From: Thauera aminoaromatica S2
Lineage (GTDB): Bacteria; Pseudomonadota; Gammaproteobacteria; Burkholderiales; Rhodocyclaceae
Assembly (NCBI RefSeq): GCF_000310185.1
Contig: NZ_AMXD01000004.1
Location: forward strand, 1-64,000
Reading direction: 5' to 3'
DNA length: 64,000 bases
Each line of letters opens with the position of its first letter. Position 1 is the stretch's first letter. The position numbers and the translations under genes are program-made. The notes under the pieces were generated by a model. That model was not told the origin of the DNA. It saw only the letters and a program-made list of their open reading frames with translations, and ran no database searches. Of this stretch, positions 1 to 64,000 are shown in pieces.

Positions 1-1017
1 CGCGCGCTGCCAGGCCTCGCGGGCCTCGGCCGGCGTGCGCGGCAGGTCGCGCAACGCGCGCTCGGTCAGTGCGATGTCGCGCGCCGGCGCGCTGTCCAGG
101 CGCATGCGGTTGAGCTCGTCGATCATGCGCCGGCGCTCGTCCTCGAGCGAGGCGGGCAGCGCGGCGATCTTGTCGGCGTAGTCGCGCGCGCGCGCGCTGT
201 AGAGATCGCGCACCGCGCGCTCGGTGGGAGCCTCGAGGAGCTCGTCCTCGCGCGCGCTGATCTGCTGCAGCACGGTGCCGTAAACCGCCTGCGGGATCGG
301 AATCCCGGTGAGCTTGTAGGACAGGATCACGACCGGAACGAGGTAGGCAATGATCAGGATCACGTACTGCGCCACCTGGGTCCAGGTCACGGCGCGCATG
401 CCGCCGAGGAAGGAGCACACCAGGATGCCGGCCAGGCCGATGAAGAGCCCGATCTCGAACTCGACGCTGACGAAGCGGCTGGTCACGAGACCCACGCCGT
501 AGATCTGCGCGACCAGATAGACGAAGCTCGCCAGCACCGCCGCCGCCAGTCCGACCAGGCGCGCGACGTTGCCCTGGTAGCGCGCGCCGAGGAAGTCGGG
601 GATGGTGTATTGGCCGAACTTGCGCAGGTAGGGCGCGAGCAGCAAGGCCACCAGCACGAAGCCGCCGGTCCATCCGGTCACGAAGGCCAGGCCCTCGAAG
701 CCGCTGAAGTACAAGGTACCGGCCAGACCGATGAAGGATGCGGCGCTCATCCAGTCGGCCGCGGTCGCCATGCCGTTGAACAGCGCCGGCACGCGGCGCC
801 CGGCGACGTAGTACTCGGTGACGTCGGAGGTGCGCGAGAGCACGCCGATGGTGGCGTAGATCGCGATCGTCACGAACAGGAAGACGTGGCCGATGAGCTG
901 CTGCGACAGGCCCAGGCTCTCGCCGATCGCGAGCAGCACGACGAAAAGCGCGAAGCCGAGGGTGTAGATGCCGTAGTAGCGGCGCAGCTGGCGCGCGAAG
1001 CCGGGGTTGCGCCTCAA
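1..1017 (-). CDS. Na+/solute symporter (SSS family, ActP/VC2705 type), 3' end outside window
   Basis: The 339 visible codons encode the N-terminal half of a sodium:solute symporter. Several hydrophobic segments are visible (for example YTLGFALFVVLLAIG and YVILIIAYLVPVVI), with the family-typical stretch SDVTEYYVAGRRVPALFNG near residue 65. After the YKLTGIPIPQ segment there is a long charged, alpha-helical insertion, as in the VC2705-like 'large' symporter branch rather than short ActP. No ATG lies in frame near the start; a TTG at 1017 is preceded by GGAGAG eight bases upstream, which decides the start. It begins 37 bp after the stop of the exonuclease/kinase fusion on the same strand, so it is probably the last gene of the acetate-linked cluster. 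Acetate or another short carboxylate is the likely substrate, inferred from the nearby acs. The C-terminal part lies beyond position 1. Confidence 0.85.
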   Translation of the reverse strand, partial: MRRNPGFARQLRRYYGIYTLGFALFVVLLAIGESLGLSQQLIGHVFLFVTIAIYATIGVLSRTSDVTEYYVAGRRVPALFNGMATAADWMSAASFIGLAGTLYFSGFEGLAFVTGWTGGFVLVALLLAPYLRKFGQYTIPDFLGARYQGNVARLVGLAAAVLASFVYLVAQIYGVGLVTSRFVSVEFEIGLFIGLAGILVCSFLGGMRAVTWTQVAQYVILIIAYLVPVVILSYKLTGIPIPQAVYGTVLQQISAREDELLEAPTERAVRDLYSARARDYADKIAALPASLEDERRRMIDELNRMRLDSAPARDIALTERALRDLPRTPAEAREAWQRA

Positions 1018-1054
1018 GGGGAATGCTCTCCGCGCGGCCTGCGGCAGCCGGTCA

Positions 1055-3364
1055 TCAGTACTTGACCCGCGCGTAGTAGGTCTTCTCGGCGGCCTCGCGC
1101 GCGTCGCGCAGGGTGCGGATGCCCTTCTCGGCGAGCAGCGGGATCAGCTTGAGAAAGACCTCGGCGGTCACGATCGCGTCGCCGAGCGCGGTGTGACGGC
1201 CGACGATGGTCAGGCCCAGGCGCTCGGCGATCGCCTCCAGGCGGTGCGACTCCTGGTTGGGATGCACCACTGCCGACAGCAGCAGGGTGTCGATCACCGG
1301 ATGGTCGAAGCGCAGGCCGGTCTGCTCTTCCTTGAGCTGCAGGAACCGCATGTCGAAGGCGGCGTTGTGCGCGATCAGCACGGTGTCGGCGGCGAAGGCG
1401 TGGAAGGCGGGCAGCACCTTGTCGATGGTGGGCTGGCCGCGCAGCATCTCCGAGGTGATGCCATGGATCTTGGCCGACTCGGGGGCGAGCGGACGCTCCG
1501 GGTCCACCAGCTGCTCGAAGGATTCCGCGCGCAGCAGCTTGCCGTTGAGGATGCGGGTGGCGCCGACCTGGATGATCTCGTCGCCCTGCGAGGGGTTGAG
1601 CCCGGTGGTCTCGGTGTCGAACACCGTGTAGCTGAGCTCGGAGAGCAGGCGGTCGTCGAGTTCGTGCGACTTCTCCGACCACGCGAAGAGATCGAAGTCG
1701 TAGTACTCGGGACGGCTCTCGCCGCGCAGGTAGGTCTCGGCCTCGGCCTGCTCCTGCGGCGTCGCCGCCGGCAGCAGGATGCGGAAGAAGGCACGGTGGC
1801 GCACCTTCTCGCGCTCGAGCCACATCTCGCCGTCGTGGCGGTCGACCACGTCGCGCACGGTGAGCGGGCTGCTCTCGTCCTCGATCTTCATCGGTTCGAG
1901 CTCCCAGCTCATCACCGTCTCGGTGCTCATCGCCTGCCCCGACCAGATCAGGTCGAGGTGCACGAGGCGCCCGGCCGCGCTCAGGCGGAAGCGCACCTCG
2001 CGCACCTCGAATTCGTCCGACAGCCGGCTGGCGAGGTAGGTGATGGCCTGGATCAGCGAGAAGCTGTCGACCTTCACCCACAGGGATTCATCGACCTCCT
2101 CGAGCTTGGTGGGCAGGCCGATGCGGGCCTCGATGCGGCGCTGCGCCGCGGCGATCAGGTCGGCGCCGAGCATCTCCTCGAGCGGCCAGCGCGCCTTCAG
2201 CGAGTCGGCGAACTCGTTCGCCGTGTGGTCGAGGCGCTGGCTCATGGCCTGCACCTCGTCGCGCACCACCTTGCGGAAACGCGTGCGCATCTCGTCGGTG
2301 AGGTCCTCGAACTCGAGCATGTCGGCCGCCGCGCGCACGTTGGCGAGCGAGGCGCGGTTGCCCTCGGTGAGGTTGTGCAGCATCTGGTCGCGGCGCGACT
2401 CGGTCTCGAAGTTCCGCGTGATGTTGTCGAGCATCAGGATGAAACCGGTGAGCGTGCGCTCGGACGTGACCGCTGCCGCGGCGACCTCGGGCGCTGCGGG
2501 GGACGCGCCGCCCCCTGCATTGCCAGCGCCGTCGCCCTCCGCTGCCGCATTCTGCTGCACACCGGTCACGCTCCCTGCGGCGACGGCTGTCGACTCCGCC
2601 GCCACAAGCGCCGGCGCGGCCAGCGACAGCACCGGCGCCATCTGCACGCGCAGCAGCTGGCCGGCACGCGTGGTGGTGACGAAGTTGGCCTGTGCCTGGG
2701 CGGCACCGCGACGCAGGCGCTGCTGGATGGTGTCGAGCGCGTGCGCGATCAGGTTGCGCTCGAAGACGCCATAGATGGAGCGCCCCAGCCCGATCAGCTC
2801 GCCGCCGCCGGCCACGCCGGGCGCGTCCGAGAGCGCGCGGAACTGGGCGCGCGCACGGTTGTTGTAGAGCAGCACGCGGCCGTCGAGGTTGCACACCACC
2901 ACGCTTTGGGTGAGCTCGGACATCAGCGCGGCGAGGCGGTCCTTCTCGAGCTCGACCGAAGCCTTGGCGCGCCCGATCTGCGCCTCCACGTCCTGCAGCA
3001 GCACGTCGCGCTGGCTCGCGAGCTCGTTGGTGGCGACCGCGAGCTGCTGCACCTCGGGCGGCCCCTCGGGGTGCACGCGGAAACCGCGGTTGGCCCCCAG
3101 CATCAGGCGCAGGTTCTCCGACATGCGCAGCAGGCCCTGGACGTACTGACGGAAGAGCACGCGCACCACGCCCACCCCGGCAGCGAAGCCCATCGCGGTG
3201 AGCAGGGTACCGAGCGTGAGGTGCGGCGACAGCACCTTCAGGAGCAGGTCGCGCGCCTCGCCCTCGGTCTCCACCCAGACGATCAGCGCCGTGAGCAGGA
3301 AGGGCCCGGTCATCAGCAGGAACAGCACGACGACCGCGAGCATGAATCGCGCACGTGCCTGCAT
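1055..3364 (-). CDS. Membrane PAS/degenerate histidine-kinase protein fused to a DnaQ-type 3'-5' exonuclease
   Basis: 769 residues. Two hydrophobic segments (about 8-30 and 50-70) are followed by a HAMP-like linker, a coiled coil, a PAS-like region (about 145-235) and a low-complexity Ala/Gly insert (about 255-300). A kinase-like helical and ATPase-like region follows, but the usual HELRTPL phospho-acceptor box is absent: the matching helix reads RRDQMLHNLTEGNRASL. Residues about 575-760 form a complete DEDDh exonuclease with FDTETTGL (Exo I), HNAAFDMRF (Exo II) and GRHTALGDA (Exo III, catalytic His and Asp). It is translated 3 bp after the receiver gene and sits between it and the symporter, so it is part of the same operon. 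Free-standing DnaQ-like genes are known near acetate symporter genes; fusion to a membrane sensor is the odd feature. The exonuclease substrate is unknown. Confidence 0.85.
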   Translation of the reverse strand: MQARARFMLAVVVLFLLMTGPFLLTALIVWVETEGEARDLLLKVLSPHLTLGTLLTAMGFAAGVGVVRVLFRQYVQGLLRMSENLRLMLGANRGFRVHPEGPPEVQQLAVATNELASQRDVLLQDVEAQIGRAKASVELEKDRLAALMSELTQSVVVCNLDGRVLLYNNRARAQFRALSDAPGVAGGGELIGLGRSIYGVFERNLIAHALDTIQQRLRRGAAQAQANFVTTTRAGQLLRVQMAPVLSLAAPALVAAESTAVAAGSVTGVQQNAAAEGDGAGNAGGGASPAAPEVAAAAVTSERTLTGFILMLDNITRNFETESRRDQMLHNLTEGNRASLANVRAAADMLEFEDLTDEMRTRFRKVVRDEVQAMSQRLDHTANEFADSLKARWPLEEMLGADLIAAAQRRIEARIGLPTKLEEVDESLWVKVDSFSLIQAITYLASRLSDEFEVREVRFRLSAAGRLVHLDLIWSGQAMSTETVMSWELEPMKIEDESSPLTVRDVVDRHDGEMWLEREKVRHRAFFRILLPAATPQEQAEAETYLRGESRPEYYDFDLFAWSEKSHELDDRLLSELSYTVFDTETTGLNPSQGDEIIQVGATRILNGKLLRAESFEQLVDPERPLAPESAKIHGITSEMLRGQPTIDKVLPAFHAFAADTVLIAHNAAFDMRFLQLKEEQTGLRFDHPVIDTLLLSAVVHPNQESHRLEAIAERLGLTIVGRHTALGDAIVTAEVFLKLIPLLAEKGIRTLRDAREAAEKTYYARVKY

Positions 3365-3367
3365 GAT

Positions 3368-3736
3368 TCAGTGCTCCAGAAGGCTGCGCACCTTGTCCAC
3401 CAGCTCGCGGGTGGAGAAGGGCTTGGTCATGTAGGCGTCGGCGCCGAGCGCGAGGCCCTTGGCGACCTCGGTGTCGCGGCCCTTGGCGGTCAGCATCAGG
3501 ATGCGGATTCCCGCCATCTCGGGGTCGGAACGGATCTCCTGGCAGACCTCGAAGCCGCTCTTCTTCGGCATCATCACGTCTAGCAGCACCAGGTCGGGTC
3601 GCGAGGCGCGGATCCTGCGCACCGCCTCCTCGCCGTCGTTGGCCACCTCGACCTGGTAGCCCTCGCGCTTCATGAGAAATTCCAGCGAAATGACGATGTT
3701 CTGTTCATCGTCGGCAATCAGTACTTTCTTGTCCAT
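3368..3736 (-). CDS. Single-domain response regulator (receiver only)
   Basis: 122 residues consisting only of a CheY-like receiver. The acidic pair D9/D10 (IADDE), phospho-acceptor D53 (LVLLDVMMP), T83 and K105 (MTKPF) are all present, so it should accept phosphate and bind Mg2+. There is no DNA-binding domain. It lies 30 bp downstream of the symporter-kinase gene and 3 bp upstream of the exonuclease fusion. The cognate kinase is therefore probably the CrbS-like protein. The known output partner of such kinases (CrbR/ErdR) carries a LuxR-type helix-turn-helix; here that domain is missing, so signalling must go through protein contact or another regulator elsewhere. Confidence 0.9.
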   Translation of the reverse strand: MDKKVLIADDEQNIVISLEFLMKREGYQVEVANDGEEAVRRIRASRPDLVLLDVMMPKKSGFEVCQEIRSDPEMAGIRILMLTAKGRDTEVAKGLALGADAYMTKPFSTRELVDKVRSLLEH

Positions 3737-3766
3737 CAGCGTCTCCTCCCCGCCCGATATTCTATG

Positions 3767-6508
3767 TCATCCCTCGCCCGCCGCCGACTTCAGCGGCAGC
3801 TCGAAGGAGAATGTCGCGCCCTCGCCCGGCACCGACTCCAGCCACAGCCGACCGCCGAAGTGCTCGACGATCTGGCGGCTGATCGGCAGCCCCAGGCCGG
3901 TACCCTGCGGTCGCGAGCGTTCGTCGCCGCCCTGGCGGAACTTCTCGAACACCACCGGCTGCTGCGCCGGCTCGATCCCCGGCCCGTTGTCCTTCACCGC
4001 GACGCGCAGGCGTTCGCCATCGCAGCTCAACGTCACATCCACGCGACCGCTGCCCGTGGGCACGAACTTCGCCGCGTTCGACAGCAGGTTCAGCATCACC
4101 TGCAGCAGTCGGTCGTGGTCGGCACGCAGGGTCGGCACCGACTCCGGCAGGTGCAGGTGCAGTTCGGCGCCGCGGTCGCGGAAGAGCTGCAGGGTGGCGT
4201 CGCCCGAGTGGCGCACCAGTTCGCACAGGTCGATGTCGGTGTTGTGCCACTCGGCATGGCCGGACTCGATCTTGGCCATGTCGAGCACCTGGTTCACCAG
4301 GCGCGACAGGCGCACCGCCTCGGACACGATGATGCCGAGGAAGCGCTGGCGGTCCTCGACGTCGATGTCGGGGTCGTCGAGCATCATCTCGGAGAGCGCT
4401 CGGATCGAGGTCAAGGGCGTGCGCAGCTCGTGCGTCACCGAGGACATGAAGTCGTCCTTGAGGCGGTCGAGCTCCTTCAAGCGCTCGTTGGCGGCGCGCA
4501 GCTCGGCGGTCGCGGCCTCGAGCGCACGCGACTTCTCCTCGAGCTTGTGCGAGTAGGCGCGCACCTGCGAGGCCTCGTCGAGGATGTCCATGACCTCGCC
4601 GAGCCCGAGCGGCTCCGCCTGCACCACGGTCGACACCATCACCCGCGCGGAGGCGCTGCCGATCGCGCCGGCGAGCAGGGTCTCGGCGAAGTGCACCAGC
4701 TCGGGATCGGCCTTGAGCTCGGAGACCTGCTGCAGGCCGTGCGAGCGCGCGTAGGCGCCGAAGGCCTCCTCGGTGCGGCGCTGCCCGAGGAAGCGCGCCA
4801 CCAGCGGCACCAGCTCGCCGGCCTCGGCGCCGGTGCGCCAGAAGCTCGCCGGCGCCGCCGCGCCGCTCCGGAACACGTCCACAAAGAGCGCGCCCTGGGT
4901 CGCCTCCGGCCCGGTCGGCACGCGCAGCATCGATACCGCGACGTAGCAGCCGATGTTGGCGAGCAGGCTCCAGAACAGCGCGTGGCTGATGTTGTCCAGG
5001 CCGGTGAGGCCGAAGAGCTGCTCGGGCTTGAGCCATTCCAGGCCGAGCACGCCGTGCTCGAGGAAGCCCGGATCGAGCCAGCCCGACTTGGCGAACGAGG
5101 GCAGCAGCAGCGTATAGACCCACACCGCGAAGCCGGCGAGCAGACCGGCGAGCGCGCCCTCGCGGGTGCCGCCGCGCCAGTACATGCCGCCGATCACCAC
5201 CGGGGCGAACTGCGCCACCGCGGCGAAGCTGATGAGGCCGATGCTGACCAGCGCGTAGGCCTCGCCGGCGAGGCGGAAGTAGAGGTAGCCGAGCAGCAGC
5301 AGCACCACGATCGCACCGCGGCGGATGCCCAGCAGCAGGCCGGTGAGGTCGCGCTCGCGCGCGAGGTCGAGCCGCCGGCTGCGCAGCAGCATCGGCATCA
5401 CCAGGTCGTTGCACACCATGGTGGAGAGCGCGATCGCCTCCACGATCACCATGCCGGTCGCCGCCGACAGGCCGCCGATGAAGACGAGCAGCGCGAGCGC
5501 GCTCTGCCCGTGCGCGAGCGGCAGGGTCAGCACGAAGGTGTCCGGATCCACGGTGCCGCGGCCGAAATGCAGCAGCCCGCCGATCGCGATCGGGATCACG
5601 AAGATGTTGATCGCCAGCAGGTAGGCGGGAAAGACCCAGGTCGCGCGGCGCAGGTGCTGCTCGTTGACGTTCTCGACCACCGCGATCTGGAACTGCCGCG
5701 GCAGGAAGATGATGGACAGCATGGCCAGCAGCACGTGAGCGAACCAGCCGCCGTAGCCGAGCCGGCCGGCACCGTCGAAGGCGAGCAGGCGGTGCAGCTC
5801 GGGCACGGCGGCGGCGCGCGCGTAGAGGTCGCCAAAGCCGTCGTAGAGCCAGTAGGTGACGTAGATGCCCACCGCCAGGAAGGCGAAAAGTTTGACCACC
5901 GACTCGAAGGCGATCGCCGCGACCATGCCCTCGTGGCGCTCGGTGGTGTCGAGGTGGCGGGTGCCGAACAGCACCGTGAAGGCGGCGAGCGCGAGCGCGA
6001 TGTAGAGCGTGCCGTCCTGCCACCAGCCCGCCTGGCTCTCGATGCGGAACAGCGGGTCGTGCTCGCCCACCAGCAGCGCGTAGCCGCTGGAGATCGCCTT
6101 CAGCTGCAACGCGATGTAGGGCACGATGCCGACCACCGCGATCAGCGTGACCAGCCCGCCGAGCAGGTGGCTCTTGCCGTAGCGCGAGGCGACGAAGTCG
6201 GCGATCGAGGTGACCCGGTAGCTGCGCGCGATGCGGATCATCTTGAGCACGACCAGCCAGGCCAGGGTCAGGCCCAGCGTCGGCCCGAGATAGGTGGGCA
6301 GGAACCACGGCCCGCCCGAGGCGGCGCGGCCGACGCTGCCGAAATAGGTCCACGCGGTGCAATACACCGCGAGCGAAAGACTGAAAACCCAGGGATTGTC
6401 GATGACCGAGCGCCCGGCATCCGCGCGCCGGTCGCCGAAGTAGGCCACCGCGAACAGCAGCAGCAGATAGGCGAACGAAGCGCCGACGATCAGCCAGCCC
6501 GGGAGCAT
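3767..6508 (-). CDS. SSS-family symporter/histidine kinase fusion, CrbS/MxtR-like
   Basis: 913 residues. The N-terminal roughly 490 residues are a sodium:solute symporter with about 13 membrane segments, starting GWLIVGASFAYLLLLFAVAY. A STAC-like linker follows (about 530-620, containing AETLLAGAIGSASARVM), then a coiled coil with no clear PAS domain. The DHp helix carries His693 in VTHELRTPL; N, G1 and G2 boxes are NLLSNAAKF, DNGPGI and GTGLGLPIS. CrbS and MxtR proteins of Vibrio and Pseudomonas have this architecture and control acetyl-CoA synthetase; here acs lies about 400 bp upstream on the same strand, which supports the same role. Whether the symporter half transports or only senses is not decided by sequence. 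A 65-residue membrane protein starts the cluster, like cbrX ahead of cbrA. Confidence 0.9.
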   Translation of the reverse strand: MLPGWLIVGASFAYLLLLFAVAYFGDRRADAGRSVIDNPWVFSLSLAVYCTAWTYFGSVGRAASGGPWFLPTYLGPTLGLTLAWLVVLKMIRIARSYRVTSIADFVASRYGKSHLLGGLVTLIAVVGIVPYIALQLKAISSGYALLVGEHDPLFRIESQAGWWQDGTLYIALALAAFTVLFGTRHLDTTERHEGMVAAIAFESVVKLFAFLAVGIYVTYWLYDGFGDLYARAAAVPELHRLLAFDGAGRLGYGGWFAHVLLAMLSIIFLPRQFQIAVVENVNEQHLRRATWVFPAYLLAINIFVIPIAIGGLLHFGRGTVDPDTFVLTLPLAHGQSALALLVFIGGLSAATGMVIVEAIALSTMVCNDLVMPMLLRSRRLDLARERDLTGLLLGIRRGAIVVLLLLGYLYFRLAGEAYALVSIGLISFAAVAQFAPVVIGGMYWRGGTREGALAGLLAGFAVWVYTLLLPSFAKSGWLDPGFLEHGVLGLEWLKPEQLFGLTGLDNISHALFWSLLANIGCYVAVSMLRVPTGPEATQGALFVDVFRSGAAAPASFWRTGAEAGELVPLVARFLGQRRTEEAFGAYARSHGLQQVSELKADPELVHFAETLLAGAIGSASARVMVSTVVQAEPLGLGEVMDILDEASQVRAYSHKLEEKSRALEAATAELRAANERLKELDRLKDDFMSSVTHELRTPLTSIRALSEMMLDDPDIDVEDRQRFLGIIVSEAVRLSRLVNQVLDMAKIESGHAEWHNTDIDLCELVRHSGDATLQLFRDRGAELHLHLPESVPTLRADHDRLLQVMLNLLSNAAKFVPTGSGRVDVTLSCDGERLRVAVKDNGPGIEPAQQPVVFEKFRQGGDERSRPQGTGLGLPISRQIVEHFGGRLWLESVPGEGATFSFELPLKSAAGEG

Positions 6509-6521
6509 GCCGACCTCCGCA

Positions 6522-6719
6522 TCAGCGCGCCCCGCGCTCGACGATCCACGCCACGACCAGGATCAGCGCGACCCACACCGAGAACAGATAGACGTGGAGC
6601 AGCGGCAACCCGAGAACGGTCTGCGGCCGGTCGAACAGGGACAGTATGGGATAGTTGAGCAACACCAGGCCGGCGATGAACACGGCCACCAGCCGCTGCC
6701 CGGCCAGACCCTTGCGCAT
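6522..6719 (-). CDS. Small two-helix membrane protein preceding the symporter-kinase
   Basis: 65 residues with two hydrophobic helices (RLVAVFIAGLVLLNYPILSL and VYLFSVWVALILVVAWI) and a basic first few residues. An upstream in-frame ATG at 6815 would add 32 polar residues, but the ATG at 6719 has a GGGAG ribosome site at good spacing, so the short form is chosen. The stop is 13 bp before the symporter-kinase start, implying translational linkage. Small membrane proteins are commonly encoded just before SSS-type kinases (cbrX before cbrA) and before SSS symporters. Role as an accessory subunit is inferred from position only. Confidence 0.75.
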   Translation of the reverse strand: MRKGLAGQRLVAVFIAGLVLLNYPILSLFDRPQTVLGLPLLHVYLFSVWVALILVVAWIVERGAR

Positions 6720-6914
6720 CCTGTCGCTCCCATGAAACGAGCCACGGCAAACGAAAAGGCGCAGCGCCGCCCTGCTCTTCGTGGCAGGGTCGGCGCGACG
6801 CACGATCAGGGGCACGCCTTGCGCGTACCCGGTCTCCCCCCGGCACCGGCTCGCTGGCCGGCTTCCTCCTGTCGTTCAGGAAGGCCGGACGCGGGGCGCC
6901 CGGCCGGCACTGCA

Positions 6915-8879
6915 TCAGCCCTTGAGCTGCTCGAGGATATGCGGGTTCTCGAGCGTCGAGGTGTCCTGGGTGACATCCTCGCCCTTGGCGAGCTGGCGCA
7001 GCAGGCGGCGCATGATCTTGCCGGAGCGGGTCTTGGGCAGGTTCTCGCCGAAACGGATGTCCTTCGGCTTGGCGATCGGCCCGATCTCGTGACCCACCCA
7101 GTTCTGCAGTTCCTTGATCATCTTCGCGGCATCCTCGCCGGTCGGACGCGCGCCCTTGAGCACCACGAAGGCCACGATCGCCTCGCCGGTCAGGTCGTCC
7201 GGACGACCGACCACGGCGGCCTCGGCCACCTTCTCGTGCGCGACCAGGGCCGACTCGATTTCCATCGTGCCCATGCGGTGGCCGGAGACGTTCAGCACGT
7301 CGTCGATACGACCGGTGATGGTGAAGTAACCGGTCTCGGCGTCACGGATGGCGCCGTCGCCCGCGAGGTAGAGCTTGCCCTTGAAGTCCTCGGGGTAGTA
7401 GGTCTTCTTGAAGCGGTCGGGATCGCCCCAGACGTTGCGGATCATCGACGGCCACGGCTTGGTGACGACGAGGATGCCACCCTGACCCCAGGGCACCTCG
7501 GTACCGGTCTCGTCCACCACCGCAGCCATGATGCCCGGGAAGGGCAGCGTGCACGAGCCCGGAACCATCGGCGTGGCGCCCGGCATCGGCGTGATCATGT
7601 GCGCACCGGTCTCGGTCTGCCAGAAGGTATCGACGATCGGGCAGCGGCCGCCGCCGACGTTCTCGTAGTACCACTCCCAGGCCGCCGGGTTGATCGGCTC
7701 GCCGACCGAACCCAGGATGCGCAGCGAGGACAGGTCGTACTGCTTCGGATGCACTGCCGGGTTGTTGTCGGCGGCCTTGATCAGCGAACGGATCGCGGTC
7801 GGCGCGGTATAGAAGATGCTGACCTTATGGTCCTGGATCATCTTCCAGAAGCGGCCGGCGTCCGGGTAGGTGGGCACGCCCTCGAACACGATCTCGGTCG
7901 CGCCGCAGGCGAGCGGGCCGTAGGTGATGTAGGTGTGACCCGTGACCCAACCGATGTCGGCGGTGCACCAATAGACGTCGTTCGGCTTGATGTCGAAGGT
8001 GTACTTCATCGACAGCACGGCCTGCAGCAGGTAGCCGCCCGAAGAGTGCTGCACGCCTTTCGGCTTGCCGGTGGAACCCGAGGTGTAGAGCACGAACAGC
8101 GGATGCTCGGCCTCGACCCACTCCGGCTCGCAGACCTCGGACTGGGTGGCCACCACGTCGTGGAACCAGCTGTCACGGCCGGCGACCATGGCGATGTCGG
8201 CACCGGTGCGCTTGACGACGATGACGTTCTTGACGGTATCGCAGCCGCCGAGCGACAGCGCCTCGTCGGCGATCGGCTTGAGCGGCAGCGCCTTGCCGCC
8301 GCGGAACTGGCCGTCGGAGGTGATCACGGCCACGGCAGCGGCGTCCTCGATGCGATCGCGCAGCGCCTGGGCGGAGAAGCCGCCGAACACGATCGAGTGG
8401 GTGGCGCCGATGCGGGCGCAGGCCTGCATCGCGACCACGCCTTCGATCGACATCGGCAGGTAGATGATGACGCGATCGCCCTTCTTGACGCCCATGCCGC
8501 GCAGGGCGTTGGCGAACTTGCTGACGCGGGAGAGCAGGTCCTTGTAGGTGATGCGGGTGACTTCGCCGCCGTCGGCTTCGAAGATCAGCGCGACCTTGTC
8601 GCCGAGGCCGTTGGCCACGTTGCGGTCGAGGCAGTTGTAGGAGACGTTGAGCTTGCCGTCTGCGAACCACTTGAAGAAGGGCGCATTCGACTGGTCGAGG
8701 ACCTGGGTGAAGGGCACTTTCCAGTCCAGCAGCTCCTTGGCGCGACGCCCCCAGTAACCCTCGTAGTCGTCCTCGGCTTCCTTGCACAGCGCGCGATAAC
8801 CGTCCATGCCGGACACCGCTGCGTTCTTGACCATCTCTTCCGAGGGATTGTAAATGCGGACTTGTTGCTCGTTGGACAT
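6915..8879 (-). CDS. acs: Acetyl-CoA synthetase (AMP-forming)
   Basis: 654 residues, the usual length. It activates acetate with ATP and CoA through acetyl-AMP. The P-loop-like motif [10 protein letters not shown], the acyl-adenylate motif DTFWQTETG, the hinge [13 protein letters not shown] and the C-terminal acetylatable lysine motif [11 protein letters not shown] are all intact, so post-translational control by lysine acetylation is possible. A GTG six bases upstream (8885) is also in frame, but the GGAGAG ribosome site abuts that GTG and is ideally spaced for the ATG at 8879, so ATG is preferred. It is divergent from fumarase and upstream of the CrbS-like cluster, which probably regulates it. 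Confidence 0.97.
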
Positions 8880-9167
8880 GCTCACCTCTCCTCAACTGTT
8901 CAAATGGTTGAAGCTACCCGTTGCGGGTGGGCTGGTTGAACCCAGCCTATGATCCGCCCGAACGCCGACGCCCCGTGAGGGCCCTCCCCGTCCGGACACT
9001 CGGATGCCGTTCGAAACGCCGGCATTAGAGAACAGCTATCTTACACAGGACTTACACCGCCCGGCCAGCGACGGCCGGCGGGGCCGGTGGTAGAATCCGG
9101 CGCCACTCCGGGCCTTCCGGTCCGGTCGCGTCATTCTGCCCCCATGTCATTCCGGAGACCAAGCGCC
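8880..9167. promoter_or_regulatory. Divergent acs/fumarase intergenic region
   Basis: 288 bp without a gene, serving both directions. Near acs there are two short dyads that would fold in the acs leader: ACCCG-TTG-CGGGT at 8916-8928 and GGCTGG-TTGAAC-CCAGCC at 8930-8947. On the plus strand a TAGAAT hexamer at 9091-9096 is a plausible -10 box for fumarase; no convincing -35 box is visible. No clear activator site was recognised. Confidence 0.45.
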
Positions 9168-10700
9168 ATGACGATCATTCGCCAGGAAGACCTCATCCAG
9201 TCGATCGCGGATGCCTTCCAGTACATCAGCTACTACCACCCGCTCGACTACATCCAGGCGCTCGGCGAAGCCTACGCGCGCGAGGAAAGCCCGGCCGCGA
9301 AGGACGCGATCGCGCAGATCCTGACCAACTCGCGCATGGCCGCCGAGGGCCACCGCCCGATCTGCCAGGACACCGGCATCGCGGTCGTCTTCCTCAAGGT
9401 GGGCATGAACGTGCAGTGGGATGCGAAGATGAGCGTCCAGGAGATGATCGACGAGGGTGTGCGCCGCGCCTACAACCACCCGGACAACAAGCTGCGCGCC
9501 TCCGTGCTGCTCGACCCCGCCGGCAAGCGCCAGAACAGCAAGGACAACACCCCGGCGGTGGTGCACTACGAGGTCGTCGCGGGCGACGAGGTCGAGGTCA
9601 TCTGCGCGGCCAAGGGCGGCGGCTCCGAGAACAAGACCAAGATGGTCATGCTCAACCCCTCCGACTCGATCGTCGACTGGGTGCTCAAGACCGTGCCGAC
9701 CATGGGCGCCGGCTGGTGTCCGCCGGGCATCCTCGGCATCGGCATCGGCGGCACGCCCGAGAAGGCCATGCTGCTGGCCAAGGAATCGCTGATGGATCCG
9801 GTCAACATCCACGAGTTGCGTGCGAAGGCCGCCTCCGGCGCCACGCTCTCCCGCGTCGAGGAGCTGCGCCTCGAGCTCATGGAGAAGGTCAACGCGCTCG
9901 GCATCGGCGCCCAGGGCCTGGGCGGCCTCACCACCGTGCTCGACGTCAAGATCATGGACTATCCGACCCACGCCGCCTCGCTGCCGGTCGCGATGATCCC
10001 CAACTGCGCCGCCACCCGCCATGTGCACTTCCACCTCGACGGCTCGGGCCCGGCGCATCTGCCCACGCCGAAGCTCGAAGACTGGCCGCAGGTCACCTGG
10101 AAGGCCGACACCAACGTCGCTACCCGCGTGAACCTCGACACCCTCACCAAGGAAGAGGTCGCGTCCTGGAAGCCGGGCCAGATCCTGCTGCTCAACGGCA
10201 AGATGCTCACCGGCCGCGACGCCGCGCACAAGCGCATCGCCGACATGCTGGAAAAGGGCGAGAAGCTGCCGGTCGACTTCACCAACCGCGTGATCTACTA
10301 CGTCGGCCCGGTCGACCCGGTGCGCGACGAGGTCGTCGGCCCGGCAGGCCCCACCACCGCGACCCGCATGGACAAGTTCACCCGCATGATGCTGGAGAAG
10401 ACCGGCCTCATCTCGATGATCGGCAAGTCCGAGCGCGGCCCGGTTGCGATCGAGGCCATCAAGGACAACCAGTCGGCCTATCTGATGGCGGTCGGCGGCG
10501 CGGCCTACCTGGTGTCGAAGGCGATCAAGGAAGCCAAGGTCGTCGGCTTCGCCGACCTCGGCATGGAGGCGATCTACGAATTCACCGTGCAGGACATGCC
10601 GGTGACGGTCGCAGTCGACGCCAAGGGCACCAGCGTGCACAACACCGGCCCGCAGGAGTGGCAGGCGAAGATCGGCAAGATCCCGGTCGTCGTCGCCTGA
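9168..10700 (+). CDS. fumA: Fumarate hydratase, class I (iron-sulfur)
   Basis: 510 residues. Class I fumarases interconvert fumarate and malate in the TCA cycle using an oxygen-sensitive [4Fe-4S] cluster. Candidate cluster cysteines lie in ICQDTGIAVV, GAGWCPPGILG and IPNCAATRHVHF. N-terminal and C-terminal domains are joined in one chain, as in E. coli FumA rather than split alpha/beta subunits. The open frame extends upstream to 9087, but the ATG at 9168 has GGAGA upstream and gives the family-typical start MTIIRQEDLI. It is single, with a convergent GGDEF/EAL gene downstream. Confidence 0.95.
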   Translation: MTIIRQEDLIQSIADAFQYISYYHPLDYIQALGEAYAREESPAAKDAIAQILTNSRMAAEGHRPICQDTGIAVVFLKVGMNVQWDAKMSVQEMIDEGVRRAYNHPDNKLRASVLLDPAGKRQNSKDNTPAVVHYEVVAGDEVEVICAAKGGGSENKTKMVMLNPSDSIVDWVLKTVPTMGAGWCPPGILGIGIGGTPEKAMLLAKESLMDPVNIHELRAKAASGATLSRVEELRLELMEKVNALGIGAQGLGGLTTVLDVKIMDYPTHAASLPVAMIPNCAATRHVHFHLDGSGPAHLPTPKLEDWPQVTWKADTNVATRVNLDTLTKEEVASWKPGQILLLNGKMLTGRDAAHKRIADMLEKGEKLPVDFTNRVIYYVGPVDPVRDEVVGPAGPTTATRMDKFTRMMLEKTGLISMIGKSERGPVAIEAIKDNQSAYLMAVGGAAYLVSKAIKEAKVVGFADLGMEAIYEFTVQDMPVTVAVDAKGTSVHNTGPQEWQAKIGKIPVVVA

Positions 10701-10781
10701 ACGCCCTCGACGCGCGCCCTGCCCCCGAGCGCTTCCCGGAGCGCCCGCATCGAGGGGCCGGGGCGCGGGTGGAGGACGCAG

Positions 10782-10803
10782 GGCGCGGGCTCAGGCCCGC
10801 GCC
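10782..10803. terminator. Perfect hairpin between convergent fumarase and GGDEF/EAL genes
   Basis: GGCGCGGGC-TCAG-GCCCGCGCC is a perfect 9-bp stem with a 4-base loop. It overlaps the stop codon of the minus-strand gene and has no T-tract on either side, so factor-independent termination is uncertain. Confidence 0.4.
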
Positions 10804-13800
10804 TGCCGCCACGCCGAGGGCGGCGACCAGTTCGCCACCCAGGCCGGAATCTCTTCCGCCGGCATCGGCCGCGCGATCCCGTAGCCCTGCGCCACCTCGC
10901 AGCCCAGTTGCAGCAAGAGGCTGCCGTGCTCGACCTCCTCGACCCCCTCGGCGATCACCTCGCGCTTGAAGGCATCGGCCAGCCCCATGATCGCCTTCAG
11001 GATGGCGAGGTCCTCGGCGTCCTCCACCATCCCGCGCACGAACAGCTGGTCGATCTTGAGACGCGCCGCGGGTAGCCGCTTGAGATAGGCGAGCGAGGAA
11101 TACCCCGTCCCGAAGTCGTCGAGCGCGAAGGACACGCCGATGCGTGCGCACGCCTCGACGATGCGCGTGACCTGGGCGATGCTCTCCAGCGCGCTCGTCT
11201 CCAGCACCTCCAGTTCCAGCGCGCCCGGCCCCAGATCGGGGTGGCGCGCCAGCGCCGCCTGCAGGCGCGGCATGAAATCCGCCGCCTGCAGGTGACGCGC
11301 GCCCACGTTCACGCTCACCGGCAGGAACAATCCCGCGTGCTGCCAGGCGGCAACCTGGGCGAGCGCCTGTTCGATCACCCAGTCGCCGATCTCGACCGCG
11401 AGCGGGTGGTCCGCCACCACGGGCAGGAAGCCGCCCGGCTCGAGTTCGCCCTGGCGCGGATGCCGCCAGCGGATCAGCGCCTCGGCACCCACCACCGCGC
11501 CGCTGCGCATGTTCACCTTGGGCTGGTACAGGAGGCGGAACTCGCCCGTGCGCAGCGCGCCACGGATCGCCGCCAGGGTCTGGTGGCGCCCGCGCTGGGA
11601 GCGGTCGTGCGCGGTGTCGAAGAGGTGGTAGCGGTTCTTGCCGGCGAGCTTGGCCTGGTACATGGCGAGGTCGGCCTGGCGCAGCAACTGGTCGGCGTCG
11701 ACCTCCTCCGCCTGCGGGTACAGGGTCAGGCCGATGCTCGCCGAGACCTTCACCTCCTGCCCCGCAAGCTGGACCGCCTGCGAGACCGCGCCGAGCAGGC
11801 GGCGCACGAGCAGTTCGCAAGCCTCTACATCGGGCAGGTCGAGCAGCAGGGCGACGAACTCGTCCCCCCCCAGGCGCGAGATGCTGTCGCCCTCGCGCAG
11901 CGCCGCCTTCATGCGCGCCGCCACCACCGCGAGCAACTGGTCGCCGGCCTGGTGGCCGAGGGTATCGTTGATGGCCTTGAAGCCGTCGAGATCGATGTAG
12001 GCGAGCGCGAGCTGCTGACCGCGCCGGCGCGCCTGCGCCATCCCGCGCTGCATGCGGTCGCTGAGCAGGACGCGGTTGGGCAGCCCGGTGAGCGCGTCGT
12101 AATGCGCGATGTATTCCAGGCGCGACTCGTGCTCCTTCTGCTGGGTGATGTCGGTCAGCGTCCCGGAAAGGCCCGCGGGCCGGCCTTGCGCGTCGAACGC
12201 GCGCCGCGCGCTCATCTCCAGCCAGCGGAATCCGCCGCCGGCGCAGCGGTAGCGTGCCGCGTGGGTGCAGGACTCGAGCTCGCCTGCGAGCACCTGCTCG
12301 ATCATCTCGCCGTGCTGGTCGCGATGGTCCGCGTGCACGTGGGCGAGGAAGTGGCGGCCGAGGCTATCCGCGAGCGCGTAGCCGGTGATGTCGGCCCACG
12401 CCTTGTTGAGAAAGGTCCAGCGCCCTCGCCCGTCGAGCTGGAAGATGACCTCGCGCACGCTCTCGACCACCGAGCGGTAGCGCGCCTCGCTCGCCTGCAG
12501 GCCGTCGTGGGCGCGCTTGCGCTCGATGACCCCGCTGAAGGCATTGCCCACCAGGGTCATCAGGGTCTTGTCCTCGTCGGTCCAGGTGCGCTCGCTGCGC
12601 ACCGCGTCGAGCCCGATGACGCCGCGCACCTGGCCGTCCACGACCATCGGCACGCCAAGCACCGAACGGATCGACTGCGCCCCGAGCAGCACGCGGTCGG
12701 CCTCGGCCTCGGCCGGCAGCGCGGCGACGCTGGGGTAATCGACGATCGCGAGCTGCTTGATCGTGCGCAGGAAGAGCAGCGAGTCGTCGAAGGGCAAGCC
12801 CTGCAGCTTGTGGATCTGCGGCTCGACGCCCTCGGCGCACCACTCGTGGGTGTTGTCGAGCAGGGAACCGTCCTCGGACACCTGGAACACGTAGGCGCGA
12901 TCCGCCTCGGCGAAGCGCCCGAGCTCGCCGAGCGCCCGATGGAGATGAAGGTCGAGCTCGGCCGGCGAGGCGAGGATCAGATCGGACGAGATCCGCCCGA
13001 CCAGGCGCTCGAAGGCGATCCGTCCGTTCAGCACGCGCTCCGCGCGCTCGCGCGCCAGCTCGGCCGCGACGCGGTCGTCGAAGATCTCCAGCAGGGTGCG
13101 TACCGCCGCCTCGTCGTCGAAGGGGCGGCGACGCAGCGCGACGATCAGGCCGAGCACGCCGCCATCGCGATCGAATAGCGGCATGCCGGCGTAGGCCTCG
13201 ATGCCCATGCGCACGAGTTCGCGGTCGCGCGGAAAGCGCGCATGCACCCCCCGCGGGTAGATGCAGGCGCCCAGCCCGATCGTGCCATCGCAGGGGGAGT
13301 CGGCAAGGGCATAGCGGAACGGCCCGATCGCTGCGCCCTCGCCCCAGCCCGCGCGCACCTCGATGTGCGCGCCGTCCGCGCACAGCTGGCCGACGAAGGC
13401 GATGTCCAGATCGAGCGCCTCGACGATGTGCCGGCACACGGCCTCGTAGAAGCCCTCGCCCGACAGCCGCGCGTAGCGCGCCGCGAGCGCATCGAGCGCG
13501 AGGTCGCCGCGCTTGCGCTCGGTGATGTCGTAGCAATAGCCGATGTAGCCGACGAAGGCGCCGTCCGCGTCGCGGCGCGGATTGCCCTCGTCCGAAATCC
13601 AGCGGTAGCCGCCCGCGGCGTGGCGCAGGCGGTATTCCATGCGGAAGGACTCGCGGCGGGCGAAGGCTCGTTGCCAGGCGTCGAGGCAGCCCTCCAGGTC
13701 GTCCGCATGCACGTCGGCCACCCAGCCCGTGCCTTGCGATTGTTCCAGCGTGCGGCCGGTGAACTGCAGCCAGGTGTCGTTGAAATAGTTGCATCCGCCG

Positions 13801-14546
13801 TCCGCGTCCGAGGTCCAGATCAGCGCCGACTTGCTGTTGGCGAGCTCGCGGAAATGGCGTTCGCTCTCCTCCAGGGCGCGACGTGCGGCCTTGCGGTCCT
13901 GCTCGGTGCGCAGCGCGATGATCATGCTCGCGCAGGTGACCAGCATCGGCTCCAGCTCGACGATCAGGGCGTGGTCGTAACCCTGCGCCGCGTTCGCCAG
14001 GCCGACCATGCCGATCAGCTGCCCGCCGTGGAACAAGGGCAGGCCGAGAAAGGCGCGCAGCTCGGGGTGGCCGGGCGGCACCCCTGCGCCGCGGGGATCG
14101 CCCGCGGGCGCATTGCAGATCACCGGCGTGGCGGTTCTCACCACCGAACCGAACAAGGTGTCGAGGTTGTGGAACTCGAAACCGCCGGTGCGCATGCGTT
14201 CGAACAGGGCGCGCGACTCGGGACTCCAGGAGATGTCGCTGAGTCCGTGCATGCGCAGGAAGGACTCGCCGGCCTCGTCGTGCAGCACTTCGCCGATGAA
14301 GCCGTACTCGCTGCCGGTCAAGGCCACCAGCTGGTCGAGCATCGCGGAGAAGGTGTCGGCGGACGAACGCCCCACGAGCATGCCGCGCTGCAGCGTGGAC
14401 AGCACCGACAGCATCTGCGCCTGGCGCGCCACGCGACGCTCGAGGTCGGCGAGCGCGACGGATGCGGGCGGTGGCGCCGGCGGCACATCCCCATGTCCTG
14501 CCCGGGCGGGCACCTCCACCGACGACTCGATCCTCAAGCCCGACAT
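10791..14546 (-). CDS. Soluble GAF/PAS/GGDEF/EAL cyclic-di-GMP signalling protein
   Basis: About 1251 residues with no membrane segments. In order: GAF (about 50-210), PAS (about 225-340, ending YDITERKRG), two further GAF-like domains (about 350-500 and 515-680), PAS (about 690-805), GGDEF (about 815-980) and EAL (about 990-1245). The GGDEF signature GGDEF is exact (RLGGDEFVALL). The EAL domain has EALIRW and DDFGTGYSSLAY, so both synthesis and hydrolysis of cyclic-di-GMP look possible. In-frame TTG and ATG starts lie further up (14576, 14567), but the ATG at 14546 has an AGGGG ribosome site. Ligands of the GAF and PAS domains cannot be read from sequence. It is monocistronic, convergent with fumarase. 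Confidence 0.93.
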   Translation of the reverse strand: MSGLRIESSVEVPARAGHGDVPPAPPPASVALADLERRVARQAQMLSVLSTLQRGMLVGRSSADTFSAMLDQLVALTGSEYGFIGEVLHDEAGESFLRMHGLSDISWSPESRALFERMRTGGFEFHNLDTLFGSVVRTATPVICNAPAGDPRGAGVPPGHPELRAFLGLPLFHGGQLIGMVGLANAAQGYDHALIVELEPMLVTCASMIIALRTEQDRKAARRALEESERHFRELANSKSALIWTSDADGGCNYFNDTWLQFTGRTLEQSQGTGWVADVHADDLEGCLDAWQRAFARRESFRMEYRLRHAAGGYRWISDEGNPRRDADGAFVGYIGYCYDITERKRGDLALDALAARYARLSGEGFYEAVCRHIVEALDLDIAFVGQLCADGAHIEVRAGWGEGAAIGPFRYALADSPCDGTIGLGACIYPRGVHARFPRDRELVRMGIEAYAGMPLFDRDGGVLGLIVALRRRPFDDEAAVRTLLEIFDDRVAAELARERAERVLNGRIAFERLVGRISSDLILASPAELDLHLHRALGELGRFAEADRAYVFQVSEDGSLLDNTHEWCAEGVEPQIHKLQGLPFDDSLLFLRTIKQLAIVDYPSVAALPAEAEADRVLLGAQSIRSVLGVPMVVDGQVRGVIGLDAVRSERTWTDEDKTLMTLVGNAFSGVIERKRAHDGLQASEARYRSVVESVREVIFQLDGRGRWTFLNKAWADITGYALADSLGRHFLAHVHADHRDQHGEMIEQVLAGELESCTHAARYRCAGGGFRWLEMSARRAFDAQGRPAGLSGTLTDITQQKEHESRLEYIAHYDALTGLPNRVLLSDRMQRGMAQARRRGQQLALAYIDLDGFKAINDTLGHQAGDQLLAVVAARMKAALREGDSISRLGGDEFVALLLDLPDVEACELLVRRLLGAVSQAVQLAGQEVKVSASIGLTLYPQAEEVDADQLLRQADLAMYQAKLAGKNRYHLFDTAHDRSQRGRHQTLAAIRGALRTGEFRLLYQPKVNMRSGAVVGAEALIRWRHPRQGELEPGGFLPVVADHPLAVEIGDWVIEQALAQVAAWQHAGLFLPVSVNVGARHLQAADFMPRLQAALARHPDLGPGALELEVLETSALESIAQVTRIVEACARIGVSFALDDFGTGYSSLAYLKRLPAARLKIDQLFVRGMVEDAEDLAILKAIMGLADAFKREVIAEGVEEVEHGSLLLQLGCEVAQGYGIARPMPAEEIPAWVANWSPPSAWRQARA

Positions 14547-14633
14547 CCGATCCCCTCGAATCCGCATGCACGACAAGCGCGCATGTTAGCGGGAAGCTCT
14601 TTCCAGCGGCATGACTGCAACGCCCGGATGCAT

Positions 14634-14666
14634 AAAAAAGGGCGCCGACCCTCGCGGTCGACGCCC
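14634..14666 (-). terminator. Rho-independent terminator of ppsA
   Basis: On the minus strand a GC-rich stem, GGGCG.CGACC paired with GGTCG.CGCCC with one internal mismatch around a 5-base loop, is followed by six T residues. It lies about 30 bp after the ppsA stop. Confidence 0.85.
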
Positions 14667-14694
14667 TCGATACGACAGCGTGCCGAAGCGGCGT

Positions 14695-17061
<2,367 letters not shown>

Positions 17062-17198
17062 GGGTGGCTTCCGCAAATGTTGGGGAAAAAGCAAAATATC
17101 GCGAACGGCAGTGTACGATTTTTTGTGCTGTGCCGCATCACAGGGTTTGCCCCAATACACGCCCCGCACCCCTGGTCGGGGCCGCAAGGTCCGAAATC

Positions 17199-18032
17199 AT
17201 GAACGACATCGCCCGCCGCACCGTCTTCTTCGTCTCCGACGGCACCGGCATTACCGCCGAAACCCTTGGCCACAGCCTGTTGGCGCAGTTTCCCGAGGCG
17301 CGCTTCCGCCAGGTGCGCGCCCCTTTCATCGACGACATCGACAAGGCGATCGACTGCGCGACGCAGATCCGCGAAGCCGCGGCCGCGGACGGCGTGCGCC
17401 CGATCGTGTTCAGCACCCTGGTCAATCAGGCCACCGTTGATGCACTGCACAAATCCGACGCCCTCTTCCTCGACCTCTTCGAGCGCTTCATCGGCCCGCT
17501 CGAGGCCGAACTCGGCCAGCGCTCCACGCATGCGGTGGGCCGCTTCCACGGCATCGCCGACAGCCTCAACTACAAGTACCGCATCGAGGCGATCAACTTC
17601 GCCATGGCGCACGACGACGGCATCTCCAGCGAGGGCGAGCTCGCCGAGGCCGACGTGATCCTGGTCGGCGTGTCGCGCTCGGGCAAGACCCCCACCAGCC
17701 TCTACCTGGCGATGCAGTTCGGCGTCAAGGCGGCCAACTACCCGCTGATCCCCGAGGACTTCGAGCGCAACAAGCTTCCCGGCGAGCTGCACAAGTACCG
17801 CACCAAGCTCTTCGGCCTCACCATCGCCCCCGAGCGCCTGTCGCAGATCCGCCAGGAACGCCGCCCCAACAGCCGCTACGCCTCGCTGGAGAACTGCCGC
17901 TACGAGATCGACGCCGCGCACAAGCTGATGCGCCGCGAGAACATCCGCTGCCTCGACTCGACCACCAAGTCGATCGAGGAGATCTCCGCCACCATCCTGC
18001 AGACCATCCGGGTCGACCGCCCCGGTTTCTGA
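17199..18032 (+). CDS. ppsR: PEP synthase regulatory protein (kinase/pyrophosphorylase, DUF299)
   Basis: 277 residues. Proteins of this family inactivate PEP synthase by ADP-dependent phosphorylation of a threonine and reactivate it by phosphate-dependent removal. The N-terminal signature [20 protein letters not shown] and the P-loop-like motif [11 protein letters not shown] (about 150-160) are intact. The frame is open from 17055, but the ATG at 17199 gives the conserved start [11 protein letters not shown]. The gene is divergent from ppsA, its target, so the shared 137-bp region probably carries both promoters. Confidence 0.95.
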
Positions 18033-18138
18033 GCGCGCGCCGGGCGCTTCGACCGGCGTTTTCCCGCGGCATTGGTAGAATACGCGGTCATGCGTGCCGC
18101 CCAAGCCGGCACCCCGAACAGCGCAACAGGAACCCGAC

Positions 18139-19308
18139 ATGAAAAGAACGCGCCTCAAGCGCCGCGGCGGTCTCGGCCGCACTGCCGAACAACTCGTCTG
18201 GCTCGCCGGCGGGCTGGCCCAGTCCGGCAGCCGGATCGAGGACCACTACTGGGAGACGCAGCTCGCCAGGCTGATCGACGAGACCCTGACCGACAACGAC
18301 GAGGAAGTGCTCAACGCCGCGCTCGACCACCTCTACAGCGCCGACGCGCGCGCCTACGACGAGCTCGCCGACAACATCGAGTCGCGCGCCGAATGCGCCG
18401 CCGGCAGCCTCGCCGAGCACGACGTCGTGCTGATCGCCGCGCCGGTGCTGGCCTGGTCGCGCTACCGCATCCCCGCCGCCAACATCCCGCCCGCAGTGCT
18501 CGCCAACCTGCGCGTGCACCTGCAGGCCCACGTGCTCGCCAAGGGGGCCAAGCTGTCGGTGGCCGACTTCCTCTTCAGCCCCGACCAGCTGCCCCAGGGC
18601 TACTGCGCCACCGCGGAGTTCGCCAAGGTGATCTGCGGTGCGGCGGCCGACAACCTCGACCTGCACATCGACACCGATGGCATGCCGGAGACCGCGCAGT
18701 TCCTCTCCGACACCCGCTACCTGCTCGCCGCGGTGGCCGTGCCGCGCGGCGCCGCGCTGTTCCGCTGGCAGGAGCCGGACGGCACCCGCGACGGCGCGCT
18801 CGAGCAGTGGCGCGCCCAGGGTGGCGCCTGCCTGACCCCGCTGCTGCCCGGCTGCGCGGTCGACCTCGTGCTGCCCGACTCCTACTTCGCCGCCAGCCGC
18901 GCCGCCGACAAGGACAGCCGGCCCTACTCGGTGCGCGCCTCGGTCGCCTTCCTCGCCACCACGCTGGAAACACCTGCCGCCAACCTGCGCGCGGTGGTCG
19001 CGCCGTTCTGGGAGCGCACTCTCGAGGAATACCGCATCGGCTTCACCGTGCGCGGCCGCGACGAGGTCGTGCACGGGGTGGTGTGGCCGCTGTTGGGGGC
19101 CGAGGACGAGACCACCGACTGCGTCGCGCAGATCGAAACCGTATTGCGCGAATCCGGTCTCACCGACGTCGTGGCGCTCGAGCACCACTTCCCGCTCGAG
19201 TACTGCGACGATTGCGGCGCCCCGCTCTACCCCTCGCCCGAGGGCGAGGTCGTGCATGCCGAGATGCCCGAGGAACAGGGCGTGCAGGCGCCGCGCCACC
19301 TCCACTGA
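18139..19308 (+). CDS. DUF2863 family protein, function unknown
   Basis: 389 residues matching the conserved betaproteobacterial DUF2863 family in overall form. No membrane segment or signal peptide is seen. The N-terminus is basic ([19 protein letters not shown]). Near the C-terminus a [20 protein letters not shown] segment contains a CxxC pair that could bind metal. The ATG at 18139 is chosen over 18094 because AGGA sits 8 bases upstream. A TAGAAT hexamer at 18076-18081 is a likely -10 box. msrB follows 17 bp downstream, so the two are probably cotranscribed. Confidence 0.8.
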
Positions 19309-19325
19309 TCCCGCACGAGGTTCCC

Positions 19326-19727
19326 ATGGCCCGCGAAGTCGACAAACCCGACGCCGAATGGCGCCGCCAGCTCTCCGACCTGCAGTACCGCGTCACCCGC
19401 GAGAAAGGCACCGAACGTGCCTTCACCGGCGAATACTGGGACGTCTGGGACAAGGGCGCCTACAACTGCGTGTGCTGCGGTGCCCCGCTCTTCCGCTCCG
19501 AGCACAAGTTCGACGCCGGCTGCGGCTGGCCGAGCTTCTGGACCGCAGCCGAGCCCGACAACGTCGAGACCGCGGTAGACCGCAGCCACTTCATGGTCCG
19601 CACCGAGGTCCTTTGCCACCAGTGCGGCGCACACCTCGGCCACGTCTTCGAGGACGGCCCGCAGCCCACCGGGCTGCGCTACTGCATCAACTCGGCGTCG
19701 GTGCGCCTGGAGAAGGAGTCGGACTGA
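19326..19727 (+). CDS. msrB: Peptide methionine (R)-S-oxide reductase
   Basis: 133 residues, the normal length. It reduces the R-sulfoxide of methionine in oxidised proteins. Two CxxC zinc pairs (CVCC and CHQC) and the catalytic cysteine in [10 protein letters not shown] are present, with the conserved stretch [10 protein letters not shown]. No signal peptide, so cytoplasmic. The ATG at 19326 has GAGG five bases upstream, directly behind the DUF2863 gene. A cluster of REP hairpins follows the stop codon. Confidence 0.96.
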
Positions 19728-19729
19728 AG

Positions 19730-19879
19730 ATCGCGACTCGCGTCGCTCCCACAAAACCCGCACAGCTCCGCAGCCCCCCGGAGGAGCAACACAAGTCGCG
19801 ATCGAGGCCCCCCGTAGGAGCGACGCAAGTCGCGATCGAGACCCCCAGACCGCCCCGTAGGAGCGACGCAAGTCGCGAT
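19730..19879. repeat. REP-type hairpin cluster, four copies
   Basis: Copies lie at 19730-19752 (minus), 19780-19802 (plus, degenerate), 19814-19836 (plus) and 19857-19879 (plus). Each has a GTGG or GTAG head and the core GCGAC-GCAA-GTCGC, a 5-bp stem closed by a GNRA-type loop (the first copy has GCGA in the loop, the second is imperfect). They fill the gap between msrB and the thiolase terminator. The GTAG-type head is that of REPs mobilised by RAYT transposases; no such transposase is in this window. Confidence 0.9.
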
Positions 19880-19903
19880 TGCCAGTTCAGCGCGCCCGAA
19901 ACG

Positions 19904-19941
19904 AAAAAACCCGCGCCAGCCTCTCGGCCGCGCGGGTTTTT
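19904..19941 (-). terminator. Bidirectional rho-independent terminator after the thiolase gene
   Basis: The arms AAACCCGCGC and GCGCGGGTTT flank a short loop, with an A-run on the left and a T-run on the right. It can therefore stop transcripts of the minus-strand thiolase and also of the plus-strand msrB. Confidence 0.85.
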
Positions 19942-19960
19942 CTTGCGACGAGGACGACGC

Positions 19961-21142
19961 TTACACGCGTTCCCACACCGTGGTGATGCCCTGGCCGCCG
20001 CCGATGCACATGGTGGCGACGCCATAGCGGCCGTTGGTGCGGATCAGCTCGTGCAGCAGCTTGGTGATGATCACCGAGCCGGTCGCGCCGACAGGGTGGC
20101 CGAGCGAGATCGCGCCGCCGTTCGGGTTGACCTTGGCGGTGTCGAGGCCGAGACCGCGGTTCACCGTGATCGACTGCGCGGCGAAGGCTTCGTTGGACTC
20201 GATCACGTCGATCTGGTCGAGCTTCAGGCCGGCACGCTGCAGCGCGAGCTTGGTGGCGGGGATCGGACCTTCGCCCATCACGTCGTTGGGCACGCCGGCG
20301 ATCGCGTAGGACACCAGGCGCGCGATCGGCTTGTGGCCGCCCGCAGCCGCCTTGGCGGCATCGGCCAGCACCAGGAAGGCGGCGGCGTCGTTGATGCCCG
20401 AGGCGTTGCCGGCGGTGACCGAACCATCCTTCTTGAACGCCGGCTTCATCTTGCCCAGCGCTTCCATGGTGGTCATGCGCGGATGCTCGTCGGTGTCGAA
20501 CACGACGGTGCCCTTGCGGGTCTCGAAGGTGATCGGCACGATCTGGCCCTTGAAGCGGCCCTCGGCGATCGCCGCGGCGGCGCGCTTCTGCGACTCGAGC
20601 GCGAAGGCATCCTGCTCTTCACGGGTGATGCCGTGCTTGGTGCACAGGTTTTCGGCGGTGATGCCCATGTGGCCGACGCCGAACGGGTCGGTCAGCACGG
20701 CGACCATCGAGTCGATCGCCTTGGTGTCGCCCATGCGCGCACCGCTGCGCAGGGCGGGCAGCAGGTAGGTACCGCGCGACATCACTTCGACGCCGCCGCC
20801 GATGGCGAAGTCGGCATCGCCCAGCATGATGGCTTGGGCCGAGCTGACGATGGCCTGCTGCGCCGAGCCGCACAGACGGCTGACCTGGAAGGCGACCGAA
20901 TCCATCGACATGCCGGCGTTGATCGTGGCCACGCGCGAGACGTAGGCATAGCGGGAATCGGTCGGGATGCAGTGGCCGACGGATGCGAACGAAACCGCCT
21001 TCGGGTCCACACCCGCGCGGGCGATCGCTTCCTTGATCACCACCGCGCCGAGATCGGACGGCTCCATGTCCTTCAGCGAGCCACCGAAACCACCCACGGC
21101 GGAACGAACAGCGCTCAGAACGACGACTTCACGATTTGCCAT
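19961..21142 (-). CDS. Acetyl-CoA C-acetyltransferase (thiolase, BktB/PhaA type)
   Basis: 393 residues. It condenses two acetyl-CoA to acetoacetyl-CoA or performs the reverse cleavage. Active-site Cys91 (SRLCGSAQQAIV), the GHPVGATG histidine motif and the C-terminal CIGGGQG cysteine motif are all present. The ATG at 21142 with GGGAG upstream gives the start MANREVVVLSAVRS; the frame extends to 21241 without a better site. No phaB or phaC is adjacent, so a role in polyhydroxybutyrate synthesis versus acid degradation is undecided. It lies 29 bp downstream of the CobD/AmpE-like gene on the same strand. Confidence 0.93.
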   Translation of the reverse strand: MANREVVVLSAVRSAVGGFGGSLKDMEPSDLGAVVIKEAIARAGVDPKAVSFASVGHCIPTDSRYAYVSRVATINAGMSMDSVAFQVSRLCGSAQQAIVSSAQAIMLGDADFAIGGGVEVMSRGTYLLPALRSGARMGDTKAIDSMVAVLTDPFGVGHMGITAENLCTKHGITREEQDAFALESQKRAAAAIAEGRFKGQIVPITFETRKGTVVFDTDEHPRMTTMEALGKMKPAFKKDGSVTAGNASGINDAAAFLVLADAAKAAAGGHKPIARLVSYAIAGVPNDVMGEGPIPATKLALQRAGLKLDQIDVIESNEAFAAQSITVNRGLGLDTAKVNPNGGAISLGHPVGATGSVIITKLLHELIRTNGRYGVATMCIGGGQGITTVWERV

Positions 21143-21171
21143 AACCCACTCCCTTGTTGAGATTAGACTTG

Positions 21172-22095
21172 TCACCGCCCCACCCAGCCCGCAGCCGCGA
21201 GCAGGAAGAGCAGGAACAGACACACGAACAGAGCCCGCCATAGCAGGCTCACCGTGTTTTGCATGTGATCGACGCCTGCCTCGCTCCCCAGCCCCAGTTC
21301 GGGCCGATCCACGATGCCCCCGGCCACATGGACCGGCATGCCGAGCCGCACGCCCAGCGCGCCACCACCACTAGCGATAAGTATAGCCGACGACCTCTCC
21401 GGCCACAGCACCGCCTGCGAGCGCCAGCAGTAGATCGCATCCTCGAAATTGCCCATGATGGAAAAAACGATCGCGGTGATCCGCGCAGGCAGCCACTCGA
21501 TCGCCTCGCGCGCGCGCAGCGCGAAGCCGCCGAAGCCCGCGTCGCCCCCATCCGGGCGCCCCCACTCCTCGGCCAGCAGTCCGGCGAGCCGGTACATCAC
21601 CGCGCCGCTCGGGCCGGGTAGCAGCACGAACCAGAACATCACGCCGAACAGCCGGCGGTGCGAGACGACCAGCGCCTCCTCGATCGCGAGGCGGGCGATC
21701 TCGCTCGCGGAGGCCCCCTCGTGGCGGGTCCCCCGCCAATCCTCGAGCAGGCTGCGCGCGCCCTCGGGCTCGCCGAGGCGAAGCGCCATGTGGATGGCCG
21801 AGAAGAAGCGGGTGTCGTGGCGGAAGCCGATGCAGAGGTAGAGCGCCACCACGTTGAACAGGAAGGCCAGCGCGGGATGCATCTCCCACAGCAGCCAGAA
21901 GGCGAGCGCGCTCGCGAACCCGGCGGCGGGAACCAGCAGGAGCCACGCGAGCCGTCCCTGCGCCGCCGAGCCGCCCTCGAAGCGCCCTCGCATTCCGCCG
22001 ACCACGCCGCGCACCACGCGCACCGTCCACCCGCGCGCCGGCAGCGGACGCAACTGTTCGAGGACGAGCGCAAGGATCAAGGAAAAGAAGGTCAT
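21172..22095 (-). CDS. CobD/CbiB/AmpE-like inner-membrane protein
   Basis: 307 residues with four to five hydrophobic segments, at the N-terminus (MTFFSLILALVLEQLRPL), about 50-95, about 165-180 and at the C-terminus (ALFVCLFLLFLLAAAGWVG). The pattern, including EQLRPLP at the start and a REAIEWLPARITA segment, matches the CobD/CbiB-like family found in betaproteobacteria outside cobalamin loci. No cobalamin genes are nearby, so a role in B12 synthesis is not supported; AmpE-like sensing is equally possible. It precedes the thiolase on the same strand. Confidence 0.75.
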   Translation of the reverse strand: MTFFSLILALVLEQLRPLPARGWTVRVVRGVVGGMRGRFEGGSAAQGRLAWLLLVPAAGFASALAFWLLWEMHPALAFLFNVVALYLCIGFRHDTRFFSAIHMALRLGEPEGARSLLEDWRGTRHEGASASEIARLAIEEALVVSHRRLFGVMFWFVLLPGPSGAVMYRLAGLLAEEWGRPDGGDAGFGGFALRAREAIEWLPARITAIVFSIMGNFEDAIYCWRSQAVLWPERSSAILIASGGGALGVRLGMPVHVAGGIVDRPELGLGSEAGVDHMQNTVSLLWRALFVCLFLLFLLAAAGWVGR

Positions 22096-22207
22096 TCAGG
22101 CAGGACGTCGCGGGCCGAAAAGGCCCCGGGCACAGAGCCGAGTCATCGGTGCGGCAAGATATCACAAAGGCAAGCGCGCGCCGCCTGCCGGAAACCCTTG
22201 GCCGCGC

Positions 22208-22831
22208 TCAGCCTTCCTCGTTCAGCAGGCGATACAGCGACATCAGGATCCCCGCGGTCGCACCCCAGATGAAATAGCCGTGCCAGGGCATGGCGTGGAA
22301 GCGTCGCATCCGCCCCTCGTGCAGGATGCTGTGCTCCTGATGGTTGCGCGGATCGAGGAAGTGCGCGAGCGGCACCTCGAAGGCCTCCGCGACCTCGAAG
22401 GCGTCGAGCGTGAGTTCGAGCGGCGGATGCACCACGCCGACCACCGGGGTCACCCTGAAGCCGGTACCGGTGAAGTAGTCGGGCAGCGCGCCGATCAGCT
22501 CGACGTGACGGCGGGCGAGCCCGATCTCCTCTTCCGTCTCGCGCAGCGCGGCATGCACCGGCGAGGGGTCGTCGTCCTCGAGGCGGCCGCCGGGAAAGCT
22601 GATCTCGCCCGGATGATGGTGCAGGTGGTCGGTGCGCCGGGTGAGCAGCACCGACGGCACCTCGTCGCGCACCACGAGCGGCACCAGCACCGCCGCCGGC
22701 TTGGGCGGGCGCGAGCGCGCGAGGTCGCGGCCGTCGCCGTTGAACCCGCCGTCCCGGTGCGGGCCCGCGGCCAGCCGGCGGCGGATCTGTTCCAGAGGGG
22801 GAAGACCATGCGGTCCGCTAGCAGGATTCAC
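22208..22831 (-). CDS. Nudix hydrolase, CoA pyrophosphatase type (NudL-like)
   Basis: 207 residues. The CoA-specific motif LLTRRTDHLHHHPGEISFPG is followed directly by a Nudix box with REtEEEiGL, as in NudL/YeaB proteins that split CoA or acyl-CoA. There is no ATG at the N-terminus. A GTG at 22831 is preceded by TGAGG, which overlaps the stop of the upstream protease gene, so it is the best start and implies translational coupling. The longer frame to 23566 is out-of-frame shadow over the protease gene. Confidence 0.88.
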   Translation of the reverse strand: MNPASGPHGLPPLEQIRRRLAAGPHRDGGFNGDGRDLARSRPPKPAAVLVPLVVRDEVPSVLLTRRTDHLHHHPGEISFPGGRLEDDDPSPVHAALRETEEEIGLARRHVELIGALPDYFTGTGFRVTPVVGVVHPPLELTLDAFEVAEAFEVPLAHFLDPRNHQEHSILHEGRMRRFHAMPWHGYFIWGATAGILMSLYRLLNEEG

Positions 22832-22839
22832 GCGACGCC

Positions 22840-23508
22840 TCAGTAACGTTTCTTGAGCAGCAGGCGGTCGCCCTCGCGCCGCCAGTCCATTCGATTGAGG
22901 AAACTCATGCCGAGCAGCACCACGGGCAGGTCTGTCTCGTGCACCGCCGCATCGACCCCGAGCATGCGCACGCCGCCGAGCTCCACCGCGTCCAGCCTCA
23001 CCTTCCAGATCGTCGCCAGCCCGTTCGCGGTCGCGCTCTGGCCCATCGTGCCGGCGCGGTAGTCGATGCCAAGCCGCAGCGCATCGCTGCGCCCCATCGC
23101 CACCAGGGTGGCGCCGGTGTCGACCAGGGCATTGACCGCCACGCCGTTGATGCGCGCGCCGGTGAAGAAGTGCCCGCCCCCGTCGGCCTGCAGACTGATC
23201 TCGCTCGCCGCGGTTCCCGCGCTGCTCGCCACCTGCTCGCCCAGGCGCGCGACGAAGACACGGCCGTCGTGCTCCAGCGTGGCCGCCTCGCTCGTCGCCG
23301 CCCGCAGCACGATGCCCTCGCGCGTGCGTGCGCCCAACTTCACGGTCTGCGGCGCGCCGCCATCGACCACCAGCACCGCCCGGCCCGCGAACAGCCCGGC
23401 CACCGCCACGTCGGCAGCGTACGCCGCCCCCGCGCCCAAGCCCGCCGCGATGGCCAGCACGCCGACCGAAGCCGCCTTCCATCCGTCCATCCCGTCCTTC
23501 CTCCGCAT
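22840..23508 (-). CDS. Exported retropepsin-like aspartic protease (clan AA, TIGR02281 type)
   Basis: 222 residues. A Sec signal peptide is predicted (basic start MRRKDGMDGWK, hydrophobic core, cleavage near AYAAD, residue 31-32), so it is periplasmic or anchored. The single aspartic-protease motif ALVDTGATLVAMG contains catalytic Asp130; such proteins act as dimers. A later VVLLGMSFLNRM segment is also typical. The ATG at 23508 follows GGAGG, which selects it over upstream in-frame starts to 23697. It is coupled to the Nudix gene, 9 bp downstream. Confidence 0.85.
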   Translation of the reverse strand: MRRKDGMDGWKAASVGVLAIAAGLGAGAAYAADVAVAGLFAGRAVLVVDGGAPQTVKLGARTREGIVLRAATSEAATLEHDGRVFVARLGEQVASSAGTAASEISLQADGGGHFFTGARINGVAVNALVDTGATLVAMGRSDALRLGIDYRAGTMGQSATANGLATIWKVRLDAVELGGVRMLGVDAAVHETDLPVVLLGMSFLNRMDWRREGDRLLLKKRY

Positions 23509-23714
23509 CGCGCCGACCTCCCTCCCCGTTGCCGATCCGCCCTGCGGGCCTGCCCGCGCTGCGCACCGCCCGCCGATCATCCTCCGAGCCCCCGCCGTTC
23601 GTCCACCCGCGACGGCGGCATTCTGCGTAGCGCCATAGAATCCGTCACGAACACCCCGGCGGCAAAGTCCGACAATGCAATCGAGACTGTGCACCATCCG
23701 ACACGGAGCCCCCC

Positions 23715-24143
23715 TTGAACCACGCCTCCCGCACCCGCGGCTTCACGCTGATCGAACTGATGATCGTGGTCGCCATCATCGGCATCCTCGCCTCGATCGC
23801 CCTGCCCGCCTACTCCGACTACATCCGCCGCTCGAAGATCGTCGAGGCGACCTCGGTGCTGTCCGACCTGCGCGTGCGCATGGAGCAGTTCTACCAGGAC
23901 AACCGCAGCTACGTGTCGACCGGCACCACCTGCGGCGTCGCCATGCCCACACAGCAGTTCTTCACGATGAGTTGCACCGGCACCAGCACTACCTACACGC
24001 TGACCGCGACCGGCAAGTCCGGCACGGACGTGGCAGGGTTCACGTACACGCTGAACCAGCAAAACGTCCGCGCGACAACCGGCGGCAGCTTCGGCACCAG
24101 CACGACCTGCTGGGTCGGCAAGAGGGGAGGCGGCTGTCTATGA
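23715..24143 (+). CDS. pilE: Type IV pilin, PilE family
   Basis: 142 residues. The class III prepilin site is RTRG followed by [12 protein letters not shown], with Glu5 of the mature protein and a hydrophobic alpha-1 helix. A C-terminal pair of cysteines ([13 protein letters not shown]) could close the D-loop. The start is a TTG at 23715 with GGAG upstream; no ATG or GTG fits. It is the first gene of a pilus operon and overlaps fimT by 4 bp. Whether it is the major or a minor subunit cannot be told from sequence; its short size and place fit a minor pilin PilE. Confidence 0.9.
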
Positions 24144-24676
24144 GGACGCCGATCCAGCGCGGTTTCGGCCTGGTCGAGGCCATGGTGACGATCGCAGTCT
24201 TAGCGATCCTGCTCGCGGTCGCCGTACCCAGCTTCCAGCAGATGATCGTCAACGGCCGCACCCGCACCATCGCCGAATCCTTCCGCGCCGGTGTGGATCT
24301 GGCCCGTACCGAGGCGATGCGGCGCAATCTGCCGGTCGGGTTCGCCGTCGTCTCCGCCGTCACCGGCTGCAGCGCCGACACCACCGGCACGAACTGGGTG
24401 GTCTTCTTGGGCACGACCTGCAACAACGACGCGACGGTGGTGCAAAGGTTCGTCGCCGGGGGTAGTGAGGCGGGCGTCACGGTCAGCACCTCGAGGGGCA
24501 CGCTCATCTTCAACGGGATCGGCATGAGTGTGGGCGGAGCCACGGCCACCATCGACTTCGGCAACAATCTCCCCTCCGCACAACGACGTACGCTCCGCCT
24601 GGGCGTCAGCGCGGGCGGCCAGACCCGCCTGTGCGAGCCCGGCATCACCGCCAGCGGCGACCCGCGTGCCTGTTGA
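24140..24676 (+). CDS. fimT: Type IV minor pilin FimT/FimU (GspH family)
   Basis: 178 residues. A short basic leader ends in IQRG, then [16 protein letters not shown] with Glu5, the prepilin peptidase site and N-terminal helix. A GspH-type C-terminal beta domain follows. It overlaps the pilE stop by 4 bp and has AGGGGAGG upstream. FimU-type pilins prime pilus assembly together with PilV, PilW, PilX and PilY1, all encoded directly downstream. Confidence 0.88.
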
Positions 24677-24687
24677 GGAGGCCAGCC

Positions 24688-25170
24688 ATGAAGCGCACCG
24701 TGAGACTCCCCATCCAGCCCGGCCGCTCCAAGGCCTGCGCGGGCAGCCGTCCGCAGCGCGGCGCCAGCCTGCTTGAGGTGCTGATCGCCCTGCTGATCTT
24801 CTCCTTCGGCGTGCTCGGCATCGTCGGCCTGCAAGCCAGCATGAACATCCGCAGCACCGAGGCCCGTCAGCGCGCCGAGGCGGCGCTGCTGGCCGACGAG
24901 ATCATCGGTCGCATGTGGCTGGCGCCTGCGATCAGGCGTGAGGATTTTGTCTATCGGTCCGATGCCGACTGCACTGCGACCGCGACGACACCGCCAGACA
25001 TCCTGTCGTCCTGGTTGAACAAGCTGCGGACGACCATCCCCGGCGCCCAGGTGGTCATCGGCCACGACGAGACCACTGGCGAGACCCGGCTCACCATCTG
25101 CTGGCCGCGCCCGCAGACCAACGAATGGAGCAACCATGTCGTCCGCGCCCGCATCAATTCGAACAACTGA
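24688..25170 (+). CDS. pilV: Type IV minor pilin PilV
   Basis: 160 residues. An unusually long basic leader (about 25 residues) ends at PQRG, followed by ASLLEVLIALLIFSFGVLG with Glu at mature position 5, typical of PilV. The ATG at 24688 has GAGGAGG upstream. The next gene, pilW, starts 35 bp before this stop, in another frame. Confidence 0.88.
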   Translation: MKRTVRLPIQPGRSKACAGSRPQRGASLLEVLIALLIFSFGVLGIVGLQASMNIRSTEARQRAEAALLADEIIGRMWLAPAIRREDFVYRSDADCTATATTPPDILSSWLNKLRTTIPGAQVVIGHDETTGETRLTICWPRPQTNEWSNHVVRARINSNN

Positions 25171-26305
25171 AGCCGCGCGGCCGGCACCCGGGCGCGCAAG
25201 CGCCGGCAGATGGCGCCGCGCTCCGAGGCTACGCACGCGCGGCATCGGCCTGGTCGAGCTGATGGTCGGCATGACCATCGGCCTGATCGCGCTGCTCGTC
25301 ATGGTGCAGACCTTCTCGGCAAGCAATGCACACAAGGCCAACACGGTCAGCGGCGCCGACGCGACGACGGCCGGCCAGGTGGCCATGACGCTGCTGGAAC
25401 GCGATCTGCTGAACGCGGGCGCCGGCTTGATCGGCACGGGCTGCAGAACGATCAAGTATCTCAAGCCCGGCACCAGCGGAGCACAGGAGATGAATGGCAT
25501 GCCGGTCACGATCGTGGCGGATCCGGGCGCGCCGAGCGCCCTGGCCTCGCGCAGCGATCGCATCACGATCCGCTACGCGAGTTCGGTAGAGGCCTCGATC
25601 GCCAAGGCCACCCTCACCGAATCCATGCCCAGCCCCTCGTCCACAATGTTCGCGAACATCGGGATGGGGTTTTCCGAGGACGATCTGATCGTGCTCAACG
25701 ACGCGGAAGGCCACTGCGCGATCCAGCAGCTCACCCAGGACCCCGGCTCGGTCGGGCGCGGAGGCGGTGCATGGCGGTTCCAGATCAACCCGAGCAGTCC
25801 GTATAACGACCCGGGCGACTCGGCGGGCCTGTTCCCCTCCGACGGTTACCAGTCGGGGACCGGCACGATCCGCTCGCTCGGCCCGGGCGGCATCGCCGAG
25901 ACAGTCTATCGCCTGCAGTCGCGCGGCAGCAGCACCGCGCCACCCGACACCGACCTGGCGACCTCGCGCGCCGACATGGCGAGCACCACGGCCGCGCAGA
26001 CGCTCGTGCGCGACGTCGTCGCCCTGCGGGCCCAGTACGGCTGGTGGAACAGGACGACCAACACCGTGAGCTTCAGTTCGACGATCCCCACCGGAGCCGG
26101 GGCGGCGGACCTGGTCGCCGTGCGCGTGGGCATTCTGGTGCGCGCGAGCCAGCGCGACGCCAGCTACACCGCGCCCGAGACCTTCAGCTTTTTCGAATAC
26201 GACACGCCGGTCCAGATCACCCTGGGCAGCGCGGAGCGCAACTACCGTTATCGGAGCTACGAAACCGTGGTTCCGTTGAGGAATGCCTTATGGAACCGCG
26301 AGTGA
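25136..26305 (+). CDS. pilW: Type IV minor pilin PilW
   Basis: 389 residues. The leader is long and basic and ends in RTRG, followed by IGLVELMVGMTIGLIALLV with Glu at mature position 5. The soluble domain is large, as in PilW. The ATG at 25136 has GGAG five bases upstream and lies within pilV, so the two overlap by 35 bp. It overlaps pilX by 16 bp at the other end. Confidence 0.88.
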   Translation: MSSAPASIRTTEAARPAPGRASAGRWRRAPRLRTRGIGLVELMVGMTIGLIALLVMVQTFSASNAHKANTVSGADATTAGQVAMTLLERDLLNAGAGLIGTGCRTIKYLKPGTSGAQEMNGMPVTIVADPGAPSALASRSDRITIRYASSVEASIAKATLTESMPSPSSTMFANIGMGFSEDDLIVLNDAEGHCAIQQLTQDPGSVGRGGGAWRFQINPSSPYNDPGDSAGLFPSDGYQSGTGTIRSLGPGGIAETVYRLQSRGSSTAPPDTDLATSRADMASTTAAQTLVRDVVALRAQYGWWNRTTNTVSFSSTIPTGAGAADLVAVRVGILVRASQRDASYTAPETFSFFEYDTPVQITLGSAERNYRYRSYETVVPLRNALWNRE

Positions 26306-26922
26306 TGCACGGTGAACGCCGCCAGGGCGGCGCCGCGCTTTTCATGGCGCTGATCATGCTCGTGGCGATGAGCATCGCCGCGGTCTCGCTCGTGCGCAGC
26401 GTAGACACCACGGTCACGATCGCCGGCAACCTCGCCTTCCAGCAGGCGGCACTGCAGGCCTCCGACTTCGGCGTCGAAGCCGCCGCGCACGACCTCGACA
26501 CCAAGCCGCGCGAGAGCGAGTGGAAGGTCGGTGGGACCTGTCGGCTGACGAGCGCCGAACCCACGGTCTCGAACTATTTCCCGACCATGTTCGCCACGGC
26601 GAGCACGATGGGCAGCCCGACCATCGGTGGGCGCAGCTACACGATTCCGGGGGTCCCCACGCTCGACTGGGACAAGGTCGCCTGCATCGAAGACTCCCGG
26701 ATCCCCGATGGATACCGGGTGCAGTACGTGATCGACCGCATGTGCACCGACACGGCCAACCGTGCCGAATCCTGCGTTTCGGACAACCCCGAGGAAGGCG
26801 GATCCCGCCGTGCCGGTTCGCCACGCATCACCGGCGCCTCGTCGATCCGTTACCGGCTGACCGTCCGCGTCAGCGGCCCGAACAATGCGCAGTCCTTCGT
26901 GCAGGTCGTGCTGCGCGACTGA
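26290..26922 (+). CDS. pilX: Type IV minor pilin PilX
   Basis: 210 residues. The N-terminus RRQGGAALFMALIMLVAMSI has the PilX-like hydrophobic helix and lacks Glu5, as is common for PilX. It contains one conserved-looking Cys pair in the C-terminal half (DRMCTDTANRAESC). Starts are possible at 26290 (ATG with GAGGA upstream) or 26305; the first is preferred. It is followed 32 bp later by pilY1, or overlaps it by one base if the alternative pilY1 ATG is used. Confidence 0.87.
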   Translation: MEPRVMHGERRQGGAALFMALIMLVAMSIAAVSLVRSVDTTVTIAGNLAFQQAALQASDFGVEAAAHDLDTKPRESEWKVGGTCRLTSAEPTVSNYFPTMFATASTMGSPTIGGRSYTIPGVPTLDWDKVACIEDSRIPDGYRVQYVIDRMCTDTANRAESCVSDNPEEGGSRRAGSPRITGASSIRYRLTVRVSGPNNAQSFVQVVLRD

Positions 26923-26954
26923 TGGACTCCTCGCCCTTAACCGGAGAACGCGTC

Positions 26955-29900
26955 GTGAACAACGCACACCCCGCCTTCCGGCCGCTTGCCCGGCACACCC
27001 GCCTCGCGCTGCTCGCAGCCGGCCTGCTCGCCGCCCAGATTGGCTTCGCCGCCCAGACCGAGATTTCCGAGGTCCCTCCCGAATCGAAGATCACGGTGCC
27101 GGCGAACGTGATGTTCACGCTCGACGACTCCGGCTCGATGTACTGGGAGAGCATCCCCGATTCACATGGTTTTCGGGACGGCATCTATCTCTTTCCGCGC
27201 CCGGCGAACGTCTACGATTGGCGCACCGGCGCCACCGACTATCCGGCCAACCCGGTCTCCACGGATCTCGACGACCCCAATGCGCGCTTCTATCGTTCGT
27301 ACGCCGGAAACCCCCTGTATTACAACCCGGAAAAGACCTACAAGCCCTGGAGCAACAGCGACGGCAGCCTGTGGCCGAACGCGGAGCCGACCCGGGCCTG
27401 GCTGAATCCGGGTCATCCGAACAGGGACGACTACACCCTGGACCTCACGCAGAACCTGCTCTGGCGGCCACCACCGGACAACTCCAACGTTGCAGAGGCC
27501 ACGATCTATCCTGCGACCTATTTCGTCTACACCGGCCCGGCCCCTCTGGTCCGCACCGACACGACCACGACGAACACGCCAGGCAACTTCGCCCGGGTGC
27601 AGATCGGCCTCACCACCTTACCCCCCCGCAGTCCCAAGCGTACCGACTGTGCCGGCGATCCCTGCACCTACGCGGAGGAAATCAAGAACTTCGCCAACTG
27701 GTTCTCCTACCACCGCTCCCGCCACCTCGCCGCACGCGCGGCGATCGGCAAGGCCTTTTCCGAACAGAAGGACAACCTGCGTGTCGGCTACGCGACGATC
27801 AACCGAACCACCGAGACGGACATCGACGGCTTCACGACCAAGCGGGTCGTGCGCGGCCTGCGCCTGTTCAAGGACGAGGAGGCCGCCGACAAGCGCTGGC
27901 GCACCCAGTTCTTCGACTGGCTCTACAAGGACCCGATGCCGCGCTTCTTGACCACGCCGCTGCGCACCGCGATGGACGATGTCGGCAACTACTTCACGAG
28001 CGCGCCGCCCTGGCGTGCGAAGGTCGAGGACTCTACCAGCGCGGCCTTGAGCTGCCAGCGCAGCCACCACATCCTGATGACCGACGGCTACTACGACAAT
28101 GACAGAGACAGCGCACGCACCTCCATCTCGGGATCGAACATCGACAACCTCGAAGGCGACGAACACACCAGCGAGGACGGCACCAGGAGCTATAGCTACC
28201 TGCCGGCCGCCCCGTACAAGGACGACTACACCAATACCCTCGCCGACGTGGCGATGTACTACTGGAAGACCGACCTGCGCCCGGGCCTCGCCAACGGCAT
28301 TCCCGATGACGATCGGAACCCGGCCTTCTGGCAGCATCTCTCCACCTACACCATCGGCTTCGGCATCACCGGCATGCTCTCGGAAAGCGACATCGTCGCG
28401 CTGTTCGCGGGCCGCCTGAACTCGGTGTCCTGGCTGAACCCGACCACCGGAGGGAACACCGACCGTGCGAAGGGCGACGACCTCGTCCACGCGGCACTCA
28501 ATGGCCGCGGAGAATTCTTCCGCGCCGACGATCCGGAGCTCTTCGCCCAGCGCATGAGCAAGGTGCTCGAATCGCTCGCCAACAATCCGAGCGGCGCCGC
28601 AGCCGCGGCCGTGACCAAGCCCTACATCGATATCGCGAACAATTTCACCTACGAGACCAGCTACAGGGCTGCGCAGCGGATGGGCGACATCAAGGCCTAC
28701 AAGTTGCACCTGGAAACCGGGCAGCCCGACCGTAACCAACCGGCCTGGACAAAGCCCTGCCCGACCGATGCGAGCAGGACCTGCGCCAAAGGGGTCGCCG
28801 AGATGCTCGAGGCGCGCACCGCGGACTCGCGCCAGATCGCCACCTTCAACGGCAGCAGCGGAGTGGACTTCACCAGCAGCGGCCTCGGCACCACGCTCCT
28901 CGGTCAGCTCCAGTCCCCGGCAGGGGCTGGCAATGGCGCACAGGTGCTCGCCTACCTGCGCGGCGACCGCAGCCAGGAGTCGACGAGCTTGCGTCGCCGG
29001 CTGCAGGTCCTCGGTCCGATCATCCACAGCGAACCGGTCCTGGTGCGCGAGCCCGACCGCTCCTATGCCGACGCCGGCTACGCGAGCTTCCGCTCGAGCA
29101 CCGCGGGACGCACCCGCATGCTTTACGTCGGCGCCAACGACGGCATGATGCATGCATTCGACGCCTCCACCGGCGCGGAGAAGTGGGCCTACGTCCCCAA
29201 GGCCGTGTTTCCGCGGCTGCCCGGACTGGCCTCGCCCAACGGACTGTTCGAGGCCACGGTTGACGGCTATCTCACCGAAGGCGATGTGGATTTCGGCTTC
29301 ACCGGGGGAACGCGGGGCACCGCCGACTGGCGCACCTTGCTGGTGGGTGGCCTCGGCCGCGGCGGCAAGGGCTTCTATGCACTCGACATCACCTCCCCCG
29401 AAGTGACCGAGTCCAGCCCGCTCACGGCGAAGGTGCTGTGGGAATTCAGCGGCGACGCCGATCTCGGCCTCGCCTTCTCGCGGCCGATCATCGTCAAGCA
29501 CGAAGTGGTCACCACCGACAACCGGGGTAACGAGACGCGCTCGGGCCAGGGGTGGGTCGTGCTCGTCAGCTCGGGCTACAACAACACGAGTGGCGACGGC
29601 AGAGGCTATCTGTACGTTCTCAACGCCAAGACGGGTGCGCTCATCAAGAAGCTCTCCACGGGCGTCGGCAGCGCCAGCGACCCGAGCGGGCTCGGCCAGC
29701 TCGGCGCCTGGGTGCACAACGCCGACGTCAATAACAGCGTGCAGTGGGTCTACGGTGGGGACCTGAAGGGGAACCTGTGGCGCTTCGACCTGAGCGCAGC
29801 CAACCCCGACGCCTGGTCGACAAGCAAACTTGCGGTCCTCACCGACGCCACCGACGCCACCGGCAACGCCCAGCCCATCACCGCGGCGCCCGAACTCACC

Positions 29901-30533
29901 CGGGTCAAGGCCGGCAACGATTTCCGCAACCTGGTCGTGGTGGGCACGGGGCGCTACCTTGGCGAGAAGGATGTCCCCGGCACCGCGATCTCGGCGACCG
30001 ACGCCGCCCAGGTCCAGACCTTCTATGTCATCGAGGATCGCATCGACCGCGGCGGCAGCACCGTCGTGCGCGCAGACCTGACGCCTCGGACCCTCGCCGC
30101 GGAGACCGACGGCACGCGCACCCTGTCCGATGCAGCGGACATCGACTGGTCTGCCAAGCGCGGCTGGCGGGTGGATCTGAACATCAGCGGCGAACGCGCC
30201 ACGACCGATCCCGCAATCGCCCACACCACGGTCGCATTCACGACCAACGTCCCGAGCACGTCCGATCCATGCGTGCCGGGCGGGACGAGCTATCTGTTCC
30301 AGTTCGACCTCGCAACCGGGATGGCTCCGATCGGTACAAACGCCCTTCCCTACGTGGGCAAGCGCCTGCGGCCCGGTCTGGCGAGCCGCGTCGTACTGAT
30401 CGTGACGCCGAACGGCCAGGTCATCGGCCTGATCCGCAAGACCGACGACAGCAGCGAAGCCGAGCCGATCGTGACCTCGGTGTCCGGGGGCGACATTCGC
30501 CGGATATCCTGGCGCGAACTGAACTATCGCTGA
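26955..30533 (+). CDS. pilY1: Type IV pilus tip adhesin/assembly factor PilY1 (PilC)
   Basis: 1192 residues. A signal peptide (cleavage near GFAAQ, residue 33) is followed by a von Willebrand A-like region whose metal site DDSGS begins at Asp57, very close to the mature N-terminus. The C-terminal half is the PilC beta-propeller (RMLYVGANDGMMHAFDASTG at about 720). A calcium-loop-like segment ADVNNSVQWVYGGDL near residue 925 is degenerate compared with the usual DxDxDG form. The GTG at 26955 has GGAG 8 bases upstream; an in-frame ATG at 26922 overlaps the pilX stop but has no ribosome site. It ends the pilus operon, before a strong terminator. Confidence 0.93.
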   Translation: MNNAHPAFRPLARHTRLALLAAGLLAAQIGFAAQTEISEVPPESKITVPANVMFTLDDSGSMYWESIPDSHGFRDGIYLFPRPANVYDWRTGATDYPANPVSTDLDDPNARFYRSYAGNPLYYNPEKTYKPWSNSDGSLWPNAEPTRAWLNPGHPNRDDYTLDLTQNLLWRPPPDNSNVAEATIYPATYFVYTGPAPLVRTDTTTTNTPGNFARVQIGLTTLPPRSPKRTDCAGDPCTYAEEIKNFANWFSYHRSRHLAARAAIGKAFSEQKDNLRVGYATINRTTETDIDGFTTKRVVRGLRLFKDEEAADKRWRTQFFDWLYKDPMPRFLTTPLRTAMDDVGNYFTSAPPWRAKVEDSTSAALSCQRSHHILMTDGYYDNDRDSARTSISGSNIDNLEGDEHTSEDGTRSYSYLPAAPYKDDYTNTLADVAMYYWKTDLRPGLANGIPDDDRNPAFWQHLSTYTIGFGITGMLSESDIVALFAGRLNSVSWLNPTTGGNTDRAKGDDLVHAALNGRGEFFRADDPELFAQRMSKVLESLANNPSGAAAAAVTKPYIDIANNFTYETSYRAAQRMGDIKAYKLHLETGQPDRNQPAWTKPCPTDASRTCAKGVAEMLEARTADSRQIATFNGSSGVDFTSSGLGTTLLGQLQSPAGAGNGAQVLAYLRGDRSQESTSLRRRLQVLGPIIHSEPVLVREPDRSYADAGYASFRSSTAGRTRMLYVGANDGMMHAFDASTGAEKWAYVPKAVFPRLPGLASPNGLFEATVDGYLTEGDVDFGFTGGTRGTADWRTLLVGGLGRGGKGFYALDITSPEVTESSPLTAKVLWEFSGDADLGLAFSRPIIVKHEVVTTDNRGNETRSGQGWVVLVSSGYNNTSGDGRGYLYVLNAKTGALIKKLSTGVGSASDPSGLGQLGAWVHNADVNNSVQWVYGGDLKGNLWRFDLSAANPDAWSTSKLAVLTDATDATGNAQPITAAPELTRVKAGNDFRNLVVVGTGRYLGEKDVPGTAISATDAAQVQTFYVIEDRIDRGGSTVVRADLTPRTLAAETDGTRTLSDAADIDWSAKRGWRVDLNISGERATTDPAIAHTTVAFTTNVPSTSDPCVPGGTSYLFQFDLATGMAPIGTNALPYVGKRLRPGLASRVVLIVTPNGQVIGLIRKTDDSSEAEPIVTSVSGGDIRRISWRELNYR

Positions 30534-30551
30534 GACCGGACACGATCACTG

Positions 30552-30588
30552 GAAACGAGAAAGGCGCCGACGGCGCCTTTCTCGTTTC
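30552..30588. terminator. Terminator after the pilE-pilY1 operon
   Basis: A perfect 17-bp stem (outer arm GAAACGAGAAAGGCGCC, loop GAC) lies 19 bp after the pilY1 stop. The outer A/T-rich arms give T-runs in both directions, so it can also end the convergent PEP-CTERM transcript. Confidence 0.92.
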
Positions 30589-30605
30589 GGGAACCACCTA
30601 AGAAG

Positions 30606-31700
30606 TCATCGCGCGGCACGCCCGCGCACGGCCAGCCCGAAGAGACCGATACCGAGGAGCGCCAGCACGCCCGGCTCGGGCACCGGATTTCCGTTTCCGT
30701 TATCGACGACGTTGGCAAACACCGTCAGCTCCAACTCGTAGCTGCCGCGGCTGGAGGCGAACCCCACATCCTCATCCGACAGCAAGAGCGAGAACAGCAT
30801 CTCGTGGCTGCCAAGCTCGTCCGCCCTGAAGCTCGCCTTGACATTCCGGCCTGTGCCCTGCGCGAGCCCCTCGAACAATTCGAGGTCCGTCATCGACAGC
30901 CCGGAACCGCTCTTGGGTTTGAATCCATCCAGATCCAGTCCCGCTCCGCCGAGCAAACCAAGGTTGAAGATGTTCAGATCGAGCGTAAATAAGTCGCCGA
31001 GCTCGACCTCGATGTTCCCTGACACAGGGAGCCGCCAAGTCGTCGTGGTCTGGCCTCCTTCGAAGGAGGCGATCGCATGAGGAACGTAGCTGTAAGCGAG
31101 CGTATGGGTGAACGATCCCGCCGCGTCGGCCGTCTGGGAGTTGAGGAATGAGGTCAAAGAGTCGGCCGAACCCGGCGCCGTCGAACTCAGGTCGGCAACA
31201 AGCCCGTACGAAGCCGCGCTGTTTCCGGGCGTCTGCCCGGCTTTCGCGACGAACGCATCTCCGGCCGCATCACCCGAGGCGATGGTTCGAGAAAGAGTAT
31301 CGAAATTGCTCAGCGACGGCGTCGGCGTGCTCACCGAACCGATGACCTGGCGATCGAACAGGGACTCGCCGAAGGACGTCCAGCTGACGCGCACCGCACT
31401 CGTCCCCGTCGCGCCACCCGTGACCTGCTGCGAGAGCAGCAAGTTCGAAGCGGAGACCGATGCGGTAATCGAGGTCAGCACGCCCGTCGATGCATCGAAC
31501 TGCTGGAACGAATTCGGGCCGATCGAGCCGCTGGTCGTTATTGCCGTACTCACCGCGCCGTCCATCACGGACGAGTCGGTCACTGCATAACTTCTCTCAG
31601 CGATATCGTACGTCCGCTCGGAAATCATCGGTGCGGCTTGGACAGCCGACATGCCGATCATGGAAAGCACCAGCGCCATCAGGCGGGGTTGAGGATTCAT
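30606..31700 (-). CDS. PEP-CTERM exported protein, function unknown
   Basis: 364 residues. A signal peptide (cleavage near VQAAP, residue 22) and a complete PEP-CTERM sorting tail are seen: PVPEPGVLALLGIGLFGLAV followed by RGRAAR. Such tails are processed by exosortase in bacteria that make exopolysaccharide; no exosortase or polysaccharide gene lies in this window. The body is Ser/Thr/Gly-rich with no recognised enzyme motif, consistent with a surface or matrix protein. It is convergent with pilY1 and monocistronic. An AT-rich stretch and a 10-C run lie upstream. Confidence 0.85.
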   Translation of the reverse strand: MNPQPRLMALVLSMIGMSAVQAAPMISERTYDIAERSYAVTDSSVMDGAVSTAITTSGSIGPNSFQQFDASTGVLTSITASVSASNLLLSQQVTGGATGTSAVRVSWTSFGESLFDRQVIGSVSTPTPSLSNFDTLSRTIASGDAAGDAFVAKAGQTPGNSAASYGLVADLSSTAPGSADSLTSFLNSQTADAAGSFTHTLAYSYVPHAIASFEGGQTTTTWRLPVSGNIEVELGDLFTLDLNIFNLGLLGGAGLDLDGFKPKSGSGLSMTDLELFEGLAQGTGRNVKASFRADELGSHEMLFSLLLSDEDVGFASSRGSYELELTVFANVVDNGNGNPVPEPGVLALLGIGLFGLAVRGRAAR

Positions 31701-31954
31701 GTGGTTCTCCCGTTCTATTTGAGCAAGCGGGTATTACATGCTTGCCGACGAGCGTTACCAGCAAAAATCAAGCCAGAAAAAATTTTGTTTAATAATCCGT
31801 GACTTAAATTATCACCCCCCCCCCGAACCCTGGTTAACTGTAAAAAAAACCGACGCAAAGCGAAATCGAGGCCTCATCGATGCCCCAAAATGGGGTCCAG
31901 CCAATGGCTGCGAGACGCATGGGTGGTTTTCGTGGTTCGGGCCCGACGACCTGC
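31701..31954 (-). promoter_or_regulatory. AT-rich upstream region of the PEP-CTERM gene, with a 10-C homopolymer
   Basis: The stretch 31755-31870 is far richer in A+T than the rest of the window (runs such as AAAAAATTTTG and ACTTAAATTAT), as expected for a strong or regulated promoter. A run of ten C residues sits at 31815-31824, about 115 bp before the start codon. No clear sigma-70 or sigma-54 pair was found. Confidence 0.5.
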
Positions 31955-32152
31955 TCAAGCCCAGGTGTCGACGATGCCGCCCGCCGTGCTGCCGACCGCC
32001 GCAGCGGGGGGCCGGGGAATCGCCTGCAGCAGTTGCATCGCGCTCTCGCCCTGGAGGTCGAGCGCCTTGCGCAGGACTTCGACCGAGGCTTCCTGCTGGA
32101 CCTGCGCGAGCGCATTGTTCGAGGCCAGCGCGGCGATTGCGGTTGCTTCCAT
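31955..32152 (-). CDS. YjfB-like small putative motility protein
   Basis: 65 residues. The form, an Ala/Gln-rich helix then LQGESAMQLLQAIPRPP and a short polar tail, resembles the YjfB family of small proteins that occur near flagellar or chemotaxis genes. The ATG at 32152 has AGGAGAAC upstream. It stands alone, without flagellar neighbours, downstream of a REP-filled gap. Function is not established. Confidence 0.65.
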   Translation of the reverse strand: MEATAIAALASNNALAQVQQEASVEVLRKALDLQGESAMQLLQAIPRPPAAAVGSTAGGIVDTWA

Positions 32153-32262
32153 GATTTGTTCTCCTGTCGAGCCGGGGCGAGGGCGGTGATGTCGAAGAGC
32201 ATATCGGCAGGGAGCGGAGGAGCTTGAGCCGCACCGGCGGCAGCGGGTGACGGACCGCCCGC

Positions 32263-32285
32263 ATCGCGACTTGCGCCGCTCCTGC
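32263..32285 (-). repeat. Degenerate REP hairpin copy
   Basis: A minus-strand copy of the REP element with core GGCGCAAGTCGCGAT, differing at one stem position. It lies in the 470-bp gene-free stretch 32153-32622, which otherwise holds only the tandem REP array at 32400-32513 and the yajQ terminator. Confidence 0.75.
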
Positions 32286-32399
32286 AGCGCGTGCAGGTGT
32301 CGGAAATACGCGAACGCAGCGCGCTCGGCATGCGTGAGGACCGCCCCACCCGCGCGGGAAACAACGGCCGAACCCCAGCCGAACCGCGTCCGAAATCGC

Positions 32400-32513
32400 G
32401 CTGCTTCTCGTGGGAGCGACGCAAGTCGCGATTCCCCGCTGCTTCTCGTGGGAGCGACGCAAGTCGCGATTCCCCGCTGCTTCTCGTGGGAGCGACGCAA
32501 GTCGCGATTCCCC
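32400..32513 (+). repeat. Three perfect tandem copies of a 38-bp unit containing a REP hairpin
   Basis: Units at 32400-32437, 32438-32475 and 32476-32513 are identical. Each holds a 15-bp linker portion (GCTGCTTCTC and ATTCCCC ends) and the hairpin core GCGAC-GCAA-GTCGC with a GTGG head. There are no unique spacers, so it is not a CRISPR array. The identity of all three units suggests recent tandem expansion. Confidence 0.95.
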
Positions 32514-32575
32514 GCCCGGAACATCGCCTCGTCGCCGTCAACCCGACTCCCCCACAACCCAACCCCCGAACGCAC

Positions 32576-32599
32576 GACGGGCGCCTCGCGGCGCCCGTC
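32576..32599 (-). terminator. Hairpin after yajQ, likely operon terminator
   Basis: GACGGGCGCC-TCGC-GGCGCCCGTC is a perfect 10-bp stem, 23 bp after the yajQ stop on the minus strand. A clear T-run is missing, so strength is uncertain. Confidence 0.6.
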
Positions 32600-32622
32600 G
32601 GATTCCTGCCCCGGCGTTCCGC

Positions 32623-33108
32623 TCAGTCGCGGAAGTTGCCGTACTGCAGCGGAAAATCGGTGATCTGCTTCTTGACCAGCGCGATCGCCTCCTGCAATAC
32701 GTCGCGCTTGGCGCCGGAGACGCGCACCGCGTCGCCCTGGATCGCAGCCTGCACCTTCATCTTGCTGTCCTTCAAGAGCTTGACGATCTTCTTGGCCAGT
32801 TCCTGCTCCACGCCGACCCGCACCTTGACCTCCTGCTTGACCTTGTTGCCGGAGATCTTCTGCACGTCGCCGTAGTCGAGACATCGGACGTCGACGTTCT
32901 TCTTGGTCATCTCGGGCAGCAGGATGGTCTTGATCTGCTCGAGCTGGAAGTCGCTGTCGCCGTAGAGGGTCAGCAGCTTCTCGGCGAGCTCGATCTTGGC
33001 GCTCGTGCCCTTGAAGTCGTGACGGCCGTCGACCTTGCGGTTGGCCTGCTCGACCGCGTTGCGCAGCGCGGGCTGGTCGACCTCGGACAGGATGTCGAAA
33101 GACGGCAT
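32623..33108 (-). CDS. yajQ: YajQ family nucleotide-binding protein
   Basis: 161 residues, the usual size of the UPF0234/YajQ family. The family N-terminus [19 protein letters not shown] and the HDFKGT motif are intact. Some YajQ proteins bind cyclic-di-GMP and act with LysR regulators; others bind tRNA or nucleotides, so the role here is open. It is the last gene of the arginine operon, 15 bp after ppnP. Confidence 0.94.
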
Positions 33109-33123
33109 GCTCCCCTCCCCCGC

Positions 33124-33447
33124 TCAGCCGAAGTGGCAGATGTAGTGGTAGGGCTCGCCCGCCACCTCGATGTCGAAGCTGGAGTCGCCCGGCACGTCGA
33201 AGGATTCGCCGGCGCCGTAGGTCTTCCAGTCCGCCTGGCCTTTCAGGCGGACGCGGCAGGAGCCGGCCACGCCCTCCATGATCTCGGGCGCGCCGGTGTT
33301 GAAGGTGAGCGAGGCCGGCAGGATGACCCCCACGGATTTCTTCGTGCCGTCCGCGAACTGCACGCTATGGCTGACGCACTTGCCGTCGAAATAGACGTTG
33401 GCCTGGGTGGTGACGGCGACGCCGTCGAGCTTGGCGGTAATGCCCAT
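33124..33447 (-). CDS. ppnP: Pyrimidine/purine nucleoside phosphorylase (DUF1255)
   Basis: 107 residues forming a single small cupin-like barrel. The family ending ([10 protein letters not shown]) and internal [13 protein letters not shown] segment are present. PpnP splits several nucleosides to base and ribose-1-phosphate. The ATG at 33447 starts 14 bp after the DUF2788 stop. A longer frame exists to 34503 but only as a shadow across argG. Confidence 0.9.
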
Positions 33448-33461
33448 CGCTTGCGTTTTCC

Positions 33462-33692
33462 TTATTCGATGCCGAGCAGCTTCTGGATGATGCCCTTGGC
33501 GATGAAGCCGACGAAGCCCACGCCCAGGCCTAGGAACAGCCACATCATGCCGTAGCGGCCGGCCTTGGATTCCTTGCCCAGGTTCCAGATGATGAAGACC
33601 ATGAACAGGATCAGGCCGGTCAAGCCGAGTTTGAGGGCGAGGTCCTCGAACTCGACGAAGCTGAGTCCGAGGATGTAGTCGTCGTTGGCCAT
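33462..33692 (-). CDS. DUF2788 small membrane protein
   Basis: 76 residues with two transmembrane helices ([17 protein letters not shown] and [20 protein letters not shown]) separated by a short basic loop KESKAGRYG. This matches the DUF2788 family of betaproteobacteria. It lies 21 bp after argG and 14 bp before ppnP, so it is cotranscribed. Function unknown. Confidence 0.82.
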
Positions 33693-33713
33693 CGCAAGGG
33701 ATCCGTTGCGGGT

Positions 33714-34943
<1,230 letters not shown>

Positions 34944-35010
34944 GCTGTTTTCCTGTTTCCTGCTGTGTTGCCGGCGCGCACGCCCGTGCGTGCCGTGATT
35001 GTTCGTTGGA

Positions 35011-35937
35011 TCAGTTCTCGATGCGGCCGAGGACCAGGTATTCCATCAACGCCTTCTGCGCATGCAGGCGGTTCTCGGCCTCGTCCCACACCACGGACTG
35101 CGGGCCGTCGATGACTTCAGCGGTGACTTCCTCGCCGCGGTGCGCGGGCAGGCAGTGCATGAAGACGGCCTCCTTGTGCGCGACCGACATCATCTCGGCA
35201 TCGACGCACCAGTCGGCGAAGGCCTTCATGCGCTCTTCGTTTTCGGCCTCGAAGCCCATCGAGGTCCACACGTCGGTGGTGACCAGGTCGGCGCCGCGGC
35301 AGGCGTCCATCGGGTCGGCGAACTGCTCGAAGTTGGCCGTCCCGTACAGGCCGGCGCGCTCGGGCTCGACTTCATAGCCCGGCGGGGTCGACACGTGAAC
35401 GTTGAAGTCCAGCACTTCGGCGGCCTGCAGCCAGGTGTTGCACATGTTGTTGCTGTCGCCGATCCAGGCCACGGTCTTGCCCTGGATCGAGCCGCGGTGC
35501 TCGATGAAGGTGAGGATGTCGGCGAGGATCTGGCAGGGGTGGTACTCGTTGGTGAGGCCGTTGATGATCGGCACGCGCGAGTTGGCGGCGAAGCGCTCGA
35601 CGATGTCCTGCTCGAAGGTACGGATCATCACCAGGTCGCTCATGCGCGAGATCACCTGGCCGGCGTCCTCCACCGGCTCGCCGCGGCCGAGCTGCGAGTC
35701 GCGGGTGTTGAGGTAGATCGCCGAGCCGCCGAGCTGGTGCATGCCGGCCTCGAACGAGAGGCGCGTGCGCGTGCTCGCCTTCTCGAAGATCATCACCAGC
35801 GTGCGGTCGAAGAGCGGGTGGTAGGGCTCGTAGCGCTTGAACTTGTCCTTGATCCACTTCGCGCGCGCGAACACGTATTCGTATTCCTCGCGGGTGAAAT
35901 CCTTGAACTGGAGGTAGTGCTTGATGGGAGAGCTCAT
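35011..35937 (-). CDS. argF: Ornithine carbamoyltransferase (anabolic)
   Basis: 308 residues. It makes citrulline from ornithine and carbamoyl phosphate. The carbamoyl-phosphate site [11 protein letters not shown], the ornithine-binding DVWTSMGFE and the catalytic-Cys motif [11 protein letters not shown] are present. The gene begins 9 bp after argD. The operon setting with argD and argG indicates the biosynthetic rather than the arginine-deiminase type. Confidence 0.97.
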
Positions 35938-35946
35938 ACGCAGTCC

Positions 35947-37122
35947 TCAGCCGTTCGCGAGGAAGTCGCGAATCATCGGCGCCAGCATGGACACCAGGGT
36001 CTGCGCGTCGGCGGTGGTGAAGGTGAGCGCCGGCAGCAAGCGCACCACGCGCTCGGAGGTCACCGACAGCAGCAGGCCGTTCTCGGCGGCGCGCGCCATC
36101 AGCACGCCGCAGGGGCGGTCGAGTTCGATGCCGATCATGAGGCCGCGACCGCGGATGTCGACCACGCCCGCCTCGCCGGCGAGCGCCTCAGCCATGCCCT
36201 TGCGGATCGCCGCGCCGACGGCGACGGCGTTGTCCATGAGCTCGTCCTCGACGATGGCGTCGAAGGTGGCCAGGCCCGCCGCGCAGGCGAGCGGGTTGCC
36301 GCCGAAGGTGGAGCCATGGTTGCCCGGCCCGAACAGGCCCTTGGCCAGGCCGCTGGTCACGCAGGCGCCGATCGGCACGCCCGAGGCCAGGCCCTTGGCC
36401 AGCGTCATCACGTCGGGCCTCGTGCCCGCATGCTGCCAGCCGAACCACTTGCCGGTGCGGCCCATGCCGCACTGAACCTCGTCGCAGATCATCAGCCAGC
36501 CCCTGTCGTCGCACAGGGCGCGCAGATCACGCTGAAAGGCCTCGTCGGCGACGTTGACCCCGCCCTCGCCCTGGATCATCTCGAGCATCACCGCGACCAC
36601 GGTGTGGTTGTGCTCGGCGATCTTGCGGATGGCCTCGATGTCCTTGTAGGGCACGCGGATGAAGCCCTGCACCAGCGGCTCGAAACCGGCCTGGGCCTTG
36701 CGGTTTCCGGTGGCCGACAACGTGGCCATGGTGCGACCGTGGAAGGCGTTCTCCATGACGATGATGTGCGGCAGCTCGATGCCCTTGTTGTGGCCGTACA
36801 TGCGCGCGAGCTTGATCGCCGCCTCGTTGGCCTCGCAGCCGGAGTTGCAGAAGAACACCTCGTCCATGCCCGCGGCTTCGGCGATGCGGTCGGAGAGCTG
36901 CTCCTGCAGCGGGATGCGATACAGGTTGGAGGTGTGCAGGACGCGCTCGGCCTGGTCGGCGATGGCCTTGACCAGGCGGGGGTGCTTGTACCCGAGCGTG
37001 TTGACCGCGATGCCGGAGAGGGCATCGAGATATCGCTTGCCTGTCTCGTCGTACAGCCACACGCCCTCGCCGTGCGTGAAGGCCACGGGCAGGCGGGCGT
37101 AGGTATTCATGACATGGGACAT
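35947..37122 (-). CDS. argD: Acetylornithine/succinyldiaminopimelate aminotransferase
   Basis: 391 residues. A class III PLP-dependent aminotransferase: the NSGCEANEAAIKLAR phosphate-binding motif, MICDEVQCGMGRTGK with the ring-stacking Asp, and the PLP lysine in TLAKGLASGVP are present. Three clustered ATGs (37122, 37110, 37107) are possible; the first has GAGG at 7 bases and is used. The frame to 37161 has no ribosome site. First gene of argD-argF-argG-DUF2788-ppnP-yajQ, with a leader hairpin upstream. Confidence 0.95.
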   Translation of the reverse strand: MSHVMNTYARLPVAFTHGEGVWLYDETGKRYLDALSGIAVNTLGYKHPRLVKAIADQAERVLHTSNLYRIPLQEQLSDRIAEAAGMDEVFFCNSGCEANEAAIKLARMYGHNKGIELPHIIVMENAFHGRTMATLSATGNRKAQAGFEPLVQGFIRVPYKDIEAIRKIAEHNHTVVAVMLEMIQGEGGVNVADEAFQRDLRALCDDRGWLMICDEVQCGMGRTGKWFGWQHAGTRPDVMTLAKGLASGVPIGACVTSGLAKGLFGPGNHGSTFGGNPLACAAGLATFDAIVEDELMDNAVAVGAAIRKGMAEALAGEAGVVDIRGRGLMIGIELDRPCGVLMARAAENGLLLSVTSERVVRLLPALTFTTADAQTLVSMLAPMIRDFLANG

Positions 37123-37158
37123 GGGGGTACCTCGATCGGTGCGAAGCCGGAAAACGCA

Positions 37159-37180
37159 CACGGCGGCAGACGCCGCCGTG
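37159..37180 (-). promoter_or_regulatory. Leader hairpin upstream of argD
   Basis: A perfect 9-bp stem CACGGCGGC-GTCT-GCCGCCGTG lies about 37 bp before the argD start on the minus strand and is followed by TGCGTTTT, so it resembles a weak intrinsic terminator or attenuator. The surrounding 37123-37446 stretch (324 bp) holds no gene; it also contains a TAGAAT -10-like box (37371-37376) facing DUF3579. Confidence 0.5.
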
Positions 37181-37446
37181 CAGGAAATGTGCCGATGTTA
37201 AGCCAAAACGGCCGACCCTGTACATAAGCGGGCCGCGCTCCGCGGGACGCCGGACGCCATCCGCGAGCCTCGTCAGCACGACCGGAGCCCCGGCGCCGAC
37301 AGGTCGCACGAAGCCCTTCGGCAGGATCGCCCGACGCCCGCGCGGCGGAATGGCCGCGGGGGATTTCTGCTAGAATGCCGCCCGTCCTGATTCCGGCGAC
37401 AAAGAACCGGAACATGCGCATCCCCGAAGCCGCCAAGGCATCACAC

Positions 37447-37737
37447 ATGAATCAGAAGATCGAGAACTTCATCATCGTCGGGGTCACGAGGGAGGGGAAG
37501 AAATTCCGTCCGAGCGACTGGTCCGATCGCCTGTGCGGCGTGATGTCCGCCTTCGGCGCCGACCATCGGATGACGTATTCGCCCTACGTGCGCCCAGGGT
37601 GCACGCTGAAGGGCGACAAGACCGTCCTCGTCGACGCCCGCCTCTACGACGTCGAACCGCTGGCCTACAAGTTCATGGTGAACTTCGCCAACGACAACAA
37701 CCTCCAGATCGAGTGGATGGGCGACGCGCCGTTCTGA
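37447..37737 (+). CDS. DUF3579 family protein
   Basis: 96 residues, matching the small DUF3579 family common in betaproteobacteria. It begins MNQKIENFIIVGVTREGKKF and is soluble. The ATG at 37447 has AAGG upstream; an in-frame ATG at 37414 would add 11 residues. An extended -10-like box (TGCTAGAAT) lies at 37368-37376. It is divergent from argD and convergent with rpsT. Function unknown. Confidence 0.82.
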   Translation: MNQKIENFIIVGVTREGKKFRPSDWSDRLCGVMSAFGADHRMTYSPYVRPGCTLKGDKTVLVDARLYDVEPLAYKFMVNFANDNNLQIEWMGDAPF

Positions 37738-37769
37738 GACGGCGCACTCATCCCCTCCGCTCCGGAACC

Positions 37770-37792
37770 GCAAGAGCGACGCAAGTCCCGAT
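37770..37792 (+). repeat. Single degenerate REP hairpin copy
   Basis: AGAGCGACGCAAGTCCCGAT shows the REP core with one mismatch in the stem and an altered head. It lies between DUF3579 and the rpsT terminator. Confidence 0.7.
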
Positions 37793-37839
37793 CCCGGGAC
37801 CGGGAGTCCGCGCCGAGGACTTCCCGGCATACGCCCAAC

Positions 37840-37867
37840 AAAAAAGCGACCCTCGGGTCGCTTTCTC
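37840..37867 (-). terminator. Rho-independent terminator of rpsT
   Basis: On the minus strand the stem AAGCGACC paired with GGTCGCTT ends in a run of six T. It lies 36 bp after the rpsT stop. Confidence 0.9.
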
Positions 37868-37902
37868 GATCTCGGCGCCGAGGCGCCGGCATGCGGCAAG
37901 GA

Positions 37903-38169
37903 TCAGGCAGCCATCGCCTTGACGGCGGCCGACAGGCGGCTCTTGTGGCGAGCAGCCTTGTTCTTGTGGATGATCTTCTTGTCGGCGATGCTGTCGATGG
38001 TGCTCATCGAGGTGCGAAAGACCGACTGAGCCGCCGCCTTGTCGCCACCCACGATGGCCTTGCGCACGGCCTTGATCGCGGTACGCAGGCGGGAACGAAG
38101 GCTGGCGTTGTGGGCGCGGGCCTTGGTCGCCTGACGGGCGCGCTTGCGAGCTTGTGCCGAGTTGGCCAT
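37903..38169 (-). CDS. rpsT: 30S ribosomal protein S20
   Basis: 88 residues, highly basic and helical, with the family signature [20 protein letters not shown] and [13 protein letters not shown]. The frame is open to 38238, but the ATG at 38169 gives the conserved start; the longer N-terminus would cross the promoter. It has its own promoter and terminator, as is usual for S20, and is divergent from murJ. Confidence 0.97.
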
Positions 38170-38209
38170 AGATTTGAAGTCCGTATTGGTGGTTCTGGAA
38201 AAGTCCGCG

Positions 38210-38238
38210 ATTATAGGGACCGGCTCCGGTGAATGCAA
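38210..38238 (-). promoter_or_regulatory. Sigma-70 type promoter of rpsT
   Basis: On the minus strand TTGCAT and an exact TATAAT are separated by 17 bp. The -10 box ends about 40 bp before the rpsT start, so this is a well-placed housekeeping promoter. Confidence 0.85.
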
Positions 38239-38339
38239 GCGTCTTTTCCCGCACTCCCGCTTATCGAGACACCGGCGGGCGGCTATGATGCGCCCTCCGC
38301 ATCTTCCGCGCGCCGCCGGCCGGCGCGCGCCTCGACCGA

Positions 38340-39878
38340 ATGAACCTCCTGCGCGCGCTTGCCACCGTCAGCGGCATGACCCTGCTGTCCCGCATCCTGG
38401 GCTTCGTCCGCGACCTCGTGATCGCGCGCGCCTTCGGCGCCGGCATGGCGACCGACGCCTTCTTCGTCGCCTTCCGCCTGCCCAACCTGCTGCGCCGCAT
38501 GTTCGCCGAGGGCGCGTTCTCGCAGGCCTTCGTACCCATCCTCGCCGAGTACAAGAACCGCCAGGGCGAGGTCGCCACCCACACTCTGGTGAGCCGGGTC
38601 GCCACCCTGCTCGGGCTGGTGGTGGCGGTGGTCGCGGCGCTCGGCGCGCTCGCCGCACCGCTGATCATCTACGTGTCGGCCCCGGGCTTCTCCGGCGACG
38701 CGGGCAAGTTCGCGCTCACCGTCGAGCTCACCCGCATCACCTTCCCCTACATCTTCTTCATGTCGCTGGTGGCGCTCGCGGGTGGCGTGCTCAACACCTG
38801 GAGCCGGTTCGCGATCCCGGCCTTCACGCCGGTGCTGCTCAACCTAGCCTTCATCGGCATGGCGCTGTTCGCGGTGCCGTACTTCGACCCCCCGGTGCTG
38901 GCGCTGGCGTGGGCGGTGTTCCTCGGCGGCCTGCTGCAGCTCGCGCTGCAGGTGCGGCCGCTGATGAAGATCGGCATGATGCCGCGCTTCGACCTCGACC
39001 TCTCCGACCCCGGCGTGCGCCGCGTCATGACGCTGATGGCGCCGGCGATCCTGGGCGTGTCGGTGAGCCAGATCTCGCTGCTGATCAATACCATCTTTGC
39101 CTCCTTCCTGGAGAGCGGCAGCGTGTCCTGGCTGTATTACGCGGACCGCCTGATGGAATTTCCCGCCGGCCTGCTCGGCGTGGCGCTCGGCACCATCCTG
39201 CTCCCCAGCCTCTCCAAGCTGCACGCCGACGACAAGGCGGAGGAGTTCTCCTCGCTGCTCGACTGGGGCCTGCGCCTGACCCTGATGCTGACCCTGCCCG
39301 CCGCGCTCGGCCTCGCGCTGCTGGCGGTGCCGCTGGTGGCAACGCTGTTCAACTACGGCGCCTTCACCCCCGCCGACGTGATGCAGACGCGCAGCGCGCT
39401 GGTCGCCTACAGCGTGGGCCTGACCGGGCTGATCCTGGTGAAGGTGCTCGCACCGGGCTTCTACGCCCGCCAGGACATCCGCACACCGGTGAAGATCGCC
39501 ATCCTGACCCTGGCCGCGACGCAGCTGATGAACCTCGCCTTCGTAATCCCGCTGCGCCACGCCGGCCTGGCGCTGTCGATCGGCCTGGCTTCCTGCCTCA
39601 ACGCCGCCCTGCTCTACCGTGGTCTGCGCAAGCGCGAGGTGTACCGCCCGCAGCCGGGCTGGGGCCTGTTCGCGCTCAGGCTGCTGGTCGCGCTCATCGT
39701 GATGGGCACGACACTGTGGTTCGCGAGCGGGCCGGCGAGCCTGTGGACGCAAATCGGCGGCCTGGAGCGCGGCCTGCGCCTGGCCCTGATCGTGCTCGGC
39801 GGCGCGGTGGCCTACTTCGCCACCCTGTTCGCACTCGGCTTCCGCCTGCGCGACTTCCGCCGCCGCGGCGCGGCCTGA
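38340..39878 (+). CDS. murJ: Lipid II flippase MurJ
   Basis: 512 residues with about 14 hydrophobic segments, the normal MurJ/MviN layout. The N-terminus [20 protein letters not shown] with its conserved RILGFVRD arginines and the [20 protein letters not shown] motif are clear. MurJ moves lipid II across the inner membrane for peptidoglycan synthesis. The neighbour rpsT in divergent orientation is the common arrangement in beta- and gammaproteobacteria. Confidence 0.96.
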
Positions 39879-39884
39879 GGCGCT

Positions 39885-40041
39885 GATATCGCGACTGGCG
39901 TCGCTCCTGCAGAACGGGCTGCGGAAGCGCTGCGCACATTGTGGGAGCGACGCCAGTCGCGATATCAGCGCTGCGGATTGTGGGAGCGACGCAAGTCGCG
40001 ATGACCGCGTCGCACATTGTGGGAGCGACGCAAGTCGCGAT
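39885..40041. repeat. REP cluster with a perfect 23-bp inverted pair (REPIN), four copies
   Basis: Arms at 39885-39907 and 39944-39966 are perfect reverse complements over 23 bp, and both carry the loop variant GCCA instead of GCAA. Two further plus-strand copies with GCAA loops follow at 39980-40002 and 40019-40041. The cluster fills the gap between the convergent murJ and lysR genes, where it could act as a bidirectional terminator. Confidence 0.93.
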
Positions 40042-40071
40042 CGCAGCGCCGAACGAAACACCGCGACGAAT

Positions 40072-40998
40072 TCAAGCCACCGGCGGCAGCGGGATCTCGT
40101 CGCTGCGGCGGGCGCCGGCGGTGAAGGCGCGGCAATCCTCGACGAAGCGGCGCAGCGCGGCACCGTGATATTTTCCGCGATGCCAGACGAAGCTGAAGCG
40201 CCGGCGCAGGTCGAGCTCGGGCACCTCCACCGCCACCAGGCTGCCGCGCCGGAACGCATCGCGCAGCGCCAGCCGCGACAGGCAACCCAAGCCCAGGCCG
40301 CTCTCCACCGCGCGCTTGATGGCCTCGGTATGCTCGAGCTCCAGCCGCGGCACGACCCCGCCCGGGTGATGCCGCAACGCGCGATCGAAGGTCTCGCGCG
40401 TGCCCGAACCACGCTCGCGCAGGATCCACGGCTGGCCGGCGAGCTCGGCCACGCTCGCGCGACCGCGTGCGGCGAGCGCATGCCCCGGCGCGCAGAACAC
40501 CACGAGCTCGTCCTCGACCCAGGGCTCGACGTGCAGCTCGGCATCCACCACCTGGCCCTCGACCAGACCCAGGTCGATCTCGTGGTGCAGCAGGCGCTCG
40601 GCGATGGTCGCGGTGTTGCGCACCTGCAGATGCACCCGGCTCTCGGGGTGGGCCTGGAGGAAATCCGACACGATCAGCGGCAGCAGGTAGTTGCCGATGG
40701 TCAGCGTCGCGCCCACGCGCAGCGGGCCGAGGCCCTGCTCGCCGCGCATGCGGCCCTCGAACTCGGCGGCACGGTCGAGCAGCTCCACCGCGTGCGGCAG
40801 CAGCAGACTGCCCTGCTCGTTCAGGCGCAGGCGCTTGCCGTGGCGGTCGAAGAGCGGCTGCGCGCACTGACTCTCCAGCTCGGCGAGCGCCGCACTCGCC
40901 GCCGACTGCGACAACGCGAGGCCCTCGGCAGCGCGCGAGACGTGCTCGGCGCGCGCCACCGCGACGAAGACCTGGATCTGGCGGAGGGTAAACTTCAT
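40072..40998 (-). CDS. LysR-type transcriptional regulator, divergent from fpr
   Basis: 308 residues. An N-terminal winged helix-turn-helix (LRQIQVFVAVARAEHVSRAA, then SQSAASAALAELE) is followed by a periplasmic-binding-fold sensor domain of the CysB type with GPLRVGATLTIGNYLLP. It is transcribed away from the ferredoxin-NADP reductase gene. In Pseudomonas the LysR protein FinR sits in the same position and controls fpr under oxidative or sulfite stress; the same role here is inferred from position only. Confidence 0.88.
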   Translation of the reverse strand: MKFTLRQIQVFVAVARAEHVSRAAEGLALSQSAASAALAELESQCAQPLFDRHGKRLRLNEQGSLLLPHAVELLDRAAEFEGRMRGEQGLGPLRVGATLTIGNYLLPLIVSDFLQAHPESRVHLQVRNTATIAERLLHHEIDLGLVEGQVVDAELHVEPWVEDELVVFCAPGHALAARGRASVAELAGQPWILRERGSGTRETFDRALRHHPGGVVPRLELEHTEAIKRAVESGLGLGCLSRLALRDAFRRGSLVAVEVPELDLRRRFSFVWHRGKYHGAALRRFVEDCRAFTAGARRSDEIPLPPVA

Positions 40999-41033
40999 AT
41001 CGATAAAGTCGATGAAGGATATGAATATTATCC
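40999..41033. promoter_or_regulatory. Candidate LysR operator dyads
   Basis: Two dyads lie directly at the lysR start: ATCGA-TAAAG-TCGAT at 40999-41013 and GGATA-N7-TATCC at 41017-41033. Their place between the divergent lysR and fpr genes fits autorepression and activation of fpr. AT content is locally high. Confidence 0.5.
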
Positions 41034-41105
41034 GCCATACAGGTAAGGAGAAGTACCTAGAATCCGCTCACCCCTCCATCCCGCAGCCTGCAGAGACCCG
41101 AAACC

Positions 41106-41882
41106 ATGAGCAGCCTCGCCACCGAACGCGTCCTCAGCGTCCATCACTGGAACGAATCCCTCTTCAGCTTCCGCACCACCCGCGACCCCGGGCTGCGCTT
41201 CGAGAACGGCCAGTTCGTGATGATCGGCCTGGACGTCGGCGGCAAGCCGCTGACGCGCGCCTACAGCATCGCCAGCCCCAACTACGAGGAGCACCTCGAG
41301 TTCTTCAGCATCAAGGTGCCGGACGGCCCGCTGACCTCGCGCCTGCAACACCTGCGCCCGGGCGACCCGATCGTGGTGAGCAAGAAGCCCACCGGCACCC
41401 TGGTGCTGCACGACCTCAACCCGGGCAAACACCTCTACCTGCTCGCCACCGGCACCGGCCTGGCGCCCTTCCTGAGCGTGGTCCAGGACCCGGAGACCTA
41501 CGAGCGCTTCGAGAAGGTCGTGCTGGTGCATGGTGTGCGTTTCGTCTCCGAACTCGCTTACACCGACTTCATCACCCGCGAGCTGCCGCAGCATGAATAC
41601 TTCGGCGAGCAGGTGCGCGAGCAGCTGATCTACTATCCGACGGTGACGCGCGAGCCCTTCCGCAACACCGGACGCATCACTCATGTGATCGACTCCGGTC
41701 GGCTCTTCGCCGACATTGGCCTGCCGGAGCTCGATCCCGGGCACGACCGCGTAATGATCTGCGGCAGCCAGGCGATGAACAAGGACTGCTGCGACCTGCT
41801 CGACGCGCGCGGCTTCAAGATGTCGCCGCGCATCGGCGTGGCGGGCGACTACGTGATCGAGCGCGCGTTCGTGGAGAAGTGA
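41106..41882 (+). CDS. fpr: Ferredoxin-NADP+ reductase
   Basis: 258 residues, the bacterial subclass I length. The FAD motif RAYSIASPNYEE, the NADP-binding TGTGLAPFLSVV and the short C-terminal VIERAFVEK typical of this subclass are present. It exchanges electrons between NADPH and ferredoxin or flavodoxin, often for iron-sulfur repair under oxidative stress. Divergent from the LysR regulator; the next gene downstream has its own FNR-type promoter. Confidence 0.95.
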   Translation: MSSLATERVLSVHHWNESLFSFRTTRDPGLRFENGQFVMIGLDVGGKPLTRAYSIASPNYEEHLEFFSIKVPDGPLTSRLQHLRPGDPIVVSKKPTGTLVLHDLNPGKHLYLLATGTGLAPFLSVVQDPETYERFEKVVLVHGVRFVSELAYTDFITRELPQHEYFGEQVREQLIYYPTVTREPFRNTGRITHVIDSGRLFADIGLPELDPGHDRVMICGSQAMNKDCCDLLDARGFKMSPRIGVAGDYVIERAFVEK

Positions 41883-41954
41883 AGCTGTCGTGGAAGGAGC
41901 CATCCCGGCATAGTGGATCGGCATGCCCGACCCGCATGTCCTATCATCCAACTT

Positions 41955-41995
41955 TTGATCCAGATCAATTCCAGGGCAAGACGCGCAGATAGGAT
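41955..41995 (+). promoter_or_regulatory. FNR/ANR-type class II promoter ahead of the GGDEF/EAL gene
   Basis: TTGAT-CCAG-ATCAA at 41955-41968 is a perfect match to the FNR/ANR consensus dyad. A TAGGAT hexamer at 41990-41995 is centred 31 bp downstream, which places the FNR site near -41.5, the standard class II activation distance. The following gene starts at 42082. Confidence 0.8.
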
Positions 41996-42081
41996 CCGCC
42001 CGCGCCCGCCTTGCCCACCTCCCTTCTCCCCGGCTCAACCTTGCCCCCCGCTCCCCGGCCCCTCGCTCCGGAGCGGAGGAA

Positions 42082-44454
42082 GTGACGCGCGCCGCCTTCG
42101 CGCTGCTGCTGCACACCTCGAGCAGCATCCGCCTGCTCGTGCTCGCGCTGATCGGCCTCGCCGGGCTGGGGTGGTTCGTGGTCGAGGCCGGCACCAGCTC
42201 GGCACGCGAGCACCTGCGCTACGCCCGCGACCTGCGCGAGATCCGCCAGGTCGATGCCGAGCTCGGCGCCGCCGCGCTCGCCCGCCGGCTCGGGCTCGCC
42301 GAGGACTGGCACGGGGCCGACGCCCACCTGGCGCGGATGGGTGAACTCCTCGAAGACCTCGGCCGCGTTCCCGACTTCCTCACCGGCAGCGAGATGGCGG
42401 CCGTGCGCCGCCAGCTCGATCACTACACCGCCCTGCAGACCGACAAGCGCACCGTGATCAGCGCGCTGCGCGTGCTCCTCGACGCGCCGCCGCAGAACGG
42501 CGGCGCGGCCGAAGCCGAGGCCGACCGCCTCCTGCGCCAGCTCCTCGCGCTGCAGACCGCACGCGAGGGCGAGCGCCTGGTGGAGAGCTACACCGACGGC
42601 TACGTCGCCTCGCAAACCCGCATGAACCGCCACCGCGTGCTGCTGGTGCTCGCCGCGCTCGCGCTCGGCGCCTACCTGCTGCTCACCGCGCTGCGACTGC
42701 GCGCGGTCTCGCTCACTGTCAGCAAGGCGCATGCCGACCTGCAGGAACACGCCGCTGCGCTCGGCCGTGCCGAAGCCGAGCTGCGCCTGTACGCCACGGT
42801 GTTCACCAACGCCAGCGAGGGCATGCTGATCACCGATGCGCACAGCCGCATCATCGCCGCCAACCCGGCCTTCTCCCGCATCACCGGCTACAGCCCGGCG
42901 GAGGTCGCGGGGCGCTCGCCGGCGCTGCTGAACTCCGGGCGGCAGGACGCCGGCTTCTACCGGCGCATGTGGTCCACGCTCGCCAGCCGCGGCAAGTGGC
43001 AGGGCGAACTGTGGAACCGCCGCCGCGACGGCTCGATCTATCCCGAGTGGCTGTCGATCACCGCGGTGCCGGGCGAGGGCGAGGGGGCGGACGGACAGCC
43101 GTGCAACTACATCGGCATCTTCTCCGACATCACCGAACGCAAGGAGGCCGAAGCGCGCATCCTGCACCTCGCCCACCACGACCCGCTCACCAACCTGCCC
43201 AACCGCGCGCTGCTCAACGACCGCCTGAGCCAGAGCCTGCTGCAGGCACGGCGCGACGGCCGCGGCGCCGCGGTGCTGCTGCTCGACCTCGACCGCTTCA
43301 AGACGATCAACGACACCCTCGGCCACGAACGCGGGGACAGTCTGCTGCTGGAGATCTGCGCACGCTGCCGGCGCGTGCTGCGCGACACCGACACGCTTGC
43401 CCGCCTGAGCGGGGACGAGTTCGTCATCGTGCTGCCCGACGCCACCACCGCCGACGTCAGCGCAGACACCGCGCGCAGGATCCTCGACGCCATCGCCCTG
43501 CCCTGCCGGCTGGGCGAGCACGAGATCAGCATCACGGCGAGCATCGGCATCGCCCTCTTCCCGCGCGACGGCGGCGACGAATCGACCCTGTTGCGCAACG
43601 CCGACGCCGCCATGCATCGCGCCAAGGAGGCCGGGCGCAACGGTTTCGAGTTCTACACCGAGGACATGAACACCAGTTCGCTCGGCCGCCTGTTGCTCGA
43701 ACACCAGCTGCGCGGCGCCGCCGAGCGCGGCGAGCTGCTGCTGCACTACCAGCCCAAGGTGAGCGCCGCCGACGGCCGCCTCGGCGGCTTCGAGGCGCTG
43801 CTGCGCTGGCAGCATCCCGAGCTCGGCATGGTCGCGCCCGGCCAGTTCATCCCGCTCGCCGAAGAATCGGGCCTGATCGTGCCGATCGGCCAGTGGGTGC
43901 TCGAGGAAGCCTGCCGCCAACAGCGCGCCTGGCTGGACGCCGGTTTCGACGTGCCGCCGCTCGCGGTGAACCTCTCGGCGCACCAGCTCGCCCAACCCGA
44001 CATCGTCGCAACCGTGGCGGCGGCCATCGAGTGCCACCGCCTCGCGCCCGGCCTGATCGAGCTCGAGCTCACCGAGACCATGCTGATGCGCGACGTCGAT
44101 CGCACCATCCGCACCCTCGTGCGCCTGCGCGAGATGGGCGTGCGCCTGGCGATCGACGACTTCGGCACCGGCTACTCCTCGCTCAACTACCTGCGCCAGT
44201 TCCCGGTCAATGCGCTGAAGATCGACCGCAGCTTCGTCAGCGACATCGGCAGCGACGGCGCCGAGGGCAAGATCGCCGCAGCCATCGTCGGCATGGCCCA
44301 CAGCCTGGGGCTGGAGGCGGTCGCCGAAGGCGTGGAGAGCGAGGCCCAACGCGCCTTCCTGCAGATGCACGGCTGCCATCAGTTGCAGGGCTTCCTGATC
44401 GCCCGCCCGGCGCCTGCGCGCGAAATCGAGCGCTTCCTGAGCCGGCGCGCCTGA
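42082..44454 (+). CDS. Membrane PAS/GGDEF/EAL cyclic-di-GMP protein
   Basis: 790 residues. Two membrane segments (about 16-34 and 195-215) enclose a helical, probably periplasmic sensor of about 160 residues (DAHL-like). A PAS domain (about 230-350, ending FSDITERKEAE), a GGDEF domain with SGDEF (RLSGDEFVIVL) and an EAL domain with EALLRW and DDFGTGYSSLNY follow. SGDEF is found in some active cyclases, and the EAL catalytic residues look complete, so either activity is possible. The start is a GTG at 42082 with GGAG upstream. The promoter carries a perfect FNR-type box, so expression probably rises when oxygen is low. Confidence 0.92.
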   Translation: MTRAAFALLLHTSSSIRLLVLALIGLAGLGWFVVEAGTSSAREHLRYARDLREIRQVDAELGAAALARRLGLAEDWHGADAHLARMGELLEDLGRVPDFLTGSEMAAVRRQLDHYTALQTDKRTVISALRVLLDAPPQNGGAAEAEADRLLRQLLALQTAREGERLVESYTDGYVASQTRMNRHRVLLVLAALALGAYLLLTALRLRAVSLTVSKAHADLQEHAAALGRAEAELRLYATVFTNASEGMLITDAHSRIIAANPAFSRITGYSPAEVAGRSPALLNSGRQDAGFYRRMWSTLASRGKWQGELWNRRRDGSIYPEWLSITAVPGEGEGADGQPCNYIGIFSDITERKEAEARILHLAHHDPLTNLPNRALLNDRLSQSLLQARRDGRGAAVLLLDLDRFKTINDTLGHERGDSLLLEICARCRRVLRDTDTLARLSGDEFVIVLPDATTADVSADTARRILDAIALPCRLGEHEISITASIGIALFPRDGGDESTLLRNADAAMHRAKEAGRNGFEFYTEDMNTSSLGRLLLEHQLRGAAERGELLLHYQPKVSAADGRLGGFEALLRWQHPELGMVAPGQFIPLAEESGLIVPIGQWVLEEACRQQRAWLDAGFDVPPLAVNLSAHQLAQPDIVATVAAAIECHRLAPGLIELELTETMLMRDVDRTIRTLVRLREMGVRLAIDDFGTGYSSLNYLRQFPVNALKIDRSFVSDIGSDGAEGKIAAAIVGMAHSLGLEAVAEGVESEAQRAFLQMHGCHQLQGFLIARPAPAREIERFLSRRA

Positions 44455-44559
44455 ATCGCGCGGCGCGGCGGAAACTTGCGCCGGCCCGCCCGCCTCCAAG
44501 CCTGCGAAGTCCGCCATGCGGCGGGCCCGCATCCCACCCGCGCACGGAGACCCTCCCCC

Positions 44560-45042
44560 ATGAGCTCGCCCCTGTACGACCTCGAAGTCGACCGCCTCGC
44601 CGGCGGCACCACCACGCTCGGCGAATACGCCGGCAAGCTGCTGCTGATCGTCAACACCGCAAGCCAGTGCGGGCTCACCCCGCATTACGCCGGCCTGGAA
44701 AAGCTCTATCAGACCTACAAGGACCGCGGCCTGGTGGTGCTCGGCTTTCCGTGCAACCAGTTCGGAGCGCAGGAGCCGGGTAGCGCGGAGGAGATCGGCG
44801 CCTTCTGCACCAGGAACTACGGCGTGAGCTTTCCGATGTTCGCCAAGATCGAGGTCAACGGCGACGGCGCACATCCGCTGTACAAGTATCTGAAACAGCA
44901 CGCGAAAGGCATCCTCGGCACCGAGGCGATCAAGTGGAACTTCACCAAGTTCCTGGTGAGCCGCGACAGCGAGCGCATCGAGCGCTACGCGCCGACCACC
45001 ACGCCGGAGGAACTGGTGAAGGAGATCGAGGGGATGCTCTAG
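44560..45042 (+). CDS. Glutathione peroxidase family protein
   Basis: 160 residues, the usual bacterial length. It carries the active-site Cys in NTASQCGLTPHY, the Gln in FPCNQFGAQEPG and the Trp in KWNFTKFLV. Bacterial members with Cys in place of selenocysteine often use thioredoxin rather than glutathione. The ATG at 44560 has GGAGA upstream. It is 105 bp after the GGDEF/EAL gene and probably shares its transcript. Confidence 0.95.
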   Translation: MSSPLYDLEVDRLAGGTTTLGEYAGKLLLIVNTASQCGLTPHYAGLEKLYQTYKDRGLVVLGFPCNQFGAQEPGSAEEIGAFCTRNYGVSFPMFAKIEVNGDGAHPLYKYLKQHAKGILGTEAIKWNFTKFLVSRDSERIERYAPTTTPEELVKEIEGML

Positions 45043-45116
45043 GCAAGGGAGACGCATGCGCTGGGCCGGATTCGTGCGCCCCAAGGCGGGGGGCGGACGT
45101 GGTCCCGCGACAGGAT

Positions 45117-45515
45117 TCAGGGCGTCACAAGCTCGACCGAGGGAAAGTACTGTCGGTACTTGCGCGGATCTCGCGTAAGGATGTTCCAGCCTTCGACCGC
45201 GGCATGCGCGCCGATGAAGAAGTCGGCCAGCACGTTGCGCCGCTGGCCGCCGTTTCGACGATAGGCGACGAAGGCCTTGCCCGCGAGAAAGAGCGCCGGC
45301 CTGGGGATCTCGACGACTTCAACGCCGAAATCGGTGACCGCCTCATCCAGCGCCTCGACGGTCGAGAAGGTCAAGGAAAGTTCGGCGTAGATGATGGGAT
45401 TGATCGCAAGTCGATGCACTTGCGACTGCCGACGCAGCATGTCGATCGACCAATCCGCCCAGCGCGGATCGTCTTCCAGCACATCGATCAGCGCATTGGT
45501 GTCGACCAGCAGCAT
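45117..45515 (-). CDS. vapC: VapC-type PIN-domain toxin
   Basis: 132 residues. PIN-domain ribonuclease with acidic metal-binding residues in LLVDTNALIDVL (Asp5), an internal Glu in YAELS, the NVLADFFIGAHA segment and the C-terminal LTRDPRKYRQYFP motif. The start ATG overlaps the stop of the antitoxin gene by one base (TGATG), typical of coupled toxin-antitoxin pairs. The RNA target is not predictable. Confidence 0.92.
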   Translation of the reverse strand: MLLVDTNALIDVLEDDPRWADWSIDMLRRQSQVHRLAINPIIYAELSLTFSTVEALDEAVTDFGVEVVEIPRPALFLAGKAFVAYRRNGGQRRNVLADFFIGAHAAVEGWNILTRDPRKYRQYFPSVELVTP

Positions 45516-45751
45516 CAGTTGTCGCCACGCAGCAAGGCCATCAGGTCATCCGTCCGCCACTTGACGTCGGCCTTGCCGCGCAAGCGCTCGAAGCGATCAT
45601 CCTCGTCTCGTAGTTCACTGGGGCGCGTCAGGACGACCTCACCCTCGCGATTGATGCGGAACTCGATCGCGCATCCGGGCTCGAGATGCAGCGCGTCGCG
45701 GATGTGCTTGGGGATCGTCACCTGCCCCTTGCTCGTCAGTGTGGTGTGCAT
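45515..45751 (-). CDS. vapB: VapB-type antitoxin, AbrB/SpoVT fold
   Basis: 78 residues. The N-terminal swapped-hairpin AbrB motif LTSKGQVTIPKHIRDALHL is exact; the C-terminal half is charged and should bind the PIN toxin. The ATG at 45751 has GGAGAG at good spacing. Such antitoxins repress their own promoter, which would lie in the 151-bp gap before the divergent ettA gene. The frame is open up to 46114 but only as shadow over ettA. Confidence 0.92.
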   Translation of the reverse strand: MHTTLTSKGQVTIPKHIRDALHLEPGCAIEFRINREGEVVLTRPSELRDEDDRFERLRGKADVKWRTDDLMALLRGDN

Positions 45752-45902
45752 CTCGATTCTCTCCTTCCTGTATTTCTTACACGTCTTCGCAGCGTAATAC
45801 CCCAATCGGCTAGCTGCAAGCTCCATGCGTGCCTGCCGCTGCCCACTCGGGTAGACTTCCGCTTTTTCCGCCCCACCGAACACCGCCAACGAGGTACCCG
45901 CA

Positions 45903-47567
<1,665 letters not shown>

Positions 47568-47596
47568 CACATCCACCGGACGCGCTGTCCCCGGAG

Positions 47597-47625
47597 GCCC
47601 GCTGCATGCCCTGCAGCGGGCTTTT
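47597..47625 (+). terminator. Rho-independent terminator of ettA
   Basis: GCCCGCTGCA-TGCCC-TGCAGCGGGC is a perfect 10-bp stem followed by TTTTGCGTTT, 29 bp after the ettA stop. It separates ettA from the Flp/Tad promoter. Confidence 0.92.
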
Positions 47626-47672
47626 GCGTTTACGCCTCCCGAGGACCTCGAACAGAGAATCTTATTTGCATA

Positions 47673-47701
47673 TTGACGACACCATTCCCGTTTGTCATTA
47701 T
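47673..47701 (+). promoter_or_regulatory. Sigma-70 type promoter of the Flp/Tad operon
   Basis: TTGACG and CATTAT are separated by exactly 17 bp in an AT-rich patch, 30 bp before the flp start. No other promoter-like gap exists before 64000, so this may drive the whole cluster through the RHS toxin. Confidence 0.75.
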
Positions 47702-47730
47702 CCGCTCATCATCAACCCGGAGGATCGATC

Positions 47731-48000
47731 ATGGCGGCAGGCAGAAGGATCCAGTGGCAGCGCGGTCAGGGCATGACCGAGTACATCATCATCGTGGCCC
47801 TGATCGCGGTCGCCGCGATCGCCGTGTATCAGTACTTCGGCCAGACGGTGCGCAACCAGACCGCGGCGATCGCCACGGAGATCGCCGGCAAGGACGGCGG
47901 CACCGCCAAGAGCGCCGCACAAACCGCGGCCGGCAAGGCTGCGACGGAGGCCAACACCGCCCGCACGCTCGACACCTACACCGGCAACGCGGGCCGCTGA
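47731..48000 (+). CDS. flp: Flp-type IVb pilin
   Basis: 89 residues. After a short basic leader, RGQG is followed by MTEYIIIVALIAVAAIAVYQ, the Flp motif with adjacent Glu and Tyr. The rest is Ala/Thr/Lys-rich, longer than the smallest Flp pilins. The ATG at 47731 has GGAGG upstream; an in-frame ATG-like start at 47692 lies inside the promoter and is rejected. First gene of the cluster. Confidence 0.88.
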   Translation: MAAGRRIQWQRGQGMTEYIIIVALIAVAAIAVYQYFGQTVRNQTAAIATEIAGKDGGTAKSAAQTAAGKAATEANTARTLDTYTGNAGR

Positions 48001-48029
48001 GCCTGTCCGAACCGCCCGCACCGGTTGCC

Positions 48030-49454
48030 ATGGCCGCCACCCCGCGTCCCGGCGTCGCGCAGCGCCCGCAACGAGCCGACCGCCAGCACGGCCAGGCTCT
48101 CGTCCTCGGTCTCTTCCTCGTCTTTGCCACCCTCGCGGTCCTGCTGCTGATGTTCAACACCGGCAGGGTGGTCGACGAAAAGATGCGCCTCACCAACGCC
48201 GCCGACGCCACCGCCTGGAGCGTGGCCACACTCGAGGCGCGCGCGCTCAACTACGACGCCTACACCAATCGAGCGATCGTCGCCAACGAGGTCGCGATCG
48301 CGCAGGCGATCAGCCTGATCTCGTGGATGCACTACTTCGAGACGGCGGTCGAAAACGCTCCGAACCTGAACCAGGTCGCCGCGAGCTGGCTGTACAAGCC
48401 CGGCGAGTATCCGCGCCTCCTTCAATTGCTCGCCGGGGTCAATGGCACGTCCTATCTGGATGTCGGGAGCGGCGGTTCGCTGCGGGCGATCGTGGAGGGC
48501 CTGGATATCGGGCTGGGTACCATCGCCACCGCCCACGACGCGGTCGCGAACGCACTCTCGCTCTCGCAGCGCGTCATGCACGCGAGCCTGGACACGGGCA
48601 TCGCCCAGGCCGGTTTCGCGAACGACTTCGTGCGTCGGATCGATCCCGAAATGCGAGCGTCGATCAACCCGATCAGCCACGGGTTCCGCAATCTCACCCG
48701 CACGATGGCGAAGGACTCCGCGCAAGGCGATGCGCGCCAACGGATCGCCGACGTGACGCTACGCTCGCGCGACGCATTCACCCGCGAGCGCGTCTGGTCG
48801 ATCCGCGGCTTGAACCTCCCGCCATTGCAACGCAAGGTCGAACTCAAGCGACGCGGCGGCACCGAGCTGATCGGTTACGACGAATGGCGCGCGCTCGACA
48901 CGCTCGAACACCAGGGCCAGCGGATGAAACGCTGGCGCTGGCGCTGGCGTCGCACGCCGCTCGCCTGGGGCGGTGCCGGCTTTACGGGCGATGAGGGTGC
49001 CGATGCCCGGCGTGGCGATCACGGCGACACCTACACGAGCAATCCGATCACGACGCTGAACCGGGCCGAGCCCGCGATCGTCGATGCGGGGGCCGCGCAC
49101 TTCGGCGGGCTGCCGGAGACACGCGAGCTGCGCGACCTTTCGCCCGCCGCAGAGCACCGCTCCGGCGTGACCGTCCACGTTGCCAAGGCACGGGAAAGAC
49201 TGCGCGGTTCGGGGGGCATCGGCAGCGTGCAACCGCAGGGAAACCTGCGTGCATTCGAAGCGACCGCGCCGGGCGGCCACCTCGCCGCGATGGCGCGCGC
49301 CGAGGTGTTCTTCGAGCGTCCCGCCGCGCGCAGCGACAACAAGACCGAGCGGGCAAGTCTGTACAGCCCCTACTGGCAGGCCAGGCTCGCCGCCGTCACC
49401 CCGACGGACCGCGCCTGGGCCGCCGGACGGCAGGACGGGATGGCGCTGCCATGA
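48030..49454 (+). CDS. TadG-like pilus-assembly protein
   Basis: 474 residues. A short basic leader and HGQALVLGLFLVFATLAVLL form a single N-terminal membrane helix with the TadE/TadG-like GQ motif. A large extracytoplasmic part follows, starting with NTGRVVDEKMRLTNAADATA, the conserved region of TadG-like proteins (DUF2134-type). No VWA metal site is seen. Ribosome site is weak. It overlaps the next gene by 4 bp. Confidence 0.75.
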   Translation: MAATPRPGVAQRPQRADRQHGQALVLGLFLVFATLAVLLLMFNTGRVVDEKMRLTNAADATAWSVATLEARALNYDAYTNRAIVANEVAIAQAISLISWMHYFETAVENAPNLNQVAASWLYKPGEYPRLLQLLAGVNGTSYLDVGSGGSLRAIVEGLDIGLGTIATAHDAVANALSLSQRVMHASLDTGIAQAGFANDFVRRIDPEMRASINPISHGFRNLTRTMAKDSAQGDARQRIADVTLRSRDAFTRERVWSIRGLNLPPLQRKVELKRRGGTELIGYDEWRALDTLEHQGQRMKRWRWRWRRTPLAWGGAGFTGDEGADARRGDHGDTYTSNPITTLNRAEPAIVDAGAAHFGGLPETRELRDLSPAAEHRSGVTVHVAKARERLRGSGGIGSVQPQGNLRAFEATAPGGHLAAMARAEVFFERPAARSDNKTERASLYSPYWQARLAAVTPTDRAWAAGRQDGMALP

Positions 49455-50221
49455 AGCCCTGCCACCCCCTCCTCCCGGCTGCGCGCGCAGCGCAAGGCGG
49501 CCAGTCGACAACCGAGTTCCTCGTGCTCGCGCTGGTCCTGGTCCCGCTCTTCCTGAGCCTGCCGCTGCTCGGCAAGTACCTCGACCTCGCCCACGCGACC
49601 GAGCAGGCGGCACGTTACGTGGCCTTCGAGACCTCGATCGTGGGCCCTGCCCGGCAGCCCCCCACGGCCGCAGCCCTGGCCGCGCAGGTCCGCGAGCGCA
49701 TCTTCTCCACAAGCGGAGCGCCGATCCTCAGCGGTGCCGGCAACGCGTCCGCGACGGAGCATCCGGCCAACCCCTTGTGGATCGATCATCGCGGGGAACA
49801 CCTGCTCGCCGACCCGGCCAGCCGGATCGGGGTCGATCTCGCGGCGCACGCCAACGCGGCACCGGCCTCCGCGCTGCTCGCCGGCCCGCACGGCCTCGAC
49901 CTGCCGGCCGGCTCCGAACACACCGGGACGATCCACGTGTCGCCGCGCGACGTTGCCGGCCTGCCCCCCTTCGACACCCTCGGACTGTCGATCCGCCGCC
50001 ACCAGGTCCTGCTCGGTCACAACTGGTCGGCGGCCGGATCGACCGACTACGCCCGCCGCATCGAAGACGCCGGCCCGCTCGCCTACCCGATCCGGCCGCT
50101 GGCGCTGATCGGGAATACGGTCGGGCGCCTCCTGCCGCCGCTGGTGCTCGACAAGGCGATCGAGGTCGGGCGCGTGCACGCCGAGATCCTGCCTTGCGAC
50201 CGTCTCGAACAAGGGTGCTGA
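49451..50221 (+). CDS. TadE-like pseudopilin, 256 residues
   Basis: The N-terminus GGQSTTEFLVLALVLVPLFL has the TadE-type prepilin-like site and Glu in the helix. The soluble portion has one C-terminal cysteine (LPCDRLEQGC gives a second). It overlaps the upstream gene by ATGA. It is too divergent to assign more precisely; a minor pseudopilin of the Flp system is likely. Confidence 0.7.
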   Translation: MKPCHPLLPAARAAQGGQSTTEFLVLALVLVPLFLSLPLLGKYLDLAHATEQAARYVAFETSIVGPARQPPTAAALAAQVRERIFSTSGAPILSGAGNASATEHPANPLWIDHRGEHLLADPASRIGVDLAAHANAAPASALLAGPHGLDLPAGSEHTGTIHVSPRDVAGLPPFDTLGLSIRRHQVLLGHNWSAAGSTDYARRIEDAGPLAYPIRPLALIGNTVGRLLPPLVLDKAIEVGRVHAEILPCDRLEQGC

Positions 50222-50223
50222 CC

Positions 50224-51006
50224 ATGCCCGCACACCCCGCCCCGCGCCTCCCGACTTCGCGCCACACGACTCCTGCCCTCCATCCCCGGCCTCGTCCGGA
50301 CGGACGTGGTCGCGGCGCGCGCGCAGGCCTGTCGATCGCCTTCGCGCTGCTGGTCGGTTCCCACGCCGAGGCCGCCCTGCCCGAACCCTTGCCGCCCCTC
50401 GCCGGAGCCCGTATCACGCCGGTGCTCGACAACGCCCGCGTCCATGGCGTACCGACCCGGATCCGCCGGTTCGAGGCGCGAACCGCGACAGCCAGCGTGC
50501 GCGCCTTCTACGAGGGAGCGGTCGAGGGCACGCCCCTGAGCTCGCGCATCGACGGCTGGGAAGTGCTGTCCTGGAAGCACGGCGCGGCCTTGCGCACCTT
50601 GCGCCTGCGTCCATGCCGTACGGCGCCGGCCGCCTGCACCGAAGGCACCCTGTCCGAGTCCGATCTCTCGCGCGATCCGGCGCCATCCTCGCCAGCTCCG
50701 GGCCGCCCGGCGGACAGCCTGCTCAGCACCGACCTGGAAACGAACGATGCCGGCCGGCATGCACGCATCCTCGTCTGGCATGACGAATCCTCGCCCTCCT
50801 GGGCCGCGGCGCGCCTGGTCCGCGAGCTCTCGGCCCAGGGCCTCGCGCTCGAGCGTCGTGCGCCGGTCTCCCGGCCCGGCCTGGAGGGCGTGGGGCTGTG
50901 GTTCGGCGCCCGGGGCCGCGAGGCGGTTGCGACCATCGTCCGCCACGGCAGCGGGACCACGGTGACGCTGCAGATGATCGACCACGGCGCACGGAGCGGG
51001 CGATGA
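50224..51006 (+). CDS. Exported protein of unknown function in the Flp/Tad cluster
   Basis: 260 residues. The basic N-terminus is unusually long (about 35 residues) before a hydrophobic core AGLSIAFALLVGSHAEA and likely signal-peptidase site, so it should be periplasmic. The mature part is rich in Arg, Ser and Pro, with two cysteines (RPCRTAPAAC) that may pair. No family was recognised. Genes at either side are pilin-like, so an assembly or chaperone role is plausible but not shown. Confidence 0.6.
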   Translation: MPAHPAPRLPTSRHTTPALHPRPRPDGRGRGARAGLSIAFALLVGSHAEAALPEPLPPLAGARITPVLDNARVHGVPTRIRRFEARTATASVRAFYEGAVEGTPLSSRIDGWEVLSWKHGAALRTLRLRPCRTAPAACTEGTLSESDLSRDPAPSSPAPGRPADSLLSTDLETNDAGRHARILVWHDESSPSWAAARLVRELSAQGLALERRAPVSRPGLEGVGLWFGARGREAVATIVRHGSGTTVTLQMIDHGARSGR

Positions 51007-51182
51007 AGCGGATCCGGCGCCTCCGCGGCCAGGCGATGCATGAATACCTGGTCATCCTCGCCATCGTGCTCGGCGTCTTCGGCCTTCCGGCCTTCGACGG
51101 CAAGCCGCTCCTCGTCTTCTTCGCCGAAGCCGTGGCCACCGGCTTCGCGCGTTTTCTCGCCAGCATTTCACTGCCGTTGTGA
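51003..51182 (+). CDS. Mini Flp-like pilin, 59 residues
   Basis: The sequence MKRIRRLRGQAMHEYLVILA carries a basic leader, a GQ..EY motif and a hydrophobic helix, like a second Flp pilin, but the helix is followed by only about 35 residues. It overlaps the preceding gene by ATGA and ends 7 bp before cpaB. Too short for automatic pipelines to keep reliably; the context supports it as real. Confidence 0.7.
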   Translation: MKRIRRLRGQAMHEYLVILAIVLGVFGLPAFDGKPLLVFFAEAVATGFARFLASISLPL

Positions 51183-51189
51183 TCCACCC

Positions 51190-52050
51190 ATGCTCAAGAG
51201 AGTCCCCCGCAACCTCATCATCCTGGCCGTCGCCTCCCTCTTCGGCCTTGGCGCCGCGTGGCTCGCCGCACGCTACCTGGAGGAGCGCGCCACCGAGATC
51301 GAACTGCGCCAGCAAGGGCAGATGGGCCATGCGGTGGTCGCCAAGACGGACCTCGCGGTCGGGACCCCCCTCACCCGCGACCTCGTCGCCGTGCGCGAAG
51401 TGCCGGTCGAGTGGCTGCACTCGAGCGCGATCACCCCGGAGCAGTTCGAGCGCGCGGCAGGTGCGGTGCTCGCCCAGCCGGCTCGCGGTGGCGAGCCTCT
51501 GGTGTGGTCGCAGCTCGAAGAGCGGCGACCCGCCACCCTCTCCGCGCAGCTCGCCCCGGGTCGGCGCGCCACCACGATTCCGGTCGACGAGACCAGCTCG
51601 CTCTCCGGCCTGCTGCGCCCGGGCGACCGCATCGACCTGCTCGCGACCGTGCAGCGCGACCACCATCACCTGACCCTGCCCCTGCTCCAGGGCGTACGCG
51701 TGCTCGCGACCGGGAGCCGCACCCGGCCCGGCGAGGACGATGGCGCGGGCGACCTCCTGGGTGGAAGCTTCGGCACCCTGACCCTGGATCTCTCCGAGGA
51801 GGAGGCGACCCGGCTCGTCGCCGCACGCGCACTCGCCCGCCTGACCGCGGTGCTCCGCCATCCTCGGGACACAAGAACGGCTCCGCTGCAGCGGACCGAC
51901 GCGCTCGCGCTGCTCGGCCTCGCACCGCCAGCCCGCGAAGCGGGCGTACCGGTCATCTACGGCGGCATCGAGAACCCCGCGCTCGTCCCCACCCCGTCCC
52001 CCCTTACCCGCCCCACCCCGCGCGCCGAGCCTGCCCATGACCCGGACTGA
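51190..52050 (+). CDS. cpaB: Flp pilus assembly protein CpaB/RcpC
   Basis: 286 residues. A single N-terminal membrane helix (NLIILAVASLFGLGAAWLAA) is followed by an SAF-like domain (HAVVAKTDLAVGTPLTRDLV) and the RcpC-type LSGLLRPGDRIDLLATV motif. The tail is Pro-rich. It overlaps the secretin gene by 14 bp. CpaB proteins are periplasmic partners of the secretin. Confidence 0.9.
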   Translation: MLKRVPRNLIILAVASLFGLGAAWLAARYLEERATEIELRQQGQMGHAVVAKTDLAVGTPLTRDLVAVREVPVEWLHSSAITPEQFERAAGAVLAQPARGGEPLVWSQLEERRPATLSAQLAPGRRATTIPVDETSSLSGLLRPGDRIDLLATVQRDHHHLTLPLLQGVRVLATGSRTRPGEDDGAGDLLGGSFGTLTLDLSEEEATRLVAARALARLTAVLRHPRDTRTAPLQRTDALALLGLAPPAREAGVPVIYGGIENPALVPTPSPLTRPTPRAEPAHDPD

Positions 52051-53476
52051 CCCGATCTCCCCGCCGGCGCGCCGGCGGGCGCTCCCTCCCCTCGTGTGCG
52101 CAATCCTGATCCTGGGCCTGCCCGGCCCGAGCCGCGCCGCTCCGCCCGCAAGCGCCGCGCCGCCGGAACCTGGGCGCGCAGCGCTCGCGGTCGTCCACGA
52201 GATCCAGATGTTCGCCGGCGAAACCCGGGTGCTGCCGCAGCGCGACGCGCAGCGCCTCGCCGTCGGCGACGCCAAGGTGCTCTCCGCGGCCGTGCTCGAC
52301 GACCGCGAGATCCTGTTGATCGCCAACGGCCCGGGCGACACCATGCTGCAGGTGTGGACCCGCTCGGGCCGCAGCCAGCGCATCAAGATCACCGTCCGCC
52401 AGACCGACACCGCCCGCATCGCACGCGACCTGCAGGGCTTCCTGCACGACGTCCCGCGGCTGCGCACGCGCACCATCGGCGACAACGTGGTCATCGAGGG
52501 CGAGGGCCTGAGCGACGCCGAACGCGACAAGGTCACCGAGCTCGCCAAGCGTTTCCCGCAGCTCATCGACTTCACCAGCCGCGTCGGGCTCGACCGCATG
52601 TTCGCCTTCGACGTGCGCTTCGTGGAGATCAGCCGCAGCGGCCTGCGCGACCTCGGCATCGACTGGACCACGCAGGGCAAGCCGCTGCTCGGGATCGGCG
52701 TGATCGGCGACCTGTACCACGACAACCGCACCGGGGCGACCGTGACGCGCACGCTCGGCAGCGGCGAACTGAGCTCCGAGGTCGAGATCGAGGCGAACCG
52801 CGTCTCGCCCTTCGCCGCCAACGTGGCCCTGGTCGGCAGCTTCTTCGGCCGCCTCAACCTGCTCGCGCAGAAGGGCGACGCGGTCATCCTCGCCTCGCCG
52901 CGACTCTCGGCGCGCAACCGCGGCGAAGCGAGCTTCCTCGCCGGCGGTGAAATCCCCGTCCCGGTCGCCTCCGCCACCGGGACGCCGAGCGTGACGTTCA
53001 AGGAATACGGCATCCGCCTCAACATCCTCGAACCGGTCGCCGACGCCGCCGGAACGATCCGCGCGCGCATCCGCACCGAAGTCAGCTCGCTCGACCGCAG
53101 CGTCGCCGCCCAGGGCGTTCCCGGCCTGCTCTCGCGCCGAACCGAGACCGAGTTCAACCTGCGCAACGGCGAGACCCTGGTGCTCTCCGGGGTGCTGCAG
53201 CGCGAACAGCAGAGCGACGAGAATGCGCTCCCGCATTTGGGTGAGCTCCCGGTAATCGGTCGACTGTTCCGGTCCACCCGGTTCAACAGCCGCGAAAGCG
53301 AACTCGTGGTCTTCGTCACCCCCTGGCTGCTCGAGCCCGGCGAAGGCCTTCTGGATCCGCGCGCGCAACTGCTCGAACGCCGTGCCGAGCAGGCCCTCGC
53401 CCCCGCGCCCGAACCCTCGCCGGCGCTGCGCGAGCCCGCGGATCCCGCGTGGAACGCCCTCTACGGCGGCAACTGA
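52037..53476 (+). CDS. cpaC: Flp/Tad outer-membrane secretin CpaC/RcpA
   Basis: 479 residues. A signal peptide (cleavage near PSRAAPP) leads to the BON-like/pilus-secretin N-domain (GETRVLPQRDAQRLAVGDAK) and a C-terminal secretin core (about 240-440) with the FVTPWLLEPG ending. It forms the outer-membrane ring of the Tad machine. The start ATG at 52037 lies inside cpaB. A short charged tail follows the core. Confidence 0.93.
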   Translation: MTRTDPISPPARRRALPPLVCAILILGLPGPSRAAPPASAAPPEPGRAALAVVHEIQMFAGETRVLPQRDAQRLAVGDAKVLSAAVLDDREILLIANGPGDTMLQVWTRSGRSQRIKITVRQTDTARIARDLQGFLHDVPRLRTRTIGDNVVIEGEGLSDAERDKVTELAKRFPQLIDFTSRVGLDRMFAFDVRFVEISRSGLRDLGIDWTTQGKPLLGIGVIGDLYHDNRTGATVTRTLGSGELSSEVEIEANRVSPFAANVALVGSFFGRLNLLAQKGDAVILASPRLSARNRGEASFLAGGEIPVPVASATGTPSVTFKEYGIRLNILEPVADAAGTIRARIRTEVSSLDRSVAAQGVPGLLSRRTETEFNLRNGETLVLSGVLQREQQSDENALPHLGELPVIGRLFRSTRFNSRESELVVFVTPWLLEPGEGLLDPRAQLLERRAEQALAPAPEPSPALREPADPAWNALYGGN

Positions 53477-53488
53477 CCGGAGCCCTGC

Positions 53489-54913
53489 ATGTTTTTCCGC
53501 ACCGCACGCAAACCGCCCGAAGACTCGTCCACCACCCTGGCCGCAGCGGCGGATACGCCGGCCGCAACGCCCGCGCCCGTACCCGAGCCTCCGTTCCGCC
53601 CGGGCTTCGAACCACTCCCGGCAGCTGCCGAAGCAAACGCGGATTTCACCTGGCGCAAACGCATCCACGAACGCCTGCTCGACACCATCGACCTGCGCCG
53701 GCGCGATCTCAACCGCATGTCGGACGACGAGTTGCGCGCCGAGACCACCGCGCTCGTACGCGAGATCATCGCCGCCGAGGCCGCGCTTCCAGGCGGGCTC
53801 GACCGCGAACAGCTGTGCAGCGAGGTGCTCGACGAGGCCATCGGCCTCGGACCGCTCGAGACCCTGCTCACCGACGAGTCGGTGAGCGAGATCATGGTCA
53901 ATCGCTTCGACCAGATCTTCGTCGAACGTGGCGGCCGCATCGCGCCGCACCCCACCACCTTCACCAGCGACCGCGCGGTGCTCGGCGTCATCGAGCGCAT
54001 CGTCGCGCCGCTCGGCCGCCGCATCGACGAATCCTCGCCGATGGTCGATGCCCGGCTGCGCGACGGCTCGCGGGTCAATGCGATCATCCCGCCGCTCGCC
54101 CTCAAGGGCCCGACGCTCACCATCCGCAAGTTCGCGCGTCGGGCGCTCGAGGTCGCTGACCTCGTCCGCATGGGTTCGCTCTCGCACGAGATGGCCGCAT
54201 TCCTGCGCACCTGCGTCGAGCAGCGGCGCAACATCGTGGTCTCCGGCGGCACCGGCTCGGGCAAGACCACCTTCCTCAACCTGCTGTCGAACTTCATCCC
54301 CGACGGCGAACGCATCCTCACCATCGAGGACGCCGCCGAGCTGCGCCTGCGCCACAGCCACCTGGTCAGCCTGGAGGCGCGCCCGTCCAACCTGGAAGGA
54401 CGCGGCGCGATCAGCATCCGCGACCTCGTGCGCAACGCGTTGCGCATGCGCCCCGACCGCATCGTGGTGGGCGAATGCCGCGGCGGCGAGGCGCTCGACA
54501 TGCTGCAGGCGATGAACACCGGCCACGAGGGCTCGATGACGACCCTGCACGCGAACAGCCCGCGCGATGCGCTCGCCCGCCTCGAGACGCTCGTCCTGAT
54601 GGCCGGCATGGATCTCCCGCTGGCCGCAATCCGCGAGCAGATCGCCAGCGCGGTGGACATCATCGTCCAGCAGACCCGCTTCGCCTGCGGCGCGCGCCGG
54701 CTCACCAGCATCACCGAGCTCACCGGCATGGAGGGCGGACGCATCCAGCTGCAGGAACTCTTCCGCTTCGAGCGCCGCACCGCCGATTCCCCCACCGCCG
54801 ACCCGAGCGGCGGCCACTTCACTGGCTGCGATGCCGTGCCGGGCTTCTACGACGAACTGCGTCGCCAAGGGGTCGCGCTCGACCTGCACCTGTTCGACCG
54901 GAAGCGCTCATGA
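53489..54913 (+). CDS. cpaF: Tad pilus ATPase CpaF/TadA
   Basis: 474 residues. Secretion ATPase of the GspE/VirB11 superfamily: an N-terminal helical domain, the DESVSEIMVNRFDQIFVERG segment, Walker A SGGTGSGKTTFLNLL at about 250-264, Asp box EDAAELRL, Walker B RIVVGECRGGEALDML and His box GSMTTLHANSPRDAL. It powers pilin assembly with TadB/TadC. No cpaE/tadZ lies upstream, where it is usually found. It overlaps tadB by 4 bp. Confidence 0.96.
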   Translation: MFFRTARKPPEDSSTTLAAAADTPAATPAPVPEPPFRPGFEPLPAAAEANADFTWRKRIHERLLDTIDLRRRDLNRMSDDELRAETTALVREIIAAEAALPGGLDREQLCSEVLDEAIGLGPLETLLTDESVSEIMVNRFDQIFVERGGRIAPHPTTFTSDRAVLGVIERIVAPLGRRIDESSPMVDARLRDGSRVNAIIPPLALKGPTLTIRKFARRALEVADLVRMGSLSHEMAAFLRTCVEQRRNIVVSGGTGSGKTTFLNLLSNFIPDGERILTIEDAAELRLRHSHLVSLEARPSNLEGRGAISIRDLVRNALRMRPDRIVVGECRGGEALDMLQAMNTGHEGSMTTLHANSPRDALARLETLVLMAGMDLPLAAIREQIASAVDIIVQQTRFACGARRLTSITELTGMEGGRIQLQELFRFERRTADSPTADPSGGHFTGCDAVPGFYDELRRQGVALDLHLFDRKRS

Positions 54914-55779
54914 GTGCCCTGGCTTCGTCACCCGCCGTGCTGCTGGCCACGCTCGCCTTCGGCCTCGCCTCCGCCCTGCTCGCCTGGTCGGCAATGCGCA
55001 TCGCGGGCAATGCGCTCGCACGCTACCGCGAACGCTTCACCGCCGAGGCCCACCTGCAGCTCGAAGAACTCTTCCTGTTCATGGACCCGGCGCGACTCTT
55101 CGTCCTGAACCTCCTCGCGGTCACCGTCGGCGGCATCGGCAGCTGGCTCGCCAGCGGCGAGGTGCTGATCGCACTCGCCAGCGCGGGTGCGCTCGCCCTG
55201 CTACCGCGTCTTGCCTTCGGACTGCTGCGCCGGCGCCGGCTCGACCTCATCGAACAGCAGCTGCCCGACGCGCTGCAGGTGATCGCCGGCGGCCTGCGCG
55301 CGGGGGTTTCGATGACGGTGGCGCTGCAGCAACTCGTCCGCGAAGGGCGCCCGCCGATCGCCCAGGAGTTCGACCTCACCCTGCGCGAGCACCGCCTCGG
55401 CATTCCGCTCGACGAGGCGCTCGACCATCTCGCCGCACGCGTGCGCATGCCCTCGCTGACCCTCGTGATCGCCGCGATGCGGATCGCCAACGAGACCGGC
55501 GGCAGCCTGGCCGAAGCGCTCGAACGCGCGGCGCTGACCGTACGCAGCCAGCTCGCGATGGAAGGCAAGATCGGCGCCCTCACCGCACAGGGCAAGCTTC
55601 AGGCGGTGGTGGTCGGCATGCTGCCGCTGGCGCTGCTGCTGGTGCTCGACCGCATGGAACCGGAGGCGATGGGCTTCCTGTGGCACTCGCCGCCCGGCTG
55701 GGCGACGCTGGCGGTGATCGCCACGCTCGAGGTGCTCGGCGTGCTGCTGATCCGGCGCATCGTGGCGATCGACGTATGA
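54910..55779 (+). CDS. tadB: Flp pilus inner-membrane protein TadB
   Basis: 289 residues with N-terminal, middle and C-terminal membrane segments around a GspF-like cytoplasmic domain (IEQQLPDALQVIAGGLRAGV, then MRIANETGGSLAEALER). It forms the inner-membrane platform with TadC. It overlaps cpaF and tadC by ATGA-type junctions. Confidence 0.93.
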   Translation: MSALASSPAVLLATLAFGLASALLAWSAMRIAGNALARYRERFTAEAHLQLEELFLFMDPARLFVLNLLAVTVGGIGSWLASGEVLIALASAGALALLPRLAFGLLRRRRLDLIEQQLPDALQVIAGGLRAGVSMTVALQQLVREGRPPIAQEFDLTLREHRLGIPLDEALDHLAARVRMPSLTLVIAAMRIANETGGSLAEALERAALTVRSQLAMEGKIGALTAQGKLQAVVVGMLPLALLLVLDRMEPEAMGFLWHSPPGWATLAVIATLEVLGVLLIRRIVAIDV

Positions 55780-56681
55780 GCTCCGCGCACTTGCTTGTGC
55801 TCGACGAACGCACGGTGATCGCGGCGGTGGCCCTGCTCGCCGGTCTCGGCAGCGCCGGCATCGTCGCCGCGCTGGCCCGCAGCGTCAGCGCAGTCCGGCC
55901 CGAGGACCGCACCTGGCTCGACACGCCACCGCGCTTCCTGCGCCTGCTGTGGTGGCCCACGCGCTGGATCGCGCACCTGGTCGCACCGCTGCTGCCGGCG
56001 CGGCTGCAGGCACGGCTGGCCGTGCGACTGCGCCTTGCCGGACTCGACTACACGCTCTCTCCGGCGCAGCTGCTCGCACACCGGGTCGCCGTCGGGCTGT
56101 GCGGGCTGGCCGCCGGCCTCGGGTGTGCCCACGCATGGGCACTTCCTCCGGCGCTTCCCGCGCTGGCGGGCGCCACCGCCGGCACACTGATCGCGTGGTC
56201 CTGGCTGGACGATCGCATCCGCTGCCGACGCCGGCTGATGCTCAAGCAGCTCCCCTTCGTGCTCGACCTCATCACCCTGTGCGTCGAGGCCGGCCTCAAC
56301 CTCACCGGGGCACTCCAGCAGGCGGCCGCAAAAGGCCCTGCCGGACCGCTCGGCGAAGAACTGCACCGCGTGCTGCGCGACGTGCGTGCGGGCAAGTCGC
56401 GCGCCGACGCGCTGCGCGGTTTCGCCGACCGCATCGGCGAACCGGCGATCGCGAACCTGGTCTCCACGGTCATTCAGGCCGAGAACATGGGCATGAGCCT
56501 GGGCCCGATGCTGCGCGCGCAGGGCGAACAACGCCGCGCGGAGCGCTTCGCCCGCGCCGAGAAGGCGGCGATGGAAGCGCCCGTGAAGATGCTGCTCCCA
56601 CTGATCGCCTGCATCTTCCCCTGCACCTTCATCGTGCTCGGCTTTCCGATCGCGGTGAAGTTCATGACCATGGGGCTGTGA
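55776..56681 (+). CDS. tadC: Flp pilus inner-membrane protein TadC
   Basis: 301 residues. Two N-terminal hydrophobic segments, a GspF-like domain (FVLDLITLCVEAGLNLTGAL) and a C-terminal helix pair. The VIQAENMGMSLGPMLRAQ motif is typical. Partner of TadB. It overlaps tadB by 4 bp; the DUF192 gene begins 2 bp after its stop, or overlaps it if a GTG is used. Confidence 0.93.
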   Translation: MSSAHLLVLDERTVIAAVALLAGLGSAGIVAALARSVSAVRPEDRTWLDTPPRFLRLLWWPTRWIAHLVAPLLPARLQARLAVRLRLAGLDYTLSPAQLLAHRVAVGLCGLAAGLGCAHAWALPPALPALAGATAGTLIAWSWLDDRIRCRRRLMLKQLPFVLDLITLCVEAGLNLTGALQQAAAKGPAGPLGEELHRVLRDVRAGKSRADALRGFADRIGEPAIANLVSTVIQAENMGMSLGPMLRAQGEQRRAERFARAEKAAMEAPVKMLLPLIACIFPCTFIVLGFPIAVKFMTMGL

Positions 56682-56683
56682 GC

Positions 56684-57010
56684 ATGCGCGTCCTTGTCGC
56701 CCGCAGCTTCCTGCAACGCGCCCGCGGCCTGCTCGGACGCACGCACCTCGCCGCCGACGAGGCCTTGCTGCTTCGTCCATGCTCGTCGGTCCACACCTTC
56801 GGCATGTGCTTCGCCATCGACGTGGTGTTCATCGACCCGCAAGGCGTCGTTGTCGCGGTGCGCGAGGCGCTCGGCCCGTGGCGTTTCGCGCGTTGCCGCG
56901 GCGCCGCCGCCGTGCTCGAGATGGCGGCCGGCGCCGCGAGACGGGCGGGACTCGTCCCCGGCACGCATCTCAGGCTGGCTTCCACCTTGTCGGTGGTAGT
57001 GCGCGCATGA
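56684..57010 (+). CDS. DUF192 family protein
   Basis: 108 residues. A compact single domain with RARGLLGRTHL, CSSVHTFGMCFAIDVVFID and a C-terminal VPGTHLRL strand, as in DUF192. There is no signal peptide, unlike many exported DUF192 proteins. ATG at 56684 or a GTG at 56678 that overlaps the tadC stop may be used. DUF192 genes are repeatedly seen in Tad clusters; their role is unknown. Confidence 0.85.
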   Translation: MRVLVARSFLQRARGLLGRTHLAADEALLLRPCSSVHTFGMCFAIDVVFIDPQGVVVAVREALGPWRFARCRGAAAVLEMAAGAARRAGLVPGTHLRLASTLSVVVRA

Positions 57011-58026
57011 TGAATCCCGCCCATCCGCTGCCGCCGGCGCGGCGGCCTCTTCCACGGCTTCTTCCACGGCCTTGGCGCCACCGCCAGCGGGGCGCCGGCG
57101 CGGCCGAGTTCGTCATCGTCGCCCCGGCCCTGCTCGCGCTCACACTGGCGATGCTGCAGACCGGGCTCGCCTTCCATGCCCGCAGCATCGTCAATTACGC
57201 CAGCTTCGAGGCCGCGCGCGCCGGAAGCATCGCCAACGCCGGACTGGCGAGCATGCGCCTGGCCTTCGCGCGCGCGATGACCCCCTATTACGGCGGCGGT
57301 CGCAACCTGGCCGAGCTCGCCGACGCCTTCGCCGCGGCACAGATCGATCTCGCCGCCGCCCTGCGCATCGAGATCGTCTCCCCCACCCGCGAGAGCTTCG
57401 ACGACTACCACAGCCTGGCGGCCGCGCGCCGCCTGCAGACCACGGCGCGGGTGATTCCGTCCGCGCAGCCGGGCGTGCTCGGCTGCCCGGCGGACCGCGC
57501 GAACTGCAACGCCGATCCGGCAAGCAACCGCTCGGGCCAGACACTCGCCGACGCCAACCTGCTCAAGCTGCGCGTCACCTGGGGGCTGCCGCCGGCCAAG
57601 CAGGTTCCCCTCGCCGGACGATTCTTCACCTGGGCCCTGCGCATGCTCGATCCGGACGACGACGACGCCTTCCGCCGCGGCCTGGTGGAGGCCGGCCGCA
57701 TCCCGATGGTGAGCCAGGTCACGCTGCGCATGCAGTCCGACGCGATCGAGAACGAGGCGATGCGGCCCCGTACGGCGGGAAGCGCCACCCCCCCAGCCGC
57801 CGATTCGACGCCCCTGCCCGGCTGCACCCCCACGGCCCCTCTGTGCACGCCCGAACCTGCGACCGCGGACACTGCACCCGAGGCGGCGGACCCGACCGGG
57901 GAAGACGGTACGCCGGCTGGCGACGGCAGCGGATCCGACGGTGAGCCGGGGCCGGGAACCGACAGCGGCGACGAAACCGAGGACGCGGAGGACGCCGAGG
58001 ACGCGGAGGAGGAACCCGAGTGCTGA
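57007..58026 (+). CDS. tadE: TadE-like pseudopilin with acidic tail
   Basis: 339 residues. The N-terminal helix RGAGAAEFVIVAPALLALTL has the TadE prepilin-like site with Glu at mature position 5 and A/G cleavage. The C-terminal roughly 80 residues are low-complexity Pro/Asp/Glu/Gly (ending EDAEDAEDAEEEPEC). The same purine-rich codons supply the ribosome site of the following RHS gene, which starts 7 bp before this stop. Confidence 0.82.
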   Translation: MMNPAHPLPPARRPLPRLLPRPWRHRQRGAGAAEFVIVAPALLALTLAMLQTGLAFHARSIVNYASFEAARAGSIANAGLASMRLAFARAMTPYYGGGRNLAELADAFAAAQIDLAAALRIEIVSPTRESFDDYHSLAAARRLQTTARVIPSAQPGVLGCPADRANCNADPASNRSGQTLADANLLKLRVTWGLPPAKQVPLAGRFFTWALRMLDPDDDDAFRRGLVEAGRIPMVSQVTLRMQSDAIENEAMRPRTAGSATPPAADSTPLPGCTPTAPLCTPEPATADTAPEAADPTGEDGTPAGDGSGSDGEPGPGTDSGDETEDAEDAEDAEEEPEC

Positions 58027-61000
58027 ACGCTGCCCCCACGCTGTCATGCGATACCCCCGCGGCCTTGTACCGCCGGACCACTCCGGCGCGGCGGCAACCG
58101 ATGCGCAGCTCGTCCGCATGCCTGCAGCCGCCAGCCGGTCCGCTGCACCATGCGATGCGGGCGGGTGCCGCACTGCTGGCGGCGCTCTGTATCACGGCGC
58201 TCCCCGGGGTAGCGGCCGAGACCTCGGCGGCGCAATCCGGCGCCGCGGATCACGGCATCCAGCAGAGCGGGTGCGGAATCACGATGAGCTGTGCACCGGA
58301 CTCTGCGCAGGACGGCCCCTCGGCGCCAGAGCCCCCCGCAGCGGGGCAATGCGTCTCCAACAACGCGGGCAACCCCTGCGGCAGCGCCAGCGGCCCGGCC
58401 AGCCAGGGTTCCACCACCGGCCAGGACGTCGGCGCGGGAAACCCGATCGACGTCCTCTCGGGCAACAAGTACCAACAGGAGGTCGATCTTCCGGCGCTGC
58501 CAGGCATCCTCGGCCTCGAGATCGTCCGCCACTACAACAGCCGACGTGCGCGCCCGGGCGACATCGGGGCGCTCGGCAGCGGCTGGAGACTGTCCTACGA
58601 AACGCGCCTGAACATCCGCGACGATCGCCTCGAAATCCTCCAGGCCGACGGCGCGCGGGTAATCTTCGCGCGCCGGCCCGGTGAGCCGCAGCGCTGCGCC
58701 AGCCGCGACCCCAGCCGCGGCGAGATCCTGCTCCGGCACCGCCCCGGCGGCGGCGACGAATATCTCTGGCGCTGGCCCGACGGCCGCAGCCTGCTGTTCG
58801 ACAGCGCCGGCCACCTGGTGCAGATCCTCGTTGCGAGCGGCGAGTTCGTCTCACTGCGCCACGATGCCGCCGGCCGGCTGCTGCAGGTCACCGACCCGCA
58901 GGGCCGCAGCCTGCAAGTTCACTACCACGCGCCCGGCAGCGGCATCGACGGCATCACCCACATCGACAGTCCGCTCGGACGCTTCTCGTATGCGCAGGAA
59001 CGCGTCGCGCTTCCCGCGCGGACGGACGCAGGCACGCAGCCTGGGCGCTCCGTCCACGCTCCGCAACGCCCGGGCTCTGCCGGCCCGAGCCGCCCCCTGC
59101 AGCGCGGCGCTCCCGCCGGAAAGGCCGCTGCACCCGCGGTCACCGCGGCGCGCCTGCTCCGTGTCGACTACCCCGGCGCACCGGCTGCGCAGACCGGCGG
59201 AGCCGCCGCGCGCGAATATCACTACGAGGACCCGCGCCATCCGGTCGCGCTCACCGGCATCAGCGTGCTCGCGCGTCAGCCCGCAGGCCCGCCCGTGCCC
59301 GAACGCATCGCCAGCTACGCCTACGACCACGCCGGGCGCGGCATCCGCTCGGTGCGTGGCGCGCTGCCGGCAGGCGGTGAAAGCGGCCCCGAGGACGTGC
59401 GCCTCGACTATCCCGAACGCGGCCGCAGCGTGCTCACCAACAGCCTCGGCCAGCGCACCACCTACCTTGGCGCGGTGATCGCCGGCCAGCGCCGCCTGCT
59501 CGAAGCGCGCGGCCCGGGCTGCGCGCGCTGCGGCCCCACCGACGTCCGCTACCGCTACACGCCCGACGGCCGACTGAGCGCCATCACGACCCTGGACGCC
59601 GAGGGCAGGCCGCGCCTTTCCACCCAGCACCGTTTCGACGCCCGCGGGCGCCTCGCCGAGACCCTCGGTGCCGATCTCTCCGGCGCCCGGCCGCGCCTGC
59701 TCGACCGCACGCGCTACGAATATCCCGACACGCCGGCAACCACGCTCGCCGACACGGACCGTGCAGCGCAACGCACCGAGCCCGCCGCGACGACGCCTCC
59801 GCGCGCGATCATCCGCCCGAGCGTCGTCCCCGGCCGCGAGCACCGCATCGAGCTGCGCTACAACGCGACCGGCCAGCCCATCGAACTGCGCGAGTCCGGT
59901 TTCAGCCCGATCGACGCCGAAGGCCGGCCGGATCCCGTACCGATCGAACGCCGCGTCACCTGGCGCTACGCCACGATCAACGGTCGCAGCGTGCTTGCCG
60001 AGCTCGACGGCCCGCTCCCCGACGGAGCGGACGCCAGCCCGCTCGACAGCGACCTCGTCCGCCTGCACTGGGACGAACGCGGCAGCTTCATTCGCGCGCT
60101 GGAAGGTCCCGGCGGCCAGCGCAGCGAGATCGAATCCGATCCGGCCACCGGCCTGCCGCGGCGGGTGCGCGATGCCGAAGGTCACGAGACCCACTTGCGC
60201 CACGACTCCGCCGGCCAGCTGATCCGGTGGCGCAGCCGCAGCGCGGGTGAGGCGGCAGATCGCATCCACGCTGCCGAATACGATGCCCTCGGCCAACTCG
60301 TCGAGCTGCGCTCCGGAGAGGATGAAGAGCGCCTGCATCCGCGCTGGCGGCGCGCCTTCGATGCCGCCGGCCGCCTGCAGTGGCACGCCGACGCGCTCGG
60401 CATCCTGCGGACCTGGGCCTACGACCACGAGAGCCGCGTCGTCGAGACCGGGCTGCGCAGCGCCAGCCGGCTGCTGCGGCGCCGCTGGCGTTACGACGAG
60501 CACGGACGCCTCGCCGCGATCGACGACGACACCGGCTTCACCCGCAGCCTGCGCCACGACGTCGCAGGCCGGATCGTCGGCCTCCTGGACAGTCACGGTC
60601 GCGAGCTGCTGCCGCCCGCGCGCCACCCCGACGGCGGATCCGCGCCGGCAGCACCCCCTGCCCACCCACGCATCCTGAAGGACGACTTCGGACGCCCCGT
60701 CCTCGAACGCAGTCCCGACGCCGGAGCGCGCTGGCGCAGTTTCGATGCCGCGGGGCGCCTTGTCGCCATGGGCGACGCCCTCGGCCACCGCGCGCGCTAC
60801 ACCTGGGACCCGCGCGGCCGCATCCTCGCCCAGGAGATCACCGACGGGCGCAACGGCAGCACCGAGACCACCCGCTGGCGCTACGACGGCTCCCGCCTGC
60901 TCGAAGTCGATCACCCCAATGGGCGCGAACGCTACGAGTACGACCAGCGCGGCTTGCGCAGCGCGCGCATCGTGAGCCTGAAGCGCGACGGCGGCGAGCT

Positions 61001-63842
61001 CGTCGTGGTCACGCGCTACGAGTACGACGCCGAGAGGCATCTTGTCGCCACCACCCTGCCTGACGGCAGTCGCCTGCGCTACGAGCGCAACGGCCAGGGC
61101 CAGGTCGTCGCGCTGAAGCGCCAGCCGGTGGCCACGCCCTGGCTGCGCGCGCTGGCGCGCGAACAGGTCATCGCCAGCGCGTTCCAGCGCGATCTCTTCG
61201 GCCTGCGTGGCTTCCGGGCCGGCAACGGCATGCGTACGTTGCACGAGCGCACGCGCACCGGCACCTTGGTCCGCGTCGTTCATCTGCGCGCCGACGAGCG
61301 CGGCGCACCGGTCCGTAATGCACGTGCGCTGCTGCCGATCGCACTTGGCCAGCCCCTGGCCACGCGCATCGAACGCTTGTTCGGCATTTCCGCGGCCCAC
61401 GCCGCGCAGGCAAACACCGATGCGGACGTCACCCAGCCGGTGGAGGCAGCAGATGGCCAAGCCCTCGAAGGTGCGTTACCACGGCTGCAGGAGACTGTCG
61501 CGTCCGCCGACGCCATCCTGCTCGACTACCAGTACGTCTGGGACCCGGAAGGCAACCTCCTGCACGCGCGCCGGCGCGAGCCCGGAGGCCCGCTGCCCTC
61601 GACGCGCCGCAGCCAGGCCTACGACCTTCGCAACCAGCTCGTGGCCAGCGTCGAATGGCGGGACGACGGCGACGTGCTGGCCGAAACCGCCGTGTGGCGT
61701 TACGCCTACGATCGCCACCAGCGCCGCGTCCTTGCCCAGGAAGGCGCCGTGTCGCAGCAGGAGCTCGCCGGCCACACCCGCCCGACCCACTTCGCACCGG
61801 GCAGCCACCGTGCCTTGTCCTCGAGCCCACGCGCAGCGAACGTGCCGGCGCGGGCCGCCGCGAGCCGACCGCACGAGGCCGCCACGCCCGGTCACCACGA
61901 CGCCAGCGGCCAGCCCGAACGCTTCGGCGCGCGCAGCCTGCGATGGGACGCACTCGGCCGCCTGGTCGAGGTGCACGCAGGCGATCGCAGCATCGCCCGC
62001 TACGCCTACGACCACCGCGGCCTGCGCATCGAGCGCACGCGCTTCGATCCCGCAATGGTCGCGCCCACCACGACCCACACCGTGTACGACGACGCCCGCC
62101 AACCCCTCGCAGAGCTGGACGCCGACGGCAGATTGATCCGCCAGTATCTGTGGCTCGCCGACCTGCCCCTCGCCGTGCTCGACACTCCGGCGCGCCCCGA
62201 CAGCACAACCGACTCCGCGCGACGCATCCTCGCAGACCTCGGCCGCATCGCGCAAAGCTGGCTCGCCCCGCAGGCCGGCCTCGCCTGGCTGCACACCAAC
62301 CACCTCGGCGCCCCCGAACTGGCCACCGACGCCGACGGCGAGCCGCTCTGGCGCGCGCGCCACGCCCCCTTCGGCGCCGCGACGGTCACCACCTCGCCCC
62401 GGCGTCCCGACTTCACCCTCGACCTGCGCCTGCCCGGCCAGGTCTTCGACGCCGAAACCGGCCTGCACTACAACCGCCGCCGCTACTACGCGCCGACCCT
62501 GGGCCAATACCTCACCCCCGACCCGCTCGGTACGCCGGACGGGCCGAACCCGTATGCGTATGCGGCTTTCAATCCGCTGCGGAACGTGGATCCGGATGGG
62601 CTGGTGCTGTTCGCGTTCGATGGGACGGGGAACAGCGACGACCTCAACGACCCGGCGATGGCGGGCAGCGGATTCAGCAATGTGGTGTATTTCTTTGACG
62701 CTTACACTGCCACCAAGCGCTATGTCAGTGGCGTCGGCACCGTGCATCACGACATCGACTACGGCGACATCCGCCCGGAAGACCACGCGACCGGCCGTCT
62801 GCTGTGGTGGCTGACACCGGGCGATCCGGTCCATGTGAACGACATGGGCGGCAACTACTCGGGGCCGGCACGGATCGGGCGGATGAGCCAATACCTGGAC
62901 GACGAGGCCGAGCTCTTCAGTGACGACCGGGTAATGGACATCGACATCGTCGGCTTCAGCCGCGGCGCGGCCCAGGCGCGCGAGTTCGCCAACCGGATCG
63001 TCGCGAAGACGGTTCGCCATGAGGGCCAGGACTACTACCGCTACACGAACCGCCGCGGAGACTCTGCCTGTCAGGCGGTCGATTTCCGCTTCATGGGGCT
63101 CTTCGACACCGTGCTATCGACCAATTTCAGCGGCGAAGCGTATCGCCTCGGGATCCCGGAGGTCTTCGCCCATGTCGCGCAGGCGGTCGCGCTCAACGAG
63201 CACCGCTCGGACTCGATCACGGAGTTCGCCTATCGCAACCCGAAGCCGCACCGCATGCACTGGGGCGGCTTTCCGCTCGAGTCGATCGGCGCCAGCAGCG
63301 CTGCGCCCGGTCGCATCCGCATCGAGAAGGGTTTCATCGGCGCCCATGCGGACATCGGCGGGGGCTATCCCGACGCCGAGCAAGGCCTCTCGCGCGTCGC
63401 CCTCGATTGGATGGTCCGGCAGGCAGAGCTAGCAGGCGTCGACATGAAGGAGACTCCACGGATTCCGCGGGAGGATGTGCCCCTGCACGACCAGAGCAAT
63501 GTGATCGAGATCGGCAACCCGCAACACAGCATCGTTCCACGCCCGACCGGGAACGGCGATCTGCCCCGGATCGATTACGTCTTCCCCGAGGACCGCGCGG
63601 TCAACGGCGCGGTGGCCGGAGATCGCCAGCGCCGCATGGCGTTCGACAACGGCAGCCTCACCCACGCCGACACCCTGCGCTACATCACCTGGCTCCCGCG
63701 CGACGCCACAAGGCGCGGCGACGGCTCCGCGCTCGACCCGCGCCGTCTCGGCGACGTCACCGGCACGGTGGATATGGCGAGCTACCTCGCCTGGCTCGGG
63801 CAGCCCGAGAACGGCTACACGACGACAAATGGAGGATTCTGA
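58020..63842 (+). CDS. Sec-exported RHS/YD-repeat polymorphic toxin with C-terminal Tle1-like (DUF2235) lipase domain
   Basis: Up to 1940 residues. The start is a GTG at 58020 with GGAGGAGGAA upstream, overlapping the tadE stop; the signal peptide itself starts at an inner ATG (58155, RAGAALLAALCITALPGVAA), an alternative start. The RHS-proximal motif NPIDVLSGNKYQQEVDLPAL (DUF6531 type) is followed by many YD repeats and the shell-closing core YNRRRYYAPTLGQYLTPDPL. After DPDGL (residues 1524-1528) an unrelated roughly 412-residue tip begins with FAFDGTGNSDD. It carries a lipase elbow GFSRG with Ser1647 and GAHADIGGGYPD with His1776 and Asp1778, as in T6SS Tle1 phospholipases. Codon use changes sharply near 62530. 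There is no PAAR domain. Substrate and export route are inferred. Confidence 0.9.
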   Translation: MLNAAPTLSCDTPAALYRRTTPARRQPMRSSSACLQPPAGPLHHAMRAGAALLAALCITALPGVAAETSAAQSGAADHGIQQSGCGITMSCAPDSAQDGPSAPEPPAAGQCVSNNAGNPCGSASGPASQGSTTGQDVGAGNPIDVLSGNKYQQEVDLPALPGILGLEIVRHYNSRRARPGDIGALGSGWRLSYETRLNIRDDRLEILQADGARVIFARRPGEPQRCASRDPSRGEILLRHRPGGGDEYLWRWPDGRSLLFDSAGHLVQILVASGEFVSLRHDAAGRLLQVTDPQGRSLQVHYHAPGSGIDGITHIDSPLGRFSYAQERVALPARTDAGTQPGRSVHAPQRPGSAGPSRPLQRGAPAGKAAAPAVTAARLLRVDYPGAPAAQTGGAAAREYHYEDPRHPVALTGISVLARQPAGPPVPERIASYAYDHAGRGIRSVRGALPAGGESGPEDVRLDYPERGRSVLTNSLGQRTTYLGAVIAGQRRLLEARGPGCARCGPTDVRYRYTPDGRLSAITTLDAEGRPRLSTQHRFDARGRLAETLGADLSGARPRLLDRTRYEYPDTPATTLADTDRAAQRTEPAATTPPRAIIRPSVVPGREHRIELRYNATGQPIELRESGFSPIDAEGRPDPVPIERRVTWRYATINGRSVLAELDGPLPDGADASPLDSDLVRLHWDERGSFIRALEGPGGQRSEIESDPATGLPRRVRDAEGHETHLRHDSAGQLIRWRSRSAGEAADRIHAAEYDALGQLVELRSGEDEERLHPRWRRAFDAAGRLQWHADALGILRTWAYDHESRVVETGLRSASRLLRRRWRYDEHGRLAAIDDDTGFTRSLRHDVAGRIVGLLDSHGRELLPPARHPDGGSAPAAPPAHPRILKDDFGRPVLERSPDAGARWRSFDAAGRLVAMGDALGHRARYTWDPRGRILAQEITDGRNGSTETTRWRYDGSRLLEVDHPNGRERYEYDQRGLRSARIVSLKRDGGELVVVTRYEYDAERHLVATTLPDGSRLRYERNGQGQVVALKRQPVATPWLRALAREQVIASAFQRDLFGLRGFRAGNGMRTLHERTRTGTLVRVVHLRADERGAPVRNARALLPIALGQPLATRIERLFGISAAHAAQANTDADVTQPVEAADGQALEGALPRLQETVASADAILLDYQYVWDPEGNLLHARRREPGGPLPSTRRSQAYDLRNQLVASVEWRDDGDVLAETAVWRYAYDRHQRRVLAQEGAVSQQELAGHTRPTHFAPGSHRALSSSPRAANVPARAAASRPHEAATPGHHDASGQPERFGARSLRWDALGRLVEVHAGDRSIARYAYDHRGLRIERTRFDPAMVAPTTTHTVYDDARQPLAELDADGRLIRQYLWLADLPLAVLDTPARPDSTTDSARRILADLGRIAQSWLAPQAGLAWLHTNHLGAPELATDADGEPLWRARHAPFGAATVTTSPRRPDFTLDLRLPGQVFDAETGLHYNRRRYYAPTLGQYLTPDPLGTPDGPNPYAYAAFNPLRNVDPDGLVLFAFDGTGNSDDLNDPAMAGSGFSNVVYFFDAYTATKRYVSGVGTVHHDIDYGDIRPEDHATGRLLWWLTPGDPVHVNDMGGNYSGPARIGRMSQYLDDEAELFSDDRVMDIDIVGFSRGAAQAREFANRIVAKTVRHEGQDYYRYTNRRGDSACQAVDFRFMGLFDTVLSTNFSGEAYRLGIPEVFAHVAQAVALNEHRSDSITEFAYRNPKPHRMHWGGFPLESIGASSAAPGRIRIEKGFIGAHADIGGGYPDAEQGLSRVALDWMVRQAELAGVDMKETPRIPREDVPLHDQSNVIEIGNPQHSIVPRPTGNGDLPRIDYVFPEDRAVNGAVAGDRQRRMAFDNGSLTHADTLRYITWLPRDATRRGDGSALDPRRLGDVTGTVDMASYLAWLGQPENGYTTTNGGF

Positions 63843-64000
63843 TGCGACGACGCTTCCTGATCCGGCTCGCGGTGGCGGCCCTCGGCACGCACCTTATGGC
63901 GGCCTGTCGCGTGACCCCGCCGGCAGCCCCGCCCACCCCGCTCACCGAATCCCAGGCGCGCTACCTGGAGAGCCGGCAGCGCATGCTGCAACGCTTCGGC
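63842..64000 (+). CDS. Lipoprotein following the RHS toxin, candidate immunity protein, 3' end outside window
   Basis: 53 visible codons. A basic start (MRRRFLIRLA), hydrophobic core and a lipobox-like LMAAC with Cys22 indicate a lipoprotein; the following TPPAAPPTP is a typical tether. The ATG overlaps the toxin stop (TGATG), so it is translationally coupled. Tle1 lipase effectors are usually neutralised by periplasmic lipoproteins, so this is the expected immunity protein. The rest of the gene lies beyond the window. Confidence 0.75.
   Translation, partial: MRRRFLIRLAVAALGTHLMAACRVTPPAAPPTPLTESQARYLESRQRMLQRFG

Follow-up and report, generated by a model that had tools for sequence, protein, structure and literature searches.

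Two-component systems mostly end in the control of transcription, of cyclic-di-GMP or of motors, and the pseudokinase DivL of Caulobacter acts on the kinase CckA. As described in PMC4211667, DivL carries PAS domains and a DHp–CA fold without a phospho-accepting histidine and has the single-domain receiver DivK as its partner; the authors of that article regarded the extent of such reversed signalling as an open question. The CrbS/CrbR system (MxtR/ErdR) has a symporter-type sensor kinase, with acs and actP among its targets, and its regulon holds a CBS-domain protein together with an exonuclease of the RNase_T type (PMC9927547, PMC5715377). In P. putida, according to PMC9927547, MxtR/ErdR controls the pp_0354/pp_0353 operon and ErdR binds the pp_0354 promoter. 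The RNase_T protein gene pp_0353 was required for normal growth on pyruvate and, like pp_0354, was dispensable on acetate, and the authors speculated on mRNA degradation (PMC9927547).

We analysed a fusion gene of Thauera aminoaromatica S2 that lies in a window of 64,000 nucleotides, the whole stretch of DNA studied here. The encoded protein shares with DivL a PAS domain, a DHp–CA fold without the phospho-histidine, a single-domain receiver as likely partner and an arginine at position +3 of the docking face, and DivL was among its fold matches. DivL retains the N, G1, F and G2 boxes (PMC4211667), whereas the fusion protein has lost residues of the N, G1 and G2 boxes, and in contrast to DivL the domain that would carry its output, a DEDDh exonuclease, belongs to the same polypeptide. 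The kinase next to the fusion gene is, like CrbS, taken to be of the symporter type. However, CrbR is a transcription activator and CrbS has a receiver domain of its own (PMC9927547, PMC5715377), whereas the receiver of the locus (122 aa) has no DNA-binding output; none of 123 receiver rows, in which the window's receiver is counted a second time, showed a C-terminal output domain, and their tails did not exceed 10 residues. The three motifs of the DEDDh exonucleases DnaQ and PolC are common to those enzymes and to the fusion protein, which adds a membrane sensor and a pseudokinase. The nearest published analogue, set beside the fusion protein by its description, is pp_0353 of P. putida, for which the published account gives an RNase_T match only and reports no membrane or kinase-like part (PMC9927547). 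Readers of the pseudokinase kind, kinases of the symporter type and exonucleases like DnaQ have each been described, and neither their combination in a single pathway nor a description of the fusion was found among the papers listed by searches of open-access literature.

Organisation of the locus and of the fusion protein

Read on the minus strand from position 8885 to position 1, the genes follow each other in the order acs, small protein, histidine kinase, receiver, fusion gene and sodium:solute symporter (Table 1), and we infer that they form one operon. By the ORF coordinates, the fusion gene starts 3 nt past the receiver stop. The N-terminal part of the kinase scored 17.9 bits against the Pfam SSF family, below the cut-off of 22.8, and its designation as symporter-type is in part our assumption, carried over from the CrbS/CbrA family; we likewise take the symporter at the contig end to be of the ActP type. 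The small protein had no match in Pfam or NCBIfam.

Table 1. Features of the locus and of the fusion protein, in window coordinates
Feature	Position	Strand	Basis
Membrane PAS/pseudo-histidine-kinase/DEDDh exonuclease fusion, 769 aa	1055..3364	-	ATG-start ORF, Pfam, models
Two predicted transmembrane helices, the second running on as a long helix (residues 3-90)	3095..3358	-	Hydropathy, full model
PAS fold (residues 150-252)	2609..2917	-	AlphaFold2 models; PAS_4 in 10/20 members
Variable Ala/Gly-rich linker (residues 264-297), gap in most homologues	2474..2575	-	Alignment; pLDDT under 50
DHp-like two-helix hairpin without phospho-His (residues 316-390)	2195..2419	-	Profiles, model, PDB comparison
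E334 codon, phospho-acceptor position	2363..2365	-	Alignment of 149 sequences
CA (ATPase-type) fold without N-box Asn, G1 Asp and second Gly, G2 glycines (residues 396-533)	1766..2179	-	Alignment, model
DEDDh 3'-5' exonuclease (residues 578-746; D583, E585, D671, H724, D729)	1127..1633	-	Pfam, PDB match, alignment
Single-domain response regulator, receiver only, 122 aa, D53 and K105	3368..3736	-	ORF, PF00072, alignment
Sensor histidine kinase, intact HisKA and HATPase, symporter-like N-terminal part	3767..6508	-	ORF, Pfam
Small protein of 97 aa, judged hydrophobic by inspection, kept beside symporter-type kinase	6522..6815	-	ORF, neighbourhoods
acs, acetyl-CoA synthetase, AMP-binding and ACAS_N	6915..8885	-	Pfam
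Sodium:solute symporter (SSF), cut by contig end	1..1017	-	Pfam

The first-pass annotation had taken the fusion protein for a membrane-bound nuclease coupled to a sensor with a degenerate kinase, and the predicted membrane helices, the PAS and kinase folds and the intact nuclease residues agree with that description. Hydropathy placed hydrophobic stretches at about residues 1-33 and 49-71, and the full-length model showed helices at residues 3-32 and 36-90. PAS_4 in the window protein remained below the Pfam cut-off (16.8 versus 23.1 bits) and was found at E <= 0.01 in half of 20 family members. In an AlphaFold2 model of residues 131-548, which had a mean pLDDT of 85.1, the PAS fold was followed by a hairpin of two helices and then by a CA domain. 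The full-length model had a mean pLDDT of 84.8 and a pTM of 0.49, a value that leaves the relative arrangement of the domains unsettled. The only secure Pfam match in the protein was RNase_T (PF00929, residues 581-737), with 127.8 bits against a curated cut-off of 24 (E 7.9e-37). A look for other fusions of the same order, which the annotation had proposed, gave more than 100 distinct sequences with this architecture, a recurrence that excludes a chance fusion. A frame or annotation artefact was likewise ruled out, as the fusion was in a single frame in 91 near full-length sequences.

A search with the window protein at E <= 1e-30 gave matches in 56 of the 101 genomes of relatives, and the family profile was matched in 17 of 274 genomes from the class (E <= 1e-40) and in 51 of 398 genomes from the phylum (E <= 1e-45), many of the latter outside the class; the genome of the window is counted in each number. 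Thauera, Aromatoleum, Azonexus, Accumulibacter, Rhodoferax, Hydrogenophaga and Polaromonas were among the best 80 matches. Some of the matches had no pseudokinase (L125, L128-L130, L184 and L271-L274).

Of 20 fusion members examined with Pfam, none matched HisKA or HATPase with an E-value of 0.01 or lower, and the kinase fold was recognised by comparison of profiles and of structures. The alignment of the pseudokinase with the core of the adjacent kinase by hhalign gave a probability of 98.8 and an E-value of 5.7e-17 for that single pair, and six control profiles gave E-values from 0.087 to 0.47. Foldseek and VIA-align against the PDB returned histidine kinases, e.g. WalK, ThkA, HK853 and DivL (4q20); the CA part was superimposed on 1ysr with a Z of 15.9 and an rmsd of 2.4 over 133 residues. 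The residues required of a kinase were missing. In the acceptor column of 149 aligned sequences we counted 103 E, 24 D, 17 other residues, 5 gaps and no H. Asn was present at the N-box columns in at most 4 of the 149, and in the alignment with the kinase the position of the G1 Asp was occupied by W474 and that of the second G1 Gly by A478. The first G1 Gly was retained in 138/149, and the G2 glycines showed no conservation across the 149 sequences. The fold is thus that of a kinase, yet the phospho-histidine and several residues of its N, G1 and G2 boxes have been lost, and on the strength of the alignment we class this part of the fusion protein as a pseudokinase. The first-pass annotation was correct that a phospho-acceptor box is missing, E334 standing at the position where no histidine occurred, but this is not the sole defect, as the N-box Asn, the G1 Asp and second Gly and the G2 glycines have been lost as well. 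It had also raised the possibility that a hidden conserved histidine restores kinase activity; we looked for one in the 149 sequences, 5 of them gapped at the acceptor column, and found none. A normal kinase with a shifted histidine was ruled out in this way: H330 (77/149) is off the acceptor column and unconserved, and the same holds for an alternative histidine six residues before R337, present in most of 14 other rows.

The nuclease domain, on the other hand, has kept its catalytic residues, as the annotation had stated for the three exonuclease motifs. D583, E585 and D671 were found in 91/91 near full-length homologues and H724 and D729 in 90/91, and all five residues were intact in 145 of 148 homologues. 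Of the three exceptions, two were rows of a single genus and one broke off where its contig stops, so that a loss of catalytic residues in most homologues, which had been named as evidence against the reading, was ruled out; the five residues were also intact in 16/16 members added later, five of which were already counted. Judged by these residues, the C-terminal domain of the fusion protein is a DEDDh 3'-5' exonuclease. Its best PDB sequence match was the PolC exonuclease 2p1j (E 1.3e-35). The best matches of the domain, PolC and DnaQ, act on DNA, and the sequence therefore does not favour RNA as the substrate.

Linkage of the pseudokinase to a single-domain receiver

The first-pass annotation had placed a receiver at 3368-3736, which was borne out by PF00072 (E 1.2e-29), and had suggested a tie between it and the fusion protein. 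As a genomic link, this tie holds. The family comprised 149 members, one of which (L106) is a further, incomplete copy of the window protein; 141 members, L106 not among them, had at least 700 bases upstream. A receiver on the same strand stood directly upstream (5') of the fusion gene in 120 of these 141, and in 86 of the 120 pairs the coordinate differences were between -20 and +19 nt; the sequences are related and not independent, and such linkage counts are therefore not tests. The 21 misses included seven Accumulibacter members, whose genomes (7/7) carry the kinase next to a receiver at another place, and five members without the pseudokinase (L140, L143, L144, L145, L184). The others were L141, with a degenerate receiver, L185-L187, L117, L134, L136, L151 and L087, the last being an artefact of an ORF start that was assigned too far 5', as a receiver is visible there. 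Inspection of L117, L136 and L151 with more flanking sequence (as L284, L285 and L283) again gave no adjacent receiver. At L143, where an exonuclease of the fusion clade stands alone, the regulator of the locus is an NtrC-type transcription factor.

The receiver was lost together with the presumed docking part. Eleven further members consisted of four without the pseudokinase, two lacking only the first DHp helix and five with the DHp part. Members without the pseudokinase had an adjacent receiver in 0/9 cases (five of the 141 and L271-L274), and the two in which the first DHp helix alone was lost (L280, L281) had it in 0/2. The gene order of the latter two is symporter, DUF294, fusion gene, and in the related L193 a receiver is located between DUF294 and the fusion gene. 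Of the five with the DHp part, L276, L277 and L278 had the receiver and L275 and L279 did not. A pseudokinase with no receiver found nearby was thus present in nine members (L185-L187, L117, L134, L136, L151, L275, L279), which counts against the pairing. The gene order varies, either kinase–receiver–fusion or receiver–fusion–small protein–kinase, and in both the receiver keeps its place beside the fusion gene. D53 and K105 were present in all 123 receiver rows.

Two features of the DHp part pointed to the same pairing, its R337 and its profile. R337 is an arginine in 140/149 sequences and by our alignment takes the +3 position of DivL R553, a residue required for DivK~P binding (PMC4211667). 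The covariation analysis of receiver and fusion, which had 97 pairs with an effective number of about 39, gave no clear signal and leaned against the pairing: 10 of the 100 top pairs fell in the DHp part (75 of 398 columns), and although interface by DHp columns had the highest mean, that mean was tiny. Taken from sequence comparisons, the neighbouring receiver is the likely partner of the pseudokinase. The profile of the pseudo-DHp part matched the adjacent kinase with 50.3 bits and the next kinase with 23.1 bits in a comparison that covered 30 of the 43 kinase matches of the genome; this similarity may have its source in shared descent.

The same similarity would also suit a heterodimer, and an alternative is that binding of the pseudokinase to the neighbouring kinase, or to the receiver, serves only to tune the pathway, as a heterodimer or a sink, while the exonuclease is constitutive and simply tethered to the membrane near symporters. 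Pseudokinases that couple two-component pathways are known, DivL being the example (PMC4211667). However, pseudokinase and nuclease form one chain and the exonuclease residues are kept in 145/148, and in one genus the exonuclease residues and the acidic pair of the receiver have decayed together. In that genus the exonuclease residues were decayed in 4/4 genomes and the receiver acidic pair, its metal site, was lost (two genomes aligned, two read by eye), a co-decay that also fits the pathway favoured below but may be a single event as the genus is one lineage. We consider the tuning of the pathway by a pseudokinase with a constitutive nuclease unlikely.

A candidate pathway in a neighbourhood of acetate genes

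We favour, tentatively and with somewhat less than even confidence, a pathway that runs from the kinase to the receiver, from there to a DivL-like pseudokinase and on to a membrane nuclease, in acetate/pyruvate metabolism. The symporter-type kinase (3767-6508) would sense a small carboxylate, presumably acetate or pyruvate or the like, and would phosphorylate the stand-alone receiver (3368-3736) on D53; the step from kinase to receiver would be standard two-component chemistry, as the residues needed for it are in place. By the precedent of DivL, the receiver, which has no output domain, would dock on the fusion protein at its DHp hairpin, and the degenerate kinase core would sense the state of the receiver much as DivL does with DivK~P. 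A second input may come from the PAS domain. Docking may then alter the activity or the placement of the DEDDh exonuclease at the membrane, as the covalent fusion suggests, and the exonuclease would adjust carboxylate uptake and activation by degrading nucleic acid, its substrate and the direction of the control being presumed. What the sequences show directly are the domains, the lost kinase residues, the intact nuclease residues, the gene linkage and the co-loss of receiver and docking part, whereas phosphotransfer, receiver binding and the ligand are presumed. We infer the physiological role in carboxylate metabolism from the neighbouring genes and from the analogy with P. putida; weighing against the pathway, pp_0353 and pp_0354 were dispensable on acetate (PMC9927547) and the DUF294-adjacent exonucleases fall in another clade than the fusion family.

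A nuclease as the output of a two-component system is unusual, and the pathway, if true, would be a new form of such signalling. It would mean that reversed signalling of the DivL type also operates in other systems and can act straight on an enzyme, and it would explain a role for bare receivers beside symporter-type kinases. It also makes testable how an exonuclease supports growth of P. putida on pyruvate, a question open in print (PMC9927547).

The fusion family lies among genes for acetyl-CoA synthetase, sodium:solute symporters and DUF294 proteins. Among the 83 members flanked on either side by 4 kb of sequence we found the receiver in 69, the small protein in 65, DUF294 in 57 and an ActP-type symporter in 54; none of the neighbours was found in seven, i.e. 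four Accumulibacter members, L141 and two DUF294 fusions. These neighbourhoods bear on a second alternative, in which the protein is a sensor-controlled DNA exonuclease, active in repair or in the clearance of ssDNA, that merely shares the locus with acetate genes. The proximity of its nuclease domain to the PolC and DnaQ exonucleases would fit this, as would the translesion-synthesis genes near the receiver and the dead-nuclease version in the decayed genus (L141 has ImuA and a pol-IV-like gene, L202 a fragment resembling pol IV, and both L142/L203 and L201 have the error-prone DnaE2; the ImuB label is our assumption). However, DUF294 or an ActP-type symporter was present in 72/83 and the symporter-type kinase in 67/83, and the exonuclease in the translesion setting is the one that has lost its catalytic residues. 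A DNA exonuclease that shares its locus with acetate genes by coincidence is improbable in our judgement.

The frequency of DUF294 suggests a further reading, that the exonuclease is an eraser of nucleotides that DUF294 writers add to a protein or to an RNA end in carboxylate metabolism. The evidence for a writer and an eraser consists of DUF294 adjacency and two fusions: besides the 57 of 83 loci, DUF294 stood directly before the fusion gene at further loci, other exonucleases adjoined DUF294 in 20 of 29 loci, and in L144 and L145 an exonuclease of the fusion clade is joined to CBS-DUF294 in one chain that has no pseudokinase. We placed these proteins in a tree of 62 exonuclease domains, which included four other RNase_T proteins of the genome and left out its DnaQ (L110). 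The fusion family, the stand-alone copy L128 and the DUF294 fusions L144 and L145 formed one clade (97/91), apart from those four proteins and from L105, the exonuclease adjacent to DUF294 in the same genome. Eighteen DUF294-adjacent exonucleases of other genomes made up a separate clade (99/99), in which Glu replaces the third catalytic Asp, and two more DUF294-adjacent ones grouped with L105. Against an eraser, DUF294 had no match on the contig of the window, its two matches in the genome lying on contigs C19 and C32, and the exonuclease-like protein that follows the C32 DUF294 has two catalytic acids replaced by Asn. We consider the eraser very unlikely. A full circuit ending in nucleic-acid editing, in which a receiver-switched exonuclease would trim DUF294 additions on RNA 3' ends or proteins and so set acetate and pyruvate use, is hardly to be expected. 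The DUF294 nucleotidyltransferases at these loci often had CBS and cNMP domains.

Genes around the fusion-family loci

The small hydrophobic protein encoded between acs and the gene for the symporter-type kinase was conserved at 65 of 83 fusion-family loci, and had no match in Pfam or NCBIfam. Several relatives carried a tandem pair of DUF294 nucleotidyltransferase genes immediately 3' of the fusion gene.

Coordinates of the features described, by locus
Feature	Locus	Position
Small hydrophobic protein, between acs and symporter-type kinase	window	6522-6815
Tandem DUF294 pair immediately 3' of fusion gene	L044 and similar loci	11165-14217 (L044)
cNMP-CBS-DUF294 protein, then DnaQ-like protein	L114 (contig C32, window's own genome)	2699-6894
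Exonuclease ORFs adjoining DUF294, 18 of 20 in a clade separate from fusion family	L204-L230	
Exonuclease of the fusion family's clade, fused N-terminally to CBS and DUF294 nucleotidyltransferase domains	L129/L144	6528-8690
Same	L130/L145	5415-7592
Fusion protein without first DHp helix, adjoining receiver also gone	L280	6329-8236
Same	L281	5297-7204
Receiver without acidic pair and fusion protein with decayed exonuclease domain	L141	4009-8746
Same	L142/L203	144-6229
Same	L201	5729-14335
Same	L202	1-3646

Exonucleases associated with DUF294

An exonuclease adjoined DUF294 at 20 of the 29 loci having about 1.5 kb of flank, and in 18 of these 20 exonucleases, the 18 that form the separate clade, the third catalytic Asp of DEDDh enzymes was replaced by Glu. 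In the window's own genome, the DnaQ-like protein that follows the cNMP-CBS-DUF294 protein at L114 has Asn at two catalytic acid positions (pattern N,E,N,H,D) and is probably a dead exonuclease. The domain assignment of the exonuclease–DUF294 fusions comes from a Pfam scan covering L145 only.

Loss and decay in the fusion protein and receiver

Another member from the family of the L280 and L281 genomes, L193, kept both the first DHp helix and the receiver.

All four genomes of a single genus carried the decayed fusion protein and the receiver lacking its acidic pair close to genes of translesion synthesis. At L141 these were ImuA and a pol-IV-like gene; L202 had a pol-IV-like fragment, and both L201 and L203 had error-prone DnaE2. 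An in-frame TAG was present in one copy among these loci.
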